64,000 nt of DNA from Haematobacter genomosp. 1 (GTDB taxonomy: Bacteria > Pseudomonadota > Alphaproteobacteria > Rhodobacterales > Rhodobacteraceae), in NCBI RefSeq assembly GCF_002196855.1, contig NZ_NIPW01000034.1:1-64000 (forward strand), read 5' to 3'. Position 1 is the stretch's first letter; each line of letters begins with the position of its first letter. The notes under the pieces were generated by a model that was given only the letters and a program-made list of their open reading frames with translations, was not told the origin of the DNA and ran no database searches. The position numbers and the translations under genes are program-made. Below, piece after piece: positions 1 to 64,000 of the stretch.

Positions 1-147
1 GCGGGCCCAGATTTCGGAGGGGAGCACGGGAAGCGGATAGGCCTCCGGGTTGATGCCGGTGGACAGGTCGAGCCACTCCGCCGCCGCGCCGCCATGCCGC
101 GCGCGGGCCGCGTCCAGCCCGCCGCCGTGGTCCCGCGTCTCCGCCAT
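1..147 (-). CDS. cobC: L-threonine-O-3-phosphate decarboxylase CobC/CobD, N-terminal part
   Basis: The gene runs off the left edge; only the first 49 codons are present, starting with ATG at 147. The visible peptide has the HGGGLDAARARHGG segment followed by WLDLSTGINPEAYP, the characteristic N-terminus of the PLP-dependent (aminotransferase class I fold) threonine-phosphate decarboxylase. That enzyme makes the aminopropanol-phosphate linker of cobalamin, in the cytoplasm. The name cobC follows the usage common in alphaproteobacteria (cobD in Salmonella). The gene is divergent from the TetR gene at 326, with a perfect palindrome at 203-219 between them. Start choice: this ATG gives the usual N-terminus directly. 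The catalytic lysine lies outside the window, so integrity cannot be judged. Confidence 0.8.
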   Translation of the reverse strand, partial: MAETRDHGGGLDAARARHGGAAAEWLDLSTGINPEAYPLPVLPSEIWAR

Positions 148-202
148 CGCCCGCTCCTTCTGCGTCGCGGCGCTGCCGCCGTCCGTGTCGGGGGCGGTCA
201 AA

Positions 203-219
203 TCGCAAAATCTTTGCGA
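203..219. promoter_or_regulatory. Palindromic operator candidate between cobC and the TetR gene
   Basis: TCGCAAA-ATC-TTTGCGA is a perfect 7-bp inverted repeat with a 3-bp spacer, in the 178-bp divergent intergenic region. It lies 56 bp upstream of the cobC start and about 107 bp upstream of the regulator start. Size and position fit an operator for a dimeric regulator, for example the adjacent TetR protein; that link is inference. Confidence 0.4.
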
Positions 220-325
220 AATCAACTCCGCAAGCGGCCCCGGGTGCAAAGAAGGCTGGCAGGATCGCCGGAGCGCGTTAGCATGGTGAAAGGCACGGGG
301 AGGTGCCTGAGGGGGGGGAACGATC

Positions 326-958
326 ATGCCGAAGTCTGTGGCGGATCTCAGACGTCAGGAGATTGTGGCGAGCGCTGTCTCTGCGATTCAGCGGGAGGGC
401 CTGCCATTTCCATCCTATGACGCCGTGGCGAGAGAAGCGGGAATGTCGCGTCAGTTGGTACGGCACTACTTTCCCGATGCGGAAAGCCTGATGGGCGCGG
501 TGTCGCACGCCATTTCGGAAGTGCAGCAGGGCAGGGTGGCGACCGGGCTTGCCCGCGGTGACGAAAGCCGGCTGGGGGTGCTGTTCGACTATCACCTCGG
601 CCTGCTGGACGAGGAGGATCCGCCGCGCGGAGCGCTCCAGCCGGTGGAGGATGCGCTGGTCGTGCTGGCCTGTCGCGCGCCCGATCTGCTGGAAGCGCTG
701 GCAGAGCGGCAGGATGAACTGCGGCTGTCCATCGTCTCGGCGACGGCGGAAAGCTATCCGAGCCTGCCGCCCGCCGCCTGCGAGGAGATAGCCTTCGTCT
801 TCGTGAGCCTCGTGCATGGTCACTGGCGCATGGTGCGGAGCTTCGGCTTCGACCGGGTCGGCAGTCTTCAGGCGCGGGCGGCGATGGACAGGCTCCTGCG
901 CGCGCATCTGGAAGCAGCGATGGCGGAGAAACCGGCGCCCGTGACCCGGCGCGTCTGA
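326..958 (+). CDS. TetR family transcriptional regulator
   Basis: A 210-aa protein. Residues about 8-58 form a TetR-type helix-turn-helix, with AVAREAGMSRQLVRHYFPD as the turn and recognition helix. The rest is a divergent helical ligand-binding domain. The ATG at 326 follows a purine-rich run (GAGGGGGGGAA) that can serve as ribosome binding site. It is divergently arranged with the cobalamin gene, and a palindrome at 203-219 may be its operator. The family normally represses neighbouring genes until a small ligand binds; the ligand here cannot be guessed. No gene follows it for about 940 bp, so it is probably monocistronic. Confidence 0.88.
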   Translation: MPKSVADLRRQEIVASAVSAIQREGLPFPSYDAVAREAGMSRQLVRHYFPDAESLMGAVSHAISEVQQGRVATGLARGDESRLGVLFDYHLGLLDEEDPPRGALQPVEDALVVLACRAPDLLEALAERQDELRLSIVSATAESYPSLPPAACEEIAFVFVSLVHGHWRMVRSFGFDRVGSLQARAAMDRLLRAHLEAAMAEKPAPVTRRV

Positions 959-1361
959 CACGCGCCATGCTGTCCGGCGGTCTGCCCCGCCGCAGTGGCT
1001 CATTGGGTTCTGTGTCGAGTGGGGCCTCTCGCCTGCCTGCGCGCGGGAGCTTCGGCTGGCTGTATCGTTGAGGCAGGCGATATTCCCGCGCCAGTGATCG
1101 GCAACTGCCGGAGGAAATGCATCGATACCGTACATGCCCCACGCCGTTAGGCTCGGCGTGCTCCATACTGCACCCTGTCACCACGAGGTCCACACTCACC
1201 CCTCTCGGGCGGCTGCTCTGTGGAACTGCGTCCGGGGCTTCGCCTGCGCTTCAGGCGGTGTCGATGGAGCGGGGCCAGACATACACCCGGGCCATGTCGA
1301 GAGGGGAGCGCCCCTTGGGTGGAATGGGACGAGGCTGCTTGAACACATGTCTTTCGGCAGC

Positions 1362-1605
1362 GATGTGGAATGAAAATTCAACCTCAAGGCTGCTTTCATG
1401 CCATCAGTGCGTGCAGATGAGGTCACTGGTCACTGGTCACTGAGTGGAGGAGAATGCCGCTCCGCCGCGCTGGAGCCTAGTTCTGGAATACTCACGGCCA
1501 AGGGAGCAGGCTTTCGATCCTGCCAGCGCGCGGCAGGCAGCTTCGGAGAAATGTGCGCGCACCCGCCACAGGATCGCTCCGGCGGAGAAGGGTGGCACCC
1601 ACGGT
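1362..1605 (+). repeat. Diverged direct repeat, copy A
   Basis: Begins with GATGTGGAAT and shares a string of blocks in the same order with copy B at 3432-3662: GATGTGGAAT, CTTTCA-G-CATCAGT, GGTCA-TGGT, GCTGGAGCC-AGTT, GATCGC--CGG-GGAG-GGGTG and GGCACC. By eye roughly 60% of bases match with small gaps. The two copies flank the metallo-beta-lactamase gene. No coding potential was recognised; both may be remnants of one duplicated or inserted sequence. Confidence 0.5.
1421..1441. repeat. GGTCACT x3 tandem repeat
   Basis: Three perfect, directly adjacent copies of the heptamer GGTCACT, inside copy A of the diverged repeat. The matching part of copy B (GGTCA-TGGT) is not expanded, so the triplication probably arose locally. 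Confidence 0.8.
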
Positions 1606-1832
1606 TTCCGGTTGTGCGGAGCGGGCCTTTGCCTTTGCCTTTGGCACGGTCGGTGCCGGTGCAGGTGCAGCGGGCCAGAGTCCGACATGTGTCTTCCGCA
1701 GGTCATTCGCTCCGCCAGGGGGTGGAGCCCCGCGCCTGCCGTAACGGGTCCAGGTCGGTCATGCGGAAATCCCCTTCCGTCCGGGGTGCCGGACCCACAC
1801 GGGGACGAGGCGCCAGTTCCGGGGAAGGGCCC

Positions 1833-1886
1833 GTCACCCCCGGAATGCCCGCCACCCTCGGACTGCCCGTCACCCCCGGAACGCCG
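1833..1886. repeat. 18-bp imperfect tandem repeat x3
   Basis: Three adjacent 18-bp units of the form G(T/C)CACCC(C/T)CGGA(A/C)(T/C)GCC(C/G), lying 10 bp beyond the stop codon of the minus-strand metallo-beta-lactamase gene. Units 1 and 3 differ at two positions. Confidence 0.8.
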
Positions 1887-1896
1887 CTCCGAGCGC

Positions 1897-2835
1897 TCAG
1901 TCCGAAGACTGACCGAGGAGGAACTGATATGTTGCCGGGAAGAAGCGGAAATCCTCCCCTTCGGCCCCGACGAAGCCCACGGCCGGGAAAGGCATGTGGT
2001 AGCCCACGAAGGGAATGCGCTCCTCCGCCAGCCGGGTGAGGATGGCGCGCCGCGTTTGTGCACCCTTGTCCTTGTCCATGTCGAAGCGGACGTGCCAGTC
2101 CGGCTTGGCGAGTGAGAAGGCGTAATGGTTCGCCACATCGCCGAGAATCATCAGGACGTGTCCCTCGCTCTGCACACGGAAGGAGAGGTGCCCGGGCGTG
2201 TGGCCGAAGGTCTCGATCGCGGTGATGCCGGGCGCGACCTCATGACCGCCGGCGATGAAGGCGGTCTTGTCGGCCAGTGGGCGGACATGGGACTCGAATC
2301 GCTCGTTGCCCGTCGTCGCCCAGTAGTCGAACTCCGCCCGCCCCATCACGTAGCGCGCATTGGGGAAGGTGGGCGCGCCCTGGGTCATCAGCCCGCCGAT
2401 ATGGTCTCCGTGCATATGGGTGAGGACGACGACATCGATGCTCGCGGGATCGATACCCGCGCCGCCGAGCGCCGCCGCCGTGGCGATGCCGTCAAGCCCG
2501 GTATCGAACAGCAGCACCATCTCTCCCTTATTCACCACGGTCGGCGCATAGCCGTTCCGCCCCTCGCTGTCGGAGAGGAAATAGGCGCGGGCCTGCGCGG
2601 CGAATTCCTCCGCGCTGGCGTTGAGGCCGAAGGTGGCATGGATATCCTGCATCGCGCCGGAGCCTGCGAGGACGGTCGTCACCTCCATCGCGCCAAGGGG
2701 GAAGCGGTAATGCGTGGGCATCGAGGCTCCGAGTGCCGGCGCGGCGGCGCTAGCGGGGGAAACGACGGGAAGGGTTGCGAGAAACGGAGCGGCAACCCCG
2801 CTCATCAGGGCCGTCCGGCGGGTCAATCCGGTCAT
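1897..2835 (-). CDS. Tat-exported metallo-beta-lactamase-fold hydrolase
   Basis: A 312-aa protein read from the ATG at 2835. The N-terminus has a twin-arginine signal (LTRRTALMSG, residues 4-13, then a hydrophobic stretch and an Ala-rich cleavage region near 30). The mature part is a metallo-beta-lactamase fold with THMHGDHIGG (ligands H140, H142, D144, H145), then GHTPGHLS and a GDVANH segment, as in two-zinc hydrolases. Export to the periplasm is inferred. The substrate is unknown; lactonase, esterase or lactamase activity is possible. The frame stays open upstream through the 8-bp repeat array at 2968-3163. I chose 2835 because the Tat signal starts exactly there, with GGAG-like bases just before it. 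Short tandem repeats flank the gene on both sides. Confidence 0.88.
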   Translation of the reverse strand: MTGLTRRTALMSGVAAPFLATLPVVSPASAAAPALGASMPTHYRFPLGAMEVTTVLAGSGAMQDIHATFGLNASAEEFAAQARAYFLSDSEGRNGYAPTVVNKGEMVLLFDTGLDGIATAAALGGAGIDPASIDVVVLTHMHGDHIGGLMTQGAPTFPNARYVMGRAEFDYWATTGNERFESHVRPLADKTAFIAGGHEVAPGITAIETFGHTPGHLSFRVQSEGHVLMILGDVANHYAFSLAKPDWHVRFDMDKDKGAQTRRAILTRLAEERIPFVGYHMPFPAVGFVGAEGEDFRFFPATYQFLLGQSSD

Positions 2836-2967
2836 GGCGGTTCTCCTGTGCTGCTTTGGTCCTGAAGGGTAGCGCAGGGATTGGAGAAATCCGCGCCTGA
2901 TTGTCACCGCTGCGACGCGACGCCGCAGGGAAGGCGGTGGACAATGGAACGGGTTTGCGCGTGTTTC

Positions 2968-3163
2968 CCAGCACGCCAGCACGCCAGCACGCCAGCACGC
3001 CAGCACGCCAGCACGCCAGCACGCCAGCACGCCAGCACGCCAGCACGCCAGCACGCCAGCACGCCAGCACGCCAGCACGCCAGCACGCCAGCACGCCAGC
3101 ACGCCAGCACGCCAGCACGCCAGCACGCCAGCACGCCAGCACGCCAGCACGCCAGCACGCCAA
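2968..3163. repeat. 8-bp tandem repeat (CCAGCACG), about 24 copies
   Basis: A perfect array of the octamer CCAGCACG (GCTGGCGT-type on the minus strand) with about 24.5 copies and no visible interruptions, starting 132 bp upstream of the hydrolase ATG. Because 8 is not a multiple of 3, every frame reads the same cyclic octapeptide: ARQHASTP on plus, LACWRAGV on minus. All six frames are therefore open. Copy-number change would alter promoter spacing or, if translated, shift the frame into the hydrolase. Confidence 0.97.
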
Positions 3164-3431
3164 GGTTGGAAGTATAATCGTTTTGGTGTGGGTATGATTA
3201 TGCCGTCACGTCTTGGTTGATCCGGCTAACGGTTATCTCAACCGTTTCGTGATTGAAGCGAAGGTGGGGGACTCGGCCATGAGGGGGTGCGAAGGAGCGG
3301 AAAAGTGGTTGATATGGCTGCCGGTCGCTTTATCAGAGCCCGCTGCCCGCTGCCCGCTGCCGCCCCTGCGGTATCAGGCTCCGGCTGCGAGTTGAGGAGA
3401 GGGCCAAGGCTGTTTCCTCATCTACCGCGGT

Positions 3432-3662
3432 GATGTGGAATACAGTTCCGATCCGATGCCACTTTCAGGACATCAGTACGCAAGTAAGGTCAGTGGTTGC
3501 AAAGGGGAACAAACTCCTCTGCACGTCGCTGGAGCCGAGTTTCGGCACGCTCCCGGCCGATCCGGCGCGGGGAGGCACCGGTCTTTGCGTGCGTGTGGCT
3601 GTTATGCGCTTTGTGAAGACAGCCTCTGATCGCGAACCGGAGGGTGCGTGGCACCATCGGGG
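3432..3662 (+). repeat. Diverged direct repeat, copy B
   Basis: Counterpart of the segment at 1362-1605, with the same block order starting from GATGTGGAAT. It lies about 270 bp beyond the 8-bp repeat array, on the opposite side of the hydrolase gene from copy A. Confidence 0.5.
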
Positions 3663-3938
3663 AAGATGGGGTCCGGCTCGGTGGGCAGCCCTCGGCCGCT
3701 ACGGTCCGGCAGGTCTGAAAGGTCGCTCTGAACCGCCCCCGGTTTACCGGAGAGCAGCAAGGGATAGCCCATGACAAGGCAGAGATCACTCCCGGCTGTC
3801 CCGCCGAGCTTTGCGAATGCGGTGGTTGGCTTCCCCAAGAGACCCGACGCACCTCGTCCTCCGCTGCCCTCCGCAGACGATACGGCCCACAAACAATATG
3901 GCCCGCCGCGCCGGCGAGGAAGCGGCATGGTCGAGCCC

Positions 3939-4024
3939 GCGCAGCACGGCCGTTTCGCTGGCTGACAGCTGAGGTGCCCATCATGCCCAGTCGGCCTGCG
4001 CAGCACCGCCGTTTCGCTGGGCGA
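3939..4024 (+). repeat. 27-bp direct repeat pair
   Basis: The segments at 3939-3965 and 3998-4024 share GCGCAGCAC-GCCGTTTCGCTGG and differ at three positions, with 32 bp between them. No gene was recognised in or around them. Confidence 0.75.
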
Positions 4025-4158
4025 GGCGGTGTTGGGCCTCCCGACCGCCAGCCCGGTCAGCAGGTCCGGTCAGGCAGGCCCGCTTAGGCAGACCCGGACC
4101 AGTCCGGCTCTCCTGCGGGATGTCTCCGCAGGAGCAGAGCCCGACCATGGCAGAGACG

Positions 4159-4590
4159 TCATTCCCACCAGCGGTCGATGGTGGCGATATCTTCGTCCGA
4201 CCAGCCGAAATGGTGGGCCAGTTCATGGACCACCACATGACCGACCAGATCGCCGAGCGCGACATCCCCCCGCGCCACCCATTCGTCCAGGATGGGCCTG
4301 CGGAACAGCCAGATCGTATCGGGCCGCATCGGCTGATCCATCACGGATTTCTCCGGCAGCGGGATGCCTTCGTAGAGGCCGGTCAGCTCGAACGGATCCT
4401 CCATCTCCATCTCCGCCAGCAGATCCTCCGGCGCGAAATCCTCGACGCGGAGCGCGACCTTCAGCGCCTCCGCCCGGAACTGGCCCGGCAGCGCGGCGAT
4501 GGCTTCCCGCGCCAGCGCCTCCATATCCTCAAGCGACGGGGGGGTGGTGCCCGCCCAGAGCAGATTCTCGTCGAGTTCTTCTTCGGTCAT
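4159..4590 (-). CDS. Zincin-like metallopeptidase family protein
   Basis: A 143-aa protein with the zinc-protease motif HELAHHFGWSDED near its C-terminus (H122, E123, H126 and a following Asp). The size and C-terminal motif fit the small 'minimal metalloprotease-like' family (Pfam Zincin_1). The acidic N-terminal half and the preserved WLFRRPILDEW segment are also typical. Its substrate is unknown. The start at 4590 is the last ATG before the conserved region. It is divergent from gltX (start 4663), and the 72 bp between them must carry both promoters. A 1211-codon frame covering this gene and running on to 7794 is an antisense shadow of gltX and pntA upstream of this start. Confidence 0.88.
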   Translation of the reverse strand: MTEEELDENLLWAGTTPPSLEDMEALAREAIAALPGQFRAEALKVALRVEDFAPEDLLAEMEMEDPFELTGLYEGIPLPEKSVMDQPMRPDTIWLFRRPILDEWVARGDVALGDLVGHVVVHELAHHFGWSDEDIATIDRWWE

Positions 4591-4662
4591 GGCATGTCTC
4601 CTGTCGCTGTTATGGACAAAAGCGACCGGCTGTGAAAGAGCAGCCTCAACAGGAGGCCGACC

Positions 4663-5985
4663 ATGACCACGACCCGCTTCGCGCCCTCGCCGACCGGCTA
4701 TCTCCATGTCGGCAACCTTCGCACCGCGCTCTTCAACTACCTGATCGCGCGGAAGGCGGGGGGAACCTTCATCCTGCGTCTCGATGATACCGACCGGGAG
4801 CGGTCCAAGCAGGAATATGCCGACGGGATCATGGAGGATCTCGAATGGCTGGGGCTGACGTGGGACCGGCTGGAGCGGCAGTCCGACCGGCTGGACCGGT
4901 ATGAGACCTGCGCCGCAGAGCTTCGGCAGAAGGGGCGGCTCTACGAGGTGTTCGAAACCCCGGTGGAGCTGGACCTCAAACGCAAGAAGCAGCTCAACAT
5001 GGGCAAGCCTCCGGTCTATGACCGCGCGGCGCTGAAGCTGACGGAAGCGGAGAAGGACGCCAAGCGGCTGGAGCAGCCCGGATACTGGCGCTTCCTGCTG
5101 GATCAGGAGCGGACGGAGTGGCAGGACGGCATCCTCGGCCAGATCTCCATCGACGCGGCCTCCGTGTCCGATCCGGTGCTGATCCGGGCGGATGGGCAGG
5201 TGCTCTATACCTTCGCCTCGGTGGTCGATGACGTCGATATGGGCGTGACCTATATCGTGCGCGGCTCCGACCACGTGACGAATACCGCGACGCAGATCCA
5301 GATCATCGAGGCGCTGGGCGCAACGCCGCCCGACTTCGCGCACCACAGCCTGCTGACGGGTGCGCAGGGCGAGGGGCTGTCCAAGCGGCTCGGCACGCTC
5401 TCCCTCCGTGATCTGCGGGCGCAGGGGGTGGAGCCGATGGCGCTGCTGTCGCTGATGGCGCGGCTTGGCTCCTCTCAGCCGGTGGAGCTGTTCCATTCCC
5501 TCGACGAGATCGCGGAGAACTTCTCGCTCGACCAGTTCGGCGCGGCACCGACCAAGTTCGACCCGGACGATCTGTTCCCGCTCACGCAGAAATATGTGCA
5601 GTCCCTGCCGCTTTCCGCGGTGAAGGAGCGGCTCACGGCGCTTGGCGTGCCGGAGGAGATGGCGGCGCCGTTCTGGAACGCAGTGAAGGACAACATTACC
5701 GTGCTCGCCGACCTCGATGGCTGGTGGAAACTGGTATCGGAGGGTGCGGAGCCCGTGGTAGCGCCGGAGGACGAGGAGTTCGTGGCGACCGCGCTCTCGC
5801 TTCTGCCGCCCGCCCCGCATGACGAAACCACCTGGGGCACCTGGACCGGCGCGGTGAAGGCGGCGACGGGGCGCAAGGGGCGCGGCCTGTTCATGCCGCT
5901 CCGCAAAGCGCTGACGGGCATGGATCACGGGCCGGAAATGGCCACACTCCTGCCGGTTCTGCGGAAAATTCCGACAAACCTGTGA
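4663..5985 (+). CDS. gltX: Glutamyl-tRNA synthetase
   Basis: A 440-aa class I aminoacyl-tRNA synthetase, which charges tRNA-Glu and, in many alphaproteobacteria, also tRNA-Gln. The N-terminus has RFAPSPTGYLHVGNLRTAL, containing the HIGH-type motif as HVGN. The KMSKR-type loop appears as GLSKRLG near residue 241. The C-terminal third is the helical anticodon-binding part. The ATG at 4663 follows AGGAGG. The nearby gatCA genes (34109-35880), with which a non-discriminating GltX would cooperate to make Gln-tRNA, suggest dual use. Alphaproteobacteria often have two gltX genes; which copy this is cannot be settled here. Confidence 0.95.
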   Translation: MTTTRFAPSPTGYLHVGNLRTALFNYLIARKAGGTFILRLDDTDRERSKQEYADGIMEDLEWLGLTWDRLERQSDRLDRYETCAAELRQKGRLYEVFETPVELDLKRKKQLNMGKPPVYDRAALKLTEAEKDAKRLEQPGYWRFLLDQERTEWQDGILGQISIDAASVSDPVLIRADGQVLYTFASVVDDVDMGVTYIVRGSDHVTNTATQIQIIEALGATPPDFAHHSLLTGAQGEGLSKRLGTLSLRDLRAQGVEPMALLSLMARLGSSQPVELFHSLDEIAENFSLDQFGAAPTKFDPDDLFPLTQKYVQSLPLSAVKERLTALGVPEEMAAPFWNAVKDNITVLADLDGWWKLVSEGAEPVVAPEDEEFVATALSLLPPAPHDETTWGTWTGAVKAATGRKGRGLFMPLRKALTGMDHGPEMATLLPVLRKIPTNL

Positions 5986-6018
5986 CGATTCGTGCGGCAT
6001 GGCGCGCCCCCGTCCGGG

Positions 6019-6030
6019 GTTAGCGCTAAC
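6019..6030. promoter_or_regulatory. Perfect 12-bp palindrome upstream of pntA
   Basis: GTTAGCGCTAAC is a perfect palindrome with a central CG, a form typical of LacI-family operators. It lies 178 bp upstream of the pntA start. The same GTTAGCGC half-site recurs as a spaced inverted repeat at 44123-44152 near fur. The binding protein is unknown. Confidence 0.4.
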
Positions 6031-6207
6031 GATCTTGAGACTACCGTTCCACCTGATGACAGCCTCGTGGAACGGCGTTGCGCAAATGCGATTTTCTCGG
6101 CCATTTTTGCCTCTGCCAGGCGGCGAGGCGCATAGTTTGTTGCGAAGCCACATTTCATTGGCCATACCGGCTCGCAACGAAGAACGATCCAAGAGAGGGA
6201 CACGAGT

Positions 6208-7779
6208 GTGAGAATAGGGGCGCCGAAGGAGAGCTTCGAGGGAGAAGCGCGCGTGGCGATGACGCCCGACAGCGCGCTTCAGCTTCAAAAGCTTGGATAC
6301 GACTGCCTGATCCAGAGCGGAGCGGGGCTGAAGGCGGGCTTCACGGATGAAGCCTACAGGACAGCGAACGTGCGCGTGGTGCCGACGGAGGAGGAGCTGT
6401 TCCAGCTTTCCGACATCGTCGCCAAGGTGCGCCCGCCGACGGAGGCGGAAGCGGATCTCACACATTCCGGCCAGCTTCTGATTTCCTTCTTCTATCCGGC
6501 CCAGAACAAGGACCTGATGGAGCGTCTGAAGGACCGGGGCACCAGCGTCATCGCGATGGACATGGTGCCGCGGATTTCCCGCGCGCAGAAGATGGACGCG
6601 CTCTCCTCCATGGCCAACATCGCCGGTTATCGGGCGGTGATCGAGGCGGCGAACAACTTCGGCCGCTTCTTTACCGGGCAGGTGACGGCGGCGGGCAAGG
6701 TACCCCCCGCAAAGGTGCTGATCGTGGGCGCGGGCGTGGCAGGTCTTGCCGCCATCGGCGCGGCCACCTCTCTTGGCGCCATTGTCTATGCCTTCGACGT
6801 GCGGCCGGAAGTGGCCGAGCAGATCGAATCCATGGGCGCCAACTTCGTGTTCCTCGACTTCGAGGAAAGCCAGGACGGTGCTGCCACGGGGGGCTACGCC
6901 GCGCCCTCCAGCCCCGAGTTCCGGGAAAAGCAGCTTGCCAAGTTCCGTGAGCTGGCGCCGGAGATGGACATCGTCATCACCACCGCGCTGATCCCGGGCC
7001 GGGACGCGCCGGTGCTCTGGACGAAGGACATGGTCGAGGCGATGAAGCCCGGCTCCGTCATCATCGATCTCGCTGCCGAACGGGGCGGGAACTGCGAGCT
7101 GACGGTGCCGGATCAGAAGATCGTCACCGACAATGACGTGACCATCGTTGGCTACACCGACTTCCCCAGCCGGATGGCCACGCAGTCCTCCGCGCTCTAT
7201 TCGACCAACATCCGCCACATGATGACCGACCTGACCCCCGCCAAGGACGGGCAGGTCGTTCAGAACATGGAGGATGACGTGATCCGCGGCGCGACCGTGG
7301 TGAAGGACAATGCGATCACCTTCCCGCCGCCGCCGCCCAAGGTGCAGGCCATCGCCGCGGCGAAGCCGAAGCCCAAGGAAAAGGAACTGACGCCGGAAGA
7401 GAAGCGCGCGGCCGAAACCGCCGCCTTCCGCAAGGCGACACTCAACCAGGTGGGTCTGCTCGTGGTCGGCACGCTCATCCTGCTGGTGCTCGGCAGCTTT
7501 GCGCCGGTGAGCTTCATGCAGCATATGGTGGTGTTCGCGCTGGCCTGCTTCGTCGGCTTCCAGGTGATCTGGAACGTCAGCCATTCGCTGCACACGCCGC
7601 TGATGGCCGTGACGAACGCGATCTCCTCCATCGTCATCGTGGGGGCGATCCTGCAGATCGGTTCCGGCTCCTGGCTCGTCACGATCCTTGCGGCGCTTGC
7701 CGTGCTTATGACTTCCGTCAACATCGTCGGCGGCTTCCTGGTCACGCGCCGGATGCTTGCCATGTTCCAGAAGAGCTGA
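6208..7779 (+). CDS. pntA: NAD(P) transhydrogenase subunit alpha
   Basis: A 523-aa subunit of the proton-translocating transhydrogenase, which drives NADPH formation from NADH at the cytoplasmic membrane. The N-terminal NAD-binding domain (MRIGAPKE, then [14 protein letters not shown] near residue 174) is followed by a proline/lysine-rich linker (about 370-395). Four membrane helices lie at about 410-515. The alpha subunit is therefore a single fused chain as in E. coli, unlike the split PntAA/PntAB of Rhodospirillum. The start is GTG at 6208, after GAGAGGGA; no ATG fits the conserved N-terminus. It is 13 bp from pntB. A palindrome at 6019-6030 and a TTGCGCAA at 6078-6085 lie in its leader. 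Confidence 0.96.
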
Positions 7780-7792
7780 GGAGGCGGAAATC

Positions 7793-9232
7793 ATGTCCCT
7801 TGGAATGGTTGCTGCCGTCTATGTCGCGGCGGCGGTCCTGTTCATCCTGTCGCTGGGCGGCCTGTCCGGTCAGGAAAGCGCGAAACGCGCGGTGTGGTAT
7901 GGCATCGCCGGCATGGCGCTGGCCTTCATCGCGACGCTTCTGGCGCCCGGTGTGCATGGCGACTGGCTCGTCCTGCTGATGGTCGTCATCGGCGGTGCGG
8001 CGGGCGTTGTGCTCGCCTCCCGGGTCGGGATGACGGAGATGCCGCAGCTCGTCGCGGCGATGCACAGTCTCGTCGGCCTCGCCGCCGTGATCATCGCGCT
8101 CAACGCGGAACTTGAGGCGGGCCGGGTCGCGCGCCTGCTCGCCTCCGGTGCCTCGCCGGAGACCTTCTCCGGGTTTGCGGCGGTTCTGGCGCACAAGTCC
8201 GGCGTCGAACTCGCCATCATGAAGGTGGAGGTGTTCCTCGGCATCTTCATCGGCGCGGTGACGTTCACCGGCTCCGTCGTCGCCTTCGGCAAACTGGCCG
8301 GCAAGGTGGATGGCAAGCCGAAGAAACTGCCGGGCGGCCATCTGCTCAACCTCGCTGCGCTGCTGGTCTGCATCATCCTCGGGGTGATGTATTTCAACGG
8401 TGCGGGCATCTGGACGATGATCGTCACGGCGATCCTCGCGGGCTTCATCGGCTGGCACCTGATCATGGGGATCGGTGGCGCGGACATGCCCGTCGTGGTC
8501 TCCATGCTGAACAGCTACTCCGGCTGGGCGGCGGCGGCGATCGGCTTCACGCTGGGCAACGACCTGCTGATCGTGGTGGGCGCGCTCGTCGGGTCTTCCG
8601 GTGCGATCCTGTCCTACATCATGTGCAAGGCGATGAACCGCTCCTTCGTGAGCGTGATCCTCGGCGGCTTCGGTGGCACCACGGGCCCCGCGATGGAGAT
8701 CACCGGCGAGCAGATCGCCATCGACGCGGAGGGTGTTGCCGCCGCGCTGAACGATGCCGATTCCGTCGTCATCGTGCCGGGCTACGGCATGGCGGTCGCG
8801 CAGGCGCAGCAGTCGGTGTCGGAACTGGTCCGCAAGCTTCGCGCGGCGGGCAAGGAAGTGCGCTTCGGCATCCACCCGGTCGCGGGCCGTCTGCCGGGGC
8901 ACATGAACGTGCTGCTGGCGGAGGCGAAGGTGCCCTACGACATCGTGCTGGAGATGGACGAGATCAACGACGACTTCCCGAACACGGATGTGGTCATCGT
9001 CATCGGCTCCAACGACGTGGTGAACCCCGCTGCGCAGGAAGATCCGAACTCCCCCATCGCGGGGATGCCGGTGCTGGAGGTGTGGAAAGCCAAGCAGGTG
9101 TTCGTGTCGAAACGTGGCGCGGGAACCGGCTATTCGGGGATCGAGAACCCGCTGTTCTACAAGGACAACACGCGGATGTTCTACGGCGATGCCAAGAAGT
9201 CGCTGGACCAGCTCCTGCCGCTGATCAACTGA
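7793..9232 (+). CDS. pntB: NAD(P) transhydrogenase subunit beta
   Basis: A 479-aa partner of PntA. The N-terminal half is a set of membrane helices ([19 protein letters not shown] onward). The C-terminal third is the NADP(H)-binding domain, with [11 protein letters not shown] (near 328), [11 protein letters not shown] and [11 protein letters not shown]. The ATG at 7793 follows GAGGCGG; an ATG further upstream at 7757 overlaps pntA and adds residues foreign to the family. It is co-transcribed with pntA, and a strong terminator follows at 9271. Confidence 0.96.
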
Positions 9233-9270
9233 GACTGGCTGAAACGGCCATAATCTGCTAAAATATTAGG

Positions 9271-9297
9271 CGCCCGGTGATTGCCGGGCGTCTTTTC
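9271..9297 (+). terminator. Rho-independent terminator of pntAB
   Basis: CGCCCGG-TGATTG-CCGGGCG is a 7-bp perfect stem followed by TCTTTTC, 39 bp after the pntB stop. Confidence 0.85.
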
Positions 9298-9492
9298 ATT
9301 TGAGGTATTTCATCATGCTGGCTTTTCCGAAGACCGCGGTGGCGGGCTATTTCTTCCTTTGTTCCGATGCCCCGCGCGAATACATCCATTGCGACAGCGC
9401 CACCACGGCTGGCCGACAGAGGGGAGGCGCCCCCCCGCGGCGGAGCCTTTTCTGGCGCGTCCTGTTCTGAGCGAAACGATCTGCGCGAAACG

Positions 9493-9517
9493 AAAAGGCG
9501 CCCCCCGGGGGCGCCTT
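9493..9517 (-). terminator. Terminator of the permease operon
   Basis: A GC-rich stem, AAGGCGCCCCC with GGGGGCGCCTT, followed on the minus strand by TTTTCG. It lies 19 bp after the stop codon of the permease at 9536. Confidence 0.8.
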
Positions 9518-9535
9518 GCCTGCCTGCCTGAAGTC

Positions 9536-10447
9536 TCACCGCCCGCGGATGCGGGGGTCGAGCGCGTCGCGCAGGCCGTCGCCGATATAGTTCACCGACA
9601 GCACCGTGAGTGAGATGGCCAACCCCGGCCAGATCACCCGCTCGGGGTATTGCTGGAGGTAGTCCACCGCGTCGTAGAGCAGCCGTCCCCACGTCGGGAA
9701 GTCAGGCGGAAAACCCAGCCCGAGAAAGGAAAGCGAGCTTTCCGTGATGATCGCCGTGGCGATCCCCAGGGTAGCGGAAACCATGATGGGCGAGAGGATG
9801 TTGGGCAGGATGTGGCGCAGGATCATCTTGTTCGGCCGTGTCCCGATGGAGCGCGCGGGAACGAATTCCCGTTCCTTGATGGCCAGAACGTCACCCCGCA
9901 CGATGCGCGCGGTGTGCATCCAGCTCGTGACCCCGATGGCGGTCACGATCAGCAGGAAGGTGCCCATCTCCGGCCCGAGCCAGCCCGAAAGCGGCTCCCG
10001 GAACAGCAGCACCATGACCAGCAGCAGCGGCAGCAGCGGCAGGGCGAGGAACAGGTCCGTCAGCCGCATGAGCGGGCCGTCCAGCCGCCGGAAGTAGCCC
10101 GCCACCACGCCCACAAGCGTGCCGAGGAGCATCGACAGCACCATTGCCGTCAGCCCCACCGCGACGGAAACCCGCCCCCCCGCCATCATCCGCGCCAGCA
10201 TGTCGCGGCCCAGCTGGTCGGTGCCCAGCGGATGCAGCAGGCTCGGGCCCTGATTGCGGGCACGGATGTCGATGGTCGTCGGATCCGCGTGCCACAGATA
10301 GGGGCCGAGGACGACGCCGAACACGATCAGCAGGAACACCGCCGCGCCGATCAGCGCACCCTTGTGGCTGCGGAACTGCCGCCAGATGTCCACCCACTGG
10401 CTGCGGGGCGGCTTGGCCGCGGTCTTGGCCAGCGTTGCATCAGTCAT
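9536..10447 (-). CDS. Peptide-type ABC transporter permease (DppC/OppC family)
   Basis: A 303-aa inner-membrane permease. It begins with a cytoplasmic segment, one membrane helix (GALIGAAVFLLIVFGVVLG) and the periplasmic HPLGTDQLGRDMLARMM motif characteristic of OppC/DppC proteins. It continues with the binding-protein-dependent transport domain, including the EAA-type loop (EREFVPARSIGTRPNKMILRHI region). It overlaps the other permease by 8 bp, so the two are translationally coupled. It is the last gene of the binding protein-permease-permease operon and is followed by a terminator. The transported compound is probably a di- or oligopeptide or a peptide-like molecule. Confidence 0.93.
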   Translation of the reverse strand: MTDATLAKTAAKPPRSQWVDIWRQFRSHKGALIGAAVFLLIVFGVVLGPYLWHADPTTIDIRARNQGPSLLHPLGTDQLGRDMLARMMAGGRVSVAVGLTAMVLSMLLGTLVGVVAGYFRRLDGPLMRLTDLFLALPLLPLLLVMVLLFREPLSGWLGPEMGTFLLIVTAIGVTSWMHTARIVRGDVLAIKEREFVPARSIGTRPNKMILRHILPNILSPIMVSATLGIATAIITESSLSFLGLGFPPDFPTWGRLLYDAVDYLQQYPERVIWPGLAISLTVLSVNYIGDGLRDALDPRIRGR

Positions 10448-11447
10448 AGCGGATCCTCGGGTCCAGAATGCCGTAGAGAATGTCGGCGATCAGGTTGAAA
10501 AGCACGATCAGCACCGCGAAGATGAAGGTCAGGGTCTGCACCATCGGGATGTCATTGGCATAGATCGCGGTGATGAGGAGTTGCCCCAACCCGTTCACCT
10601 TGAACACCTGCTCCGTGATGATCGCTCCACCGAAGATCGTCGGAACACCAAGCGCGATCACCGTGATGACCGGGATCAGCGAGTTGCGCAGCACATGGCT
10701 GAGGACCACGGTCTTTTCCGACAGCCCCTTGGCCCGCGCCGTCCGCACGTAGTCCTGGTTGAGATTGTCGAGCATGGAGGCACGCATGAACCGGCTGATC
10801 TGGCTGGCGTTGTAGAGCGCGAGCACGAAGACCGGCATCGCCATCTGCCGCGCCTGCTGGAGGAACGTGTCCCAGGAATTCACCACCAGCGTCGTATCGT
10901 AGATGGAGGGGAACCATCCGAGATAGACGGAGAAGATCACGATCATCAGCACCCCGGTAAAGAAGGTGGGCACCGAATAACCGATCATGGAGACGAAGGT
11001 GCCGATCTGGTCGAACCAGGAATACTGCCGGTAGGCGGAAATGATCCCGATGGGCAGTGCGAGCAGCACGCCGACCACATAGGACAGGCCCACGACCCAG
11101 AGCGTCTGTGGCAGGCGCTGTGCGATGACATCGGCCACCGGGCTGCGGCTCTGCCAGGACAGGATGCGTTGCTGACCGGCGGCGAATTCGTGGCCGGTGA
11201 GATTGCCGAGGATATGCAGCGGTTCCACCCAGAAGAACTGGTAGAGCCACAGCCCGTAGCGGACATAGATGGGTTGGTTGAGGCCGAGCGCCTCGCGCAT
11301 CTTGTCGCGCACTTCGGGAGGAATGGTCAGCGGCATCTGCGCCATCGGATCGCCGGGAGCGAGGTCGAGAAGCAGGAAGATGACCAGCGAGATGAACAGC
11401 AGTGTCGGGATCGCCAGCAGGAGCCGGCGGAGCGTATAGGTGAACAT
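10440..11447 (-). CDS. Peptide-type ABC transporter permease (DppB/OppB family)
   Basis: A 335-aa permease with the usual DppB layout. An N-terminal helix (LLLAIPTLLFISLVIFLLLDL) is followed by the PGDPMAQM loop. The transport domain has about five more helices and an EAA loop (RTARAKGLSEKTVVLSHVLRN region). It ends with DPRIRYD, a common end of this family. It overlaps the next permease by 8 bp and lies 80 bp after the binding-protein gene in the same operon. It forms the membrane channel with the DppC-type subunit and the double ATPase encoded at 13606. Confidence 0.93.
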   Translation of the reverse strand: MFTYTLRRLLLAIPTLLFISLVIFLLLDLAPGDPMAQMPLTIPPEVRDKMREALGLNQPIYVRYGLWLYQFFWVEPLHILGNLTGHEFAAGQQRILSWQSRSPVADVIAQRLPQTLWVVGLSYVVGVLLALPIGIISAYRQYSWFDQIGTFVSMIGYSVPTFFTGVLMIVIFSVYLGWFPSIYDTTLVVNSWDTFLQQARQMAMPVFVLALYNASQISRFMRASMLDNLNQDYVRTARAKGLSEKTVVLSHVLRNSLIPVITVIALGVPTIFGGAIITEQVFKVNGLGQLLITAIYANDIPMVQTLTFIFAVLIVLFNLIADILYGILDPRIRYD

Positions 11448-11527
11448 GGCGCCTCGTGGAGCGTGCGGCGGAATGGCCGGGGGAGGGGGCGCCCCACCCG
11501 GAAAGGCGGGGCGCCCGACGGATCAGA

Positions 11528-13231
11528 TCACTTGATCCGGTACCAGTCCGCCGCGTTCCACAGCTCGCTGTCCCAGGTGTTCAGGACGACGCCGCCCAAG
11601 GTCTTGGATTTGCCCGACACCCGGCCGCGATCGACCAGCGGCAGCAGGACGGATTGCTGCATGTAGAGGTCGTGCGCTTCCTTGGCGATCTTCGTGCGCT
11701 CCTCGAACACGCCGGTCTCGCCCAGCTTGTCGATCAGGGCGTCATAGGCCGGATCGCAGAACCGGTTGATGTTCTCGCCCTGCCAGCCGGTTTCCGGGCG
11801 CGGCTCGTTGTTGCACTTGTACATGGCAAGATAGGCTTCCGGGTCCGTCCCGTCGAAGTTGTTCGCGTACATCTCCACGTCCGCGTAGAACTTCTGGAAT
11901 GTGTCCGGGCTGCCGGGATCGCCGCCGAAGAACACGGAGGGATCGACGGTGCGCAGCTCGGTCTGCACCCCGATATCCTGCCACCACTGCTTGATGAGCG
12001 CCTGGAAGTCCTGACGGATCGCGTTGACCGGCGCCTGGAAGATGATGGCGAGCTTCTGGCCATCCTTCACGCGGATGCCGTCCGGCCCGGGAACCCAGCC
12101 TGCCTCGTCGAGAAGCGCCTTGGCGCCGGCCACGTCCTGCGTCAGGCAGGCGTCGTTGGCGGTGGAGGCGAAGGCTTCCGGCGCGGGGACGAGGTTGCAG
12201 GTCGCCCGGCCCGCCTGCCCATAGCCGATCTCCGTCAGCAGCGGGCGGTCGATCGCCATGGAGAGCGCCTTGCGCACCCGGATGTCGGAGAAGAAGGGAT
12301 GCGGCTCCTTGCGGGTCGAACGCGTCTCTGCCGGAAGGGCGGGGCTCGGGTTGGTGAGGTTCAGCTCAAGCCGTTCCACCAGCGTGCCGAAGCCGGTGAC
12401 AAGCTCTCCCTTGCCGGCGGCCACCATCTTCTCCAGCACCTCGGGCGGAAGCTGCAGGTTCCAGGCGTAGTCGAACTCGCCCGTCTCCAGCACGGAGCGC
12501 GCCGCCGCCGCCGCATCGCCGCCGCCCTTGAACGTCACGGTGGCAAAGGCGGGCTTCGCCGGGTCGCGGTAGTTCGGGTTCGCTTTCAGCGAGATCACGT
12601 CGTTGGGGCGGAATTCGGTCGCCACGTAGGGCCCGGTGCCGATGGGGCCGAAGTTCGCGCTGGTGCAGGTGGGCGCCTTGGTGCCGAGGCATTCGGCGAA
12701 CTGCGCCTTCTGGATGATCGGGGACTGGCCGCCGACGAAGGGCAGGTAGGGGTTCGGCTTCGGTCCTTCGAAGGTCACCTTGATCGTCAGCTCGTCCACG
12801 GCCTCGACCGTCTTGACGCCCTCGAACTTGGAAAGCTGCGCGCAACCGCCCTCGGGATGCATGCAGTATTCAGCGGTGAACACGATGTCTGCCGAGGTCA
12901 GCGGCGAGCCGTCGGACCATTTCAGCCCCGGCTTCAGCTTCCAGGTGATGGAGGTCATGTCCTGCGACACGCCGCCATTCTCCAGCGTCGGGATCTCGTC
13001 CACCAGATAGGGAACGCGCTCACCCTTTTCGTTGTAGCGCGCGAGCGGCTCGATGATGAGGGAGGAGCTTTCGATGTCCTTCGTGCCCCCCGACAGATAG
13101 GGGTTCAGGATGGAGGGGGCCTGATAATAGATGATGTTCAGATGGCCGTCCGCGCCGCGTTCCGCCATGGCGGCGGCAGGCAGAAGCGCGATCAGCGCCG
13201 CCGCTCCCCTCAGGGCCGTGGTTCGTCTCAT
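11528..13231 (-). CDS. Peptide-type ABC transporter substrate-binding protein
   Basis: A 567-aa periplasmic binding protein of the SBP_bac_5 family. The signal peptide ends near AAAMA (residues 1-22). The mature part has family marks such as LVDEIPTLENGG, TWKLKPGLKWSDGSPLT and RKALSMAIDR. The ATG at 13231 follows a GGAG; the longer open frame upstream is intergenic. Several internal cysteines suggest disulfides in the mature protein. It is the first gene of the minus-strand transporter operon and divergent from the ATPase operon, with 374 bp of shared regulatory DNA. It sets the specificity of the transporter, which cannot be read from sequence. Confidence 0.93.
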   Translation of the reverse strand: MRRTTALRGAAALIALLPAAAMAERGADGHLNIIYYQAPSILNPYLSGGTKDIESSSLIIEPLARYNEKGERVPYLVDEIPTLENGGVSQDMTSITWKLKPGLKWSDGSPLTSADIVFTAEYCMHPEGGCAQLSKFEGVKTVEAVDELTIKVTFEGPKPNPYLPFVGGQSPIIQKAQFAECLGTKAPTCTSANFGPIGTGPYVATEFRPNDVISLKANPNYRDPAKPAFATVTFKGGGDAAAAARSVLETGEFDYAWNLQLPPEVLEKMVAAGKGELVTGFGTLVERLELNLTNPSPALPAETRSTRKEPHPFFSDIRVRKALSMAIDRPLLTEIGYGQAGRATCNLVPAPEAFASTANDACLTQDVAGAKALLDEAGWVPGPDGIRVKDGQKLAIIFQAPVNAIRQDFQALIKQWWQDIGVQTELRTVDPSVFFGGDPGSPDTFQKFYADVEMYANNFDGTDPEAYLAMYKCNNEPRPETGWQGENINRFCDPAYDALIDKLGETGVFEERTKIAKEAHDLYMQQSVLLPLVDRGRVSGKSKTLGGVVLNTWDSELWNAADWYRIK

Positions 13232-13605
13232 GGAAGTCTCCTTGCTGGAATTGAAACTGCGCGGTCTGCCGGGGTTCCTTCCCCGATCGACGGACTGTGA
13301 GGGCTGTGGGCGGACGACATTTCTGGCTGCTTGTCCTTGACCGCTCGGCGCTTTCCGATGACCGTTTCGCCTCCACACTCTGTCACGGGAAGATGCGATT
13401 GCAAGCGCGGCGTGTGGCGAAGTCAAATCATCTCTGTGTCGCGATCAGGCCATTCATCGGCGCAAACAGTGGTTTTTGCCCAAGCGATGAGCGATAAGCT
13501 CAAAATATAGACCATCGACCGGAGCATGTATGCGGTGCAGGAGGCGGCGTTTGACTTTTTCGCGGGCTGCTCCCTAGCGTGACCCATCCTCTGAAGGAGA
13601 CGCAT
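13232..13605. promoter_or_regulatory. Divergent regulatory region of the transporter island
   Basis: A 374-bp gap between the divergent binding-protein and ATPase genes with no gene in it. A plus-strand promoter can be proposed at 13551-13579. The middle part (13420-13520) is more AT-rich than its surroundings. No clear operator palindrome was found. Confidence 0.5.
13551..13579 (+). promoter_or_regulatory. Sigma-70-type promoter of the ATPase-M20-DAO operon
   Basis: TTGACT at 13551-13556, 17 bp, then CTAGCG at 13574-13579, a form common in alphaproteobacteria. Transcription would begin near 13586, leaving a short leader with AAGGAG at 13594-13599 before the ATG at 13606. Confidence 0.5.
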
Positions 13606-15438
13606 ATGCTCGACGATCCCGCCGCCGCGAAGCCGCTTGTCTCGGTGGAAAAGCTCCGGGTGGAGTTCGATACCAATGATGGAGTCGTGGTCGGAGTGGA
13701 GGATGTCAGCTTTGCCATCCGCCCCGGAGAGACGGTCTGCGTCGTCGGCGAATCGGGTTCCGGGAAGTCTGTCACCTCGCTGTCGCTCATGCGGCTTGTG
13801 CAATACGGCGGCGGCACAATCGCGGGCGGCAAGCTCATGTTCACCCGCGAGTCGGGGGAGACGGTCGATCTGTCGCAGGCGGATCCCTCGCTCATGCGCA
13901 CGATCCGCGGCAACGAGATCGGCATGATCTTTCAGGAGCCGATGACCTCCCTCAACCCGGTGTTCACGGTGGAGCGGCAGTTGGTGGAGGGGCTTCGCGT
14001 TCACAAGGGCCTGTCGAAGGAGGCAGCGCGGGAGCGGGCGCTCGACCTCATGCGGCAGGTGCGCATCCCGGAGCCGGAGCGGCGGCTGAAGCAGTATCCG
14101 CATGAGCTGTCGGGGGGCATGCGGCAGCGCGTGGTGATCGCCATGGCCATGGCCTGCGAGCCGCGCCTGCTGATCGCCGACGAACCGACGACCGCGCTCG
14201 ACGTGACCATCCAGGCGGAGATCCTCGCCCTCATCGACCGGCTGAAGCGGGAGCATGGCACGGCTGTGCTGTTCATCACGCATGACATGGCGGTGGTGGC
14301 GCAGATGGCCGACCGGGTGGTGGTGATGTTCCGCGGCAACATGGTGGAGGAGGGGACGGTCGAGGAGATCTTCTCCAACCCGCAGAAGGACTACACCAAG
14401 GCGCTGCTCGCAGCCGTCCCGAAGCTCGGGGAGATGCGTGGCAAGTCCGCGCCCGAACCCATGCGCATCATGGGTGCCGAACCCGCCAAGGTTGCAGACG
14501 CGCTCATCCCCGCACGGGAGCCGAAGGTGCTGCTGGACGTCCAGCATCTGACGACGCGCTTCCCGGTGAAGGGCGGGCTGATGCGCCGGACGGTCGCCAA
14601 TGTCCACGCGGTGGAGGATGTGAGCTTTCGCCTCAACGTGGGCGAAACCCTGTCGCTGGTCGGCGAATCCGGCTGCGGCAAGTCCACCACGGGCCGGTCG
14701 ATCCTGCGGCTGGTGGAGCCGGACGAGGGGCGCATCTGGATGGACGGCAAGGACGTGCGCCTGCTTTCCGAATCCCAGCTGCGGGATATGCGGCGCGAGA
14801 TGCAGATGATCTTTCAGGATCCCTTCGCCTCGTTGAACCCGCAGCGCCGCCTTTCGGATCAGGTGGCGGAGCCGATCGTCAACTACGGGCTGATGAGCGG
14901 CGCAGAGCTGGAGGAGCGGGTGGCGGGCCTGTTCGACCGGGTGGAACTGCCGCGCTCCTTCCTGCGGCGCTATCCGCACGAACTGTCGGGCGGCCAGCGG
15001 CAGCGGGTGGCGATCGCGCGGGCGCTGGCCCTTAACCCGCAGCTGATCGTCGCCGATGAGGCGGTGTCGGCCCTCGATGTGAGCGTGCAGGCGCAGGTGC
15101 TGAACCTGATGATGGAACTGCAGGCGGAGCTGGGACTGTCCTTCCTGTTCATCAGCCATGATATGGCGGTGGTGGAGCGGGTCTCCCACCACGTCGGTGT
15201 GATGTATCTGGGGCGGATCGTGGAGATCGGGCCGCGGCAGGCGATCTTCGAGGATCCGCGCCATGCCTACACCCGCTCCCTGCTCTCCGCCGTTCCGGTG
15301 GCCGATCCGTCGCGCAAGAAGATCCGTGAGGATCTGAGCTTCAAGCCCATCCCCTCGCCGATCTTCCCGGTCGGCCACGAGCCCGCTCCCTCGCTCTACG
15401 ATGAGGTCGGTCCGGGCCACTTCGTCCTGCAATCCTGA
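13606..15438 (+). CDS. Peptide ABC transporter ATP-binding protein, DppD-DppF fusion
   Basis: A 610-aa protein with two complete ATPase domains. Domain 1 has Walker A GESGSGKS (about 48), signature LSGGMRQR (168) and Walker B LLIADEPT. Domain 2 has GESGCGKS (about 352), LSGGQRQR (460) and LIVADEAVSALD. Each half ends in an oligopeptide/dipeptide transporter C-terminal segment. Such fused double ATPases energise DppBC-type permeases, here encoded divergently at 9536-11447. The ATG at 13606 has AAGGAG seven bases upstream; an earlier ATG at 13579 lacks it. It is the first gene of an operon that continues with two M20 hydrolases and a DAO-type oxidoreductase. Confidence 0.95.
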   Translation: MLDDPAAAKPLVSVEKLRVEFDTNDGVVVGVEDVSFAIRPGETVCVVGESGSGKSVTSLSLMRLVQYGGGTIAGGKLMFTRESGETVDLSQADPSLMRTIRGNEIGMIFQEPMTSLNPVFTVERQLVEGLRVHKGLSKEAARERALDLMRQVRIPEPERRLKQYPHELSGGMRQRVVIAMAMACEPRLLIADEPTTALDVTIQAEILALIDRLKREHGTAVLFITHDMAVVAQMADRVVVMFRGNMVEEGTVEEIFSNPQKDYTKALLAAVPKLGEMRGKSAPEPMRIMGAEPAKVADALIPAREPKVLLDVQHLTTRFPVKGGLMRRTVANVHAVEDVSFRLNVGETLSLVGESGCGKSTTGRSILRLVEPDEGRIWMDGKDVRLLSESQLRDMRREMQMIFQDPFASLNPQRRLSDQVAEPIVNYGLMSGAELEERVAGLFDRVELPRSFLRRYPHELSGGQRQRVAIARALALNPQLIVADEAVSALDVSVQAQVLNLMMELQAELGLSFLFISHDMAVVERVSHHVGVMYLGRIVEIGPRQAIFEDPRHAYTRSLLSAVPVADPSRKKIREDLSFKPIPSPIFPVGHEPAPSLYDEVGPGHFVLQS

Positions 15439-15476
15439 ATGAGCGCCCGGCGGGGACGGCCGGGCCGGAGAAGACC

Positions 15477-16637
15477 ATGACCACCCTTACCCCGCGGCAG
15501 ATCCTGGAGAAGCTGGTTTCCTTCCAGTCCGTCAGCCGCGATTCCAACCTTCCCCTCATCGACTGGGTGGAGGATTACCTGGCCGGGCATGGCGTGAGCG
15601 CGCATCGCGTCTATAACGCCGAGGGCACCAAGGCCAACCTCTACGCCCAAGTCGGCCCGGATGTCGAAGGCGGCGTGGTGCTGTCGGGCCATACCGACGT
15701 GGTTCCGGTGGATGGGCAGAGCTGGACAAGCGACCCCTGGGTGCTGACGGAGCGGGGCGGGCGGCTTTACGGGCGCGGGGCCTGCGACATGAAGGGGTTC
15801 GATGCGCTGGCGCTGGCGGCGGTGCCGCTGGCGCTTTCGGCGGGCGTAAGGCGCCCGCTGCAGATCGCGCTGTCCTATGACGAGGAAGTGGGCTGCGTCG
15901 GTGCCCCCTCCATGGTGGCGGAGATGGCGGAACGGCTGCCGCGGGCCTCTGCCGTTATCGTGGGGGAGCCGTCGATGATGAAGCCGATCTCCGGCCACAA
16001 GGGCGGGTCCGGGCTCGCCATCCATGTGCGCGGCGTGCCGGTGCATTCCTCCATGCTCCACAAGGGCGTCAGCGCGATTCATGAGGCGGCGCGGCTCATC
16101 ATGTGGGCCAACGAGGTGAATGCGGAAAACCGGGCGAAGCCGCGAACCGACCTTGCGAACATGTTCGACCCCCCGTGGACGACGATCCATGTCGGAACCA
16201 TCCGGGGCGGCACGGCGGGGAACATCACGGCGGAGGACTGCTGGCTCGACATGGCCTTCCGCGTCATCCCGGGGGAGGAGAATGCGGACTATCGCCGGCG
16301 TCTGGCCGAACGCGTGGCGGAGGTGGAGGCGGGCATGAAGGCCATCAACCCGGCCGCTGGCATCACCGTGACCGAGCGTTTCTTCGTGCCGCTCCTGAAA
16401 CCCGAAGCCGGTGGCCGGGCGGAGGAGATCACCCGCGCCCTGACCGGAGAGAACGCGGCAGGGGTCGTCAGCTATGGCACGGAGGCCGGACACTTCCAGC
16501 ACAAGGGCTATTCCACCATCGTCTGCGGCCCCGGCGACATCGCGCAGGCGCATCAGCCCGACGAGTATATCACGGTCGCGCAGCTTGACGCGGGCTGGGC
16601 GTTCATGCAGCGCCTTGTCGGACAACTGGCGGCCTGA
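15477..16637 (+). CDS. M20 family deacetylase, ArgE-like
   Basis: A 386-aa zinc hydrolase of the acetylornithine deacetylase/succinyl-diaminopimelate desuccinylase family. Metal ligands and catalytic residues are visible: GHTDVV (H72, D74), CDMKG (D104) and DEEVGC (E136, E137). The length matches ArgE. Context argues against a purely biosynthetic role, since it lies 38 bp after a peptide-transporter ATPase and just before an amino-acid-oxidase-like gene and a second M20 hydrolase. It may deacylate imported N-acyl amino acids or split a dipeptide-like substrate in the cytoplasm. It could be one of several argE paralogues; acetylornithine activity is not excluded. Confidence 0.88.
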   Translation: MTTLTPRQILEKLVSFQSVSRDSNLPLIDWVEDYLAGHGVSAHRVYNAEGTKANLYAQVGPDVEGGVVLSGHTDVVPVDGQSWTSDPWVLTERGGRLYGRGACDMKGFDALALAAVPLALSAGVRRPLQIALSYDEEVGCVGAPSMVAEMAERLPRASAVIVGEPSMMKPISGHKGGSGLAIHVRGVPVHSSMLHKGVSAIHEAARLIMWANEVNAENRAKPRTDLANMFDPPWTTIHVGTIRGGTAGNITAEDCWLDMAFRVIPGEENADYRRRLAERVAEVEAGMKAINPAAGITVTERFFVPLLKPEAGGRAEEITRALTGENAAGVVSYGTEAGHFQHKGYSTIVCGPGDIAQAHQPDEYITVAQLDAGWAFMQRLVGQLAA

Positions 16638-16645
16638 GGGACAGC

Positions 16646-18004
16646 ATGGCATTCACAGTTCGGGCGGGTATCACCGCGGCAACTCCCGTGCAGTTCACCG
16701 ACCCCCTTCCCGCGCAGGCGGATGTTGTGGTGATCGGGGGTGGCGTCATCGGGGTGATGACGGCCTGGTATCTGGCGGAGCGGGGCGAGAAGGTAGTGCT
16801 TTGCGAGAAGGGCCGGATCGCGGGGGAACAATCCTCCCGCAACTGGGGCTGGGTGCGCCAGCAGGGGCGCGACCATGCCGAGCTTCCGATCATGATGGAG
16901 GCGAGCCGCATCTGGGGCGGGCTGGCGGAGGCGGCGGGCGAAGACCTCGGCTTCCGGCGGGAGGGAGTGTTCTACATCGCCGGGGACGCGCAGAAACTGG
17001 CCTATTACGAAGACTGGCGCGAACGGAATGCCGTGCCGCATCAGCTCGACACGCGGCTGCTGACCCCTGCGGAAGTCTCTGCCATGGTGCCGATGGCCGG
17101 ACAGGCGGCGGTCGGCGGGCTCTGGACGGCATCCGACGGGCGCGCGGAGCCGTGGGTCGCGGTGCCCGCGCTGACGCGTGCCGTGCAGCGCAGGGGCGTC
17201 GCCGTGCTGGAGAACTGCGCTGTCCGCACGCTCGACATCGCGGCGGGCCGGATCTCGGGGGTGGTGACGGAGCAGGGGCGCGTCGCCTGCGACAGGGTGG
17301 TGCTCGCCGGGGGGGCGTGGTCTTCGCTCTTCCTGCGCAACCATGGCGTCATGATCCCGCAGCTTTCCGTCCGCTCCACCGTCGCCGCGACGGAGCCGTT
17401 GCCGGAGGTGTTCGGCGGGAATGTCTATGCCACCGACCACGCCTTCCGGCGGCGGGAGGACGGCGGCTACACGCTCGCCCCGCGCGGCTTCCATGAGGTG
17501 CTGATCGGGCCGGATGCGTTCCGCCACTTCCGCAAATATCTGCCCGCGCTGTTCGACGACTTCGCCTCCAACCATTTCGTCTGGAAGGCGCCGGACGGCT
17601 ATCCCGATGCATGGAATACTCCGCGCCGCTGGAGGCCCGATGAGGTCACGCCCTTCGAGCGGATGCGTGTGCTGGACCCGCAGCCGAACCAGCGGATCGT
17701 CGAGCAGTTCCGGTCGCGGTTCCAGCAGGCCTTCCCGCAGCTCGGCACCGTGCGGATCGCCCGCGCCTGGGCGGGGATGATCGACGCCATGCCGGATGCC
17801 GTGCCCGTGGTGGACCACATACCCGCCCTGCCGGGGCTGACCCTGGCGACGGGGATGAGCGGCCATGGCTTCGGCATCGGTCCCGCGATGGGCCGGATCG
17901 TCGCCGACATGGTGACGGGCCGCCCGGCAGGCCACGACATGACCCGCTTTCGCTGGTCCCGATTTACCGATGGGTCGAAACTCGAACTCGGCCCCGGCGT
18001 CTGA
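16646..18004 (+). CDS. FAD-dependent oxidoreductase, DAO family
   Basis: A 452-aa flavoprotein with the dinucleotide-binding motif VVVIGGGVIGVMTAWYLAERG (G31, G33, G36) followed by a DAO domain. A conserved SSRNWGWVRQQ segment follows, seen in DadA/OrdL-like dehydrogenases acting on amino acids or amines. The C-terminus has GLTLATGMSGHGFGIGPAMG, the second FAD contact. Located 8 bp after the ArgE-like gene and 13 bp before the second M20 gene, it probably oxidises an amine or amino acid released by the hydrolases. No signal peptide is seen, so it acts in the cytoplasm or at the inner membrane face. Substrate unknown. Confidence 0.9.
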   Translation: MAFTVRAGITAATPVQFTDPLPAQADVVVIGGGVIGVMTAWYLAERGEKVVLCEKGRIAGEQSSRNWGWVRQQGRDHAELPIMMEASRIWGGLAEAAGEDLGFRREGVFYIAGDAQKLAYYEDWRERNAVPHQLDTRLLTPAEVSAMVPMAGQAAVGGLWTASDGRAEPWVAVPALTRAVQRRGVAVLENCAVRTLDIAAGRISGVVTEQGRVACDRVVLAGGAWSSLFLRNHGVMIPQLSVRSTVAATEPLPEVFGGNVYATDHAFRRREDGGYTLAPRGFHEVLIGPDAFRHFRKYLPALFDDFASNHFVWKAPDGYPDAWNTPRRWRPDEVTPFERMRVLDPQPNQRIVEQFRSRFQQAFPQLGTVRIARAWAGMIDAMPDAVPVVDHIPALPGLTLATGMSGHGFGIGPAMGRIVADMVTGRPAGHDMTRFRWSRFTDGSKLELGPGV

Positions 18005-18017
18005 CAGGAGACAAGAC

Positions 18018-19181
18018 ATGCCGATCAAGAACCGTCTGGCGGAGTTGCAGGAGGAGATCGCCGCGTGGCGCCGCGATTTCCACGAAAACCCCGAGTTGAT
18101 GTATGATGTCCACCGCACGGCAGGCATCGTGGCGGAAAAGCTGCGGGAGTTCGGCTGCGACGAGGTGGTGGAGGGGATCGGCCGCACCGGCGTCGTCGGC
18201 ATCATCCGGGGGCGGAGCGGATCGGACCGGGTGATCGGCTTGCGCGCCGATATGGATGCGCTGCCGATCTACGAGGCCACGGGGCTTCCCTATGCCTCCC
18301 GCACGCCCGGCAAGATGCACGCCTGCGGCCATGACGGGCACACGGCCATGCTGCTTGGCGCGGCGAAGTATCTGGCGGAGACGCGGAACTTCGACGGCAC
18401 GGTCGCGCTGATCTTCCAGCCCGCGGAAGAAGGCGGCGCGGGCGGCAAGGCCATGGTGGATGACGGCATGATCGAGCGTTTCGGCATCACCGAAGCCTAT
18501 GGCATGCACAATTCGCCGGGGCTGGAGGTGGGCAAGTTCTCCATCCGCTCCGGTCCTTTCTATGCCGCGACGGATGAGTTCGAGATCACCGTGACCGGCA
18601 AGGGCGGCCATGCCGCGAAGCCCCATGCCGGCATCGACACCACGCTGATCGCGAGCCATATCGTCATCGCGCTGCAATCCATCGCCTCGCGCAATGCCGA
18701 TCCGGTCAAGTCGATCGTCGTCTCCGTCACCAGTTTCCGCACCGAGACGGAAGCCTTCAACGTCATCCCCGAGCGGGTGACCCTGCGCGGCACCGTCCGC
18801 ACCTTCGAGAAAGAACTGCGCACGCTGGGTGAGGAGCGGCTGAAGGCGCTGGTGCCGCAGATCGCCGGGGCCTTTGGCGGCAGCGCCGAGATAGACTGGC
18901 GTCCCGGTTACCCCGCGACCGTCAACTGGGAGACAGAGACCGGCTATGCCGCCGAAGCGGCCCGCACCGTGGCGGGCGACGTTGATACCAACGCCGAGCC
19001 GCTGATGGGGGGCGAGGACTTCTCCTACGTGCTGGAGGTCGTGCCGGGCGCCTATATCCAGATCGGCAACGGCGACAGCGCGGATGTCCATCACCCCGCC
19101 TACAACTTCAACGATGAGGCGATCCCGGCGGGCGCGTCGTTCTGGGCGGAACTGGTGGAGCAGCGTCTCCGCGCCGCTTGA
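18018..19181 (+). CDS. M20D family amidohydrolase (hippurate hydrolase-like)
   Basis: A 387-aa metal-dependent amidohydrolase. RRDFHENPEL (about 18-27), LRADMDALP (76-84), HACGHDGHTAML (C103 and H105 as metal ligands) and QPAEEGG (E137, E138) are the standard marks of the HipO/AbgB/IAA-amino-acid hydrolase group. Such enzymes cleave N-acyl or N-aroyl amino acids. The ATG at 18018 follows CAGGAGACAAGAC; the earlier in-frame ATG at 17970 lies inside the previous gene. It is the last gene of the plus-strand operon and ends 7 bp from the convergent Crp/Fnr gene. Confidence 0.92.
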   Translation: MPIKNRLAELQEEIAAWRRDFHENPELMYDVHRTAGIVAEKLREFGCDEVVEGIGRTGVVGIIRGRSGSDRVIGLRADMDALPIYEATGLPYASRTPGKMHACGHDGHTAMLLGAAKYLAETRNFDGTVALIFQPAEEGGAGGKAMVDDGMIERFGITEAYGMHNSPGLEVGKFSIRSGPFYAATDEFEITVTGKGGHAAKPHAGIDTTLIASHIVIALQSIASRNADPVKSIVVSVTSFRTETEAFNVIPERVTLRGTVRTFEKELRTLGEERLKALVPQIAGAFGGSAEIDWRPGYPATVNWETETGYAAEAARTVAGDVDTNAEPLMGGEDFSYVLEVVPGAYIQIGNGDSADVHHPAYNFNDEAIPAGASFWAELVEQRLRAA

Positions 19182-19187
19182 GGGCGG

Positions 19188-19916
19188 TCAGAAGATCGGG
19201 CGCGGCGGCGGGATGAGTTCATCCATCATCGCCGCCGCCCCCAGCCGCTGGACATCCGGCACGGTGAGCCGCCCACCCGCCCAGTCCGCCAGCCCGTCGA
19301 GCCGCAGGCGCGCCAGCATCTTGTTGGTATGGACGAGCGACAGCCCGACCGCATCCGCGAGATCCTGCTGCCGGTAGGGAAAGGGCACGGTCTGCCCCTC
19401 CGCGAGACCAAGCGCGGTCAGCCGTCCGAAGATGCGCGCCATGGCCCAGGCCAGCCGCTCCCGCGCGTCCCGCTGGCCGATTGTCGCCAATGCGTCACCC
19501 AGAAAATACTCCTCCGCCGCACTGATCCATGTCAGCGAATAAGCGCGCGTCGGTTGGCTCGTGAACAGTTCCCCCAATCGCGACCGGTCGAAGACACAGA
19601 GGGTCATGGGGGTCGTGGCCTCTATCCCGAACTGCATTCCGGCGCTGATTGCGTTTTGCAGCCCAACGAAATCTCCGGGAAAGACGAAGTTCACCACCTG
19701 GCGGCGGCCATCCTCCAAGCTCTTGTATTTCAATCCCATTCCAGAGAATACGGTGTACATGTTTCGACTTTGTTCCCCCTCGCTGAAAAGGGGAGTGCCG
19801 GGCGAGACGATCATCTCACCCCGCTTGAAACGCTCCATGAAACGCAGCTCTTCGGAGGTCATGGGAAGGAAGGCAGGGCGGCGGCGAAGAGGGCAGGCAG
19901 TACACGATACCGTCAT
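19188..19916 (-). CDS. Crp/Fnr family transcriptional regulator
   Basis: A 242-aa regulator. A cyclic-nucleotide-binding-type beta barrel (about 30-140) is followed by a Crp-type winged helix with RQQDLADAVGLSLVHTNKML as helix-turn-helix (about 177-200). The N-terminus has C5 and C8 (CTACPL), but the four-cysteine pattern of oxygen-sensing FNR is not complete, so redox or oxygen sensing by an iron-sulfur cluster is doubtful. It is divergent from the small receiver-like gene at 19999. The 82 bp between them contain two inverted ATGTCGTA octamers (19936 and 19983) and TGGAATGTTCCA, possible operators. Target genes unknown. Confidence 0.9.
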   Translation of the reverse strand: MTVSCTACPLRRRPAFLPMTSEELRFMERFKRGEMIVSPGTPLFSEGEQSRNMYTVFSGMGLKYKSLEDGRRQVVNFVFPGDFVGLQNAISAGMQFGIEATTPMTLCVFDRSRLGELFTSQPTRAYSLTWISAAEEYFLGDALATIGQRDARERLAWAMARIFGRLTALGLAEGQTVPFPYRQQDLADAVGLSLVHTNKMLARLRLDGLADWAGGRLTVPDVQRLGAAAMMDELIPPPRPIF

Positions 19917-19935
19917 GCCGGTCGCTCCTTTTGGT

Positions 19936-19990
19936 ATGTCGTAGTTTAATGACGACGGCGCTGGAATGTTCCAAAGACAGGATACGACAT
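19936..19990. promoter_or_regulatory. Inverted octamers between the Crp/Fnr and receiver-like genes
   Basis: ATGTCGTA at 19936-19943 and its exact reverse complement TACGACAT at 19983-19990 face each other, one near each divergent start. TGGAA-TG-TTCCA lies between them. The symmetry suggests paired operators controlling both genes. Confidence 0.4.
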
Positions 19991-19998
19991 TTTAAGAT

Positions 19999-20409
19999 AT
20001 GGAGGGAGCCTTGACGGAAGGATCCGGATTTTCCGTAGTACGGCGGCCCGAAGTTGCGCGGTTCATTGTGGTCGAACCCCTGCCGCTTATCGCGACCGAT
20101 ATTGTGGAGGCGATCCGCGGATCGGCGGGGGAATGTGATGTTCAGGTCTTTTCCCGCGCCGACATCGCCCATCATGCCATGGCGGAAATGTCGGACGTTA
20201 CGGCCGCGTTCCTGTCGATGCGAAAGCAGGCGATCCTCGACTCCGGGCTTCACCGGTCCGTGGCGGAGCGGGGAGGACAGGTCATTGTCGTCAGCGGTTC
20301 GCTGGCGGAAGAAGACGCATTGTCCGAAGGTTGGTTGCTGCTTCGGGAGCCGTTCACCGGCGACATGGTCGACACCCTGCTGGCGCGCCTTCCCGGTCAG
20401 GTGAACTGA
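19999..20409 (+). CDS. Small receiver-like protein, phosphorylation site apparently missing
   Basis: A 136-aa protein without a recognised family name. Its strand/helix order resembles a response-regulator receiver: RFIVVEPLPL (strand 1), QVFS, TAAFLSM (strand 3), QVIVVSGS (strand 4) and LLLREPFTGDMVDTLLARL (strand 5 and helix 5, like the usual KPF element). The acidic pair is reduced, the phospho-accepting Asp at the end of strand 3 looks replaced (FLSM), and the usual Lys is not in place. It is therefore probably a pseudo-receiver. Start is uncertain: the ATG at 19999 has a poor ribosome site, while TTG at 20011 follows GGAGGG closely. Divergent from Crp/Fnr and convergent with moaA. Confidence 0.7.
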   Translation: MEGALTEGSGFSVVRRPEVARFIVVEPLPLIATDIVEAIRGSAGECDVQVFSRADIAHHAMAEMSDVTAAFLSMRKQAILDSGLHRSVAERGGQVIVVSGSLAEEDALSEGWLLLREPFTGDMVDTLLARLPGQVN

Positions 20410-20414
20410 CGCCA

Positions 20415-21419
20415 CTAGCCGCCGGTATGGCTCATGTGGCGGGACATGGTTCCCGCGACGGTCTGGCGGGAATAGTCGAAATCATGGCCTTTGGGCTTGC
20501 GCGCGATGGCGGCGCGGATGGCGGTCTCCAGCACTGCATCGTCCGCGCCTTCGCGCAGGGGCGCGCGCAGGTCCGCCTTGTCCTCCTGCCCCAGACACAT
20601 GAAAAGCTCCCCCGTGCAGGTAAGGCGGACACGGTTGCAGCTTTCGCAGAAGTTATGTGAGAGCGGCGTGATGAAGCCGATCTTCTGGCCGGTTTCCTCC
20701 AGCCGCACATAGCGGGCGGGGCCGCCCGTCCGCTCCGTAAGGTCGGTCAGGGTCCAGCTCTGCGCAAGGCGCGCACGCAGGTCGCGAAGTGACCAGAACT
20801 GGTCCAGCCGGTTTTCATTGCCGATATCGCCCATCGGCATGACCTCGATGAAGGTCAGGTCGTAACCCTCGGCGGCACACCATTGGACCAGCGTCTCAAG
20901 CTCATCCTCGTTGACGCCCTTCAGCGCCACGGTATTGATCTTGACCCGAAGACCCGCAGCTTTTGCCGCTTCCAGCCCCTCCAGAACCTGTGACAGCCGT
21001 CCCCAGCGGGTGATTTCCGCAAAGCGGCCCGCGTCCAGCGTGTCGAGCGAGACATTCACCCGCCTGACGCCGCAATCCACCAACTCCGCAGCGTGGCGGG
21101 CAAGCTGCGAGCCGTTGGTCGTCAGCGTAAGTTCCTTCAAGGCGCCGCTTTCCAGATGACGCCCCATCGCCCGGAAAAAGGTCATGATCCCCCGCCGGAC
21201 AAGCGGCTCCCCCCCGGTAATGCGGAGCTTTTCGACCCCCAGGGCCACGAAGCCGGAACAGATCCTGTCCAACTCCTCCAGTGTCAGAAGCTCTGCCTTC
21301 GGAAGAAAGGTCATGTTTTCCGCCATGCAGTAAACGCAGCGGAAATCACAACGGTCTGTCACCGATACCCTGAGGTAACGTATTGCGCGCGCAAAAGGAT
21401 CGATCAACGGCGTTGTCAT
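20415..21419 (-). CDS. moaA: GTP 3',8-cyclase MoaA
   Basis: A 334-aa radical SAM enzyme that makes the first intermediate of molybdenum cofactor from GTP, with MoaC. The N-terminal cluster motif is CDFRCVYC (C24, C28, C31). The C-terminal [4Fe-4S] site is [18 protein letters not shown]. The protein ends in Gly-Gly, as is required for the C-terminal tail that enters the active site. I chose the ATG at 21419 because the conserved region begins [18 protein letters not shown]. The open frame continues to 21557 but would overlap the divergent small gene at 21546. modA at 37375 shows that molybdate use is also encoded elsewhere in the window. Confidence 0.95.
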
Positions 21420-21545
21420 ATTGAGAAGATAGGCTTCGCGGGCTGCCGCGGCAAGCAGGCGCGTCTCCCCAATGCTGCTGATTTGCGCACGGTTGCAGGG
21501 GAAAGACATGCTAACCTCAAGATGTTTCGATAATGGAGAGCATTT

Positions 21546-21716
21546 GTGACGCGGCATGACTGGATTTTTGATGTCCTCGCGGATTTGCGCCGCTTTTCAG
21601 AACTGAACGGTCTGCCGCTTCTCTCCGATCAGATCGTGATCGCGGAGGAGGTGGCGCGGCGGGAGATCGACGCCGGGCCGCAGGATGCTCCGCATCCGCC
21701 CCCACAACCCGGCTGA
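21546..21716 (+). CDS. Small conserved-looking protein (56 aa)
   Basis: A short gene starting with GTG at 21546, preceded by AATGGAGAG at good spacing, and ending at 21716. The peptide begins [23 protein letters not shown] and ends in a Pro-rich tail; the middle ([15 protein letters not shown]) looks helical. No membrane segment, signal or metal site is visible. It lies 41 bp before the RecD-like helicase gene on the same strand and is probably co-transcribed with it. I do not recognise a family. Support comes from the ribosome site, codon use like its neighbours, and the clean fit between moaA and the helicase gene. Confidence 0.6.
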
Positions 21717-21757
21717 TCCGGCTGGCGCGTGCCCGGCTGTCGGGATAGGGTCGCGCC

Positions 21758-23287
21758 ATGGCTGCCGACATGCTCCCCCTCTCTCCCGATCAGGCCGAGG
21801 CCTGGGATCGACTTGCCGAAATGCTGGCCGGGGCCGGGGTGGACCTGATCGACGGAACCCTTCAACCCGCCGGTGGGGAAGCGCCTTCGGTTCTGGCGGT
21901 CACGGGCAAGGCGGGTTCGGGCAAGACGATGCTGCTCGCCAGTCTGACGAAGGCGCTGGAAGATGCCGGGGTCGAGATCGTCTCCGGCGACTGGGAAGGG
22001 CGGCGGCGGAAGGAGCGGCGGACGCTGGCGGTGCTCGCCCCCACTAACAAGGCGGCGAGCGTGCTCCGCTCCCGCGGGGTGCCGGCGACGACGATCCACC
22101 GTATCCTTTATACGCCCGTCTATGATCCGCAATATGAGCGGCTGGCCGAATGGCTTGCGAACGGCGGTGAGCGCCCGGTGGTGGAGGGCATGGCGGAAGC
22201 CGCGCTGGACCGGGCCAAGGCGTTCTACGATCAGATGAAGTCGATCCCCGGCGCGCTTGCCACCGCGGGGCTGCGCGGGTCCGACTTCATTCGGGGCTGG
22301 AAGCGGCGAGAGGATCCGCTGGACATCGGTTTCGTGGACGAAGCCTCCATGCTCGACGCCCGCCAGTTCGAGGATTTGCAGGAAATCTTTCCGACGCTTG
22401 TGCTCTTCGGCGATCCGGCGCAGCTCGCGCCCGTGGGGCAGTCGGGCGAAATGGCCTTCGAGGGGCTGGGGGAGAAGCGGGTCCTGCACCTTTCCCGAAT
22501 TCACCGGCAGGCGGAGGACAACCCGATCCTAGATCTCGCCCATGCGCTGGCCGATCCCGCGCTGACCTTCGAGCGGTTCGAGGCGATGGTGGAGGACGCG
22601 GCCCGGCGCGACCCCCGCGTGGTGGTGAGCCAGCGGGTGGAGTCCGATCTGATGGCGCGCTCCCCGGTGCTGGTCTGGCGCAATGTCACGCGGATCCGGC
22701 TCATCCAGGCGTTCCGGGCGGCCTTCGGTGCGCCGGAGGATGCGCTGCTGCCCGGTGAGCCGCTGATCTGCGACGGGATCGAATTGCCGCTGAAGCATCG
22801 CAAGAAGCGGATCGACCTTGAGGCGCGCGGGCTCATCAAGGGCGCGCAGGTCATCTATCTGGGCGAGGGGCGCAAGCCGGGCTTCTCCCGTCTGCACGTG
22901 TTGGGGGCGGAGGATCCGCAGGTCTCCGCCGCCTCCATCGTCAAGATCGAAAAGCCGGATGAGGAGGAGCCCTTCATCCCCTTTGCCGCGCGGATGGGCG
23001 CCACCTTTCTGCACGGCGCGGCGGTGACAATCCACAAGGCGCAGGGCTCGCAATGGGAGGCCGTGCAGGTCTTTGCCCCCGATCTCTGGGCCGCGGCGCA
23101 GACCGGGCGGATGGAGGCGGGACTTCCCCTGTGGAAGCGGCTTGCCTATGTGGCTATCACGCGGGCGGAGAAACGGCTGCTCTGGGTGGTGCGCAACCGG
23201 CTGGCGCGGCCGACGGCGGCGCTGGGTGTTGCCGATCTGGCCGGTGCGCGGCCCACGCTGGAACTCGCCGCCGAAGCGGAGGAATGA
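21758..23287 (+). CDS. RecD-like ATP-dependent DNA helicase
   Basis: A 509-aa superfamily 1 helicase. Walker A is VTGKAGSGKTMLL (about 49-61), Walker B is FVDEASMLD (about 190), GDPAQLAPVGQ is motif III, and a C-terminal UvrD_C_2-like segment has TIHKAQGSQWEAVQVF. This resembles the exonuclease V alpha/RecD2 type, acting on DNA ends or stalled forks. RecB and RecC do not appear nearby, so it probably acts alone, as RecD-like proteins do in bacteria using AddAB. It has no long N-terminal extension as in RecD2 of Deinococcus. The ATG at 21758 is the first that keeps the whole N-terminal domain. Confidence 0.9.
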   Translation: MAADMLPLSPDQAEAWDRLAEMLAGAGVDLIDGTLQPAGGEAPSVLAVTGKAGSGKTMLLASLTKALEDAGVEIVSGDWEGRRRKERRTLAVLAPTNKAASVLRSRGVPATTIHRILYTPVYDPQYERLAEWLANGGERPVVEGMAEAALDRAKAFYDQMKSIPGALATAGLRGSDFIRGWKRREDPLDIGFVDEASMLDARQFEDLQEIFPTLVLFGDPAQLAPVGQSGEMAFEGLGEKRVLHLSRIHRQAEDNPILDLAHALADPALTFERFEAMVEDAARRDPRVVVSQRVESDLMARSPVLVWRNVTRIRLIQAFRAAFGAPEDALLPGEPLICDGIELPLKHRKKRIDLEARGLIKGAQVIYLGEGRKPGFSRLHVLGAEDPQVSAASIVKIEKPDEEEPFIPFAARMGATFLHGAAVTIHKAQGSQWEAVQVFAPDLWAAAQTGRMEAGLPLWKRLAYVAITRAEKRLLWVVRNRLARPTAALGVADLAGARPTLELAAEAEE

Positions 23288-23320
23288 CCCCCGTTCGGGA
23301 TGATTTGGAAAGGAAATGCC

Positions 23321-23557
23321 ATGCGCTGCATCTTTGTTCAGCTTCGCTGCACTCCCGGCAAGACCTATGAGGTTGCCGATGCGATCTATGACCGGGAGGT
23401 GGTCTCCGAACTCTACTCCACCTCCGGCGAATGGGATCTCCTCGCCAAGATCTACATCCCCGAGGAAGAGGATACCGGCCGCTGGCTGGCCGAGAACCTA
23501 TTCGACATCGCGGATATCCAGCGCAGCCTGACGACCATGACGTTCAAGGCGTTCTGA
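23321..23557 (+). CDS. Lrp/AsnC family ligand-binding (RAM) domain protein
   Basis: A 78-aa protein made only of the effector-binding RAM domain of Lrp/AsnC regulators: MRCIFVQLRCTPGKTYEVAD, the SGEWDLLAKIY strand, and IQRSLTTMTF at the end. No DNA-binding domain is present. Such stand-alone domains bind amino acids as oligomers and may act with full-length partners. The ATG at 23321 follows GAAAGGAAA; the earlier ATG at 23300 lacks a ribosome site. It lies 33 bp after the helicase gene and ends 4 bp from the convergent TIGR02186 gene. Confidence 0.9.
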   Translation: MRCIFVQLRCTPGKTYEVADAIYDREVVSELYSTSGEWDLLAKIYIPEEEDTGRWLAENLFDIADIQRSLTTMTFKAF

Positions 23558-23561
23558 CCGC

Positions 23562-24344
23562 TCAGAGCCGGAGCGACCGGAACAGCGCCGAGGCGCCCCA
23601 CCCTGCCACGACGGCCACCACGAGGGCGAGAATCCCCGTCATCAACGGCTGCTCCACCGCCAGAAGATGCACCCACCGCTCCACCCCCACCTTGTACACT
23701 GGCAGGTGGCTTTCGTAGCGGTCGATCACCTGCCCCTCCCGCGTCAGGTAGATGCGGGTGATATAAGTCCCTTCCACCAGCGTGGAGGGCAGCTCCACCC
23801 GCGTCTGGAACAGCGTTGATTCCTCCAGCGACACGGCGCGCTCGTTGACCTGATATGTTCCCGATTCCCGGCGAATTCGGATCAGCGCATCGACGAAGGC
23901 CGGTTCCTCCTCCTCCGACACGTCCCGCCCCGCGATGTAGATGAGCCGCGGCAGGGTGATGCCGTATTGCCGGTCCTGCTCCGGCGTCAGCATGAAGGAA
24001 ACAGGCCAGGAAGTGTTGACGGCATAGAAGCTCGGCGCGGAGCGGATACGGACGTTCTGCGTGTTCATCCAGATGCCGAACTCATGGCTTTTCTTGCGGA
24101 CGGTCAGCGTCTCCGGCGGTCCCTCGACGGTGACGATGATACCCAGGGGGTTGTCCTCTGGAATCGGTTGCTCCCGCCGGACGGCGCCGAAGACGAGGAT
24201 CTCCGACCCGTCGAAACGCGCGCTGATGTCGATGAAGTCGTGGCTGAAGCCCGCCACGATCCTTTCACCCGTCGGGCGGGTCTGCGTGTCTGCGGTGAAC
24301 GGCAGGAGGGTGAGGAGCAACAGGAACAGCGGGAGAAAGCGCAT
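23562..24344 (-). CDS. TIGR02186 family membrane-anchored protein
   Basis: A 260-aa protein with an N-terminal signal peptide (MRFLPLFLLLLTLLPFTADT) and a single membrane helix near the C-terminus (about 237-256). Between them is a beta-rich periplasmic region with FSHDFIDISARFDGSEILVFGA, typical of the alphaproteobacterial TIGR02186 family (Alph_Pro_TM). Its start overlaps the TauE gene stop by 1 bp, and the pairing of the two families is common in Rhodobacterales. It probably works with the TauE-type carrier, perhaps as a periplasmic accessory subunit. No catalytic residues are apparent and the function is unknown. Confidence 0.88.
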   Translation of the reverse strand: MRFLPLFLLLLTLLPFTADTQTRPTGERIVAGFSHDFIDISARFDGSEILVFGAVRREQPIPEDNPLGIIVTVEGPPETLTVRKKSHEFGIWMNTQNVRIRSAPSFYAVNTSWPVSFMLTPEQDRQYGITLPRLIYIAGRDVSEEEEPAFVDALIRIRRESGTYQVNERAVSLEESTLFQTRVELPSTLVEGTYITRIYLTREGQVIDRYESHLPVYKVGVERWVHLLAVEQPLMTGILALVVAVVAGWGASALFRSLRL

Positions 24345-25267
24345 CAGAACCCGCCCCCGCGCGCGATGGAGAAAAGCTCCGGCGGCGTCACGACGAGATC
24401 ATAGGCCAGCCGCCCGCAGACGAGCAGCACGAGAACTGCCAGCAGCACCCGGAGCTGCTCCGCCCGGAGTCTGGCGCCGAGCCGCGTGCCGATCTGCGCC
24501 CCGATCACGCCGCCGATGATCAGCAGGGTGCCGAGGATGAGGTCCACCGCCTGGTTGGTCCACGCCTGCATGAGCGTGGTGAAGCCGGTGACGAAGATGA
24601 TCTGGAAAAGCGATGTGCCCACCACGACCTTGGTCGGCATGCCGAGCAGGTAGATCATCGCGGGCACCATCAGGAAGCCGCCGCCCACGCCCATGATCGC
24701 CGCCATGATCCCCACGAGGCACCCCACCAGCATCGGCGGAATGACGGAGATATAAAGGCCGGACGCCCGGAACTTCATCTTGAAGGGCAACCGGTGGACC
24801 CACAGATGCTGGCTCCGCCGGATGCGGACCGGGCCTTGCATCCGCTGCCGTCGCAACGCGCGGAGGCTTTCCTGAAACATGAGCAGGCCCACCGTCCCGA
24901 GCAGCACAACGTAGGAAAGCTGCACGATCAGGTCGATTTGCCCCAGCGCCTTCAACCGGTTAAACAGCCAGATCCCGATCAATGAACCGATGAGACCGCC
25001 GACGAGCAGTACGGTGCCCATCCTCAGATCCACGGTCTTGCGGCGAAGGTGACCAAGAACGCCCGAGACGGAGGAGGCGACCACCTGGTTGGCGCCGGTT
25101 GCGACTGCGACGGGCGGCGGAATGCCGATGAAGAACAGCGCGGGAGTGATGAGGAACCCGCCGCCCACGCCAAAGACGCCCGACAGGATACCGACGATGG
25201 CGCCTATCGCGAAGACGATCCCGCCATTGACGGAAACCTCGGCGATCGGCAGATAGACTTGCAGCAT
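24344..25267 (-). CDS. TauE/SafE (TSUP) family transporter
   Basis: A 307-aa membrane protein with about eight helices in two repeated halves. Each half carries the GVGGGF(L)xxPA motif: VFGVGGGFLITPALFFIGIP near the N-terminus and IMGVGGGFLMVPAMIYLLGMP in the middle. This is the typical internal repeat of the sulfite/organosulfonate exporter family. The substrate is probably a sulfur oxyanion or organic anion; this is family inference. It is coupled to the downstream TIGR02186 gene by a 1-bp overlap. The ATG at 25267 gives an N-terminal periplasmic stub before helix 1. Confidence 0.92.
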   Translation of the reverse strand: MLQVYLPIAEVSVNGGIVFAIGAIVGILSGVFGVGGGFLITPALFFIGIPPPVAVATGANQVVASSVSGVLGHLRRKTVDLRMGTVLLVGGLIGSLIGIWLFNRLKALGQIDLIVQLSYVVLLGTVGLLMFQESLRALRRQRMQGPVRIRRSQHLWVHRLPFKMKFRASGLYISVIPPMLVGCLVGIMAAIMGVGGGFLMVPAMIYLLGMPTKVVVGTSLFQIIFVTGFTTLMQAWTNQAVDLILGTLLIIGGVIGAQIGTRLGARLRAEQLRVLLAVLVLLVCGRLAYDLVVTPPELFSIARGGGF

Positions 25268-25303
25268 CTCATTCCCCGCGCGGGCGGTTCGGCGCGCCCG
25301 CGG

Positions 25304-26269
25304 CTACCGCTCCTTCACATAGGCTACCCCGCCCGCGCGCGGAGGAACAGCCCGACCGACAAAGCCGGCGAGAATGATGACCGTCAACACATAGGGCAGC
25401 GCCTGCATGACCTGCACCGGCACGGTGATGCCCAGAATTTCGATCGTCTGGAAGCGGTTGGTCAGCGCCTCCAGAAAGCCGAAGAGCATCGTCGCGCCGA
25501 GAGCATACCATGGCCGCCACTTGGCGAAGATCAGCGCGGCCAGCGCGATATAGCCGCGCCCCGCGGTCATCTCCTTGACGAAGCCCGCGGAGAGCCCGGT
25601 CGCCAGATAGGCGCCCGCAAGCCCGGTAAGCACCCCGCAGATCGCCACGGCCGCATAGCGCAGCCGCGTGACGGACACGCCCGCCGTGTCCACAGCCGCC
25701 GGGTTCTCCCCCACCGCCCGGAGCCGGAGGCCGAACCGCGTGCGGTAGAGGAGAAACGCGCTCGCCGGGACGAGCAGGAACGCGACATAGACAAGGATGG
25801 TATGACCGGAGATCAGCTCCGCATAGATCGGGCCGATGACGGGGACATGGCGCAATGTCTCCGCAAAGGGCAGCGTGATGGGTTGAAACCGCGCCGCGCC
25901 CTCCAGCGACGGGGTGCGTCCGCCGAGCTGGAACCAGTTCTGCCCGATCAGCACCGTCAAGCCGGAGGCCAGGAAGTTGATCGCCACGCCGGAGATGAGC
26001 TGATTGCCGCGGAAGGTGATGGAGGCGAGGCCGTGAATGGCCGACAGCGCCAGCGAGGCCGCTATTCCCGCCAGCAGGCCGATCCAGACATTGCCCGTCA
26101 CCGCCGCCACCGCCGCTGACAGGAACGCGGCGGCGAGCATCTTGCCCTCCAGCCCGATGTCGAAAATCCCCGCCCGTTCGGAGAACATCCCCGCCAGACA
26201 GGCCAGCAGCAGCGGTGTCCCGAGGCGGATCGTGCTGTCGAGGATCTGCAGGATCGTGGCCGCGTCCAT
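25304..26269 (-). CDS. Nucleoside-type ABC transporter permease (second)
   Basis: A 321-aa permease of the BPD_transp_2 family (YufQ/NupQ-like) with about nine helices. Marks are FDIGLEGKMLAAAFLSA, GLASITFRGNQLISGVAIN and RLRAVGENPAAVDTAGV, the last being the ATPase-contact loop of this family. Its ATG overlaps the stop of the first permease by 1 bp. It is the last gene of the four-gene BMP operon. It should form a heterodimeric channel with the 361-aa permease for purine or pyrimidine nucleosides, or related molecules; the exact substrate is not readable. Confidence 0.92.
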   Translation of the reverse strand: MDAATILQILDSTIRLGTPLLLACLAGMFSERAGIFDIGLEGKMLAAAFLSAAVAAVTGNVWIGLLAGIAASLALSAIHGLASITFRGNQLISGVAINFLASGLTVLIGQNWFQLGGRTPSLEGAARFQPITLPFAETLRHVPVIGPIYAELISGHTILVYVAFLLVPASAFLLYRTRFGLRLRAVGENPAAVDTAGVSVTRLRYAAVAICGVLTGLAGAYLATGLSAGFVKEMTAGRGYIALAALIFAKWRPWYALGATMLFGFLEALTNRFQTIEILGITVPVQVMQALPYVLTVIILAGFVGRAVPPRAGGVAYVKER

Positions 26270-27354
26270 CAGCCCTTTCTCCCGAATTTCAGAAACAGCC
26301 GCTCCACCGGCATGCGGACCATGTTGTCCAGCGCGCCGGTGAACAGGATGACCAGCGCCTGTATCACGGTGATCAGTTCACGCGGGATCGCCATCCAGAG
26401 CGAAAGCTCCGCGCCGCCCTGATAGAGAAATCCGAACAGCAGGGAGGCGAGGAAAATCCCCACCGGATGCGAACGGCCCATGAGCGCCACGGCAATGCCG
26501 ATGAAGCCCGCCCCTTCGACGGAGTTCAGCACCAGCCGCTGGGCCTCCCCCATGACGTTGTTGATGGCCATCATCCCCGCCAGCCCGCCGGAGATGAGCA
26601 TGGCCCACATGGTGATCCGCGTGGGCGAGATACCGGCATAGCGCGCGGCGGATTCCGATTTGCCGAAGGCGCGGATCTCATAGCCCAGACGCGTGTGCCA
26701 GATGAGGAGCCAGACTGCGATGCAGGCGGCAACGGCGATCAGAAAGGTGATATTGGCCGGATTGCGGTTGTTGAACGGAATACCCACGAGCGCGAGGATT
26801 TCCGACAGGCGGGGCAGGGTGGCCCCTGCGGGAAAACGGGCCGTCGCGGGGTCCATGGAGCCTATGGGCCGCAGAATGTTCACCAGCAGATAGTTCAGCA
26901 ATGCCGCGGCAATGAAGTTGAACATGATGGTGGTGATGACGATGTGGCTGCCCCGCCGCGCCTGAAGCCAGGCGGGGATCGCGGCCCAGGCCGCGCCGAA
27001 CACCGCCGCGCCGATCATCGCGGCGGGAAGCGCCAGCCACCAAGAGGTCCACGGCAGCGCCAGACAGACGAGCGCAACGCCGAGGCCGCCCAGCGTCGCC
27101 TGCCCCTCGCCGCCGATATTGAACAGGCCCGCGTGATAGGCCACGGCCACCGACAGCCCGGTGAACATGAACGAGGTGGCATAATAGAGCGTGAAACCCC
27201 AGCCGTAGGAGGAGCCGAGCGCGCCCGTCACCATCGTGCGGATCGCCTCCACCGGGTCGGCGCCGATGGCGAGGATCACCAGCGCGGAGATGATGAAGGC
27301 CAGCAGGATGCTGATCAGCGGCACGAGAAAGACATCGGCCCATTTCGGCATCAC
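26269..27354 (-). CDS. Nucleoside-type ABC transporter permease (first)
   Basis: A 361-aa BPD_transp_2 permease (YufP/NupP-like). Hydrophobic segments cover most of the chain. The LFNIGGEGQATLGGLG motif and the coupling loop IRAFGKSESAARYAGISPTRI are typical. It overlaps the ATPase gene by 4 bp upstream and the second permease by 1 bp downstream, so all are translationally coupled. It forms half of the membrane channel of the BMP-type transporter at the inner membrane. Confidence 0.92.
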   Translation of the reverse strand: MMPKWADVFLVPLISILLAFIISALVILAIGADPVEAIRTMVTGALGSSYGWGFTLYYATSFMFTGLSVAVAYHAGLFNIGGEGQATLGGLGVALVCLALPWTSWWLALPAAMIGAAVFGAAWAAIPAWLQARRGSHIVITTIMFNFIAAALLNYLLVNILRPIGSMDPATARFPAGATLPRLSEILALVGIPFNNRNPANITFLIAVAACIAVWLLIWHTRLGYEIRAFGKSESAARYAGISPTRITMWAMLISGGLAGMMAINNVMGEAQRLVLNSVEGAGFIGIAVALMGRSHPVGIFLASLLFGFLYQGGAELSLWMAIPRELITVIQALVILFTGALDNMVRMPVERLFLKFGRKG

Positions 27355-28925
27355 GCGGCCTTCCCGTCCATTCCTGCCATCATCATGCCGAGTTCCTGTT
27401 CACTGGTCGTTTCGGGCGCGCGTTCGCCCATGATCTCACCGCCGCACATCACCACGATCCGGTCGGAGAGCGCGCGGATCTCGTCCAGTTCAACGGAAAC
27501 CAGCAGGATCGCCTTGCCCGCATCGCGCAGGGCGACGATCTGCCGGTGGATGAATTCGATCGCCCCGATATCCACCCCCCGCGTCGGCTGGCCGATCAAC
27601 AGCAGGTCCGGGTTGCGCTCCATCTCCCGCGCCAGAACGATCTTCTGCTGGTTGCCGCCCGAGAAATTCTTGGCCTCAAGGCGGGGAAGGGGCGGGCGCA
27701 CGTCGAAACGCTGCATCTTCGCCTCCGTCTCCCCGATCAGCACGCCGTTCTGCATGAACGGGCCGCGCCGGTAGGCCGGGTCGTCCTGATAGCCGAAGGC
27801 CACGTTCTCCCACGCCGTGAAATCGAGGATCAGGCCAAGGTGATGGCGGTCCTCCGGCACATGGGCGATGCCCGCCTTCCTGCGGGTCCGTCCGTTCGCC
27901 TCCCGCCCCGACAGCGGCAAGGCGCGGCCGTTGAGCAGGAGGTGACCGGAGGCGGCGGGCATGATACCGCCCAGCACCGCCAGAAGTTCCGACTGTCCGT
28001 TTCCCGCAACCCCCGCGATGCCGACGATCTCCCCCGCCCGCACGGTGAGGGAGACATCCTTGACCCGCTCCACGCCGGAGGGGTCGCGCACGGTCAGGTT
28101 TTCGACCGACAGCACGACAGGGCCGGGCGTCGCCTCCTCCTTCTCCACGCGGAGGAGCACCTTGCGCCCGACCATCAGCTCCGCCAGCGCCTCCGGTGTG
28201 GTGTCCCGCGTGGGCAGCGTCGCCACCATCTCCCCGCGCCGCATGACGGAGACGGCATCGGTCACCTCCATGATCTCGCGCAGCTTGTGGGTGATGAGGA
28301 GGATGGTCTTGCCCTCGTCCCGGAGCGCGCGGAGGATGCGGAACAGGTGGTCCGCCTCCGCCGGGGTCAGCACGCCCGTCGGTTCGTCGAGGATCAGGAT
28401 ATTGGCCTGCCGGTAGAGCGCCTTGAGGATTTCCACCCGTTGCTGATGGCCGACGGAAAGCTCCTCCACCAGCGCATCCGGGTCCACGTTCAGCTCATAA
28501 TCACGGGCGAGGTCCACAAGCAGGCTCCGCGCCCGCGCGAGCGCGGGGCGCAGCAAGCGCCCGCCTTCCGCGCCGAGCACGACATTCTCCAGCACGGTGA
28601 AGTTCTCCACCAGCTTGAAATGCTGGAATACCATGCCGATGCCCGCCCGGATCGCGGACTGGCTGTCCGGGATCGCGGTCACTTTGCCGTCGATCAGAAT
28701 TTCTCCCGCATCGGCCTGATAGAACCCGAACAGGATCGACATGAGCGTCGATTTCCCGGCGCCGTTTTCGCCGATGATGCCGTGGATCGTGCCCTTGCGC
28801 ACCTTGAGCGAGATGTCCCGGTTGGCCTGAACCGCGCCGAAGGATTTGGACACGCCCCTGAGTTCGATGGCGAGGGGCGCCGCCGTGTCCCTGCCGTCGC
28901 CGCCTCCCGTCATCGCGTCGCTCAC
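27351..28925 (-). CDS. Nucleoside-type ABC transporter ATP-binding protein
   Basis: A 524-aa double ATPase like those of sugar and nucleoside (YufO/NupO, RbsA-like) importers. The first domain has GENGAGKSTLM (about 53) and ELSVGHQQRVEIL. The second has a degenerate Walker A, GVAGNGQSEL, and NFSGGNQQKIVLAREM with QPTRGVDIGAIE. Degeneracy of the second site is normal in this family. It overlaps the binding-protein gene by 4 bp (ATGA) and the first permease by 4 bp. Confidence 0.94.
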   Translation of the reverse strand: MSDAMTGGGDGRDTAAPLAIELRGVSKSFGAVQANRDISLKVRKGTIHGIIGENGAGKSTLMSILFGFYQADAGEILIDGKVTAIPDSQSAIRAGIGMVFQHFKLVENFTVLENVVLGAEGGRLLRPALARARSLLVDLARDYELNVDPDALVEELSVGHQQRVEILKALYRQANILILDEPTGVLTPAEADHLFRILRALRDEGKTILLITHKLREIMEVTDAVSVMRRGEMVATLPTRDTTPEALAELMVGRKVLLRVEKEEATPGPVVLSVENLTVRDPSGVERVKDVSLTVRAGEIVGIAGVAGNGQSELLAVLGGIMPAASGHLLLNGRALPLSGREANGRTRRKAGIAHVPEDRHHLGLILDFTAWENVAFGYQDDPAYRRGPFMQNGVLIGETEAKMQRFDVRPPLPRLEAKNFSGGNQQKIVLAREMERNPDLLLIGQPTRGVDIGAIEFIHRQIVALRDAGKAILLVSVELDEIRALSDRIVVMCGGEIMGERAPETTSEQELGMMMAGMDGKAA

Positions 28926-29911
28926 TGCACGGGGCAGGTGTTGTCGGTCATGTAGTCGTGCACCTTGAGCGTTCCGGCCGAGATTTCCGTGGCAGCCTTG
29001 TCTGCGGCGGCTTTCATCTCCGGGGTGACGAGAGCGGCGTTGTTCTCATCCAGAGCATACCCTACCCCTTCGGAGGCCAGGTCCATCACCTTGAGCCCCG
29101 GTGCCAGGTTCCCGCCTTCGGTGAAGGCCTCGAACACGGCATTGTCCACGCGCTTGATCATGGAGGTCAGAACCTGTCCCGGATGCAGGAAGTTCTGGTT
29201 CGAATCGACACCGATCGACAGCATCTTCTCATCCGCGGCGGCTTGCAGAACCCCGATGCCGGAACCGCCTGCCGCCGCATAGACCACGTCCGAGCCCTGC
29301 GACTTCTGGGCGCGGGTCAGCTCACCGGCCTTCACCGGGTCGTTCCAGGCGGTGGGCGTGGTGCCCACGTAGTTCTGGATGATCTTGGCGCCGGGATTGG
29401 TCGCCTTCACACCCTGCACAAAGCCGCAGGCGAACTTGTGGATGAGCGGAATATCCATGCCGCCGATGAAGCTGACCGTGCCCGTCTTGGAGGCCATCGC
29501 GGCCATGATGCCCACAAGATATGACCCCTGCTCCTCCGTGAAGATGACGGAGCGCACGTTCGGCTGATCGACGACCATGTCGATGATGACGAATTTGGTG
29601 TCGGGATAGTCCGGGGCAACCTTGTTCAACACGTCGCCGAAGGCGAAGCCGGTCATCACGATGGGGTTGGAACCGCTTTCGGCCAGACGGCGAAGCGCCT
29701 GCTCCCGCTGCGCCTCCGACTGCATCTCAAGCTCACGGTAGCTGCCGCCCGATGCCGCGACCCAGCGCTGCGCCCCGCCATAGGCTGCTTCGTTGAAGGA
29801 TTTGTCGAACTTCCCGCCGAGATCGAAGATCAGCGCCGGATCGGCTGCGGCAACGCCCGCGCCCAGAAACAGCGCAGCGGCGGCGCCGAGATAGGTCCGC
29901 ATCAAACCCAT
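28922..29911 (-). CDS. BMP family ABC transporter substrate-binding protein
   Basis: A 329-aa periplasmic binding protein. The signal peptide MGLMRTYLGAAAALFLGAGVAAA is followed by the family's hallmark FDLGGKFDKSFNEAAYGG, and later GMDIPLIHKFACGFVQGV and AAGGSGIGVLQAA. BMP (PnrA-like, Med) proteins bind nucleosides, so this is probably a purine or pyrimidine nucleoside importer. No lipobox is visible, so it is soluble in the periplasm. It is the first gene of the operon; 133 bp separate it from rimI and should hold the promoter. No nucleoside-catabolic gene is adjacent. Confidence 0.93.
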   Translation of the reverse strand: MGLMRTYLGAAAALFLGAGVAAADPALIFDLGGKFDKSFNEAAYGGAQRWVAASGGSYRELEMQSEAQREQALRRLAESGSNPIVMTGFAFGDVLNKVAPDYPDTKFVIIDMVVDQPNVRSVIFTEEQGSYLVGIMAAMASKTGTVSFIGGMDIPLIHKFACGFVQGVKATNPGAKIIQNYVGTTPTAWNDPVKAGELTRAQKSQGSDVVYAAAGGSGIGVLQAAADEKMLSIGVDSNQNFLHPGQVLTSMIKRVDNAVFEAFTEGGNLAPGLKVMDLASEGVGYALDENNAALVTPEMKAAADKAATEISAGTLKVHDYMTDNTCPVQ

Positions 29912-30044
29912 GAAATGTCTCCTTGTTGCCTGTCTGCCAGCCGCCCGGTCCCAGTGGCGACAGCCGGGTCTTCGCCCAGCACGATTTGGCCGCAGCCCCT
30001 GCGGGCGGTCAACAGATTTCTGGCGCAGACGGTGGCGGGGCGGT

Positions 30045-30464
30045 TCAGGAGGGGGAGAGTGCCCGTGTCATGACCACCGCATCGACGGAACGGCCATCGG
30101 GGGTGGCGTAGTACCCCCTGCGGCGCCCGGCCTCCCGGAAACCTGTCGCGGCATAGAGCGCGCGCGCCGGGGCATTGTCGGCGGCGACTTCCAGAAACGC
30201 GCTTGCCGCGCCGCGCCGCGCCGCCTCCGCCGCAAACCCCTCGACCAGCCGTCGCCCGATACCCCGCTGGCGAAACGCGGAGGAGACGGCAAGCGTCAGC
30301 AACTCCGCCTCATCCGCGATGACCCGGCCGATGAGAAAGGCAGCGCCTTCCCTCAGCAGAAAGACGCCGCGCCCGGCCAGTACCTCCGCCATCTCCCGCT
30401 CCGACCAGGGGCGGGGCGTGGTGAAACTTTCCGCGTGAAGCTGTGCAAGCTCCGCCGGCGTCAT
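30045..30464 (-). CDS. rimI: Ribosomal protein S18 alanine N-acetyltransferase RimI-like
   Basis: A 139-aa GNAT acetyltransferase. The acetyl-CoA loop is FRQRGIGRRLVEGF (about 64-77), preceded by ELLTLAVSSA. The C-terminal LYAATGFREAGRRRGYY is typical of RimI. Its start overlaps tsaB by 4 bp, a very common bacterial pairing, and this supports the RimI assignment over other GNATs. It acetylates the N-terminus of S18 or related protein N-termini in the cytoplasm. Last gene of the nfuA-tsaB-rimI operon. Confidence 0.88.
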   Translation of the reverse strand: MTPAELAQLHAESFTTPRPWSEREMAEVLAGRGVFLLREGAAFLIGRVIADEAELLTLAVSSAFRQRGIGRRLVEGFAAEAARRGAASAFLEVAADNAPARALYAATGFREAGRRRGYYATPDGRSVDAVVMTRALSPS

Positions 30465-31138
30465 GGCAGGATGAGCGGCGGCGGGTCCGCGGGCGGCGCC
30501 GCATCGGCGGGGCGGAGGTAGAGAGGGGCCGGCGGAGAAGCCGGGCGGTGCCGCCGCTCAGCCGCGAGCCGGGCCACGCCCTCCGCAACCGGCAGCCCCG
30601 GCCCAAGTGCTCCCCCCCCTGTCAGGCGCGCGATCTCCGCAGCTCTGTGGCCCAGAACAGGAAGCTGGCTCTCTGCCAGTCCCTCCGGCAGGGACTTCGG
30701 GTCGGCCAGCACAGCGCCTTCGCTTGTTCCCCGGGGCAGCGATCCGCCCTCAGCGCGCAGGGGACAGAGCCACACATGATCGCGGCGTGCATCGAGACTG
30801 ACGAGAACCGGGCGCTGGGTGCCGACCGCCAGCGCCTCGAACCGGCTGACGCCGATGGCGGGGAGGCCGAGCGACAGCGCCAGCCCGCGCGCCGCGGCGA
30901 CGGCGATGCGGATGCCGGTGAAATTGCCCGGCCCCACGCCCACGCCGAGCGCCGAGAGATCGCGCCAGCCGGCCTGCGCCTCCGCCAGCACCTCCTCCAG
31001 CAGCGGCATCAGCCGCTCCGCCTGCCCCTTTTCCATGGCCTCCTGCCGCGAAACAAGCAGCCGGTCTCCGGAGAGCAAAGCGGCCGCGCAATGCGCGGCC
31101 GATGTGTCGAAGGCGAGAATCAGCGGCTCAGGCGGCAA
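30461..31138 (-). CDS. tsaB: tRNA threonylcarbamoyladenosine biosynthesis protein TsaB
   Basis: A 225-aa ASKHA-fold protein. LILAFDTSAAHCAAALL at the N-terminus and GVGVGPGNFTGIRIAVAAA (about 66-84) are the diagnostic segments. It scaffolds TsaD and TsaE in making t6A37 of ANN-decoding tRNAs. The C-terminus is Pro-rich and shorter than in E. coli, which is usual in alphaproteobacteria. It overlaps nfuA by 11 bp and rimI by 4 bp, so the three are co-translated. Confidence 0.92.
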   Translation of the reverse strand: MPPEPLILAFDTSAAHCAAALLSGDRLLVSRQEAMEKGQAERLMPLLEEVLAEAQAGWRDLSALGVGVGPGNFTGIRIAVAAARGLALSLGLPAIGVSRFEALAVGTQRPVLVSLDARRDHVWLCPLRAEGGSLPRGTSEGAVLADPKSLPEGLAESQLPVLGHRAAEIARLTGGGALGPGLPVAEGVARLAAERRHRPASPPAPLYLRPADAAPPADPPPLILP

Positions 31139-31694
31139 CGGGTCTGACCTCGATCACCTCGGGGATATAGTGGCGCAGCAGGTTCTCGATCCCCATCTTC
31201 AGCGTGAGGGTGGAGGACGGGCAGCCCGCGCAGGCCCCCTGCATGTGCAGATAGACGACGCCCCGGTCGAACCCGTGGAAGGTGATGTCGCCGCCGTCCT
31301 GGGACACGGCAGGGCGGACACGCGTGTCCAGCAGTTCCTTGATCTGCTCGACGATGTCCGCATCCTCTCCCGTATGCTCGCGGTGGCCGGAGTTGGCCTT
31401 CGGGGCCTCCCCCTCCATCACCGGGATACCGGACTGATAATGCTCCATGATCGCGCCGAGGATCGCGGGCTTGATGTGCTCCCAGGCGACGCCTTCGGCC
31501 TTGGTCACCGTCACGAAATCGGTGCCGAAGAACACACCCGTCACGCCCTCCACCGCAAAGATGCGGCGGGCGAGGGGGGAACGGTCGGCCGCGCCCTCGT
31601 TCGGGAAATCGGCGGTCCCGACCTCCAGCACGGTCAGGCCGGGAAGGAATTTCAGCGTGGCGGGGTTCGGGGTCGTCTCTGTCTGGATGAACAT
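31128..31694 (-). CDS. nfuA: NfuA-type Fe-S scaffold/carrier (NifU C-terminal domain protein)
   Basis: A 188-aa protein. Residues 1-88 form the Nfu N-terminal domain (MFIQTETTPNPATLKFLPG). Residues about 105-180 form the NifU-like domain with the cluster-binding CAGCPSS. It carries [4Fe-4S] clusters to apoproteins such as lipoyl synthase in the cytoplasm. The N-terminal domain is the alphaproteobacterial/mitochondrial NFU1 type, not the degenerate A-type domain of E. coli NfuA. First gene of the nfuA-tsaB-rimI operon. Confidence 0.93.
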   Translation of the reverse strand: MFIQTETTPNPATLKFLPGLTVLEVGTADFPNEGAADRSPLARRIFAVEGVTGVFFGTDFVTVTKAEGVAWEHIKPAILGAIMEHYQSGIPVMEGEAPKANSGHREHTGEDADIVEQIKELLDTRVRPAVSQDGGDITFHGFDRGVVYLHMQGACAGCPSSTLTLKMGIENLLRHYIPEVIEVRPVAA

Positions 31695-31760
31695 GGGCTG
31701 TCTCCTGTTGCCGCCAAGATGTCGATTCCGACAGGGAAAGTCAAGATTTCTGGAACGATT

Positions 31761-32324
31761 CTAAATCGGCCGGAGCACACGGCAGGGATTTCCCACCGCG
31801 AGCACCCCGCCGGGCAGGTCGCGCGTCACCACGCTGCCCGCACCGATGACGGTGTTCGCGCCCACCGTCACGCCGGGGCAGAGGATGCTGCCGCCGCCGA
31901 TCCACGCGCCGTCGCCCACCCGCACGGGCAGGGCCGATTCGAGCCCGGAGCGCCGGGTGGCGGCGTCGAGGGGATGGGTTGCCGTATAGATGTGCACGCC
32001 GGGGCCGATCTGCACCTCTTCCCCGATGTCGATGCGGTTGCAGTCGAGAAAGACGCAGTCGTAGTTCACGAAGCTGCGCGCGCCGATGGAGATGTGGATG
32101 CCGTAATCACAGCGGAAGGCGGGTTTCAGCACTGCACCATCGCCCCAGTGGCGGAACAGCCGGGACAGCAGATGATCCCTCACCGCGGTTTCATCGGGCG
32201 CGCTGGCATTGAAGACCGCAAGCAGGTGTTGCGCCGAAAGATGTTCGGCCACCAGTTCGGGATCGTTCGCCAGATAGAGTTCCCCCGCCAGCATCCGCTG
32301 TTTCTGGGTCCGGTCGTCAGTCAT
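31761..32324 (-). CDS. Sugar O-acetyltransferase (maltose acetyltransferase family)
   Basis: A 187-aa left-handed beta-helix acetyltransferase. Residues about 8-60 are the 'mac' N-terminal domain (QRMLAGELYLANDPEL). Hexapeptide repeats follow, with VNYDCVFLDC, IGPGVHIYTATHPLDA (catalytic His in the TATHP-type motif) and VGDGAWIGGGSILCPGVTVGANTVIG. It acetylates a sugar or sugar-like hydroxyl with acetyl-CoA; the physiological acceptor in this family is rarely known. Start at 32324, with a second ATG six bases upstream. A NodL-like role cannot be excluded. Confidence 0.9.
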   Translation of the reverse strand: MTDDRTQKQRMLAGELYLANDPELVAEHLSAQHLLAVFNASAPDETAVRDHLLSRLFRHWGDGAVLKPAFRCDYGIHISIGARSFVNYDCVFLDCNRIDIGEEVQIGPGVHIYTATHPLDAATRRSGLESALPVRVGDGAWIGGGSILCPGVTVGANTVIGAGSVVTRDLPGGVLAVGNPCRVLRPI

Positions 32325-32406
32325 GGCATCCTCCGCGGGCGGCTTCGGGGCTTCCGCAGTTTTTCCGGTGGTCGGGCTTCCGGTGTCCGTTGCCCATTGG
32401 TCTGTA

Positions 32407-32797
32407 TGCGCGGATGGCCTGTAAGCCGGATTTTGTCCGGGGGCGGACCCCCTGGATGACCATTCCTCTAGGCCCGGAGTTACCTCCGGGCTCAAGCTGC
32501 CAACCCGGGCCTCCGGGCTGAAGCGTCCCTGCCTCCGCCGGAGCGGAAGGCGCGAGGCCCCTATTCGGCATTGCTCCCGGTGGGGCTTGCCAAGCCGGTC
32601 CTGTTGCCAGTCCCGCGGTGGGCTCTTACCCCACCGTTTCACCCTTGCCAGCGGCGAACCGCGGGCGGTCTGTTCTCTGTGGCGCTTTCCCTCGGGTTGC
32701 CCCGGCCGGGCGTTACCCGGCACCGTTGCTTCATGGAGTCCGGACTTTCCTCGCGGGCCTTGCGGCCCCCGCGGTCATCCGGCCATCCGCGCGGGGA
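32407..32797 (-). ncRNA. rnpB: RNase P RNA (type A)
   Basis: The minus strand carries the universal RNase P RNA segments. GAGGAAAGTCCGGAC (complement of 32738-32752) lies near the 5' end, and ACAGAGAACAGACCGCCC in the middle (CR-II/III). The 3' end has CCGGCTTACAGGCC. The ends pair as helix P1 (GCGCGGATGGCC with GGCCATCCGCGC). This places the molecule at about 391 nt, the catalytic RNA that matures tRNA 5' ends. Exact ends are approximate. Its promoter must lie within the 3' part of the amidase gene upstream. Confidence 0.93.
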
Positions 32798-32802
32798 GAG
32801 AG

Positions 32803-33474
32803 CTAGACGCTCCCCCGCCTCTGGTCAACGGGAAAGCGACGGGCAAGGTCGGCGGCCAGCGCCGCATCCACGGGGTCGGCGGGCCCATCGGCCCAGGGGC
32901 GGAAGCGGAGCCGGAAGGCCGAGAGCAGCAGCGCCGCATCACCCTCCGGGTAGCCGAAGGCGCGGAGAGAGGCCGGAAGCCCGTCCAGACATGCTCCGCC
33001 CCCCTCTGCCGCCTCCGGCCAGACCGACAGACCGGACAGCGCGAGCCGCCGCCAGTCGAACCGGGGACCGGGGTCGATCTTGCGTGCGGGCGCCATGTCG
33101 GAATGGGCAATCACCCGCTCCAGCGGAATGGCCCATCTGTCGAGGATGTCGGCCAGCAGCCGCTCCAGCGATGCCATCAGCGGGGCGGAGAACGGCTCCG
33201 CGCCGGTATTGTCAAGCTCGATGCCGATGGAGCGGGAGTTCACGTCGGTCACGGCGCCCCATTGGCCGGCCCCCGCGTGCCATGCCCTGCGGCTCTCCTC
33301 CACCAGCGGCAGCGTTGCGCCGTCCTTGCCGATCAGCCAGTGGGCCGACACTTCCGCCGCGGGATCGCACAGCCGCTCCTCCGCCGCGCGGAAATCGGTC
33401 ATCGCGGTGTAGTGGATCACCACCATGTCTGGCCGCGCGCCGTCCCGACGCTCGCCGAAGTTCGGCGAGGCCAC
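32803..33474 (-). CDS. N-acetylmuramoyl-L-alanine amidase (Amidase_2)
   Basis: A 223-aa zinc amidase. VVIHYTAM (H21 as ligand), SAHWLIGKDG, SRSIGIELDN and the later AHSDMAPARKIDPGPRFDW (second His, and the Lys/Asp of the active site) follow the AmpD/AmiD pattern. No signal peptide or lipobox is visible, so it is probably cytoplasmic and AmpD-like, removing peptide from anhydro-muropeptides during wall recycling. That would fit with anmK at 40515. The C-terminal extension may be a degenerate peptidoglycan-binding part, as in AmiD. It lies just upstream of rnpB on the same strand. Confidence 0.9.
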   Translation of the reverse strand: MASPNFGERRDGARPDMVVIHYTAMTDFRAAEERLCDPAAEVSAHWLIGKDGATLPLVEESRRAWHAGAGQWGAVTDVNSRSIGIELDNTGAEPFSAPLMASLERLLADILDRWAIPLERVIAHSDMAPARKIDPGPRFDWRRLALSGLSVWPEAAEGGGACLDGLPASLRAFGYPEGDAALLLSAFRLRFRPWADGPADPVDAALAADLARRFPVDQRRGSV

Positions 33475-33477
33475 GGG

Positions 33478-34080
33478 TCAGCGCATCGCGTTGCGGAAGG
33501 GCGTCGGATCCCAGTCGCAGGCGAAACCGTCGCCATCGGGATCAAGGCTGCGCCGGTCGTTCTCCGGGCCGCCCGCCTCAAGGAACGCCTGCTGGGCGAG
33601 ATCGGGCGAGGCATAGCGCGCGCAGGCGCTGGCGTTCATATTGCCCCGGAACGGGTTCACGCGGCTGTAACGCTGCTCTCCCACGTTGTTGGTGGTCTGG
33701 AGCGCATAGGCCACGATATTCGGCCCGGTATTGGTGCGCTGGGGCAGGGGAACCGCCGCAACCTGCTGGTAGCTGCGGGCGTTGGCCTCGATGCGGGCCT
33801 TGTCGCTCTCGATCGTCTCGCGCGAGCGGACGGCGGCAAAGCTCTGCTCGTCGGAGATGCCGGTGAACACCGCCGCGCGCTCCTGCGCTGGCGCCGTGTC
33901 GCCGTAGGTGGCGGCGGGTGCGCCGAGGGTGGAGGACGAGACTGAAGGCCCGCCGATCGCACTGGCCGGCGCGGCGCCAGCCGCGCCCCCCTCACGCATG
34001 TGCATGTATTCCTGATAACTCCCTTCGGAGGAGCAGGCAGCAAGGGCAGAGAGAGCGAGGACAGCGAAGGTAAGGCGCAT
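33478..34080 (-). CDS. Lipoprotein with C-terminal excalibur-like calcium-binding motif
   Basis: A 200-aa protein. The signal MRLTFAVLALSALAAC has a lipobox (LAAC, Cys16), so it should be lipid-anchored in the periplasm. A low-complexity Ala/Ser/Gly region follows. The C-terminus has CARYASPDLAQQAF and DPDGDGFACDWDPTPFR, the cysteine-flanked DxDxDG loop of excalibur domains. It lies 3 bp upstream of the amidase gene on the same strand, suggesting a shared cell-wall role. An ATG at 34092 adds four residues and is equally possible; neither has a strong ribosome site. Function unknown. Confidence 0.82.
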   Translation of the reverse strand: MRLTFAVLALSALAACSSEGSYQEYMHMREGGAAGAAPASAIGGPSVSSSTLGAPAATYGDTAPAQERAAVFTGISDEQSFAAVRSRETIESDKARIEANARSYQQVAAVPLPQRTNTGPNIVAYALQTTNNVGEQRYSRVNPFRGNMNASACARYASPDLAQQAFLEAGGPENDRRSLDPDGDGFACDWDPTPFRNAMR

Positions 34081-34108
34081 CGGGCAACCCATTTGATTTT
34101 CTAGCGCC

Positions 34109-35596
34109 TTACCACCATTTCGCGGGCTTGGAAACGAATCCCGCAGCGGTCTCCAGTGCGAAGGCCGCATTGAGAAGCTCGCCCTCCTCCCACGGCCTGC
34201 CGATAAGCTGGAGGCCCAGCGGCAGGCCCTGCCGGTCCAGCCCCGCAGGCACCGAAATCCCCGGCAGGCCCGCGAGGTTGACCGTCACGGTAAAGACGTC
34301 GTTGAGGTACATCCTTACCGGATCCGCATCGGCCATTTCACCCAGACCGAATGCCGCAGAGGGCGTGGCCGGTGTCAGGATCGCGTCGATCCCGTCGCCG
34401 AAGACCACGTCGAAGTCATGCTTGATCATCGCGCGGACCTTGCGGGCGCGGTTGTAGTAGGCGTCGTAGAACCCCGCGGAGAGCACGTAGGTGCCGACCA
34501 TGACCCGGCGCTGGACTTCCTTGCCGAAGCCTTCGGCGCGGGTCTTTTCATAGATCTGCACGATGCCTTCGCCCGGCCCGAGCTTTGCCCGGTGGCCATA
34601 GCGCACCCCGTCATATCGCGCGAGGTTGGAGGACGCCTCCGCCGGCGCGATCACGTAATAGGCCGGCAGCGCGTATTTCGTATGGGGGAGGGAGATGTCC
34701 ACGATCTCCGCCCCCGCGTCGCGGAGCATTTCGGTCCCCTGTTTCCAGAGCGCCTCGATCTCGTCGGGCATGCCGTCCATGCGGTATTCGCGCGGGATGC
34801 CGATGCGCTTGCCGCGGATGTCACCGGTGAGCGCGGCCTCGAAATTCGGCACGGCGAGGTCGGCGGAGGTGGAATCCTTCGCGTCCGGCCCGGACATCGC
34901 TTCCAGCATGATGGCCGCGTCGCGCACCGTCTTGGTCATCGGCCCCGCCTGATCCAGCGAGGAGGCGAAAGCGATGGTGCCCCAGCGGGAGCAGCGCCCG
35001 TAGGTCGGCTTGATGCCCACGATGCCGGTGAAGGCGGCGGGCTGGCGGATGGAGCCGCCGGTATCCGTTCCCGTGGCGCCAAGGCACAGGTCCGCCGCCA
35101 CCGCCGCCGCCGATCCGCCGGAGGAGCCGCCGGGCGTCAGGTTGCGGTCGTCCACCTTCCACGGGTTCACCACATCGCCGTAAACGGAGGTTTCGTTGGA
35201 GCTGCCCATGGCGAATTCGTCCATGTTCAGCTTGCCCAGCATCACGGCGCCCGCATCGCGCAACTGCTGCGTGACGGTCGATTCGTAGCCCGGACGGAAG
35301 CCCTCCAGAATGCGCGAGGCGGCCTGCGAGGCCACGCCCTCGGTGCAGAACAGATCCTTCACCCCGATCGGGATGCCGCACATGGCGGGCGCATCGCCCC
35401 CGGCCAGCCGTTTGTCGGCCTCCGTCGCGCGGTGCAGCGCGATTTCCGGGGTGGTGTGGACAAAGGCGTTCAGCGCCCCCGCCGCGGCAATCGCCTCAAG
35501 GCAGGATTCCGTCAGTTCGACGGAGGTGATGTCGCCCTTGCGGAGCGCGTCGCGCGCATCTGCGATGGTCAGACGGTTCGGCAGGACTTCGGTCAT
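34109..35596 (-). CDS. gatA: Aspartyl/glutamyl-tRNA amidotransferase subunit A
   Basis: A 495-aa amidase-signature enzyme. The triad is visible: Lys80 in [10 protein letters not shown], the Ser-rich loop [13 protein letters not shown] (156-168), and the nucleophile Ser182 in [11 protein letters not shown]. It releases ammonia from glutamine for GatB, which converts Glu-tRNA(Gln) or Asp-tRNA(Asn). The length matches GatA. It overlaps gatC by 4 bp. gatB is not in the operon and must lie elsewhere, as in many alphaproteobacteria. Confidence 0.96.
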
Positions 35597-35880
35597 TCCA
35601 CCACCTTCGGCACGGCAAAGAATCCTTCGCGGGCATCGGGGGCATTGGCGAGGATCCTGTCCTGCATCTCCCCTTCCGTCACCACGTCCTGACGACGCTT
35701 GAGCCGCATGGGCGTGACCGAGGTCATCGGCTCCACGCCCTCCACATCCACCTCATTGAGCTGTTCCATGAAGGTGAGGATGTTCGACAGTTCCTGCGCC
35801 AGCGCGGGCAGGTCGGTCTCCTCCACCCGGATACGGGCAAGGTGCGCCACGCGGCGCGCGGTATCGGTGTCGATGGACAT
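35593..35880 (-). CDS. gatC: Aspartyl/glutamyl-tRNA amidotransferase subunit C
   Basis: A 95-aa subunit with the family layout: [10 protein letters not shown] near the start, [23 protein letters not shown] in the middle and a C-terminal [11 protein letters not shown]. It wraps around and stabilises the GatA-GatB pair. It overlaps gatA by 4 bp and is the first gene of the operon. It lies 30 bp after the ceramidase-like gene on the same strand. Confidence 0.95.
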
Positions 35881-35910
35881 GGGGTGTCTCCGCGTCAGGA
35901 CCGGGATCGT

Positions 35911-36573
35911 TTAGCGAGGCAGGCCCCGTTCCGCAAGCATGTGACGCCGATAGACCTCGATCATCCAGCCGAGCATCAGCGCATTCAGCACGTGCCAGAG
36001 CAGATGCTTGCCCATCGGCAGGCGGGCGCAGACCAGCCCGTCGGCGGAGCGGGCGGTGAGCGACAGAAGCAGGATGCACGCTCCGAGCGCCAGCCCCCCG
36101 GCCGTCTGCGGGGCGCGAGACGACAGCAGGAGCGCGTAGAACAGGATCAGGAGCGGCACCGGCAGATAGGCGGCGGATCGGCCCAGCAGCGGCACACCCG
36201 CCAGAAACGGGGTGACCAGAGCGGCGAAGGGAAAGAACAACGCCACACCGATCAGGGCCAGGGGCCAGCGGAGCCGCAGGAAATGCAGGTTCGCCGTGAA
36301 AAGATAGGCGAGGATGAAGGCAAGGATCGGCAGCGTATCGGCCAGCGCCGCCCAGCGGGTCGCGAAAGTGTGAAACAGGAAGGATCCGATGCCGATCAGC
36401 GCCAGGAGCGCGCAGAGCACACCGGCCAGCGGCAGCCGCTCCCCGCTGATCCGCCGCCAGGACACAAGGGCCGCGATGAGAAAGGCCAGGTTGGTGACGG
36501 CATTCAGCGGCTCCGACCAGAAGGAGGCGTCCGTCCGCTCGCAATAGGCGTCTATCGTCCGGCTCCAGTCCAT
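35911..36573 (-). CDS. Ceramidase family membrane protein
   Basis: A 220-aa protein with about seven membrane helices. Candidate zinc-site residues of the alkaline ceramidase/PAQR-like superfamily are present: GSFLFHTFATRWAALADTLP (His and Asp) and HLLWHVLNA (HxxxH). The N-terminal CERTDASFWSEPLNAVTN matches the family's conserved loop. It may hydrolyse ceramide-like lipids or another amide lipid in the inner membrane; bacterial members are uncharacterised. Start at 36573, just before the conserved loop. It is divergent from the UPF0173 gene. Confidence 0.85.
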   Translation of the reverse strand: MDWSRTIDAYCERTDASFWSEPLNAVTNLAFLIAALVSWRRISGERLPLAGVLCALLALIGIGSFLFHTFATRWAALADTLPILAFILAYLFTANLHFLRLRWPLALIGVALFFPFAALVTPFLAGVPLLGRSAAYLPVPLLILFYALLLSSRAPQTAGGLALGACILLLSLTARSADGLVCARLPMGKHLLWHVLNALMLGWMIEVYRRHMLAERGLPR

Positions 36574-36632
36574 GCGTTTCCATTCCCGCGCGGCGCGGCT
36601 ACCTTTCGGGCGGAACAATAAAGGAGAAATCC

Positions 36633-37325
36633 ATGCAGATCATCTGGCTTGGCCATGGCGGCTGGCGCATCGAGGTCGAGGGCGCGGTTCTGCTGGTGGA
36701 CCCGTGGCTGACCGGCAACCCGATGTTCCCGGAGGGCCGCCGCGCGGATGCCATCAGGGGCGCGACCCACATCGTGCTGACGCATGGCCACAACGACCAT
36801 ACCGGCGACATGCTCGCCATCGCGGGGGAACTTGGCATCCCGCTGGTTGGTATCCCCGAACTGATGGGCTATTTCGCGGAGCGTCACGGCTGCAAGACCA
36901 TCGACTTCAACAAGGGCGGCACGGTCGATCTGAACGGCGCAAAGGTGACGATGGTCAACGCCACGCATTCCTCCTCCATGACCGTGGACGGCCAGACGAT
37001 CTATGCCGGCACGGAATCGGGCTATGTCATCGCGGGCGAGGGGCGGACGATCTATTTCTCCGGCGATACCGATGTGATGGCCGACATGAAGATCATCGCG
37101 GATCTGCATGCGCCCGATATCGGCATCCTCTGTGCGGGCGGACATTACACGATGGACATGACCCGTGCCGCCTATGCCGCGAAGACGTTCTTCGATTTCT
37201 CGCTTGTCCTGCCCAGCCATTACCGGACCTTCCCGCTGCTCGCGCAGGATGCCTCGGTCCTGCAGGCCGGCCTGCCCGGCGTGACGGTGCATGAGCCGGA
37301 AGTGCTGACCCCCGTGCCGCTCTGA
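36633..37325 (+). CDS. UPF0173 family metal-dependent hydrolase
   Basis: A 230-aa metallo-beta-lactamase-fold protein without signal peptide. IWLGHGGWRIE, VDPWLTGNP, LTHGHNDHTGD (HxHxDH zinc site), FSGDTDVMADM and CAGGHYTMD appear in the order usual for UPF0173. It is cytoplasmic with unknown substrate. The ATG at 36633 follows AAAGGAGAAA at ideal spacing. It lies 49 bp before modA on the same strand; a functional link is not established. Confidence 0.9.
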   Translation: MQIIWLGHGGWRIEVEGAVLLVDPWLTGNPMFPEGRRADAIRGATHIVLTHGHNDHTGDMLAIAGELGIPLVGIPELMGYFAERHGCKTIDFNKGGTVDLNGAKVTMVNATHSSSMTVDGQTIYAGTESGYVIAGEGRTIYFSGDTDVMADMKIIADLHAPDIGILCAGGHYTMDMTRAAYAAKTFFDFSLVLPSHYRTFPLLAQDASVLQAGLPGVTVHEPEVLTPVPL

Positions 37326-37374
37326 CATGCGCCTCTTCCGACGCGCCCCTCGTTCCGATCCAAGGAGGAACCCC

Positions 37375-38139
37375 ATGTTCGATCTGACACGCCGCCTTCT
37401 GCTCGCCGCTGGCCTGAGCTTGGCTAGCCTGCCTGTTCACGCGGCGGAGCCGGTGGTGGTCTTTGCGCCCACCAGCCTCAAGGCATCGCTCGACCTCGCC
37501 GCGGCGGAGTGGGCGCGGACGAGCGGGGAGCGGGCGCTCATCACCTATGGGGCCAGCTCGGAACTGGCGCGGCAGGTGGCGGAGGGCGCGGATGTGGATG
37601 TGTTCCTGTCCTCCGATGCGGAATCCATGGACCTGCTGGATGCGGGCGGGTTCATCGCGGAGGGCAAGCGGTTCGACCTGCTGGGCAACACGCTCGTGCT
37701 GATCGGCGGGCCGGGGCATACGGATCCCGTCCCGCTCGAAAGCCCGGATGCCGCCAGACTTCTGGCCGAGGGCAAGGTGGCTTTGGCGGCAGAGGGGTTG
37801 CCGCTTGGTGACTACGGGCGCGAATCGCTCCGCCATCTCGGGGTCTGGGAGATGGTGGAGCCGCATCTGCTGACCGCAGAGACGGAGCCGGGGGTGGTTG
37901 CTGCCGTCGCCGAGGGGCAGGCGGCCTATGGCGTCGCCTATGGCACGGATGCGGTCGCGCAGAAGGCGGTGACCATCGTTGCCACCTTCCCGCCGGAAAG
38001 CCACGCGCCGATCTTCTATCCGATCGCGGTGATGAAGGAGCCGCCCCATCCTTCCGAAGCGGATGGCTTCGTCAGTTTCCTGTCCTCCGAGCCGATCCGT
38101 GCGCTGTTCGAGGCGCATGGCTTCGTGTCGATGCACTGA
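37375..38139 (+). CDS. modA: Molybdate ABC transporter substrate-binding protein
   Basis: A 254-aa periplasmic molybdate-binding protein. The signal peptide (MFDLTRRLLLAAGLSLASLPVHA) has a twin Arg, so Tat export is possible. The mature part has FAPTSLKASLD, ITYGASSELARQVAEGADVDVF, and YGVAYGTDA, the oxyanion-binding segments of ModA. AAGGAGGAA precedes the ATG at 37375; an upstream ATG at 37327 is poorly placed. No modB or modC follows: downstream are repeats, a structured element and opposite-strand genes. It therefore depends on a permease encoded elsewhere or is an orphan copy. Confidence 0.93.
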   Translation: MFDLTRRLLLAAGLSLASLPVHAAEPVVVFAPTSLKASLDLAAAEWARTSGERALITYGASSELARQVAEGADVDVFLSSDAESMDLLDAGGFIAEGKRFDLLGNTLVLIGGPGHTDPVPLESPDAARLLAEGKVALAAEGLPLGDYGRESLRHLGVWEMVEPHLLTAETEPGVVAAVAEGQAAYGVAYGTDAVAQKAVTIVATFPPESHAPIFYPIAVMKEPPHPSEADGFVSFLSSEPIRALFEAHGFVSMH

Positions 38140-38157
38140 ACGGCGCGGGTCGCGGGC

Positions 38158-38231
38158 GGCAGGTTTCCCGGTCCCTGCGCCCGCCTTGATGCAGGCGGCC
38201 GGACTTCCCGGCCCCCTGCGCCCGCGTTGAT
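38158..38231 (+). repeat. Imperfect 33-35 bp tandem repeat after modA
   Basis: Two units, GGC-GG-TTCCCGG-CCCTGCGCCCGC-TTGAT at 38158-38190 and 38197-38231, differ by a few substitutions and two extra bases. They lie 18 bp after the modA stop codon, before the hairpin at 38239. Confidence 0.7.
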
Positions 38232-38238
38232 CTGAAGA

Positions 38239-38299
38239 CTTTCGGCAGCGGACCGGGCGTGCTCTGCCCAAATGGGGCTGAAAGCACCTCTGCCGAAAG
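38239..38299. other. Nested inverted repeat (structured element) downstream of modA
   Basis: CTTTCGGCAG at 38239-38248 is the exact reverse complement of CTGCCGAAAG at 38290-38299. Inside it GTGCT (38259) pairs with AGCAC (38283), and GCCC (38266) with GGGC (38275). The result is a three-tier stem-loop of 61 nt. It has no T-run, so it is more likely a structured RNA, 3'-end stabiliser or protein site than a simple terminator. Confidence 0.55.
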
Positions 38300-38379
38300 C
38301 CGGATGAGAGGACTGCGCGCTCTCACATTCTGTTTCGCCCGGCACAGGCTGCATGTTTCGTTCGGCACAGGCTGCCGCG

Positions 38380-38631
38380 TCACCCGCCGAGCCGTGTCGT
38401 GACCTTCCAGCCGTCGCCAACGGGCGACAACCGCCAGTTCCCGGCGGCGATGGCGGTGCCCCGCGCTGTCCGGTAAGGGGCGATCCGAATGTCCCAGCCC
38501 GTGCCCTGCCGCTCTGCCATGGCAGGGGCGGTGCTGCCGTCGGAAAATTCCGCCAGCGTATCGCCCACGGCCTCCGCCAGTCCGACGCGACAGCCCGGAT
38601 AGGCGTGGCTGCCGGCGAAGCGCAGGATCAC
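38380..38631 (-). CDS. Small uncharacterised protein coupled to the TIGR01244 gene
   Basis: An 83-aa protein starting with GTG at 38631; its start codon overlaps the TGA of the preceding gene (GTGA), a typical coupled start. The sequence has TGWDIRIAPYRTARGTAIAAGNWRLSPVGDGWKVTTRLGG-like beta-strand character (quoted here in outline, best preserved as GWDIRIAPYR and GWKVTTRL) and no membrane or signal segment. Codon use matches neighbours. I do not recognise a family. The open frame extends further upstream, but only by reading the TIGR01244 gene in the wrong frame. A role beside the phosphatase-like protein is inferred from coupling only. Confidence 0.55.
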   Translation of the reverse strand: MILRFAGSHAYPGCRVGLAEAVGDTLAEFSDGSTAPAMAERQGTGWDIRIAPYRTARGTAIAAGNWRLSPVGDGWKVTTRLGG

Positions 38632-39056
38632 TTCCGCGCGGCCAGCGCGTCGATCAGCCCGCGCACGGGTTCGAGGTTGTAGCCATAGCGCGACGGCGTC
38701 GCGATGATGTCGTCCGTGGCGAGATTGCCCGCCTCCGTCAGCGCCCACATGATGGACGACCGGTTGCCGGAGGCGCAGTAGGCCAGCACCGGCCCTGTCG
38801 CCGCCTCCCGTGCGGCGGCCTGCGCCGTCACGTTGTCCTCGGTGAGCGCGCCGCCGATCACCGGGTTTTCCACGAAGGTCAGTCCGGCTGCCTCCGCCGC
38901 GCGGCGCATCTCGTCGTTACGCAGCTCCGGCGGGTTCTCCGCATCCGGGCGGTTGGAGATGATGGTGGTATAGCCCGCGTCCTTGATCGCCGGAATGTCG
39001 GACGGGTCGATCTGGGGCGAGACGGCGTAGTCGTCAGTCAGGGCGCGGATATCCAT
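38628..39056 (-). CDS. TIGR01244 family phosphatase-like protein (DUF442)
   Basis: A 142-aa protein related to dual-specificity phosphatases. SPQIDPSDIPAIKDAGYTTIISNRPDAE is the N-terminal family segment, and the P-loop is YCASGNRSS (Cys94, Arg99). In some bacteria this domain is fused to a metallo-beta-lactamase-like sulfur dioxygenase (Blh), hinting at sulfide or persulfide metabolism; here it stands alone. ATG at 39056 follows AAGGAGAACACC. The 3' end overlaps the GTG of the small gene at 38631. Confidence 0.88.
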   Translation of the reverse strand: MDIRALTDDYAVSPQIDPSDIPAIKDAGYTTIISNRPDAENPPELRNDEMRRAAEAAGLTFVENPVIGGALTEDNVTAQAAAREAATGPVLAYCASGNRSSIMWALTEAGNLATDDIIATPSRYGYNLEPVRGLIDALAARK

Positions 39057-39129
39057 GGTGTTCTCCTTGATCCTTGCCCGCAGCATACGGATGGGGGCAG
39101 CAGGCGCAACGCCCGCGGCCCCCGCCCGG

Positions 39130-40380
39130 TCAGTTCAATACGACCAGCGCGTGACGCTTCCGCCCCGCGGTGAGCTTCACCGGCTCCGCAAGATCGGCAG
39201 GCGCGAACATTCGCCCCGCATCGGCCTCCGCCGCGTCGTTGACGCGCAGGCCACCCTCGGCGATCAGGCGTTTCGCATCCTTGCCCGATTTCGCCAGCCC
39301 CGACCGCACGACGAGCTGGGCCAGCGTGATACCCTCGCCCACTTCCCCGCTTTCAAGCGCGAGCGTGGGCAGATCGTCCCCGATCCCGCCTTTTTCGAAT
39401 ACCTCGCGCGCCGTGGCCTCCGCCGCCTCCGCCGCCTCCGCACCGTGAAGGAGCGTGGTGACCTCGTTGGCGAGGATGATCTTCGCGCCGTTGATCTCCG
39501 ACCCCGCGAGCGCCCCCAGCCGCTCGCATTCCGCGACCGGCAATTCGGTGTAGAGCTTCAGGAACCGGGCCACATCCGCGTCCGTGGTATTCCGCCAGAA
39601 CTGCCAGAACTCGTAGGGTGAGAGCATCTGCGCGTTCAGCCACACGGCGCCGCCCGCCGACTTGCCCATCTTCCGCCCGTCCGATGTCGTGAGCAACGGC
39701 GAGGTGAGACCGTAGATCTCCTCGTCGATCACCCGGCGCGTCAGGTCGATGCCGTTGACGATGTTCCCCCACTGGTCCGACCCGCCCATCTGCAGCAGGC
39801 AGCCATACCGGCGGTTCAACTCCAGAAAGTCATAGGCCTGAAGGATCATGTAGTTGAATTCGAGGAAGGAGAGCGACTGCTCCCTGTCCAGCCGCGACTT
39901 GACCGATTCGAACGACAGCATCCGGTTCACCGAGAAATGCCGCCCGATGTCCCGCAGGAACTCGAGGTAGTTGAGGTGATCCAGCCATTCGGCGTTGTTC
40001 AGCATCAGCGCGCCGTTCCCCGCCTCCCCGTAGGAGAGGTAGCGGGAGAACACCTGCTTCATCCCGGCGATGTTCTCGTCGATCCGCTCGGGGGTCAGCA
40101 GCGGGCGTTCCTCGCTGCGGAAGGAGGGATCGCCCACCTTGGTGGTGCCGCCGCCCATGAGCGTGATCGGCTTGTGCCCGGTTTTCTGCAACCAGCGCAG
40201 CATCATGATGTTGAGCAGATGCCCCACGTGCAGCGACGCGGCCGTCGCGTCATAGCCGATATAGGCGGGCACGATCCCCTTCACCAAAGCCGCGTCCAGC
40301 GCCTCGTAATCGGTGCAGTCGGCGACATAGCCACGCTCGATCATGACGCTCAGAAAATCGGATTTCGGTTGGAAGGCCAT
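39130..40380 (-). CDS. tyrS: Tyrosyl-tRNA synthetase
   Basis: A 416-aa class I synthetase. [18 protein letters not shown] carries the HIGH-type motif (HVGH), and [11 protein letters not shown] the KMSKS-type motif (KMGKS). [14 protein letters not shown] is the tyrosine/ATP pocket, and the C-terminal S4-like RNA-binding domain has [11 protein letters not shown]. It charges tRNA-Tyr in the cytoplasm. The ATG at 40380 precedes the usual MAFQPKSDF start; the longer frame adds a non-conserved leader. It is divergent from anmK. Confidence 0.96.
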
Positions 40381-40514
40381 TGCCCTTTCATCCTCTCTTG
40401 TCTGACATGGATCCCAAGGCTCACCCGTGGTGCCTCTCCATGTGCCGTCGCCTATACCGCCGGGCGGCTGCAAGGGAAAGCGTCATGGCGGCGCGGAACG
40501 GTTTCGGAGGGGTC

Positions 40515-41615
40515 ATGGACCGGATGATGACAGCGCTCGGCGCGATGTCGGGAACCTCGCTCGACGGGGTGGATGCGGCGACGGTCGTGACGGATGGCGA
40601 ACGGATAGAGACCTTCGGCCCCTCCGCCTACCGCCCCTATACCGAAGTGGAGCGGGACGTTCTGCGCGCCGCGCTCGGCCGCTGGCCCGGCGAGCCGGGG
40701 GTGGCGGAGGCTGCGCGGGTGGTGGAGGCCGCCCATGCAGCGCTGATGTCCCCGCTGGCGGGGGAGGTCGCTGGCTTTCACGGCCAGACGCTGGCCCATG
40801 ATCCCGGCGGGCGGGGGACACATCAGGCAGGCTCGGGCGCGGCGCTGGCGGCGGCGCTGGCCCGCCCGGTGATCTGGGACTTCCGCTCCGCCGATGTCGC
40901 GGCAGGCGGGCAGGGGGCGCCGCTCGCGCCGTTTTTCCATTTCGCCTGCGCCCGCTGGGCGGGGGAGCGGGAGCCTGTGGCCTTCCTGAACCTTGGGGGT
41001 GTCGGCAATTTCACCTGGGTCGATCCGCGCCGCCCCGCGCCGGAGGCCGAAGGCGCGCTCCTTGCCTTTGACACCGGGCCCGCGAATGCCCCGATCGACG
41101 ACTTTCTCCGCCAGCGCCGGGGCGCCACGCGGGATGAGGGGGGCGCACTCGCCGCCTCCGGCACGGTGGATGAGGCCGCTGTGGCGGCGCTGCTGGCCCA
41201 TTCCTATTTCGCACAGAGACCGCCGAAGTCACTGGACAGGAACGGCTTTCCTGGGCTTCTGCCCTCGGTCGAAACGCTGTCCGATGCGGATGGGGCGGCG
41301 ACGCTGTCGGCTGCGGTTGCGGCGACTGTCGCGGCGGGCGCCCGGCATTTCCCGACGCCCGTCTCGCGCGTGCTGGTGACCGGGGGCGGGCGGCACAATG
41401 CAACGCTGATGCGGATGCTGGCAGAACGGCTTGGCACGCGCGTCGCACCGGTGGAGGATGCGGGCCTCGACGGCGACATGCTGGAGGCACAGGCCTTCGC
41501 CTTCCTCGCCGTCCGTGTGCTGCGTGGCCTGCCGCTCTCCGCGCGGATGACCACTGGCGTGCCGCGGCCTGTGACAGGCGGCCGGATCAGCCGCCCGGAT
41601 GCGCGGGCCGCCTGA
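40515..41615 (+). CDS. anmK: Anhydro-N-acetylmuramic acid kinase
   Basis: A 366-aa ASKHA-fold kinase that phosphorylates and opens 1,6-anhydroMurNAc recovered from the cell wall. [15 protein letters not shown] is the N-terminal ATP loop, [11 protein letters not shown] and [21 protein letters not shown] are substrate-site segments, and [13 protein letters not shown] the C-terminal adenine-binding motif. The ATG at 40515 follows CGGAGGGG; upstream ATGs lack such a site. Together with the amidase at 32803 it indicates peptidoglycan recycling. Confidence 0.95.
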
Positions 41616-41919
41616 GCGGCTGGAGACGGGTTCTGGGGTGCCCATGCTCGGGAAATCGGTCGAGGCTGTGTCGATCTCGGAATACGTGAACCTGTCCAAA
41701 ACCGTTTCCTCCGAAGGGCGACGCAAGAAACGATGAACTCCGCAGGTCAACTCGACCGCTATGGAACAATACGGCTACACTACCTGACGGGGTTTTGACA
41801 CGGCCTCGGTCCCCGAATGACCCGGCTGGACCCGAAATCAGTAGATTTCCGACCGGATTTCCTCAGATTGCCAACGATCTCCGCTCCGACGCAGACCAAG
41901 GGCCTCCTTCAGCAGCCTG
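41616..41919. other. Intergenic stretch without recognised gene
   Basis: Between anmK and the convergent cupin gene are 304 bp with no credible coding frame. The part from about 41640 to 41900 has lower GC than its neighbours and contains GGGGTTTTGACACGGCC, vaguely like the ends of some insertion sequences, but no terminal inverted repeat pair or transposase fragment could be defined. Confidence 0.4.
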
Positions 41920-42348
41920 CTAACCGCCGATATCGAAGCCAGGAGGCGCGAGCTCGAACCCTGCGAAGGTGAAGCCGGGGCTGACGGTGCAGCCGGCCAA
42001 TGTCCATGCGCCGGTGGAACGGGCCGCCTGCCAGTGGCCCGCGGGGACGATGCATTGCGGGCTGTCTCCCGCCAGCACATCCGGGCCGAGGCGCAGGTGC
42101 CGCGCCGGACCTTCCGCATGTTCGGAGAGGGAGAGGGTGAGCGGCGCGCCCGCATGGAAATGCCAGATCTCCGTCGCGTTCACCCGGTGCCAATGGCTCC
42201 GCTCGCCCGCCCGCAAAAGAAAAAGGATCGCGGTGCCTGACGGGCGTTCCCCCGTCGCGGCCTCCGCGATCCATGTCTGACGGAACCAGCCGCCTTCCGG
42301 GTGCGGGGCAAGGCCGAGCGCCGCGATGATCCGCTCCGCATCGTCCAT
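41920..42348 (-). CDS. Cupin_5 (DUF985) family protein
   Basis: A 142-aa single-domain cupin. The N-terminal IIAALGLAPHPEGGWFRQTW, central FLLRAGERSHWHRVNATEIWHFHAG (metal-binding His residues) and late VSPGFTFAGFELAPP match the DUF985 family. Function is unknown; sugar- or metal-binding has been suggested for relatives. The gene lies 12 bp after eno on the same strand, so it probably belongs to the fur-eno transcript. Confidence 0.9.
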   Translation of the reverse strand: MDDAERIIAALGLAPHPEGGWFRQTWIAEAATGERPSGTAILFLLRAGERSHWHRVNATEIWHFHAGAPLTLSLSEHAEGPARHLRLGPDVLAGDSPQCIVPAGHWQAARSTGAWTLAGCTVSPGFTFAGFELAPPGFDIGG

Positions 42349-42360
42349 GCCCCTGCCGCC

Positions 42361-44057
<1,697 letters not shown>

Positions 44058-44122
44058 CCCGCAATCCTTCGGTGTTTGGGGCGGTTTAAGCGATCTGCTC
44101 CGGCCTCGCCAGCCGGATTTTC

Positions 44123-44152
44123 CCCGTTAGCGCGACCGAGGGCGCTAACGGG
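44123..44152. promoter_or_regulatory. 11-bp inverted repeat between selO and fur
   Basis: CCCGTTAGCGC and GCGCTAACGGG are exact reverse complements separated by 8 bp. It lies 14 bp after the selO stop and 65 bp before the fur start. On the minus strand no T-run follows, which argues against a classic terminator. The GTTAGCGC half-site equals that of the palindrome upstream of pntA (6019-6030). Confidence 0.5.
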
Positions 44153-44165
44153 TGCGGGATGCGGC

Positions 44166-45602
44166 TCAGGTGCCGCAGAAGGTCAGGTGCACGGCTTCTT
44201 CCTTCAGCGGCGCGCGGGCGAGGTCGGCCTCCCCGCTCCGCACGGTGAAGGGGTCGGCAAGCGCAGCCGTCAGGCGCTCGAAGGGGGCGTAGTCCTCCGC
44301 CACGGCGGCGGCGATGGCCTCCTCCACCCGGTGGTTGCGGGGAATGATCCAGGGGTTTGCGCCGCGCATCACCTCTGCCGGGTCGCCGGTCTCCCGCGCC
44401 AGGCGTGCCTGCCAGACCGCCGCCCAGCGGTCGAAGGCCGCGCCGTCAGTGAACTCGTCGCGCGCGGTGCCCTCGGCCAGCCCCCGGAAGGTGCGGGTGA
44501 AATCGGCCTGACCCTCGGCCATGAGCGTGAGCAGCGACTGGATGAGGTCGAGATCCCCGTCTTCCGCCCCGCGCAGGCCCAGTTTCGCGCGGAACAGCCG
44601 CAGGTACTCGGCCTGATAGATCGGGGCGAAGCCGCCGAGCGCATCCTCCGCCGCCTCCACCGCCGCCTCCACCGCCGCGTCCTCCGTCCCGTCCATGATC
44701 ATCAGGAGCGAGGTGCCAAGCTGCGCGAGGTTCCACAGCGCGATCTGCGGCTGGTTGGCATAGGCATAGCGCCCCTGCCGGTCGATGGAGGAGAAGACCT
44801 TGCGCGGGTGATAGGTGTCGAGAAACGCGCAGGGTCCGTAGTCGATCGTTTCGCCGGACACGGCCATGTTGTCGGTGTTCATCACCCCGTGGATGAAACC
44901 GACCGACATCCATTGCGCGATGAGCCGGGCCTGACGGTCGATCACGCCCTTCAGCAGGCCGAGCGGCCCCGCCGCTCCCGGATAGTGCCGCGCGATCACG
45001 TGTTCGGTCAGCAGGCGCAGCGCCTCCTCGTCCCGCCGGGCGGCGAAGAACTGGAAGGTGCCGACACGGATATGCGATGCCGCGACACGGGTGAGCACGG
45101 CGCCGGGCAGCGCCCCCTCGCGATAGACGGGCTCTCCCGTGGCCACTGCGGCGAGGGCGCGGGTCGTCGGCACGCCGAGGGCGGCCATCGCCTCCGAGAC
45201 GATGTATTCGCGCAGCACCGGCCCAAGCCACGCGCGCCCGTCTCCCATGCGGCTGAAGGGCGTGCGGCCCGCCCCCTTGAGCTGGATGTCGAACCGCGCG
45301 CCATCGGGGGCGACGACCTCGCCCAGCAGGACCGCGCGTCCGTCGCCAAGCTGCGGCACGAAGCCGCCGAACTGATGACCGGCATAGGCCATGGCCAGCG
45401 GCTCCGCCCCCTCCGGCACGGTGTTGCCCGCAAGCGCCGCCACCCCTTCCGGGCCAGAGAGCCAGTCGGCGTTCAGCCCAAGACGCTCCGCCAGCGGGCG
45501 GTTCAGCCGGATGAGCCGCGGCGCACCCACCGGCGTGGCGGGCTGGCGGGCAAAGAACCGGTCAGGCAGACGGGCATAGCTGTTGTCGAACGGCAGGGTC
45601 AT
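44166..45602 (-). CDS. selO: Protein adenylyltransferase SelO (YdiU family)
   Basis: A 478-aa pseudokinase-fold enzyme that transfers AMP to proteins and is linked to oxidative stress. [24 protein letters not shown] (nucleotide loop region), [40 protein letters not shown] (active-site region) and CAFLDTYHP are typical. The C-terminus ends HLTFCGT, and the terminal Cys-containing motif without selenocysteine is normal for bacterial SelO. The start at 45602 gives the usual [16 protein letters not shown] opening. Monocistronic by spacing. Confidence 0.95.
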
Positions 45603-45653
45603 GGGCGCCTCCTTTGATCGTCTATATGGGGGCGGCGGGCGCGGGCGACACCC

Positions 45654-46304
45654 TCAGAACTGTTCTGACTGCTGCGCATCCAGCTTGAGGCGCATCTCGT
45701 AGGCGCGCGAGATGTGGGTTTTCACCGCCTCCGCCGCGGTATCCCCATCCCGCTGCGCGATTGCGGCGATGATCGCCTGATGCTCCTGAAGGGCCGCGTC
45801 CGCCCGCCCTTCCGCCGCGAGGGAGGTGGAGGCCAGCAGGGCCATGGAGCGGTGCACGAGGTCGAGCTGCTGGATCAGGTAGCGGTTGTGCGACGCCAGA
45901 TGGATCTGGTGATGAAAGCGCCGGTTGGCGCGGGCCAGCGCGTTCGGGTCGTTGGCAAGACGGCGATCCTCCTCCACCATGGCGCGGAGAACGCGCACTT
46001 CCTCATCCGTGGCGTGGCGGGCGGCAAGACGGGCGGCCAGCCCCTCCAGCTCGGCCCGCACGGCGTAAAGTTCGGCGAGCTGGTGATGATCGAGTGAGGC
46101 CACCACCATGCTGCGCCCATCCCGGACGAGCATGGATTGCGTCTCAAGCCGTTGCAGCGCCTCCCGGATGGGCGTGCGCGACACGCCGAAACGGTCGGCA
46201 AGCTCGGATTCGACCAGCCTGTCACCCGGCCGATAGACACCGGCATCTATGGCGTCGAGGATGAGGGAATAGGCGTCTTTCGGCGGATCTTTGATGGCAG
46301 TCAT
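45654..46304 (-). CDS. GntR family transcriptional regulator (FCD type)
   Basis: A 216-aa regulator. An N-terminal winged helix (about 8-70) has RLVESELADRFGVSRTPIREALQRLE. The C-terminal helical FCD domain (about 80-205) has conserved metal-site-like residues such as NRRFHHQIHLASHN. This class usually senses a carboxylic acid or amino acid and represses a catabolic operon, but no adjacent catabolic operon is evident. It lies 51 bp upstream of selO on the same strand and is divergent from the HAD gene at 46465. Confidence 0.92.
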   Translation of the reverse strand: MTAIKDPPKDAYSLILDAIDAGVYRPGDRLVESELADRFGVSRTPIREALQRLETQSMLVRDGRSMVVASLDHHQLAELYAVRAELEGLAARLAARHATDEEVRVLRAMVEEDRRLANDPNALARANRRFHHQIHLASHNRYLIQQLDLVHRSMALLASTSLAAEGRADAALQEHQAIIAAIAQRDGDTAAEAVKTHISRAYEMRLKLDAQQSEQF

Positions 46305-46382
46305 GCGAATGTCTCGGAATGTCGGGGCCGAAGCTAGAGGGCGCGGTGGGCGGGGGCAAGGCCAAGCATTGCCGACAGATGT

Positions 46383-46413
46383 CCGGGCAGACCCCCGGGC
46401 AGACCTCCGGGCA
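46383..46413. repeat. 12-bp tandem repeat (CCGGGCAGACC), about 2.5 copies
   Basis: CCGGGCAGACCC and CCGGGCAGACCT are adjacent, followed by a partial third unit CCGGGCA. The array is in the divergent intergenic region between the GntR and HAD genes, where it could affect promoter spacing. Confidence 0.7.
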
Positions 46414-46464
46414 TATATCGCAGCGGACGTTGCGGCGCGGCTTTTCCGGGCTTAGACAGGTGCG

Positions 46465-47142
46465 ATGACACGCCAACCCTCGCCTCCGTCGAACGACTTC
46501 GCCCATGTGCGCCAATGGGTGTTCGATCTCGACAACACGCTTTATCCCCCGGCCATGCGGCTTTTCGACCAGATCGAACGGCGGATGACGGAATACGTCA
46601 TGGAGACGCTGGGCGTCGCGCAGCAGGAGGCGGACCGGCTGCGTCACCACTACTGGTCGCTCTACGGCACGACGCTTGCCGGGCTGATGAGCGAACATGG
46701 CGTGGAGCCGGGGTCTTATCTGACCCGGGTGCACGATATCTCCTTCGACGTGCTCTCGCCCGATCCGGCGCTCCGGGCAGAGATCGCGGCGCTGCCGGGG
46801 CGGCGGTTCGTCTATACCAACGGCTCGGCGCCCTATGCGGAACGGGTGCTGGAGGCGCGGGGGCTGTCTGGGCTGTTCGACGGTATCTATGGGGTGGAGC
46901 ATGCGGGCTACCTCCCCAAACCGCAGCGCGCGGCGTTCGAGACCGTCTTCGGTCTTGCCGGCGTGACCGGAGCGGAAGGCGCGATGTTCGAGGACGATCC
47001 CCGGAACCTTCTCGCGCCCCATGAGATGGGGATGCAGACGGTGCTGGTCGCGCCGGAACGGCTGGACGCGCCGCATGTGCGTCATCACACGAACGATCTG
47101 GCCGGTTTCCTTGCCCGGCTTGCCAGCGGTCAGGGGGGCTGA
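46465..47142 (+). CDS. HAD family pyrimidine 5'-nucleotidase
   Basis: A 225-aa haloacid-dehalogenase-fold phosphatase. VFDLDNTLYPPAMRLFDQIERR (catalytic D21 and D23), FVYTNGSAPYAERVL (motif II), and KPQRAAFETVF with MFEDDPRNL (motifs III-IV) match the Sdt1/pyrimidine 5'-nucleotidase subfamily. It dephosphorylates pyrimidine nucleotides or related compounds in the cytoplasm. The hydroxylase gene follows after 1 bp (TGAGATG), so the two are co-translated. Confidence 0.92.
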   Translation: MTRQPSPPSNDFAHVRQWVFDLDNTLYPPAMRLFDQIERRMTEYVMETLGVAQQEADRLRHHYWSLYGTTLAGLMSEHGVEPGSYLTRVHDISFDVLSPDPALRAEIAALPGRRFVYTNGSAPYAERVLEARGLSGLFDGIYGVEHAGYLPKPQRAAFETVFGLAGVTGAEGAMFEDDPRNLLAPHEMGMQTVLVAPERLDAPHVRHHTNDLAGFLARLASGQGG

Positions 47143-47143
47143 G

Positions 47144-48355
47144 ATGCAGCGCGAAAGCTTTGACGTGATGATATCGGGCGGCGGCGTTGCGGGGCTGACG
47201 GCTGCGGCGGTGTTCGGTGCCCTCGGTCTCCGCACGCTTTGCGTCGATCCCACCCCGCCCACGGTGGAGGAGGGCGACCCGGCGGCCGATCTGCGCACCA
47301 CCGCTTTCCTGCAACCGGCCATTGATCTGCTCACCCGCGCGGGCCTGTGGGAGCGGCTCGCGCCCTTTGCCGCGCCGCTTTCCATCATGCGGATCGTCGA
47401 TGCGGGAGGGGCGCAGACGATCCCCCGGCTTACGCGCGACTTCGACTCCGCCGATATCTCCGATCAGCCCTTCGGCTGGAACCTTCCGAACTGGCTGCTG
47501 CGCCGCGAGATGGTGGCGCGGCTGGGCGAGATGCGGAATGTCGCATTCCGCACAGGCGTGGCGACGGCAGGCGTTCTGACCCGGACGGAAGCGGCTCTGG
47601 TCACGCTGTCTGACGGGGCGCAGGTTTCTGCCCGGCTTCTGGTGGCGGCAGATGGGCGCAACTCGCCGGTCAGGGAAGCGCTGGCGATTCCCGTCCGGCG
47701 GATTTCCTATGGCCAGAAGGCGCTGGCTTTCGCCGTGACCCACCCGGTCCCGCATGGCGGTATCTCGACCGAAGTTCACCGTTCCGGCGGGCCGTTCACG
47801 CTTGTCCCGCTGCCGGACCGCGAGGGACGCCCGGCCTCTGCCGTGGTCTGGATGGAAAGCGGGCCAGAGGCGCTGCGCCTCTCCCGCCTGCCGGTGGAGG
47901 AATTCGAGGCGGAAGCGACTGAACGCTCGGCTGAAGTGGTGGGGCCGCTCCGCCTCATCACGCGGCGGAGCCTGTGGCCCATCATCTCCCAGCGGGCGGA
48001 ACGGATGACGGCAGAGCGCGTGGCGCTGGTGGCGGAGGCTGCGCATGTCGTCCCGCCCATCGGGGCGCAGGGGCTGAACATGAGTCTTGCCGACATCGCG
48101 ACGCTTGCCGATCTTGCTGCCGCGGATCCGGCGGGGCTGGGCGGGGCCGGGATGTTGCGTCAGTTCGCGCTGCAGCGGGAGCGCGACGTTCATCTGCGGC
48201 AAGCGGGCATCGATCTGCTCAACCGCGCCTCCATGGTCTCGGCCCGCCCCCTCCGTGACCTGCGCGCCGCGGCGCTGGGTGCCTTCTATTCCGCGGGCCC
48301 GGTGCGAAAGACCCTCATGCGGGCGGGACTCGGGGCGGGAAAGTCGCGCGACTAG
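47144..48355 (+). CDS. UbiH/COQ6-like FAD-dependent hydroxylase
   Basis: A 403-aa flavin monooxygenase. FDVMISGGGVAGLTAAAVFG (Rossmann motif, about 6-25), LLVAADGRNSPVREAL (DG motif) and VALVAEAAHVVPPIGAQGLNMSLAD (GD-type motif) are the three marks of the UbiH/UbiF/UbiL group that hydroxylates the ubiquinone ring. The position on the ring cannot be deduced. The ATG at 47144 starts one base after the HAD gene stop; the longer open frame begins inside that gene. It works at the inner membrane face and its FAD binding is evident. Confidence 0.92.
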   Translation: MQRESFDVMISGGGVAGLTAAAVFGALGLRTLCVDPTPPTVEEGDPAADLRTTAFLQPAIDLLTRAGLWERLAPFAAPLSIMRIVDAGGAQTIPRLTRDFDSADISDQPFGWNLPNWLLRREMVARLGEMRNVAFRTGVATAGVLTRTEAALVTLSDGAQVSARLLVAADGRNSPVREALAIPVRRISYGQKALAFAVTHPVPHGGISTEVHRSGGPFTLVPLPDREGRPASAVVWMESGPEALRLSRLPVEEFEAEATERSAEVVGPLRLITRRSLWPIISQRAERMTAERVALVAEAAHVVPPIGAQGLNMSLADIATLADLAAADPAGLGGAGMLRQFALQRERDVHLRQAGIDLLNRASMVSARPLRDLRAAALGAFYSAGPVRKTLMRAGLGAGKSRD

Positions 48356-48718
48356 CGCTGCCCGGGAAACAATGCTGCGCCCCGCGGTCCGCGTCCGCTC
48401 CCGGCGCGTTGTGGCATTTTGGCCGGTTCTGTATCGGTCACGGAGTGTTTCTGGCGTAACATTAATCAGCCCTTTCCGGGCTGCCCGAGAGCGACGACGC
48501 CCGGAATTATTCAATAGATTTCGAAAATAGCATTTTATTACAGCGTATTGAAAAGCCACGGCTGGTTCCGCTCCATCCTCATCATGCCGCGGAAACCTGC
48601 CAGTCGCAGGCTGTTTTCTCTCGGTGTGATCACAAGAGCGCGGGGGTCTGACGATAGCCCCTTGCTTCCTTGTGGGGAGGGAGTAAGTAGCCATCGCCAC
48701 AAACCAAGGAGCAGTGGA
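48356..48718. promoter_or_regulatory. Intergenic region upstream of a small gene
   Basis: 363 bp without a recognised gene. The part around 48500-48550 is distinctly AT-rich (TTATTCAATAGATTTCGAAAATAGC) and is the likely promoter region of the 56-aa gene at 48719. No known operator or riboswitch was identified. Confidence 0.45.
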
Positions 48719-48889
48719 ATGGCATCCGCGAAACCGCCCGTCCAGCAGTCCGTTCAACAGGCTGGGGACAGCAACAATCCCGCGCCGCAGATGGGCGTGG
48801 ACGACACCGGCACCGAGCAGCGTCAGGCCGCACAGCCCGCGTTCGAGACCCGCCGGAAAACGAAGTTCACCGACTGGGCATCGATCTGA
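48719..48889 (+). CDS. Small hydrophilic protein (56 aa)
   Basis: A short gene with a good ribosome site (CAAGGAG) before ATG at 48719 and a terminator 60 bp after its stop. The protein is rich in Gln, Pro, Asp and Asn in its first 40 residues and looks disordered. It ends in the charged FETRRKTKFTDWASI, probably the conserved part. No signal, membrane segment or metal site. I do not recognise a family. The ribosome site, long 5' region and own terminator support a real, separately expressed gene. Confidence 0.6.
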   Translation: MASAKPPVQQSVQQAGDSNNPAPQMGVDDTGTEQRQAAQPAFETRRKTKFTDWASI

Positions 48890-48949
48890 TCCCGGCCGGG
48901 TCGGGGGCGCTGTCGCGCTCCCCCCGTTGCGTCCAGGCGCAAAAGGAAA

Positions 48950-48977
48950 GGCCGCCCCGATCGGGACGGCCCTTTTC
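48950..48977. terminator. Bidirectional terminator between the small gene and ndk
   Basis: GGCCG-CCCCGATCGGGA-CGGCC forms a long stem. CCTTTTCATT follows on the plus strand and CTTTCCTTTTG on the minus strand, so it can end both convergent transcripts. Confidence 0.8.
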
Positions 48978-49007
48978 ATTTCAGCGTAGGCTTTTCGGCC
49001 CGGGCTC

Positions 49008-49430
49008 TCAGCCGACGATTTCGAGGCCGGAGAAATAGAAGGCGATTTCTTCAGCAGCCGTTTCCGGCGCATCCGACCCGTGCACCGAGTTCTCGCCGAC
49101 CGACAGGGCGAAGTCCTTGCGGATGGTGCCGTCGGCCGCGTTGGCCGGGTTGGTCGCGCCCATCACTTCGCGGTTCTTGGCAATCGCGCCTTCGCCTTCC
49201 AGCACCTGCACGACGACCGGACCGGAGGCCATGAAGCTCACCAGTTCGCCGTAGAACGGACGGTCCTTGTGGACCTCGTAGAATTTGCCGGCCTGGGCTT
49301 CGGAGAGCCAGAGGCGCTTCTGGGCGACGATCCGCAGGCCCGCCTCCTCGAAGCGCGCGTTGATCTTTCCGGTCAGGTTCCGGGCGGTGGCGTCGGGCTT
49401 GATGATCGAAAGGGTCCGTTCGATGGCCAT
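49008..49430 (-). CDS. ndk: Nucleoside diphosphate kinase
   Basis: A 140-aa enzyme that balances nucleoside triphosphates using [21 protein letters not shown] at the N-terminus, [12 protein letters not shown], and the active-site [13 protein letters not shown] (catalytic His in SVHGSD) are standard; the length matches. The ATG at 49430 begins [11 protein letters not shown], the usual start. It is divergent from the ABC-F gene and convergent with the small gene at 48719. Confidence 0.97.
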
Positions 49431-49563
49431 GTCACATATCCTCTTGCCGGCGGCACCGACAGGGCGCCCCGGATTGCCGCGCCCTGCTAGCACGGGACGC
49501 CCGCGATGGGAAGCCGCGCGTCTTCCGCCTGCCGGATGAATCGCCACCTGCTGCCGTAGCGCG

Positions 49564-49598
49564 CCGCAGCCTTGTATTGACCCGCAGCCCTGTATTGA
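49564..49598 (+). repeat. 17-bp near-perfect direct repeat in the ndk/ABC-F intergenic region
   Basis: CCGCAGCC(T/C)TGTATTGA occurs at 49564-49580 and 49582-49598, differing at one base. Each copy ends in TATTGA, and a third GATTGACA follows at 49608-49615, where it can serve as a -35 box. Confidence 0.7.
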
Positions 49599-49609
49599 AC
49601 GGCGCCGGA

Positions 49610-49638
49610 TTGACAAGCCTGCGCGCAGAGGACATGCC
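49610..49638 (+). promoter_or_regulatory. Promoter candidate giving a leaderless ABC-F mRNA
   Basis: TTGACA at 49610-49615, 17 bp, then CATGCC at 49633-49638. Transcription would start about seven bases later, at or next to the ATG at 49645. No ribosome binding site precedes that ATG, which fits a leaderless message. Confidence 0.35.
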
Positions 49639-49644
49639 CAACCC

Positions 49645-51483
49645 ATGCTCAGGATCACCGATATCAGCTACAGCGTGGAGGGCCGACCGCTCTTCGAACA
49701 TGCCTCGGCCACGATTCCGACCGGTCACAAAGTGGGCCTCGTCGGACGTAACGGCGCGGGCAAGACGACCCTTTTCCGGTTGATCCGGGGGGAATTGTCG
49801 CTGGAGGGCGGTGAGATCGCGCTGCCCAGCCGCGCCCGGATCGGCGGCGTGGCGCAGGAAGTGCCGTCCTCCAACGTCTCCCTGATCGACACGGTGCTTT
49901 CCGCCGATACCGAACGCGCGGACCTGATGGCGGAGGCGGAAACCGCCACCGATGCCGCGCGGATCGCCGAGATCCACACCCGTCTCATCGATATCGACGC
50001 CTGGTCGGCAGAGGGGCGCGCCTCCTCCATCCTGAAGGGGCTCGGCTTCGACGCGGAGGCGCAGCTTCGCCCCTGCTCGGATTTCTCCGGCGGCTGGCGG
50101 ATGCGCGTGGCGCTGGCGGGCGTGCTGTTCTCGCAGCCGGACCTGCTGCTGCTGGACGAGCCGACGAACTATCTCGACCTTGAAGGGGCGCTGTGGCTGG
50201 AGGATTACCTGCGCCGCTATCCCCATACGGTCATCATCATCTCTCACGACAGGGAGTTGCTGAACCGGTCCGTGCAGGGCATCCTGCATCTGGACAACCG
50301 CAAGCTCACCTACTGGCAGGGCAACTACGATCAGTTCGCGCGGCAGCGGGCGGAGCAGCGGGCGCTTCAGGCGGCGGAGGCCAAGAAGCAGGAACTGCGG
50401 CGCGCCCATCTGCAAGGTTTCGTGGACCGGTTCCGCGCCAAGGCCAGCAAGGCGCGGCAGGCGCAGAGCCGTGTGAAACAACTCGCCCGGATGGAGCCGA
50501 TAACGGCGCCGGAGGAGGCGAAGGCCCATGTCTTCACCTTCCCCGTGCCGGAGGAACTCTCCCCCCCCATCGTGGCGCTGGACAAGGTTTCGGTGGGCTA
50601 TGACGGGCGCGCGGTGCTGAAACGGCTCGACCTTCGCATAGATCAGGATGACCGGATCGCATTGCTCGGCCGGAACGGTGAGGGGAAATCGACGCTCTCC
50701 AAGCTGTTGGCCGGAAAGCTCGCTCCGCTGGAAGGGCGGATGACGGTGTCGAACAGGCTCCGGGTCGGTTACTTCGCGCAGCATCAGGTGGATGAGCTGT
50801 ATCTGGACGAGACGCCCCTTCAGCATGTCCGGCGGCTCCGTCCCGCGGAAGGGCAGCCCCGGCTCCGGGCGCGGCTGGCGGGGTTCGGCCTTGGTGCGGA
50901 TCAAGCGGATACCGCCGTTGCCCGGCTCTCCGGGGGACAGAAGGCGCGGCTCAGCCTGCTGCTCGCCACCATTGACGCGCCGCATCTGCTGATCCTCGAC
51001 GAGCCGACGAACCATCTGGACATCGAAAGCAGGGAAGCGCTTGTCGTTGCCCTGACGGAGTATTCGGGGGCCGTGGTGCTGGTCAGCCATGACATGCACC
51101 TGCTCAGCCTCGTGGCCGACCGGCTGTGGCTGGTCAAGGATGGGGATGTGACGCCGTTCGAGGAGGATCTGGAGGATTACCGCCGGATGCTGCTCTCCGA
51201 TGACACGCGGGAGGAGCGGGCGGAGAAGAAGGCGCGTCCCAAACGCGACGAAGTTCAGACGCTCCGCCAGGAGGTCCGCAAGTCCGAGGAACGCATCGAA
51301 AAGCTGACGGAAATGCGCAAGAAACTCGATGCGATTCTGGCCGATCCCGCGCTATATGCTCCCGAGCGTGTCGCCGATGCCCGCAAGTGGCAGGCCAAGA
51401 GCCTTGAGGTGGCGGAGGGTCTGCAACGCGCGGAGGCCCTCTGGCTGCAGGCGCTGGAACGGCTGGAGGCGGCGGAAGGCTGA
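49645..51483 (+). CDS. ABC-F family ATPase (translation factor type)
   Basis: A 612-aa protein with two ATPase domains and no membrane part. Domain 1 has [11 protein letters not shown] (about 34) and [13 protein letters not shown]; domain 2 has [11 protein letters not shown] (about 341) and [13 protein letters not shown] with [12 protein letters not shown]. The linker between them (about 240-300) is Arg/Lys/Gln-rich and the C-terminal 70 residues look like a coiled coil. This is the layout of Uup/YheS/EttA-type ribosome-associated factors; YheS or Uup seems closest. It acts in the cytoplasm on ribosomes or DNA/RNA structures, not in transport. Confidence 0.92.
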
Positions 51484-51544
51484 GGGTCTCGACGGGCGGG
51501 AACCCCGAAAGTTTGGAGGCCGCAAAGGCTGAGGGAGCGGGTGG

Positions 51545-52168
51545 ATGACCCTGACGGCGATCATTTCGGCCTTCGTCACGCTGTTTGTCATCATCGACCC
51601 CATCGGGCTTGTCGCGCCGTTCATCACCCTCACCGCCGGGATGAGTGCGCAGGAGCGCCAGCAGGTCGCCCTGCGCGCCAGCATCACGGCCATCATCATC
51701 CTCGCGGCCTTCGGACTGCTGGGGGAGCCGCTGCTCTCCGCCATCGGCATCTCGATGCCGGCATTCCGCATCTCCGGGGGATTGCTGCTGTTTCTTACCG
51801 CGCTCGACATGCTGTTCGAGCGGCGGACGGAGCGGCGTGTGCGCAATGCCGATGAGCCGACGCCCGATCCCTCGGTCTTCCCGCTCGCCATCCCGCTGAT
51901 CGCCGGGCCGGGGGCGCTGACGACGATGATCCTGCTGATGGGCGAGTCCGGCACAGGCATACTGGACATGGCCATCATCCTTCTGCTGATGGTGGCCGTG
52001 GTGGCGATCGTCTATCTGCTGTGCCTGGCCTCCGGGTGGATCGCGCTGCGTCTCGGCCCGACCGGGATCATGGTCGCCACGCGGCTGTTCGGGATGCTGC
52101 TCGCGGCGCTTTCGGTGCAGTTCGTGATCGACGGCATTCGCCAGATGGGGCTGCTGACGGGGCTATAG
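51545..52168 (+). CDS. MarC family integral membrane protein
   Basis: A 207-aa protein with six membrane helices. FVTLFVIIDPIGLVAPFITLTAG at the N-terminus, SGGLLLFLTALDMLF, and VFPLAIPLIAGPGALTTMILLM are the conserved MarC (UPF0056) segments. Despite the old name, these proteins are not established as antibiotic-resistance factors; function is unknown. It starts 62 bp after the ABC-F gene on the same strand. ATG at 51545 follows GGGAGCGGGTGG. Confidence 0.92.
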   Translation: MTLTAIISAFVTLFVIIDPIGLVAPFITLTAGMSAQERQQVALRASITAIIILAAFGLLGEPLLSAIGISMPAFRISGGLLLFLTALDMLFERRTERRVRNADEPTPDPSVFPLAIPLIAGPGALTTMILLMGESGTGILDMAIILLLMVAVVAIVYLLCLASGWIALRLGPTGIMVATRLFGMLLAALSVQFVIDGIRQMGLLTGL

Positions 52169-52202
52169 GTCGCAGGGACTGGCCGCCGCCCGGGCGGGAC
52201 TT

Positions 52203-52814
52203 ATGTCAAATCCCGGCAACGGAGGAGCAGGGTTGAGCGGAAACGACGCCGGACAGTTCATCTATCTCATGCTGCTTCTCGCCGCCGTGGGGGGAAGTTT
52301 CCTGCTGCGCCGCCGCGGGGAAGGGATGACGCTCCTGCGCCATGCGGCGCTCTGGGGGCTGATCTTCTTTGGCGTGCTGGCGGTCATCGGGTTGTGGGGC
52401 GACATCCGCTCCACCGTCATGCCGCGCCAGCAGGTGATGGAGGACGGCGCCCGGATAGAGGTACCGCGCGGGCGGGATGGTCATTTTCACCTGACGCTGG
52501 AGGTCGATGGAACGCCCGTCTCCTTCATCGTCGATACGGGCGCGTCCAACGTCGTCCTTTCGCGCGAGGATGCCCGCGCCATCGGTCTGGACCCGGATGA
52601 ACTCCCCTATTTCGGGCAGGCGATGACGGCAAACGGCCTCGTGCGCACAGCCCGCGTCCGGTTGGAGGAGGTGCGCTTCGGACCGCATGCGGAACGTAAC
52701 GTCACCGCATGGGTGAGTGAGGGCGAAATGCCGGGATCGCTGCTCGGGATGGACTACCTGCGCCGCTTCGAGCGGCTGGAGATCGCGGGCGACCGCATGA
52801 TCCTCACGCGTTGA
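52203..52814 (+). CDS. Membrane-anchored retropepsin-like aspartic protease (TIGR02281 type)
   Basis: A 203-aa protein. Two hydrophobic segments (about 19-35 and 50-66) anchor it. The C-terminal domain has FIVDTGASNVVLSREDA (catalytic Asp111 in the DTGA motif) and GSLLGMDYLRRFERLEI, the pattern of single-domain retroviral-type aspartic proteases that work as dimers, here in the periplasm. An in-frame TTG at 52233 follows GGAGGAGCAGGG and may be the true start; the ATG at 52203 has only a weak ribosome site. The last 11 bp overlap the convergent glycosyltransferase gene. Confidence 0.88.
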   Translation: MSNPGNGGAGLSGNDAGQFIYLMLLLAAVGGSFLLRRRGEGMTLLRHAALWGLIFFGVLAVIGLWGDIRSTVMPRQQVMEDGARIEVPRGRDGHFHLTLEVDGTPVSFIVDTGASNVVLSREDARAIGLDPDELPYFGQAMTANGLVRTARVRLEEVRFGPHAERNVTAWVSEGEMPGSLLGMDYLRRFERLEIAGDRMILTR

Positions 52815-54714
52815 CAGGCGGGGAGGCGGGCGAGGCGGGAGCGGGCGCGTCGAAGATGCCATGCGCGGTCTTGTCCCAGTAGAACGGGCGTGAGGCGAGC
52901 TCGTAGATGGCCTTTGCCGCCGCGAGCGTCGCCAGCGGGTGGTAGAAATGCAGCGTCGGGACGAAAGGCAGCAGAAATCGCCGCCCCGGCACGGCTACCG
53001 CCAGCATCCCGCAGACCATGTTCAGCACCTCGGCTCCGAAGAACAGCGTGAGCAGCGCCGTGGTGCCTGCGGGCGACAGCATCCCCGACAGGGGATGACC
53101 AAGGCCCAGTGCAAGCGCCCAGAAGCTCCAGAGCACGGGCGCCAGCAGGGGTTGGGCCACCGCGCCCGCAAAGATCAGCTGCATCCCCCAGAACCCCCGC
53201 CAGCCCAGATCGCGGCGGAGCTTGCCAGGATCGCGCATATGAACCGCCCATGTGATCGCGTGGCCCTTGATCCAGCGAGAGCGCTGCCGGACCCAGGGGA
53301 GCGCGCGGCAGTTCGCCTCCTCCTCCGTCACGGTCGGAAGAACCTCCGTCCGATAGCCGTGGCGGGTGAGGCGGATCCCCAGATCGGCATCCTCGGTCAC
53401 GTTGTGGGCATCCCAGCGGCCAAGCGCCTCCAGCGCGTCGCGCCGCATGAACAATGTCGTGCCCCCGAGCGGAAGCGGCAGGCCGAGGCGCTGCAATCCC
53501 GGCAGGATCACACGAAACCAGCTTGCGTACTCCACGGTAAAGCAGCGCGCGAGCCAGTTCGTCCGCGCGTTGTAATAGTCCAGCACACCCTGCAGACAGG
53601 CGACCTCCGGCGGGGCCTCGTAAAACCGCCGCACGATCTGGTTGATCTGGTCGGGATGGGGGGCATCCTCCGCGTCATAGACACCGACAATCGATCCGCG
53701 GGCGAAATCCAGGGCGAAGTTCATCGCGCGCGGTTTGGTCCTGAGCGGTCCGTCGGGGACCGTGACGATCCGCATCCAGGGCGGCAGATCGGCTTCGGCA
53801 AGGGCCTTGTGTGTCTGCCGGTCCCGCTCCTCCAGCACGAGGATGACATCAAGCAGCTCCCGCGGGTAGTCGATCCGCCCGAGCCGTGCGAGCAGGCGCG
53901 GTGCGATATCCTCCTCCCGGAACATGGGCACGAGCAGGGAGACGACGGGGAGCCGCATCAGCGGAACTTCAACATCGGCGGTGGCGGCAGGCCGGCGCTC
54001 GGCCAGCAGAGACGGCAGCCGTGCCGCGAGAGCCGCCAGACGGAGCACAGTGCTCGCGGCCAGCACCAGCAGCGCGACGGCGGCCAGAATGCCCACCACG
54101 AGCCGGGGTGACGTTGCGAGCAGCAGGATCATGACCATCGCGACACCGAGGCCGAGCCGGGCCAGACGCTGTGGCCGCCAGTTCCGGCAGCTCTCCTCCT
54201 CTCCCACCGTCGATTCGGCCTGATCGCGCAGCTCCTCCCGCGCGGATCGCAGCACGGCTTCCTCGATCGCCGGGGCGGAGGCGAGGGCGAGGGCGACGGG
54301 GCCGTAGAGCGTCACCAGCTCTTCCCGCCGCCTGTAAAAGCGGTCGGGCCGGGAGGACAGCACGATGGTCACGCCGCCTGCCCGCCGCCAGGGCAGCAGG
54401 CCCTCCCGCAGACAGCGCACGGCGCCGAAGGTATGGATCAGCCGGGCGTCCGGGCGCTCCGCCAGCGGATCGACGATCCGGGCGTTGGATTGATCGGCAA
54501 AGGCCGCGAGAAGGGTCGGCTCCGACACGAGGCCCCGCGCCAGCAGGGTATCGGGAAGGTCCGCCTCCTGCCGGGCGAGCAGCGCTTGCGCCCGAAAGAG
54601 GTCGGGCGGCAGCAGAGTGCCCTTGCCAACCAGCAGCGCACCGATTTCGGGCCGCCCCTGCTGCGGCGCGGGTTGAGGACGTGAGCGAACGGCCCGAAGC
54701 GGTGTGACGGACAT
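52804..54714 (-). CDS. Glycosyltransferase family 2 with GspE-like N-terminal domain
   Basis: A 636-aa membrane protein. Residues about 20-150 (IGALLVGKGTLLPPDLFRAQ, then LPDTLLARGLVSE) resemble the N-terminal domain of type II secretion ATPases, often found on such transferases. Two helices follow (about 185-235). The GT-A domain then shows MFREEDIAPRLL, VYDAEDAPHPDQ (metal-binding Asp), TEDADLGIRL (catalytic-type TED) and QRSRWIKG (QxxRW). Three to four C-terminal helices make an export channel. It resembles cellulose/hyaluronan-type processive synthases; product unknown. Start at 54714, 69 bp from carA. Confidence 0.9.
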   Translation of the reverse strand: MSVTPLRAVRSRPQPAPQQGRPEIGALLVGKGTLLPPDLFRAQALLARQEADLPDTLLARGLVSEPTLLAAFADQSNARIVDPLAERPDARLIHTFGAVRCLREGLLPWRRAGGVTIVLSSRPDRFYRRREELVTLYGPVALALASAPAIEEAVLRSAREELRDQAESTVGEEESCRNWRPQRLARLGLGVAMVMILLLATSPRLVVGILAAVALLVLAASTVLRLAALAARLPSLLAERRPAATADVEVPLMRLPVVSLLVPMFREEDIAPRLLARLGRIDYPRELLDVILVLEERDRQTHKALAEADLPPWMRIVTVPDGPLRTKPRAMNFALDFARGSIVGVYDAEDAPHPDQINQIVRRFYEAPPEVACLQGVLDYYNARTNWLARCFTVEYASWFRVILPGLQRLGLPLPLGGTTLFMRRDALEALGRWDAHNVTEDADLGIRLTRHGYRTEVLPTVTEEEANCRALPWVRQRSRWIKGHAITWAVHMRDPGKLRRDLGWRGFWGMQLIFAGAVAQPLLAPVLWSFWALALGLGHPLSGMLSPAGTTALLTLFFGAEVLNMVCGMLAVAVPGRRFLLPFVPTLHFYHPLATLAAAKAIYELASRPFYWDKTAHGIFDAPAPASPASPPVNA

Positions 54715-54783
54715 GCTGACCCCCCGTGTAACAGGGGGTCAACTTCCGTCTATCAACCTTAACGCGAAGTTAACAGAAACCGA

Positions 54784-55947
54784 TCAACTCGATTTTTTGT
54801 GACGGATCGCTGCGGTGAAACGGTCGAACAGGTAGTAGCTGTCCTGCGGGCCGGGGCTGGCTTCCGGGTGATACTGAACGGAAAAGACCGGGCGGTTCTT
54901 CACGCGGATGCCGCAATTGGAGCCGTCGAACAGGCTGACGTGCGTTTCAATCACCTCCGCAGGCAAGGTCTGGCTGTCCACGGTGAAGCCATGGTTCATG
55001 GAGGTGATCTCCACCTTGCCGGTCTCCAGATCCTTCACCGGATGGTTCGCGCCATGGTGGCCGTGGTTCATCTTGACCGTCCGCGCACCAAGCGCCAGCG
55101 CCAGCATCTGGTGCCCGAGGCAGATGCCGAAAATCGGCAGGTCACGTTCCAGCACTGCCTGAATCATCGGGACGGCATAGACACCGGTCGCCGCGGGATC
55201 GCCGGGACCGTTGGACAGAAACACACCATCGGGGTTCAGCGCCAGCACATCCTCCGCCGTCGCCGTAGCGGGCAGAACCGTCACATCGCAGCCCGCAGAG
55301 GCAAGGCAGCGCAGGATGTTCCGCTTTGCGCCATAGTCGATGGCGACGACCTTGGCCCCCGGCCCGTCGCGCCGGGTATAGCCTTCGGACCAGGCCCAGA
55401 GCTTTTCGTCCCAGCGATAGCTCTGGGCGCAGGTGACGTCCTTGGCCAGATCGAGCCCCACAAGGCCCTTCCAGCCCCGCGCCTTGGCGACCAGCGCGGC
55501 CACGTCGAAGTTGCCATCGGGATCATGGGCGAGCGCGACATGCGGCGCCCCCTGCTGGCGGATGGCGCGGGTCAGGCGGCGGGTGTCGATCCCGCCGATG
55601 CCGATCCGCCCCTTGCGGCGGAGCCAGTCCGTCAGCTCACCCGTCGCACGCCAGGAGGAAGGTTCGGTCGGATCCCATTTCACCACCATGCCGGCGGCAA
55701 CGGGTTCGGCGGTTTCGTCGTCATCGGCATTGACGCCGACATTGCCGATATGGGGAAAGGTGAAGGTTACGACCTGTCCGGCATAGGACGGATCGGTCAT
55801 GATCTCCTGATAGCCGGTCATCGCGGTGTTGAAGACAAGCTCCGCCACCGTCTCGCCGGTCGCGCCGAAGCCTCGCCCGTAGAACACCGTGCCATCGGAC
55901 AGGGCAAGGCATGCGGTCGGGCGGCTCTGGGGGGACAGACCGGTCAT
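54784..55947 (-). CDS. carA: Carbamoyl-phosphate synthase small subunit
   Basis: A 387-aa glutamine amidotransferase subunit supplying ammonia to CarB for pyrimidines and arginine. The N-terminal half has VFYGRGFGATGETVAELVFNT and GYQEIMTDPSYAGQ. The C-terminal class I amidotransferase has GVFLSNGPGDPAA, FGICLGHQMLALALG (nucleophilic Cys), and HPEASPGPQDS (His/Glu of the triad). The start at 55947 gives a normal N-terminus. It is divergent from the yqeY gene; carB is not adjacent. Confidence 0.96.
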   Translation of the reverse strand: MTGLSPQSRPTACLALSDGTVFYGRGFGATGETVAELVFNTAMTGYQEIMTDPSYAGQVVTFTFPHIGNVGVNADDDETAEPVAAGMVVKWDPTEPSSWRATGELTDWLRRKGRIGIGGIDTRRLTRAIRQQGAPHVALAHDPDGNFDVAALVAKARGWKGLVGLDLAKDVTCAQSYRWDEKLWAWSEGYTRRDGPGAKVVAIDYGAKRNILRCLASAGCDVTVLPATATAEDVLALNPDGVFLSNGPGDPAATGVYAVPMIQAVLERDLPIFGICLGHQMLALALGARTVKMNHGHHGANHPVKDLETGKVEITSMNHGFTVDSQTLPAEVIETHVSLFDGSNCGIRVKNRPVFSVQYHPEASPGPQDSYYLFDRFTAAIRHKKSS

Positions 55948-56079
55948 GAGACGACTCCTTCGGAAAATCTGCGGGAAACTAGGCAAACCTCTCGGCAGGG
56001 TCAAGGCGATCACGCCCGTTGTTTCCGCGCGGGTGCGAGTATATCTGAAACCTTTCGCGAACAGCCACGGGTAACAGCC

Positions 56080-56538
56080 ATGCAGCTCCGAGACCTGATC
56101 TCCCAGCACCTCAAGGATGCGATGAAGAACCGCGATGCCGCCCGGCTCTCCGCGCTCCGGCTCATCAACGCCGCGATCAAGGACAGGGACATCGCGCTCC
56201 GCGGGGAGGGGAACGACCAGGGCGCAACGGATTCCGATATCCTCGCCATTCTGGGGCGCATGGTGAAGCAGCGTCAGGAAAGCGCGCGCGCCTATGAGGA
56301 GGGCGGTCGGCTCGAACTGGCGGAGAAGGAACGGGCCGAGATCACGGTGATCGAGGAGTTCCTGCCCCGGCAGCTTGACCCGGAAGAGGTCGAGAAGGCC
56401 ATATCCGATACGATCACGGACCTCGGCGCGACATCGGTGCGCGACATGGGCCGCGTGATGGCGGCATTGAAGGCGAAATATACCGGGCAGATGGATTTCA
56501 CTACGGTCGGCCCGAAAGTGAAGGACCGGCTGGGCTGA
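56080..56538 (+). CDS. GatB/YqeY domain protein
   Basis: A 152-aa protein. The helical bundle (MQLRDLISQHLKDAMKNRDAARLSALRLI, given here as family features only: DAMKNRDAARLSALRLI) and the YqeY tail (DLGATSVRDMGRVMAALKAK) match the family related to the tail domain of GatB. It may bind tRNA or act in amidotransferase quality control; function is not established. The gene is divergent from carA, a pairing often seen in alphaproteobacteria. Confidence 0.92.
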   Translation: MQLRDLISQHLKDAMKNRDAARLSALRLINAAIKDRDIALRGEGNDQGATDSDILAILGRMVKQRQESARAYEEGGRLELAEKERAEITVIEEFLPRQLDPEEVEKAISDTITDLGATSVRDMGRVMAALKAKYTGQMDFTTVGPKVKDRLG

Positions 56539-56609
56539 GGCCCTCTCCGCCGGGAACAACCGCCGGAAGCCCGGCGTTTCTTCGCAGCACTCCAGCGGCG
56601 GAGACAATC

Positions 56610-56792
56610 ATGCCAGCCAAGTCGAAAGCGCAGCAGAAGGCGGCAGGGGCAGCCCTTGCCGCCAAGCGGGGCGAAGAGCCGGTGTCCAGCCTCAAGGGCG
56701 CCTCGCGCGAGATGTATGACGACATGAGCGAGGCGCAACTGGAGGACTTCGCCGCCACCAGGCGCAAGGGACTGCCGGAGCACAAGGACTGA
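56610..56792 (+). CDS. DUF3008 family small protein
   Basis: A 60-aa basic protein beginning MPAKSKAQQKAAGAALAAKRG and containing SREMYDDMSEAQLEDFAATRRKGLP, the compact conserved pattern of DUF3008. The middle is highly charged and there is no membrane segment. Such proteins occur widely in proteobacteria without a known role; relatives resemble stress-associated small proteins. A GGAG-containing sequence lies upstream of the ATG at 56610. It ends 3 bp from the convergent DUF2244 gene. Confidence 0.85.
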   Translation: MPAKSKAQQKAAGAALAAKRGEEPVSSLKGASREMYDDMSEAQLEDFAATRRKGLPEHKD

Positions 56793-56795
56793 GCG

Positions 56796-57326
56796 TCAGG
56801 CGTGGCGGAACAGGTCGGCAAGCTCCGGCCAGAGGGAGAGGCGCTCCTCCTCCGACAGAAAGGCGCCGATCTCGATCTCCCGCCCCGCCCCGGAGAGCGT
56901 GAGATAATTTGGTACGGGCCCTTCCCGGCGATGCAGGTCCACCCTGACCCAATGCGGATTGGCGTGCCATTCGGAATGCGCCCGCCTTGGACCGTCGCGC
57001 ACCACATCGACCCTGTCGGGCCAGAGCGTCAGCCTTTCGAGGATCTCGCCATCCCGATAGCTGCGGTTCAGGGCAAACCAGAGGCCCCAGAGCGCAGCCA
57101 GCACGAAGGGTAGCAACCCCCACAGCACGGGCGAGCCCAATACCTCGATCAGCGGCAGGGACAGAAGCACCGCCATACCCCCTATCACCCAGACGAAGCC
57201 CCGGCGTGGCAGTGAGCGGTAGGGCCAGAGGTGCAGTTCCGCCAGCGGCTCGGCCCCGCCCGAAGGCAAAGGAGCCCCGGACTTCTCCGAGGCTCCTTCC
57301 GGTCGTTTGACCCATTCATACGGCAT
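56796..57326 (-). CDS. DUF2244 family membrane protein
   Basis: A 176-aa protein with two membrane helices (about 43-85) between a short N-terminal segment and a C-terminal beta-rich region (RLTLWPDRVDVVRDGPRRAHSEW). LHLWPYRSLPRRGFVW just before helix 1 is typical of DUF2244. It lies 12 bp after ctaD on the same strand, the usual neighbourhood in alphaproteobacteria, which suggests a role in cytochrome oxidase assembly or function. No cofactor motif is visible, so that role is inference. Confidence 0.9.
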   Translation of the reverse strand: MPYEWVKRPEGASEKSGAPLPSGGAEPLAELHLWPYRSLPRRGFVWVIGGMAVLLSLPLIEVLGSPVLWGLLPFVLAALWGLWFALNRSYRDGEILERLTLWPDRVDVVRDGPRRAHSEWHANPHWVRVDLHRREGPVPNYLTLSGAGREIEIGAFLSEEERLSLWPELADLFRHA

Positions 57327-57338
57327 CAGTCTGCGCGA

Positions 57339-59009
57339 TCAGTGAGCGTGCGATTTGTCCCAGTCGGACTGCTTCGGCAGCGTCTCGAACGTATGCTCCG
57401 GCGGCGGGGAGGGCAGGGTCCATTCCAGCGTATCGGCATATTCGTTCCAGTAGTTGTTCTCGGTCACGCGCTGGCCACGGGTCAGCGTGTAGAACACCAC
57501 TCCGATGAAGAACACGAAGGAGAAGAACGACAGGAAGGCGCCGAGAGAGGAAACCAGGTTCCACGTCGCGAAAGCCTCCGGATAGTCGATGTAACGGCGC
57601 GGCATCCCCTGACGGCCAAGGAAGTGCTGCGGGAAGAAGGTGAGGTTCGCGCCGACGAACATCATCCAGAAGTGCAGCTTGCCCGCCCATTCGGGATATT
57701 GCCGCCCCGACATCTTCCCGATCCAGTAATAGACCCCCGCGAAGATGGCGAACACCGCGCCCAGTGACATCACGTAGTGGAAGTGCGCCACCACGTAATA
57801 GGTGTCGTGATAGGAGCGGTCGAGCGGCGCCTGGCTGAGCACGAGGCCGGTCACGCCGCCCACGGTGAACAGGAACAGGAAGCCGAACGCCCAGAGCATC
57901 GGTGTCTTGAACTCGATGGAGCCGCCCCACATCGTGGCGATCCAGGAAAAGACCTTCACCCCCGTCGGCACCGCGATGACCATGGTGGCGAGCATGAAGT
58001 AGGACTGCTGCGCAAGGCTCATCCCCACGGTGTACATGTGGTGCGCCCAGACGACGAAGCCCAGTACCCCGATGGCCACCATCGCATAGACCATCGGCAG
58101 ATAGCCGAAGATCGGCTTGCGCGAGAAGGTCGCGATGACATGGGAGATGATGCCGAAGCCCGGCAGGATAATGATGTACACTTCCGGGTGGCCGAAGAAC
58201 CACAGGATATGTTGATACAGGATCGGGTCGCCACCGCCCGACGGGTCGAAGAAGGTGGTGCCAAAGTTCCGGTCGGTCAGCAACATGGTGATCGCACCGG
58301 CCAGAACCGGCAGCGCGAGCAGAATCAGCCAGGCCGTCACGAACACCGACCAGGCGAAGAGCGGCACCTTGTGCAGGGTCATGCCCGGCGCGCGCATGTT
58401 CAGGAAGGTGGTGATGATGTTGATCGCGCCGAGAATCGACGACGCCCCCGACACGTGCACCGCAAAGATCGCGAGGTCGGTCGAGTAACCCGTCTCATGC
58501 GTGGAAAGCGGCGGATAGAGCACCCAGCCGATGCCCGATCCCATCTGGTCGTTGCCGCCGGGAGCGAAGAGCGAGGCCACGCCGAGCGCCGTGCCCGCCA
58601 CGAACAGCCAGTAGCTGAGGTTGTTCAGGCGCGGAAACGCCATGTCCGGCGCGCCGATATGCAGCGGCATGAAGTAGTTGCCGAAGCCGCCGAACAGCGC
58701 GGGAATCACGACGAAGAACATCATGAGCACACCGTGATAGGTGATCATCACGTTCCACAGGTGGCCGTTCGGCGTACAGGCTTCCGCGGAGGGGATGAGC
58801 CGTGCGCCTTCGAGACACATGTATTGTACGCCCGGATGCATCAGCTCCAGCCGCATATAGACAGTGAACAGGACGGAGATCAGCCCGACGGCGCCTGCCG
58901 TGAACAGGTAGAGAATCCCGATGTCCTTGTGGTTCGTTGACATGAACCAGCGGGTGAAGAACCCGCGCTTGTCATGCCCTTCGTGGCCATGGATGGCTGC
59001 GTCGGCCAT
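57339..59009 (-). CDS. ctaD: Cytochrome c oxidase subunit I (aa3 type)
   Basis: A 556-aa heme-copper oxidase with twelve helices. Ligands and channels are visible: [13 protein letters not shown] (heme a His), [19 protein letters not shown] (CuB His and the cross-linked Tyr), HHMYTVGM (two CuB His) and [14 protein letters not shown] (heme a3 and a His). The D-channel segment [21 protein letters not shown] is complete. It reduces oxygen and pumps protons at the inner membrane. Start at 59009. Subunits II and III are not adjacent, as is normal in Rhodobacterales, where ctaD stands apart from the ctaCBGE cluster. Confidence 0.97.
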
Positions 59010-59157
59010 GCTGCCGCCTCCCGTATCTTGATGGGGCGACGCCCGGGTGCATTCCTCCCGCGCCGCTCTCTGCATGCGGTTGTAAAGCGCGCGGGCGAGG
59101 GGGGCAATCGTCCTGATCACAACACGGTGTGGAAATGTTGCCCCTGTGCGTCGGACT

Positions 59158-59592
59158 TTAGTCTGGTTGCGGGCCGGAGAGGGAGGCCAGATAGGCGATG
59201 ATGTCCTCTGCCCCGCGGGTCAGGCGGAATGCCATCTTGGAGCGTGCCCCGTCGTCGCCGGTGTAGGTCTTCAGAAAGGCGGTAGGGTCCGCCAGGAACT
59301 GTGTCAGGCTCTCCGCGCTCCAGACAAGACCCGTTTCATGCGCCTTTCGCAGGGCGGGGGAGTAATTGAACTCCAGCCCAGCACCACGCCCGACGACCCC
59401 GTATAGGTCGGGTCCGGTCTTGCCGCCCCGCACGATGGCGGTTCCGTCCGTCGCCGTGATGGAGTGGCAGGCGCGACATTTGGCGAAGGCCTTGGCTCCG
59501 GCCTCTGGGTCGCCCTGCGCGTGGGAGGGAGAGGCGAGCGACAGCAGGCTCACCAGGGCGAGACCGCTGGCGGCGCGGGGGAATCGGCGCAT
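59158..59592 (-). CDS. Class I cytochrome c (c2/c550-like)
   Basis: A 144-aa periplasmic heme protein. The signal peptide ends near SPSHAQ (about residue 26). The heme motif is CRACHS, and the sixth ligand is the Met of [27 protein letters not shown] is the typical loop of mitochondrial-type cytochromes c2/c550. It probably shuttles electrons to the oxidase encoded just downstream at 57339. The ATG at 59592 starts directly at the signal; upstream codons in the same frame run into lipB. It is 29 bp from lipB on the same strand. Confidence 0.92.
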
Positions 59593-59621
59593 GGCTGGCT
59601 CCTTCGGTAGTTCGTGTCGAG

Positions 59622-60299
59622 TTATCGGGTGCAGGTGGCGCTCGCGGGGTGATCGCCAAAGGCTTTCTCCCATGTGCGGGCCAGCGCCGCATCGACATCG
59701 CCCATCGTCACCGGCAGGCCCAGATCGACGAGGCTGGTCACCCCGTGCTCCCGGATGCCACAGGGCACGATGCCGGAAAAGTGCTCAAGCTCTGGCTCGA
59801 CGTTGATCGAGATGCCGTGGAACGTCACCCAGCGGCGCACGCGCACGCCGATCGCGGCGATCTTGTCCTCCCGCAGGGAGCCGTCGAGGTTCGGGGCCTT
59901 CTCCGGGCGCACCACCCAGACGCCGACCCGACCCTCCCGCCGCTCGCCCTTCACGCCGAACTCCGCCAGCGTCGCGATCACCCAGTCTTCCAGGCGGCAG
60001 ACGAACCGGCGCACGTCACGTCCGCGCCGGTTGAGGTCCAGCATGACATAGGCCACGCGCTGTCCCGGCCCGTGATAGGTGTACTGGCCCCCCCGGCGGG
60101 CATCATAGACGGGAAAGCGATCGGGATCGGTGAGGTCCTCCCGCCGGGCAGACGTGCCCGCTGTATAGAGAGGCGGATGCTCCAGCAGCCAGACGGCCTC
60201 GTCAGCCGTGCCCGCGCTGATGGCGGCGACGCGTCGCTCCATGGTCTCCAGCGCGTCGGGATAGGCGATCCGGCTGTCTGATATGATCCACTCGGTCAT
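59622..60299 (-). CDS. lipB: Octanoyl-[acyl-carrier-protein]:protein N-octanoyltransferase
   Basis: A 225-aa enzyme attaching octanoate to lipoyl domains. [20 protein letters not shown] (the HPP-type start of the active site), [38 protein letters not shown] (catalytic Lys) and [17 protein letters not shown] (catalytic Cys) are all in place. The length is normal. It is cytoplasmic. It is followed by the cytochrome c gene 29 bp later. The ATG at 60299 gives the standard N-terminus. Confidence 0.96.
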
Positions 60300-60342
60300 C
60301 TTGCTGAACTCCGCGAGGTGATGGCGTCCGGCGGCAGGTCAT

Positions 60343-60382
60343 CGGGGATGCCCCGGGGATGCCCGAGGGGAATGCCCGGGGG
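60343..60382. repeat. 11-bp imperfect tandem repeat upstream of lipB
   Basis: About three units of CGGGGATGCCC (the last with one extra A), 44 bp upstream of the lipB start. The rest of the 288 bp up to the tRNA-Leu gene shows no gene. Confidence 0.65.
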
Positions 60383-60587
60383 GCGCCGCTCCGCCCTGCC
60401 GGATAGACAGGAACCGCGCCCGGATTGCAACCGCCGTACCCCTTTGCCGCGCCTCCCAGAGGAGGCCCGCAGGTGAGGGCGGGCAGCGGGCGAGGAGGTT
60501 TGGAAAGGCGCCCGGAAAAAGTTGCAGATTCCCCCTTTTCTTTCCCAAAGCCTTTCGCTATCACCCGCCGCACCAAGCCAAGGCAGT

Positions 60588-60674
60588 GCGGTCGTGGCGG
60601 AATTGGTAGACGCGCAGCGTTGAGGTCGCTGTGGGGTAACTCCCGTGGAAGTTCGAGTCTTCTCGACCGCACCA
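60588..60674 (+). tRNA. tRNA-Leu (GAG)
   Basis: An 87-nt class II tRNA. The acceptor GCGGTCG pairs with CGACCGC and is followed by A and an encoded CCA. The anticodon arm is CAGCG-TTGAGGT-CGCTG, giving anticodon GAG. The long variable arm (TGGGGTAACTCCCGT) and T arm GTTCGAGTC are complete. Confidence 0.97.
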
Positions 60675-60709
60675 TTTAACCCGGACGCAGATGCGTCAGG
60701 GACCAGGCT

Positions 60710-60784
60710 GGCCCGGTAGCTCAGTGGTAGAGCGTTCCGTTCACATCGGAAATGTCAGGAGTTCGAATCTCTTCCGGGCCACCA
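60710..60784 (+). tRNA. tRNA-Val (CAC)
   Basis: A 75-nt tRNA. The acceptor GGCCCGG pairs with CCGGGCC, with A and encoded CCA. The anticodon arm TTCCG-TTCACAT-CGGAA gives anticodon CAC. The T arm is GGAGTTCGAATCTC. It lies 35 bp after tRNA-Leu and probably shares its transcript. Confidence 0.97.
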
Positions 60785-61125
60785 TTCCCCTCGGGGCAGG
60801 TGATCTTCTAAACATGTCGATTTTCGGGGGATGGCAGCAGGCGGCGCGGCGACCTGAACTCGTGAAGCTGACACTTGGTAATATCGTCGCCACACCACCT
60901 GATGCACGTATAGGTGTAAGAGATTTTCCGTCCTCGCGCGACCTGTCTTTTTGGACAGGTCCGTCTCTCAACTCGGTGAGATCACGGAATTTTTTATCGA
61001 CTAATTCGAGTTGCTCGCCAATCTCCCCTTTATCTTCATAAAATTCGCCCTAGCGGACGGAGCGTTGTCTGCCGCGGTTCTTGGCTCTTGCTATTTCGCC
61101 GTGACTTCGGCATGCAGCCACTCAT
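60785..61125. other. Lower-GC stretch between tRNA-Val and tRNA-Arg
   Basis: Distinctly AT-richer than its surroundings from about 60880 to 61050 (for example GGAATTTTTTATCGACTAATTCG). A perfect 8-bp hairpin, GACCTGTC-TTTTTG-GACAGGTC, lies at 60940-60961. On the minus strand one frame from about 61030 to 60800 reads like real protein (FYEDKGEIGEQLELVDKKF, then DLTELRDGP) but has no start. It may be the 3' remnant of a mobile-element gene inserted at a tRNA. Confidence 0.4.
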
Positions 61126-61414
61126 GGCCCCGTAGCTCAGCTGGATAGAGCAACCGCCTTCAATTGGAGTGCGCGTCGGGAAACCGGCGCTGCAGAACCT
61201 GTCAAATTCGGGGAAACCTCTGCCCTGCGGCGTGGCAATCCCGAGCCAAGCCCCATTTCGGGGAAGGTGTAGAGACTGGACGGCAGGCACCCGCCCCGCT
61301 ACCGCGGAAGGGTGAAGGGACAGTCCAGACCACGAAGGGCCTCCGGCCTGCGGCGAAAGCCGAAGTGGTAAGCTAAGCGGTTGGTCGCAGGTTCGAATCC
61401 TGCCGGGGTCGCCA
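61126..61414 (+). tRNA. tRNA-Arg (UCU), interrupted by a group I intron
   Basis: Exon 1 is 61126-61160 and exon 2 is 61373-61414; joined they form a 77-nt tRNA with encoded CCA. The acceptor GGCCCCG pairs with CGGGGTC. D arm is GCTC-GAGC. The anticodon arm becomes ACCGC-CTTCTAA-GCGGT, anticodon UCU (reads AGA). T arm GCAGG-TTCGAAT-CCTGC. The intron lies between anticodon positions 34 and 35. Without splicing the tRNA cannot work, so the intron must be removed in vivo. Confidence 0.93.
61161..61372 (+). ncRNA. Group IC3-like self-splicing intron in tRNA-Arg
   Basis: A 212-nt intron without any reading frame. P1 is CTT|C-AATT-GGAG, which places the obligatory U-G pair at the 5' splice site, and the last intron base is G (61372). 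The core matches the Azoarcus tRNA-Ile intron closely: TGTCAAATTCGG-GAAACCT, GAGCCAAGC, GAAGGTGTAGAGACT-GACGGCA, GTGAAGG-A-AGTCCA, and GGCGAAAGCC near the 3' end. It should excise itself with a guanosine cofactor. It belongs to the small tRNA-intron class known from alpha- and betaproteobacteria. Confidence 0.93.
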
Positions 61415-62060
61415 GTCTGCTTGTAAGGTGTTGACGTAGCGTCATAAACCTGACGGTTCCGGTCCGGGCTTCCAAATCTTGTTCCCTGATCATTCCAGGG
61501 AGTGGCCTCCTGCGCCGCGCGGCGATCGAGCATCGCCACACCCCGGTGCATGCTTCGCGACCGGTTTCTGTCGCAATCCGGTGCACCGTTTCCCGGCTTC
61601 GGTGAACGCACTCGTCTGCACCTTTCTCACCCCGTGGGCTCTTGCCCCTCTGATATCGGCTTTTGCTGCGGCACAGGGGAACCGGGCGCTGAAAGCCCGC
61701 TCCGTGACAAGCCATGTCATGTGCCTCACCACCTCGGAGATCACCGCTTTCAGGGTTCCAGGTCGCCCGTTCCCCCTTCTGTCAACCCTGACTGCGCCCC
61801 GCCGCACGCGGTCTACCCATCCACCTCCGATGAGGCGGACGACGCGACCGGTGTAAGTCCCGGATGAAAGACCGATGAAAAGACTTCGGCGAGCAGGCCA
61901 AGACGACCGCTGAGGACGTTCAGTAGAACCTGGCCCGCGCCCTGCGCGAAAGCAGCGGGAAACCCGCCTCTCTGCAAGAGGGCTATCCCTCCGAGCAAGC
62001 GCACCGGGACGGGAGTCGCCGCGCTTGGGCGGCCTCGTAACTGCTTCTGGGGAAAGGGGT
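61415..62060. other. Long intergenic stretch after tRNA-Arg
   Basis: 646 bp with no credible gene. It contains CCCTGATCATTCCAGGG (an inverted repeat near 61480-61500) and a short tandem GATGAAAGACC/GATGAAAAGAC at about 61865-61885. The right part is the distal end of the minus-strand RNA array that begins at 62452, and may hold its 3' processing or termination site; no T-run terminator was found. Confidence 0.45.
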
Positions 62061-62136
62061 GCGGCAGCCTCCGGGGAGGAGGAGAGGAGGCTGCCGCTGT
62101 ATGACGATCAAGCCAGGGAGGAGGAGAGGCCGATCG
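62061..62136 (-). ncRNA. CcsR/cuckoo-type sRNA, unit 4
   Basis: Two hairpins. One (62061-62097) has a perfect 12-bp stem, GCGGCAGCCTCC/GGAGGCTGCCGC. The other (62105-62136) has stem CGATC--GCC/GGC-GATCG. The gap between them is 7 nt. Each loop contains CCTCCTCCC on the minus strand (complements of 62074-62082 and 62116-62124). Last unit of the array in transcription order. Confidence 0.85.
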
Positions 62137-62171
62137 CATTCTGTCCGGTCTGTCCCGACCGGGAGGGGGAT

Positions 62172-62246
62172 GCGGCGGCTCCAGGGGAGGAGGAAGGAGC
62201 CGCCGCTCTCGCCTGCGATGCGACCCAGGGAGGAGGAGGGGTCGCA
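62172..62246 (-). ncRNA. CcsR/cuckoo-type sRNA, unit 3
   Basis: Two hairpins 12 nt apart: 62172-62206 (perfect 11-bp stem GCGGCGGCTCC/GGAGCCGCCGC) and 62219-62246 (8-bp stem TGCGACCC/GGGTCGCA). Each loop has the exact CCTCCTCCC motif on the minus strand (62185-62193, 62228-62236). A small GC hairpin, CCGGTC/GACCGG (62145-62162), separates it from unit 4. Confidence 0.85.
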
Positions 62247-62284
62247 GCGCATCTGTTCCGGCATGCTCCGCCGGAGGGAGGTGA

Positions 62285-62352
62285 CAGCGCTCCGGGGAGG
62301 GAGGAGGACCGCTGCCTATTCACGACAACCCGGGGAGGAGGAGGGGCTGCCG
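62285..62352 (-). ncRNA. CcsR/cuckoo-type sRNA, unit 2
   Basis: Two hairpins 8 nt apart, 62285-62314 and 62323-62352, each with CCTCCTCCC in the minus-strand loop (62299-62307, 62333-62341). In the second, the minus strand pairs as nine base pairs including two G-U wobbles (CGGCAGCCC with GGGTTGTCG). On the plus strand these would be A-C mismatches, showing that the minus strand is the functional RNA. Confidence 0.85.
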
Positions 62353-62386
62353 CAAAGTCTGGAACCCGAAGGCCCCGTATTCCGGC

Positions 62387-62452
62387 GACGGCACTGGGAG
62401 GAGGAGTGTGCCGTCACCTTTCCGATCGCCCAGGGAGGAGGAGGGGCGATCG
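62387..62452 (-). ncRNA. CcsR/cuckoo-type sRNA, unit 1
   Basis: Two hairpins 7 nt apart: 62423-62452 (perfect 9-bp stem CGATCGCCC/GGGCGATCG) and 62387-62415 (perfect 8-bp stem GACGGCAC/GTGCCGTC), each with CCTCCTCCC in the minus-strand loop (62433-62441, 62396-62404). It begins 9 bp after the stop codon of the DUF1127 gene, with which it is probably co-transcribed and from which it is cut out by RNase. Confidence 0.87.
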
Positions 62453-62461
62453 AAATCCTTT

Positions 62462-62674
62462 TTACTTGCCGTAAACCGCTTCGCGGGCCACGGAGTAGAT
62501 CGAAGAGCGGCTGAGTTGCAGATCGGCAAGCTCACGGTCGCTCAGTTCCCGCAATTCGGCAACGGTTTGCCGATACAGGCGGCGCTGCGCCCAGGCTTCG
62601 CGGACACGGGCAACGAAATCGCTCAGGCCCGAAGCATTCTGGGCCGCCCCATGGGTATGGTTCAGGTAGGCCAT
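62462..62674 (-). CDS. ccaF1: DUF1127 family RNA-binding protein, CcaF1-like
   Basis: A 70-aa basic protein. The C-terminal half is a DUF1127 domain (RRLYRQTVAELRELSDRELA, then DLQLSRSSI), with the Arg/Leu-rich helix-turn-helix-like form of the family. In Rhodobacter sphaeroides the CcaF1 protein of this type is encoded directly before four CcsR RNAs, binds RNA and helps their maturation and turnover; the same order here supports the name. The start is ATG at 62674. The gene is made under stress (RpoH-type) promoters in Rhodobacter; here TTGTGC-16-TATGTT (62741-62768) is a possible promoter. Confidence 0.9.
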   Translation of the reverse strand: MAYLNHTHGAAQNASGLSDFVARVREAWAQRRLYRQTVAELRELSDRELADLQLSRSSIYSVAREAVYGK

Positions 62675-62740
62675 TGTAAGTCCATTCTCTTGTGATCGGG
62701 CGCAGCGGGCTTTTTCTCTCGTCCTGCGCCTTCGGGAATG

Positions 62741-62768
62741 AACATACGCCTATGCTGCGACTGCACAA
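62741..62768 (-). promoter_or_regulatory. Promoter candidate of ccaF1 and the sRNA array
   Basis: On the minus strand TTGTGC (complement of 62763-62768), 16 bp, then TATGTT (complement of 62741-62746). The predicted start lies about 60 nt upstream of the ATG at 62674. A CTTG-type RpoH -35 element is also present further up, so the sigma factor is uncertain. Confidence 0.35.
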
Positions 62769-62970
62769 TGGGGGGGAGGGGCAATCCGGCCATGCACAAG
62801 ATGCATAACCCATGCTGACCTATTTTTCGCGACGAATTTCCCCAGTAAAACTGGCCTTCTGGGCCGGGATGGTGTTCAGTCTGCCACGATCTGCCCCGAA
62901 GAGGTGGCGAAAATGTCGCAGTTGCAGGGGTTGCGGTTCCGGGGCCCCGGCGCTGCAGGAAAGGGAAAAG

Positions 62971-64000
62971 ATGTCGTTGACGCGTGAATCCGTTCTTGCC
63001 GCTCTCTCCGGCGTTCCTGTGCCGGGGGGCGGCACTCTGGTGAGCCGCGATCTCCTGCGGGCCCTGACGCTGGAGGCAGGCACGGTCCGCTTCGTGATCG
63101 AGGCTGCGGATGCCGACATGGCACGGGGGCTGGAGCCTGCGCGGCAGGCGGCCGAGGCGGCGGTGCGCGGGCTCGAGGGGGTGGAGAAGGTTTCCGCCGT
63201 GCTCACCGCGCCGGCCTCCGCCCCGCCGATGCCCAAGATCGGGCGGCACCCCACGCCGCAGGCTGGCCCGCAACCGGTGAGCGGGGTGGACCGTATTCTT
63301 GCAATCGCCTCGGGCAAGGGCGGGGTGGGCAAGTCCACCGTGTCCTCCAATCTCGCGGTTGCCCTGGCGCGACAGGGGCGGCGCGTCGGCCTGCTGGACG
63401 CGGATATCTATGGTCCGTCACAGCCGCGGATGATGGGTGTCAACCGGCGTCCCGCCTCGCCCGATGGGCAGACGATCATCCCGCTCACCGCCCATGGCGT
63501 CACCATCATGTCGATCGGCTTCATGCTGAGGGAGGATGAGGCGGTGGTTTGGCGCGGCCCGATGCTGATGGGGGCCCTGCAGCAGATGCTGGGGCAGGTG
63601 GCCTGGGGTGAGCTTGACGTGCTCATCGTGGACCTGCCGCCGGGAACGGGGGATGTTCAGCTCACGCTCTGCCAGAAGGCCAATATCACCGGGGCGCTGG
63701 TCGTCTCCACTCCACAGGACGTGGCGCTGCTGGATGCGCGCAAGGCCATCGACATGTTCCGCAGGCTGAACACGCCTGTGCTGGGTCTCATCGAGAACAT
63801 GTCGAGCTTCTTCTGCCCCAATTGCGGGCACGAATCCCATATCTTCGGTCATGGGGGCGTGCGGGCCGAGGCGGAACGGCTGGCTCTGCCGTTCCTGGGA
63901 GAACTCCCTCTCAGCCTCGATGTGCGTGTGGCGGGAGATTCGGGTACGCCGATCGCCGCTGGCGACTCGCCCGAGGCGCAGGCCTATGCGCATTTGGCAG
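62971..64000 (+). CDS. apbC: Mrp/ApbC family Fe-S cluster carrier ATPase, 3' end outside window
   Basis: The first 343 codons are present. Residues 1-80 form a DUF59 (MIP18-like) domain. A P-loop ATPase follows with ASGKGGVGKSTVSSNLAVAL (the deviant Walker A of the Mrp/MinD group), LLDADIYGPSQPRMMG, VDLPPGTGDVQLTL, and the cluster-binding CPNCG. It carries [4Fe-4S] clusters to target proteins in the cytoplasm. The ATG at 62971 follows AGGAAAGGGAAAAG. It is divergent from ccaF1, with about 296 bp of shared intergenic DNA. The stop codon lies beyond 64000. Confidence 0.95.
   Translation, partial: MSLTRESVLAALSGVPVPGGGTLVSRDLLRALTLEAGTVRFVIEAADADMARGLEPARQAAEAAVRGLEGVEKVSAVLTAPASAPPMPKIGRHPTPQAGPQPVSGVDRILAIASGKGGVGKSTVSSNLAVALARQGRRVGLLDADIYGPSQPRMMGVNRRPASPDGQTIIPLTAHGVTIMSIGFMLREDEAVVWRGPMLMGALQQMLGQVAWGELDVLIVDLPPGTGDVQLTLCQKANITGALVVSTPQDVALLDARKAIDMFRRLNTPVLGLIENMSSFFCPNCGHESHIFGHGGVRAEAERLALPFLGELPLSLDVRVAGDSGTPIAAGDSPEAQAYAHLA

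Follow-up and report, generated by a model that had tools for sequence, protein, structure and literature searches.

On the minus strand of the window, the 64,000-nucleotide stretch of DNA analysed here, positions 62061–62674 very probably hold a ccaF1–CcsR (cuckoo/CIN1) operon whose transcript would be processed into trans-acting sRNAs with anti-Shine–Dalgarno (aSD) loops. This kind of locus is already known, from Rhodobacter, and Haematobacter adds a member to it. We make no claim that its spacer hairpins or its promoter block are unpublished, our search having covered open-licence papers; in that literature, 'Haematobacter' and 'sRNA' occurred together in no paper. The anatomy, the conservation and the promoter block are read directly at the array locus, which is laid out as follows, with aSD hairpins delimited by local folding and three-species comparison.

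62792..62805, minus strand: TGCA-N6-GCAT inverted repeat, a box of LysR type (T-N11-A); TGC-N7-GCA in relatives
62763..62768, minus strand: −35-like TTGTGC, in 79/80 upstream regions (best 80 of 189 relatives)
62741..62746, minus strand: −10-like TATGTT, 16 nt behind TTGTGC; [CT]AT[GCA]TT in relatives
62462..62674, minus strand: ccaF1-like gene, open reading frame of 70 aa, DUF1127 (PF06568, E 1.1e-10)
62420..62455, minus strand: unit 1, hairpin A, aSD loop
62384..62418, minus strand: unit 1, hairpin B, aSD loop
62361..62376, minus strand: spacer hairpin 1, 6 bp, UUCG loop (p 0.033 versus shuffles)
62319..62356, minus strand: unit 2, hairpin A, aSD loop, G-U pairs
62283..62316, minus strand: unit 2, hairpin B, part of the motif can pair
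62257..62275, minus strand: spacer hairpin 2 (p 0.017 versus shuffles)
62214..62251, minus strand: unit 3, hairpin A, aSD loop
62169..62208, minus strand: unit 3, hairpin B, aSD loop
62145..62162, minus strand: spacer hairpin 3, which folds, not better than shuffles (p 0.30)
62101..62139, minus strand: unit 4, hairpin A, aSD loop
62061..62097, minus strand: unit 4, hairpin B, aSD loop on a 12-bp stem

The window contains ten exact copies of CCTCCTCCC, whereas 100 shuffles of the window gave a mean of 1.44 copies and none reached 10; eight of the ten lie within 62074–62441 on the minus strand. Local folding places a stem of 10–13 pairs around each of the eight, so that the eight hairpins of the original prediction are real (62061–62455). 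Two stems, at motifs 62299–62307 and 62116–62124, are interrupted near the loop, with 3 and 4 unbroken loop-adjacent pairs, respectively; the other six have 8–13 unbroken pairs adjoining the loop. The predicted placement of the motif in a loop of 12–13 nt holds for 7 of the 8 hairpins but not for 62283–62316, where the first two motif letters can pair. The grouping into four pairs stands, with gaps between pairs of 27–31 nt (34–38 nt in the earlier count) that are plainly longer by either count; the gaps within pairs, earlier given as 7–12 nt, become 1–5 nt with extended stems and depend on the stem end chosen. As had been noticed, the stem sequences of the window's units all differ, and the stem that needs G-U pairs is 62319–62356, for which the sister species have A-U at two of the G-U places and both sister Haematobacter species have U-A in place of one C-G. 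The loop motif had been equated with the anti-Shine–Dalgarno core of 16S rRNA; CCUCCU is common to the motif and the usual 16S tail, but the two are not identical, and a 16S tail pattern had no match in the species' own draft genome (4.2 Mb in 81 contigs). The last hairpin in the window is not followed by a T-run, and the only terminator-like site, 61886–61901 on that strand, does not exceed chance level (0.7). Open reading frames of up to 151 aa overlap the array; we set a protein-coding reading aside, and the RNA reading rests on pairing.

Tandem hairpins with CCUCCUCCC loops and differing stems, as found at 62061–62455, are one mark of cuckoo/CIN1 loci, and another, also found here, is a small DUF1127 gene immediately upstream in the same orientation. 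The predicted CcaF1-like gene is borne out by the PF06568 match, and its product is 100% identical to that of H. missouriensis CCUG 52307 and 96% identical to that of H. massiliensis CCUG 47968, which assigns the window to a Haematobacter genome (Rhodobacteraceae). The cuckoo RNA family and the CIN1 loci of alphaproteobacteria were reportedly described by Reinkensmeier and Giegerich in 2015; compared through excerpts of citing papers, that family has DUF1127 and CcsR-like aSD RNAs in common with the Haematobacter locus, and the comparison turned up no difference. The gene order, the loop motif and the pairing in twos likewise match the published CcsR1–4 operon of Rhodobacter (Cereibacter) sphaeroides (excerpts of PMC10253847), as the original prediction had proposed: a DUF1127 gene stands first in both, 70 aa here and 71 aa there, and four sRNA units with aSD hairpins follow in both. 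For the R. sphaeroides operon a Rho-independent terminator is described (excerpts of PMC10253847), in contrast to the Haematobacter array with its missing T-run.

The Rfam covariance model of R. sphaeroides CcsR1 (RF02791) matches all four units significantly (E 9.1e-9, 4.3e-8, 4.3e-5 and 8.7e-5), yet the best score of 43.1 bits stays below the gathering score of 65.3, and ar14 (RF02344) likewise reaches 57.3 bits at the locus against a gathering score of 58.8; ar14 matches occurred in 15 of 289 genomes of the class, none over the cut-off. Such models lose power on the diverged stems of CcsR-type RNAs (PMC3927594). Because both scores fall below gathering, we class the locus as a CcsR-like member of a broader group and do not count it as an RF02791 hit. 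The ar14 family, alpha-r14/NfeR1 of Sinorhizobium meliloti, shares with the Haematobacter locus its aSD loop, stems that vary freely and a TGCA-N6-GCAT box upstream of the promoter (in the published excerpts). NfeR1 is, however, described there as a 123-nt sRNA of three hairpins with its own sigma-70 promoter, and those excerpts mention no DUF1127 gene for it, whereas the Haematobacter array has one.

The arrangement recurs among relatives. We surveyed the loci of the best 80 of 189 DUF1127 relatives, counting loops as sense-strand CCTCCTCC, each without a stem check. A chain of loops starts within 150 nt behind the DUF1127 gene in 79/80 of them, which is not an unbiased rate because the query was built from array-bearing relatives and the best 80 of 189 were taken; the one locus without loops (L115) is cut off by a contig end. 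A less biased set consists of the best DUF1127 match of 30 genomes (33 had a match among 61 searched) and counts the window's own locus and two sister species; 26/30 of these loci have at least one sense-strand loop within 900 nt, with a maximum of 15 (L038). The two sets overlap, and the relatives are not independent. In the best 80 of 189, the chain has 1 to 14 loops, most commonly 10 (19 loci) or 8 (15 loci). The four double hairpins of the prediction are therefore present in the window but represent one size among many, the number not being fixed in relatives. In Cereibacter ovatus, a species of the genus to which R. sphaeroides is now assigned, the spacing of the 8 loops sets them in four pairs. 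Such natural variants in loop number behind related genes make the dose of an aSD regulator comparable. The last aSD hairpin ends in TTTT in 41/75 arrays (best 80 of 189, 5 left out because they had under 4 loops or insufficient sequence), although not in the window, and in those 41 it may therefore double as an intrinsic terminator. Several relatives, L037, L038, L041, L084 and L118 among them, have arrays of 13 to 15 aSD loops, and in L041 the B hairpins of units 2 to 6 are equal in energy and the spacers nearly identical, as if these units had been duplicated in tandem not long ago.

The stems are also maintained under change. Across three Haematobacter species, 108 pairs in 11 helices (8 aSD and 3 spacer helices) show 0/324 cells unpaired, compared with 32–48% of cells paired in slid structures used as a control. 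Twelve of the 108 pairs vary, 11 of them on one side and 1 on both; with three sequences a shuffle test has little power, and 148/500 shuffles were as good as the real alignment. Elsewhere, ten further close groups show differences at 118/1505 aSD pairs, of which 79 keep pairing and 39 break, and in non-aSD stems 71/258 pairs differ, of which 24 keep pairing. Stems failing to co-vary in related genomes would have counted against the original prediction, and what we found instead were fully paired Haematobacter stems and, elsewhere, pairing kept at most changed aSD positions. Preservation of aSD stems by compatible or compensatory changes is a further mark of cuckoo/CIN1 loci. With arms re-dealt between loci as a control, 8.6% of hairpins have at least 7 unbroken pairs, versus 318 of the 714 real hairpins (best 80 of 189 loci); in the window 6/8 do so and two fall short.

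These observations leave practically no probability to a functionless chance or satellite-like C-rich tandem repeat. Such a repeat would sit well with the commonness of CCTCCTCCC in the genome, 209 copies in 4.2 Mb and not above the 242 of the reversed control. We rejected it despite this lack of genome-wide enrichment because the arms pair and the position behind one gene is conserved (79/80 of the best 80 of 189); compatible changes moreover keep the stems, and similarity to H. massiliensis stops sharply just behind the last hairpin, unit 4 hairpin B (62061–62097).

A second alternative is that the array serves mainly as a sponge or as a cis-acting 3′ UTR of the DUF1127 mRNA, acting on stability or titrating the DUF1127 protein or Hfq, and is not a source of trans-acting sRNAs. 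The first aSD stem begins 6 nt behind the stop codon of the DUF1127 gene, sense-strand loops follow the gene in 79/80 loci (best 80 of 189), loop number runs from 1 to 14, as that of a buffer might, and CcaF1 binds RNA (excerpts of PMC10253847). The loops, however, stay CCTCCTCC while the stems change, which fits base pairing with mRNAs, and the aSD loops of the related NfeR1 repress a reporter unless they are mutated (excerpts of PMC10746234). We consider the sponge or cis-acting role very unlikely.

For the preferred reading, a processed operon of trans-acting aSD sRNAs, the model is the R. sphaeroides operon, for which co-transcription, involvement of RNase E and CcaF1, and control by RpoHI/RpoHII are reported (excerpts of PMC10253847, PMC8625941 and PMC8307010). 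We infer by analogy that this behaviour would hold in Haematobacter, with cut sites and targets as predicted below. Transcription from one stress promoter would run across the DUF1127 gene and on through its 3′ UTR, and cleavage of that UTR, most likely by RNase E within the between-unit spacers and influenced by the DUF1127 protein, would yield some four RNAs of two hairpins each. Base pairing of the exposed CCUCCUCCC loops with ribosome-binding sites of the GGGAGGAGG type would then reduce the translation of a set of mRNAs, perhaps including those of transport and C1 genes. The part of CcaF1 in maturation is not simple, as the available excerpts differ: CcaF1 promotes CcsR maturation in one study (PMC10253847), and raised amounts of it interfere with maturation in another (PMC8307010). 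For DUF1127 proteins, contact with the protein PhoR is a further mode of action (excerpts of PMC12501420).

The spacers between units contain small hairpins of their own. Of the three inverted repeats noted there originally, 62145–62162 and 62257–62275 were recovered, and the third proved to be the hairpin at 62361–62376 and not the full 62358–62386; described as the weaker one, it in fact stands out from shuffles, whereas 62145–62162 does not. Spacer hairpins 1 and 2 were scored on the identical sequence of H. missouriensis. In the three Haematobacter species, spacer hairpin 1 changes a G-U to A-U in H. massiliensis, spacer hairpin 2 has two one-sided changes that keep pairing, and the pairs of spacer hairpin 3 are invariant. 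For a wider view, we collected 97 distinct stretches between loops spaced 58–75 nt and dropped 8 that contain the letters CTCCT or CCTCC (3/8 from Haematobacter, including the counterparts of the window's spacers 2 and 3). Compared with dinucleotide shuffles, 60 of the 89 remaining spacers reach p<0.05, with a mean z of −2.10, which upholds the idea that spacer hairpins are a recurring part of these arrays; with the dropped ones included, 65 of all 97 do so, as did 26/43 in an earlier, overlapping set. Among the 88 readable spacer hairpins, 74 have a stem of 5 or 6 bp and 49 a loop of 4 nt. Co-variation is weak, 8/22 changed pairs keeping pairing in 15 spacer stems of close groups. Arrays with at least 4 loops lack any gap of at least 58 nt in 5/76 cases, and some further arrays mix spaced and compact stretches; spacer hairpins are therefore not indispensable.

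With moderate confidence, we predict by analogy that the spacer hairpins are processing signals, perhaps marking RNase E sites. RNase E commonly acts where single-stranded RNA adjoins a small stem, and the same feature speaks against reading the hairpins as folding insulators, which would prevent pairing between the C-rich loops and adjacent G-rich sequence, or as weak pause sites, unconnected with processing in either case. Also against those roles, RNase E matures the CcsR RNAs of R. sphaeroides (excerpts of PMC8625941), and cuts must therefore fall between units. Small stems between units are nevertheless what an insulator or pause site would need, and the stretch ahead of the spacer stem has 57% A+T, a modest excess because shuffled spacers folded alike give 48%. 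As this control weakens the A+T sign, we raised our estimate for insulators or pause sites, which are now a real possibility, if short of probable.

The promoter block upstream of the DUF1127 gene recurs in almost all loci of the best 80 of 189. Behind the TTGTGC element, [CT]AT[GCA]TT follows in 71/80 loci (best 80 of 189), at 16 nt in 4 and at 17 nt in 67, and TGC-N7-GCA lies 36 or 37 nt 5′ of TTGTGC in 73/80 (best 80 of 189), compared with 30/2248 control windows of equal length. The strict form TGCA-N6-GCAT is exact at the window's own locus and present in 28/80 relatives (best 80 of 189). In the less biased set, box and TTGTGC occur together in 20/30 loci, comprising 20/26 with aSD loops and 0/4 without. 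The TTGTGC-N16-TATGTT of the window is compatible with the TTG/TAT carried by RpoHI/RpoHII promoters (excerpts of PMC10673084), the promoter type of the R. sphaeroides operon (excerpts of PMC10253847). A genome scan for the block with one mismatch gave 9 places versus 7 in the control, which is noise apart from two exact places. Apart from the window's own, the genome has a single exact TTGTGCANNNGCAGCA (L196, G000:C8:35823), which lies upstream of an open reading frame that by eye resembles an ExeA-type ATPase.

The box has the form of the LsrB box reported upstream of rhizobial NfeR1, of which LsrB is the activator (excerpts of PMC10746234), a mark of LsrB-controlled aSD sRNAs (NfeR1, AbcR1). 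LsrB itself as the regulator is spoken against by its being held unique to Rhizobiales (excerpts of PMC11975290) and by the VtlR box form of Agrobacterium and Brucella, GCAT-N3-TG-N3-T (excerpts of PMC7486931), which occurred in 0/79 upstream regions from the best 80 of 189. A search for ar15, meant to lead to the lsrB gene, returned nothing in 190 genomes, controls included. Our best guess is that a LysR-type protein reads the box. The spacer hairpins as processing sites and the LysR-type box as transcriptional input are now testable features with defined positions.

More broadly, the operon in Rhodobacteraceae might be an expandable string of modules, each of hairpin A, hairpin B, a single-stranded cutting stretch and a small spacer hairpin, joined to a LysR-type switch that reads a near-LsrB box, as part of an old alphaproteobacterial circuit also serving most of the dispersed two-hairpin loci in the Haematobacter genome. 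We regard this as unlikely, having lowered our estimate because the VtlR form is absent. The genome has four dispersed two-hairpin aSD loci, L070, L074, L077 and L079 (G000:C7:1321-1415, C64:156290-156379, C73:187247-187332 and C73:37357-37440), with a core 99–100% identical in three and 87% identical in the fourth, and with differing flanks. Similar loci number 2 in H. missouriensis and 3 in H. massiliensis, and a TGC-N7-GCA box lies upstream of 7/9 dispersed two-hairpin copies.

Candidate targets of the putative sRNAs come from ribosome sites. GGGAGGAGG occurs 3–9 nt before ATG at 15 places in the genome, versus 5 for the reversed control, and 4 of the 15 are real-looking starts. These four belong to a PQQ-dependent methanol/ethanol dehydrogenase gene (TIGR03075, 524.6 bits), to the TRAP transporter components DctP and DctM, and to a protein that combines GAF and sigma-54 interaction domains. 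The site of the dehydrogenase is the same in the three Haematobacter species, as expected of any strong ribosome site; because C1 metabolism is subject to the action of CcsR RNAs in R. sphaeroides (excerpts of PMC10253847), this gene is a sensible first candidate and no more.

Elsewhere in the window, a tRNA-Arg(TCT) gene (61126–61414, plus strand) is interrupted within its anticodon loop by a group I intron of 212 nt at 61161–61372 (RF00028, 49.7 bits versus a gathering score of 50); ARAGORN missed the split gene in the window but calls the joined exons tRNA-Arg(tct). An ordinary class A RNase P RNA lies at 32406–32790 on the minus strand (294 bits).
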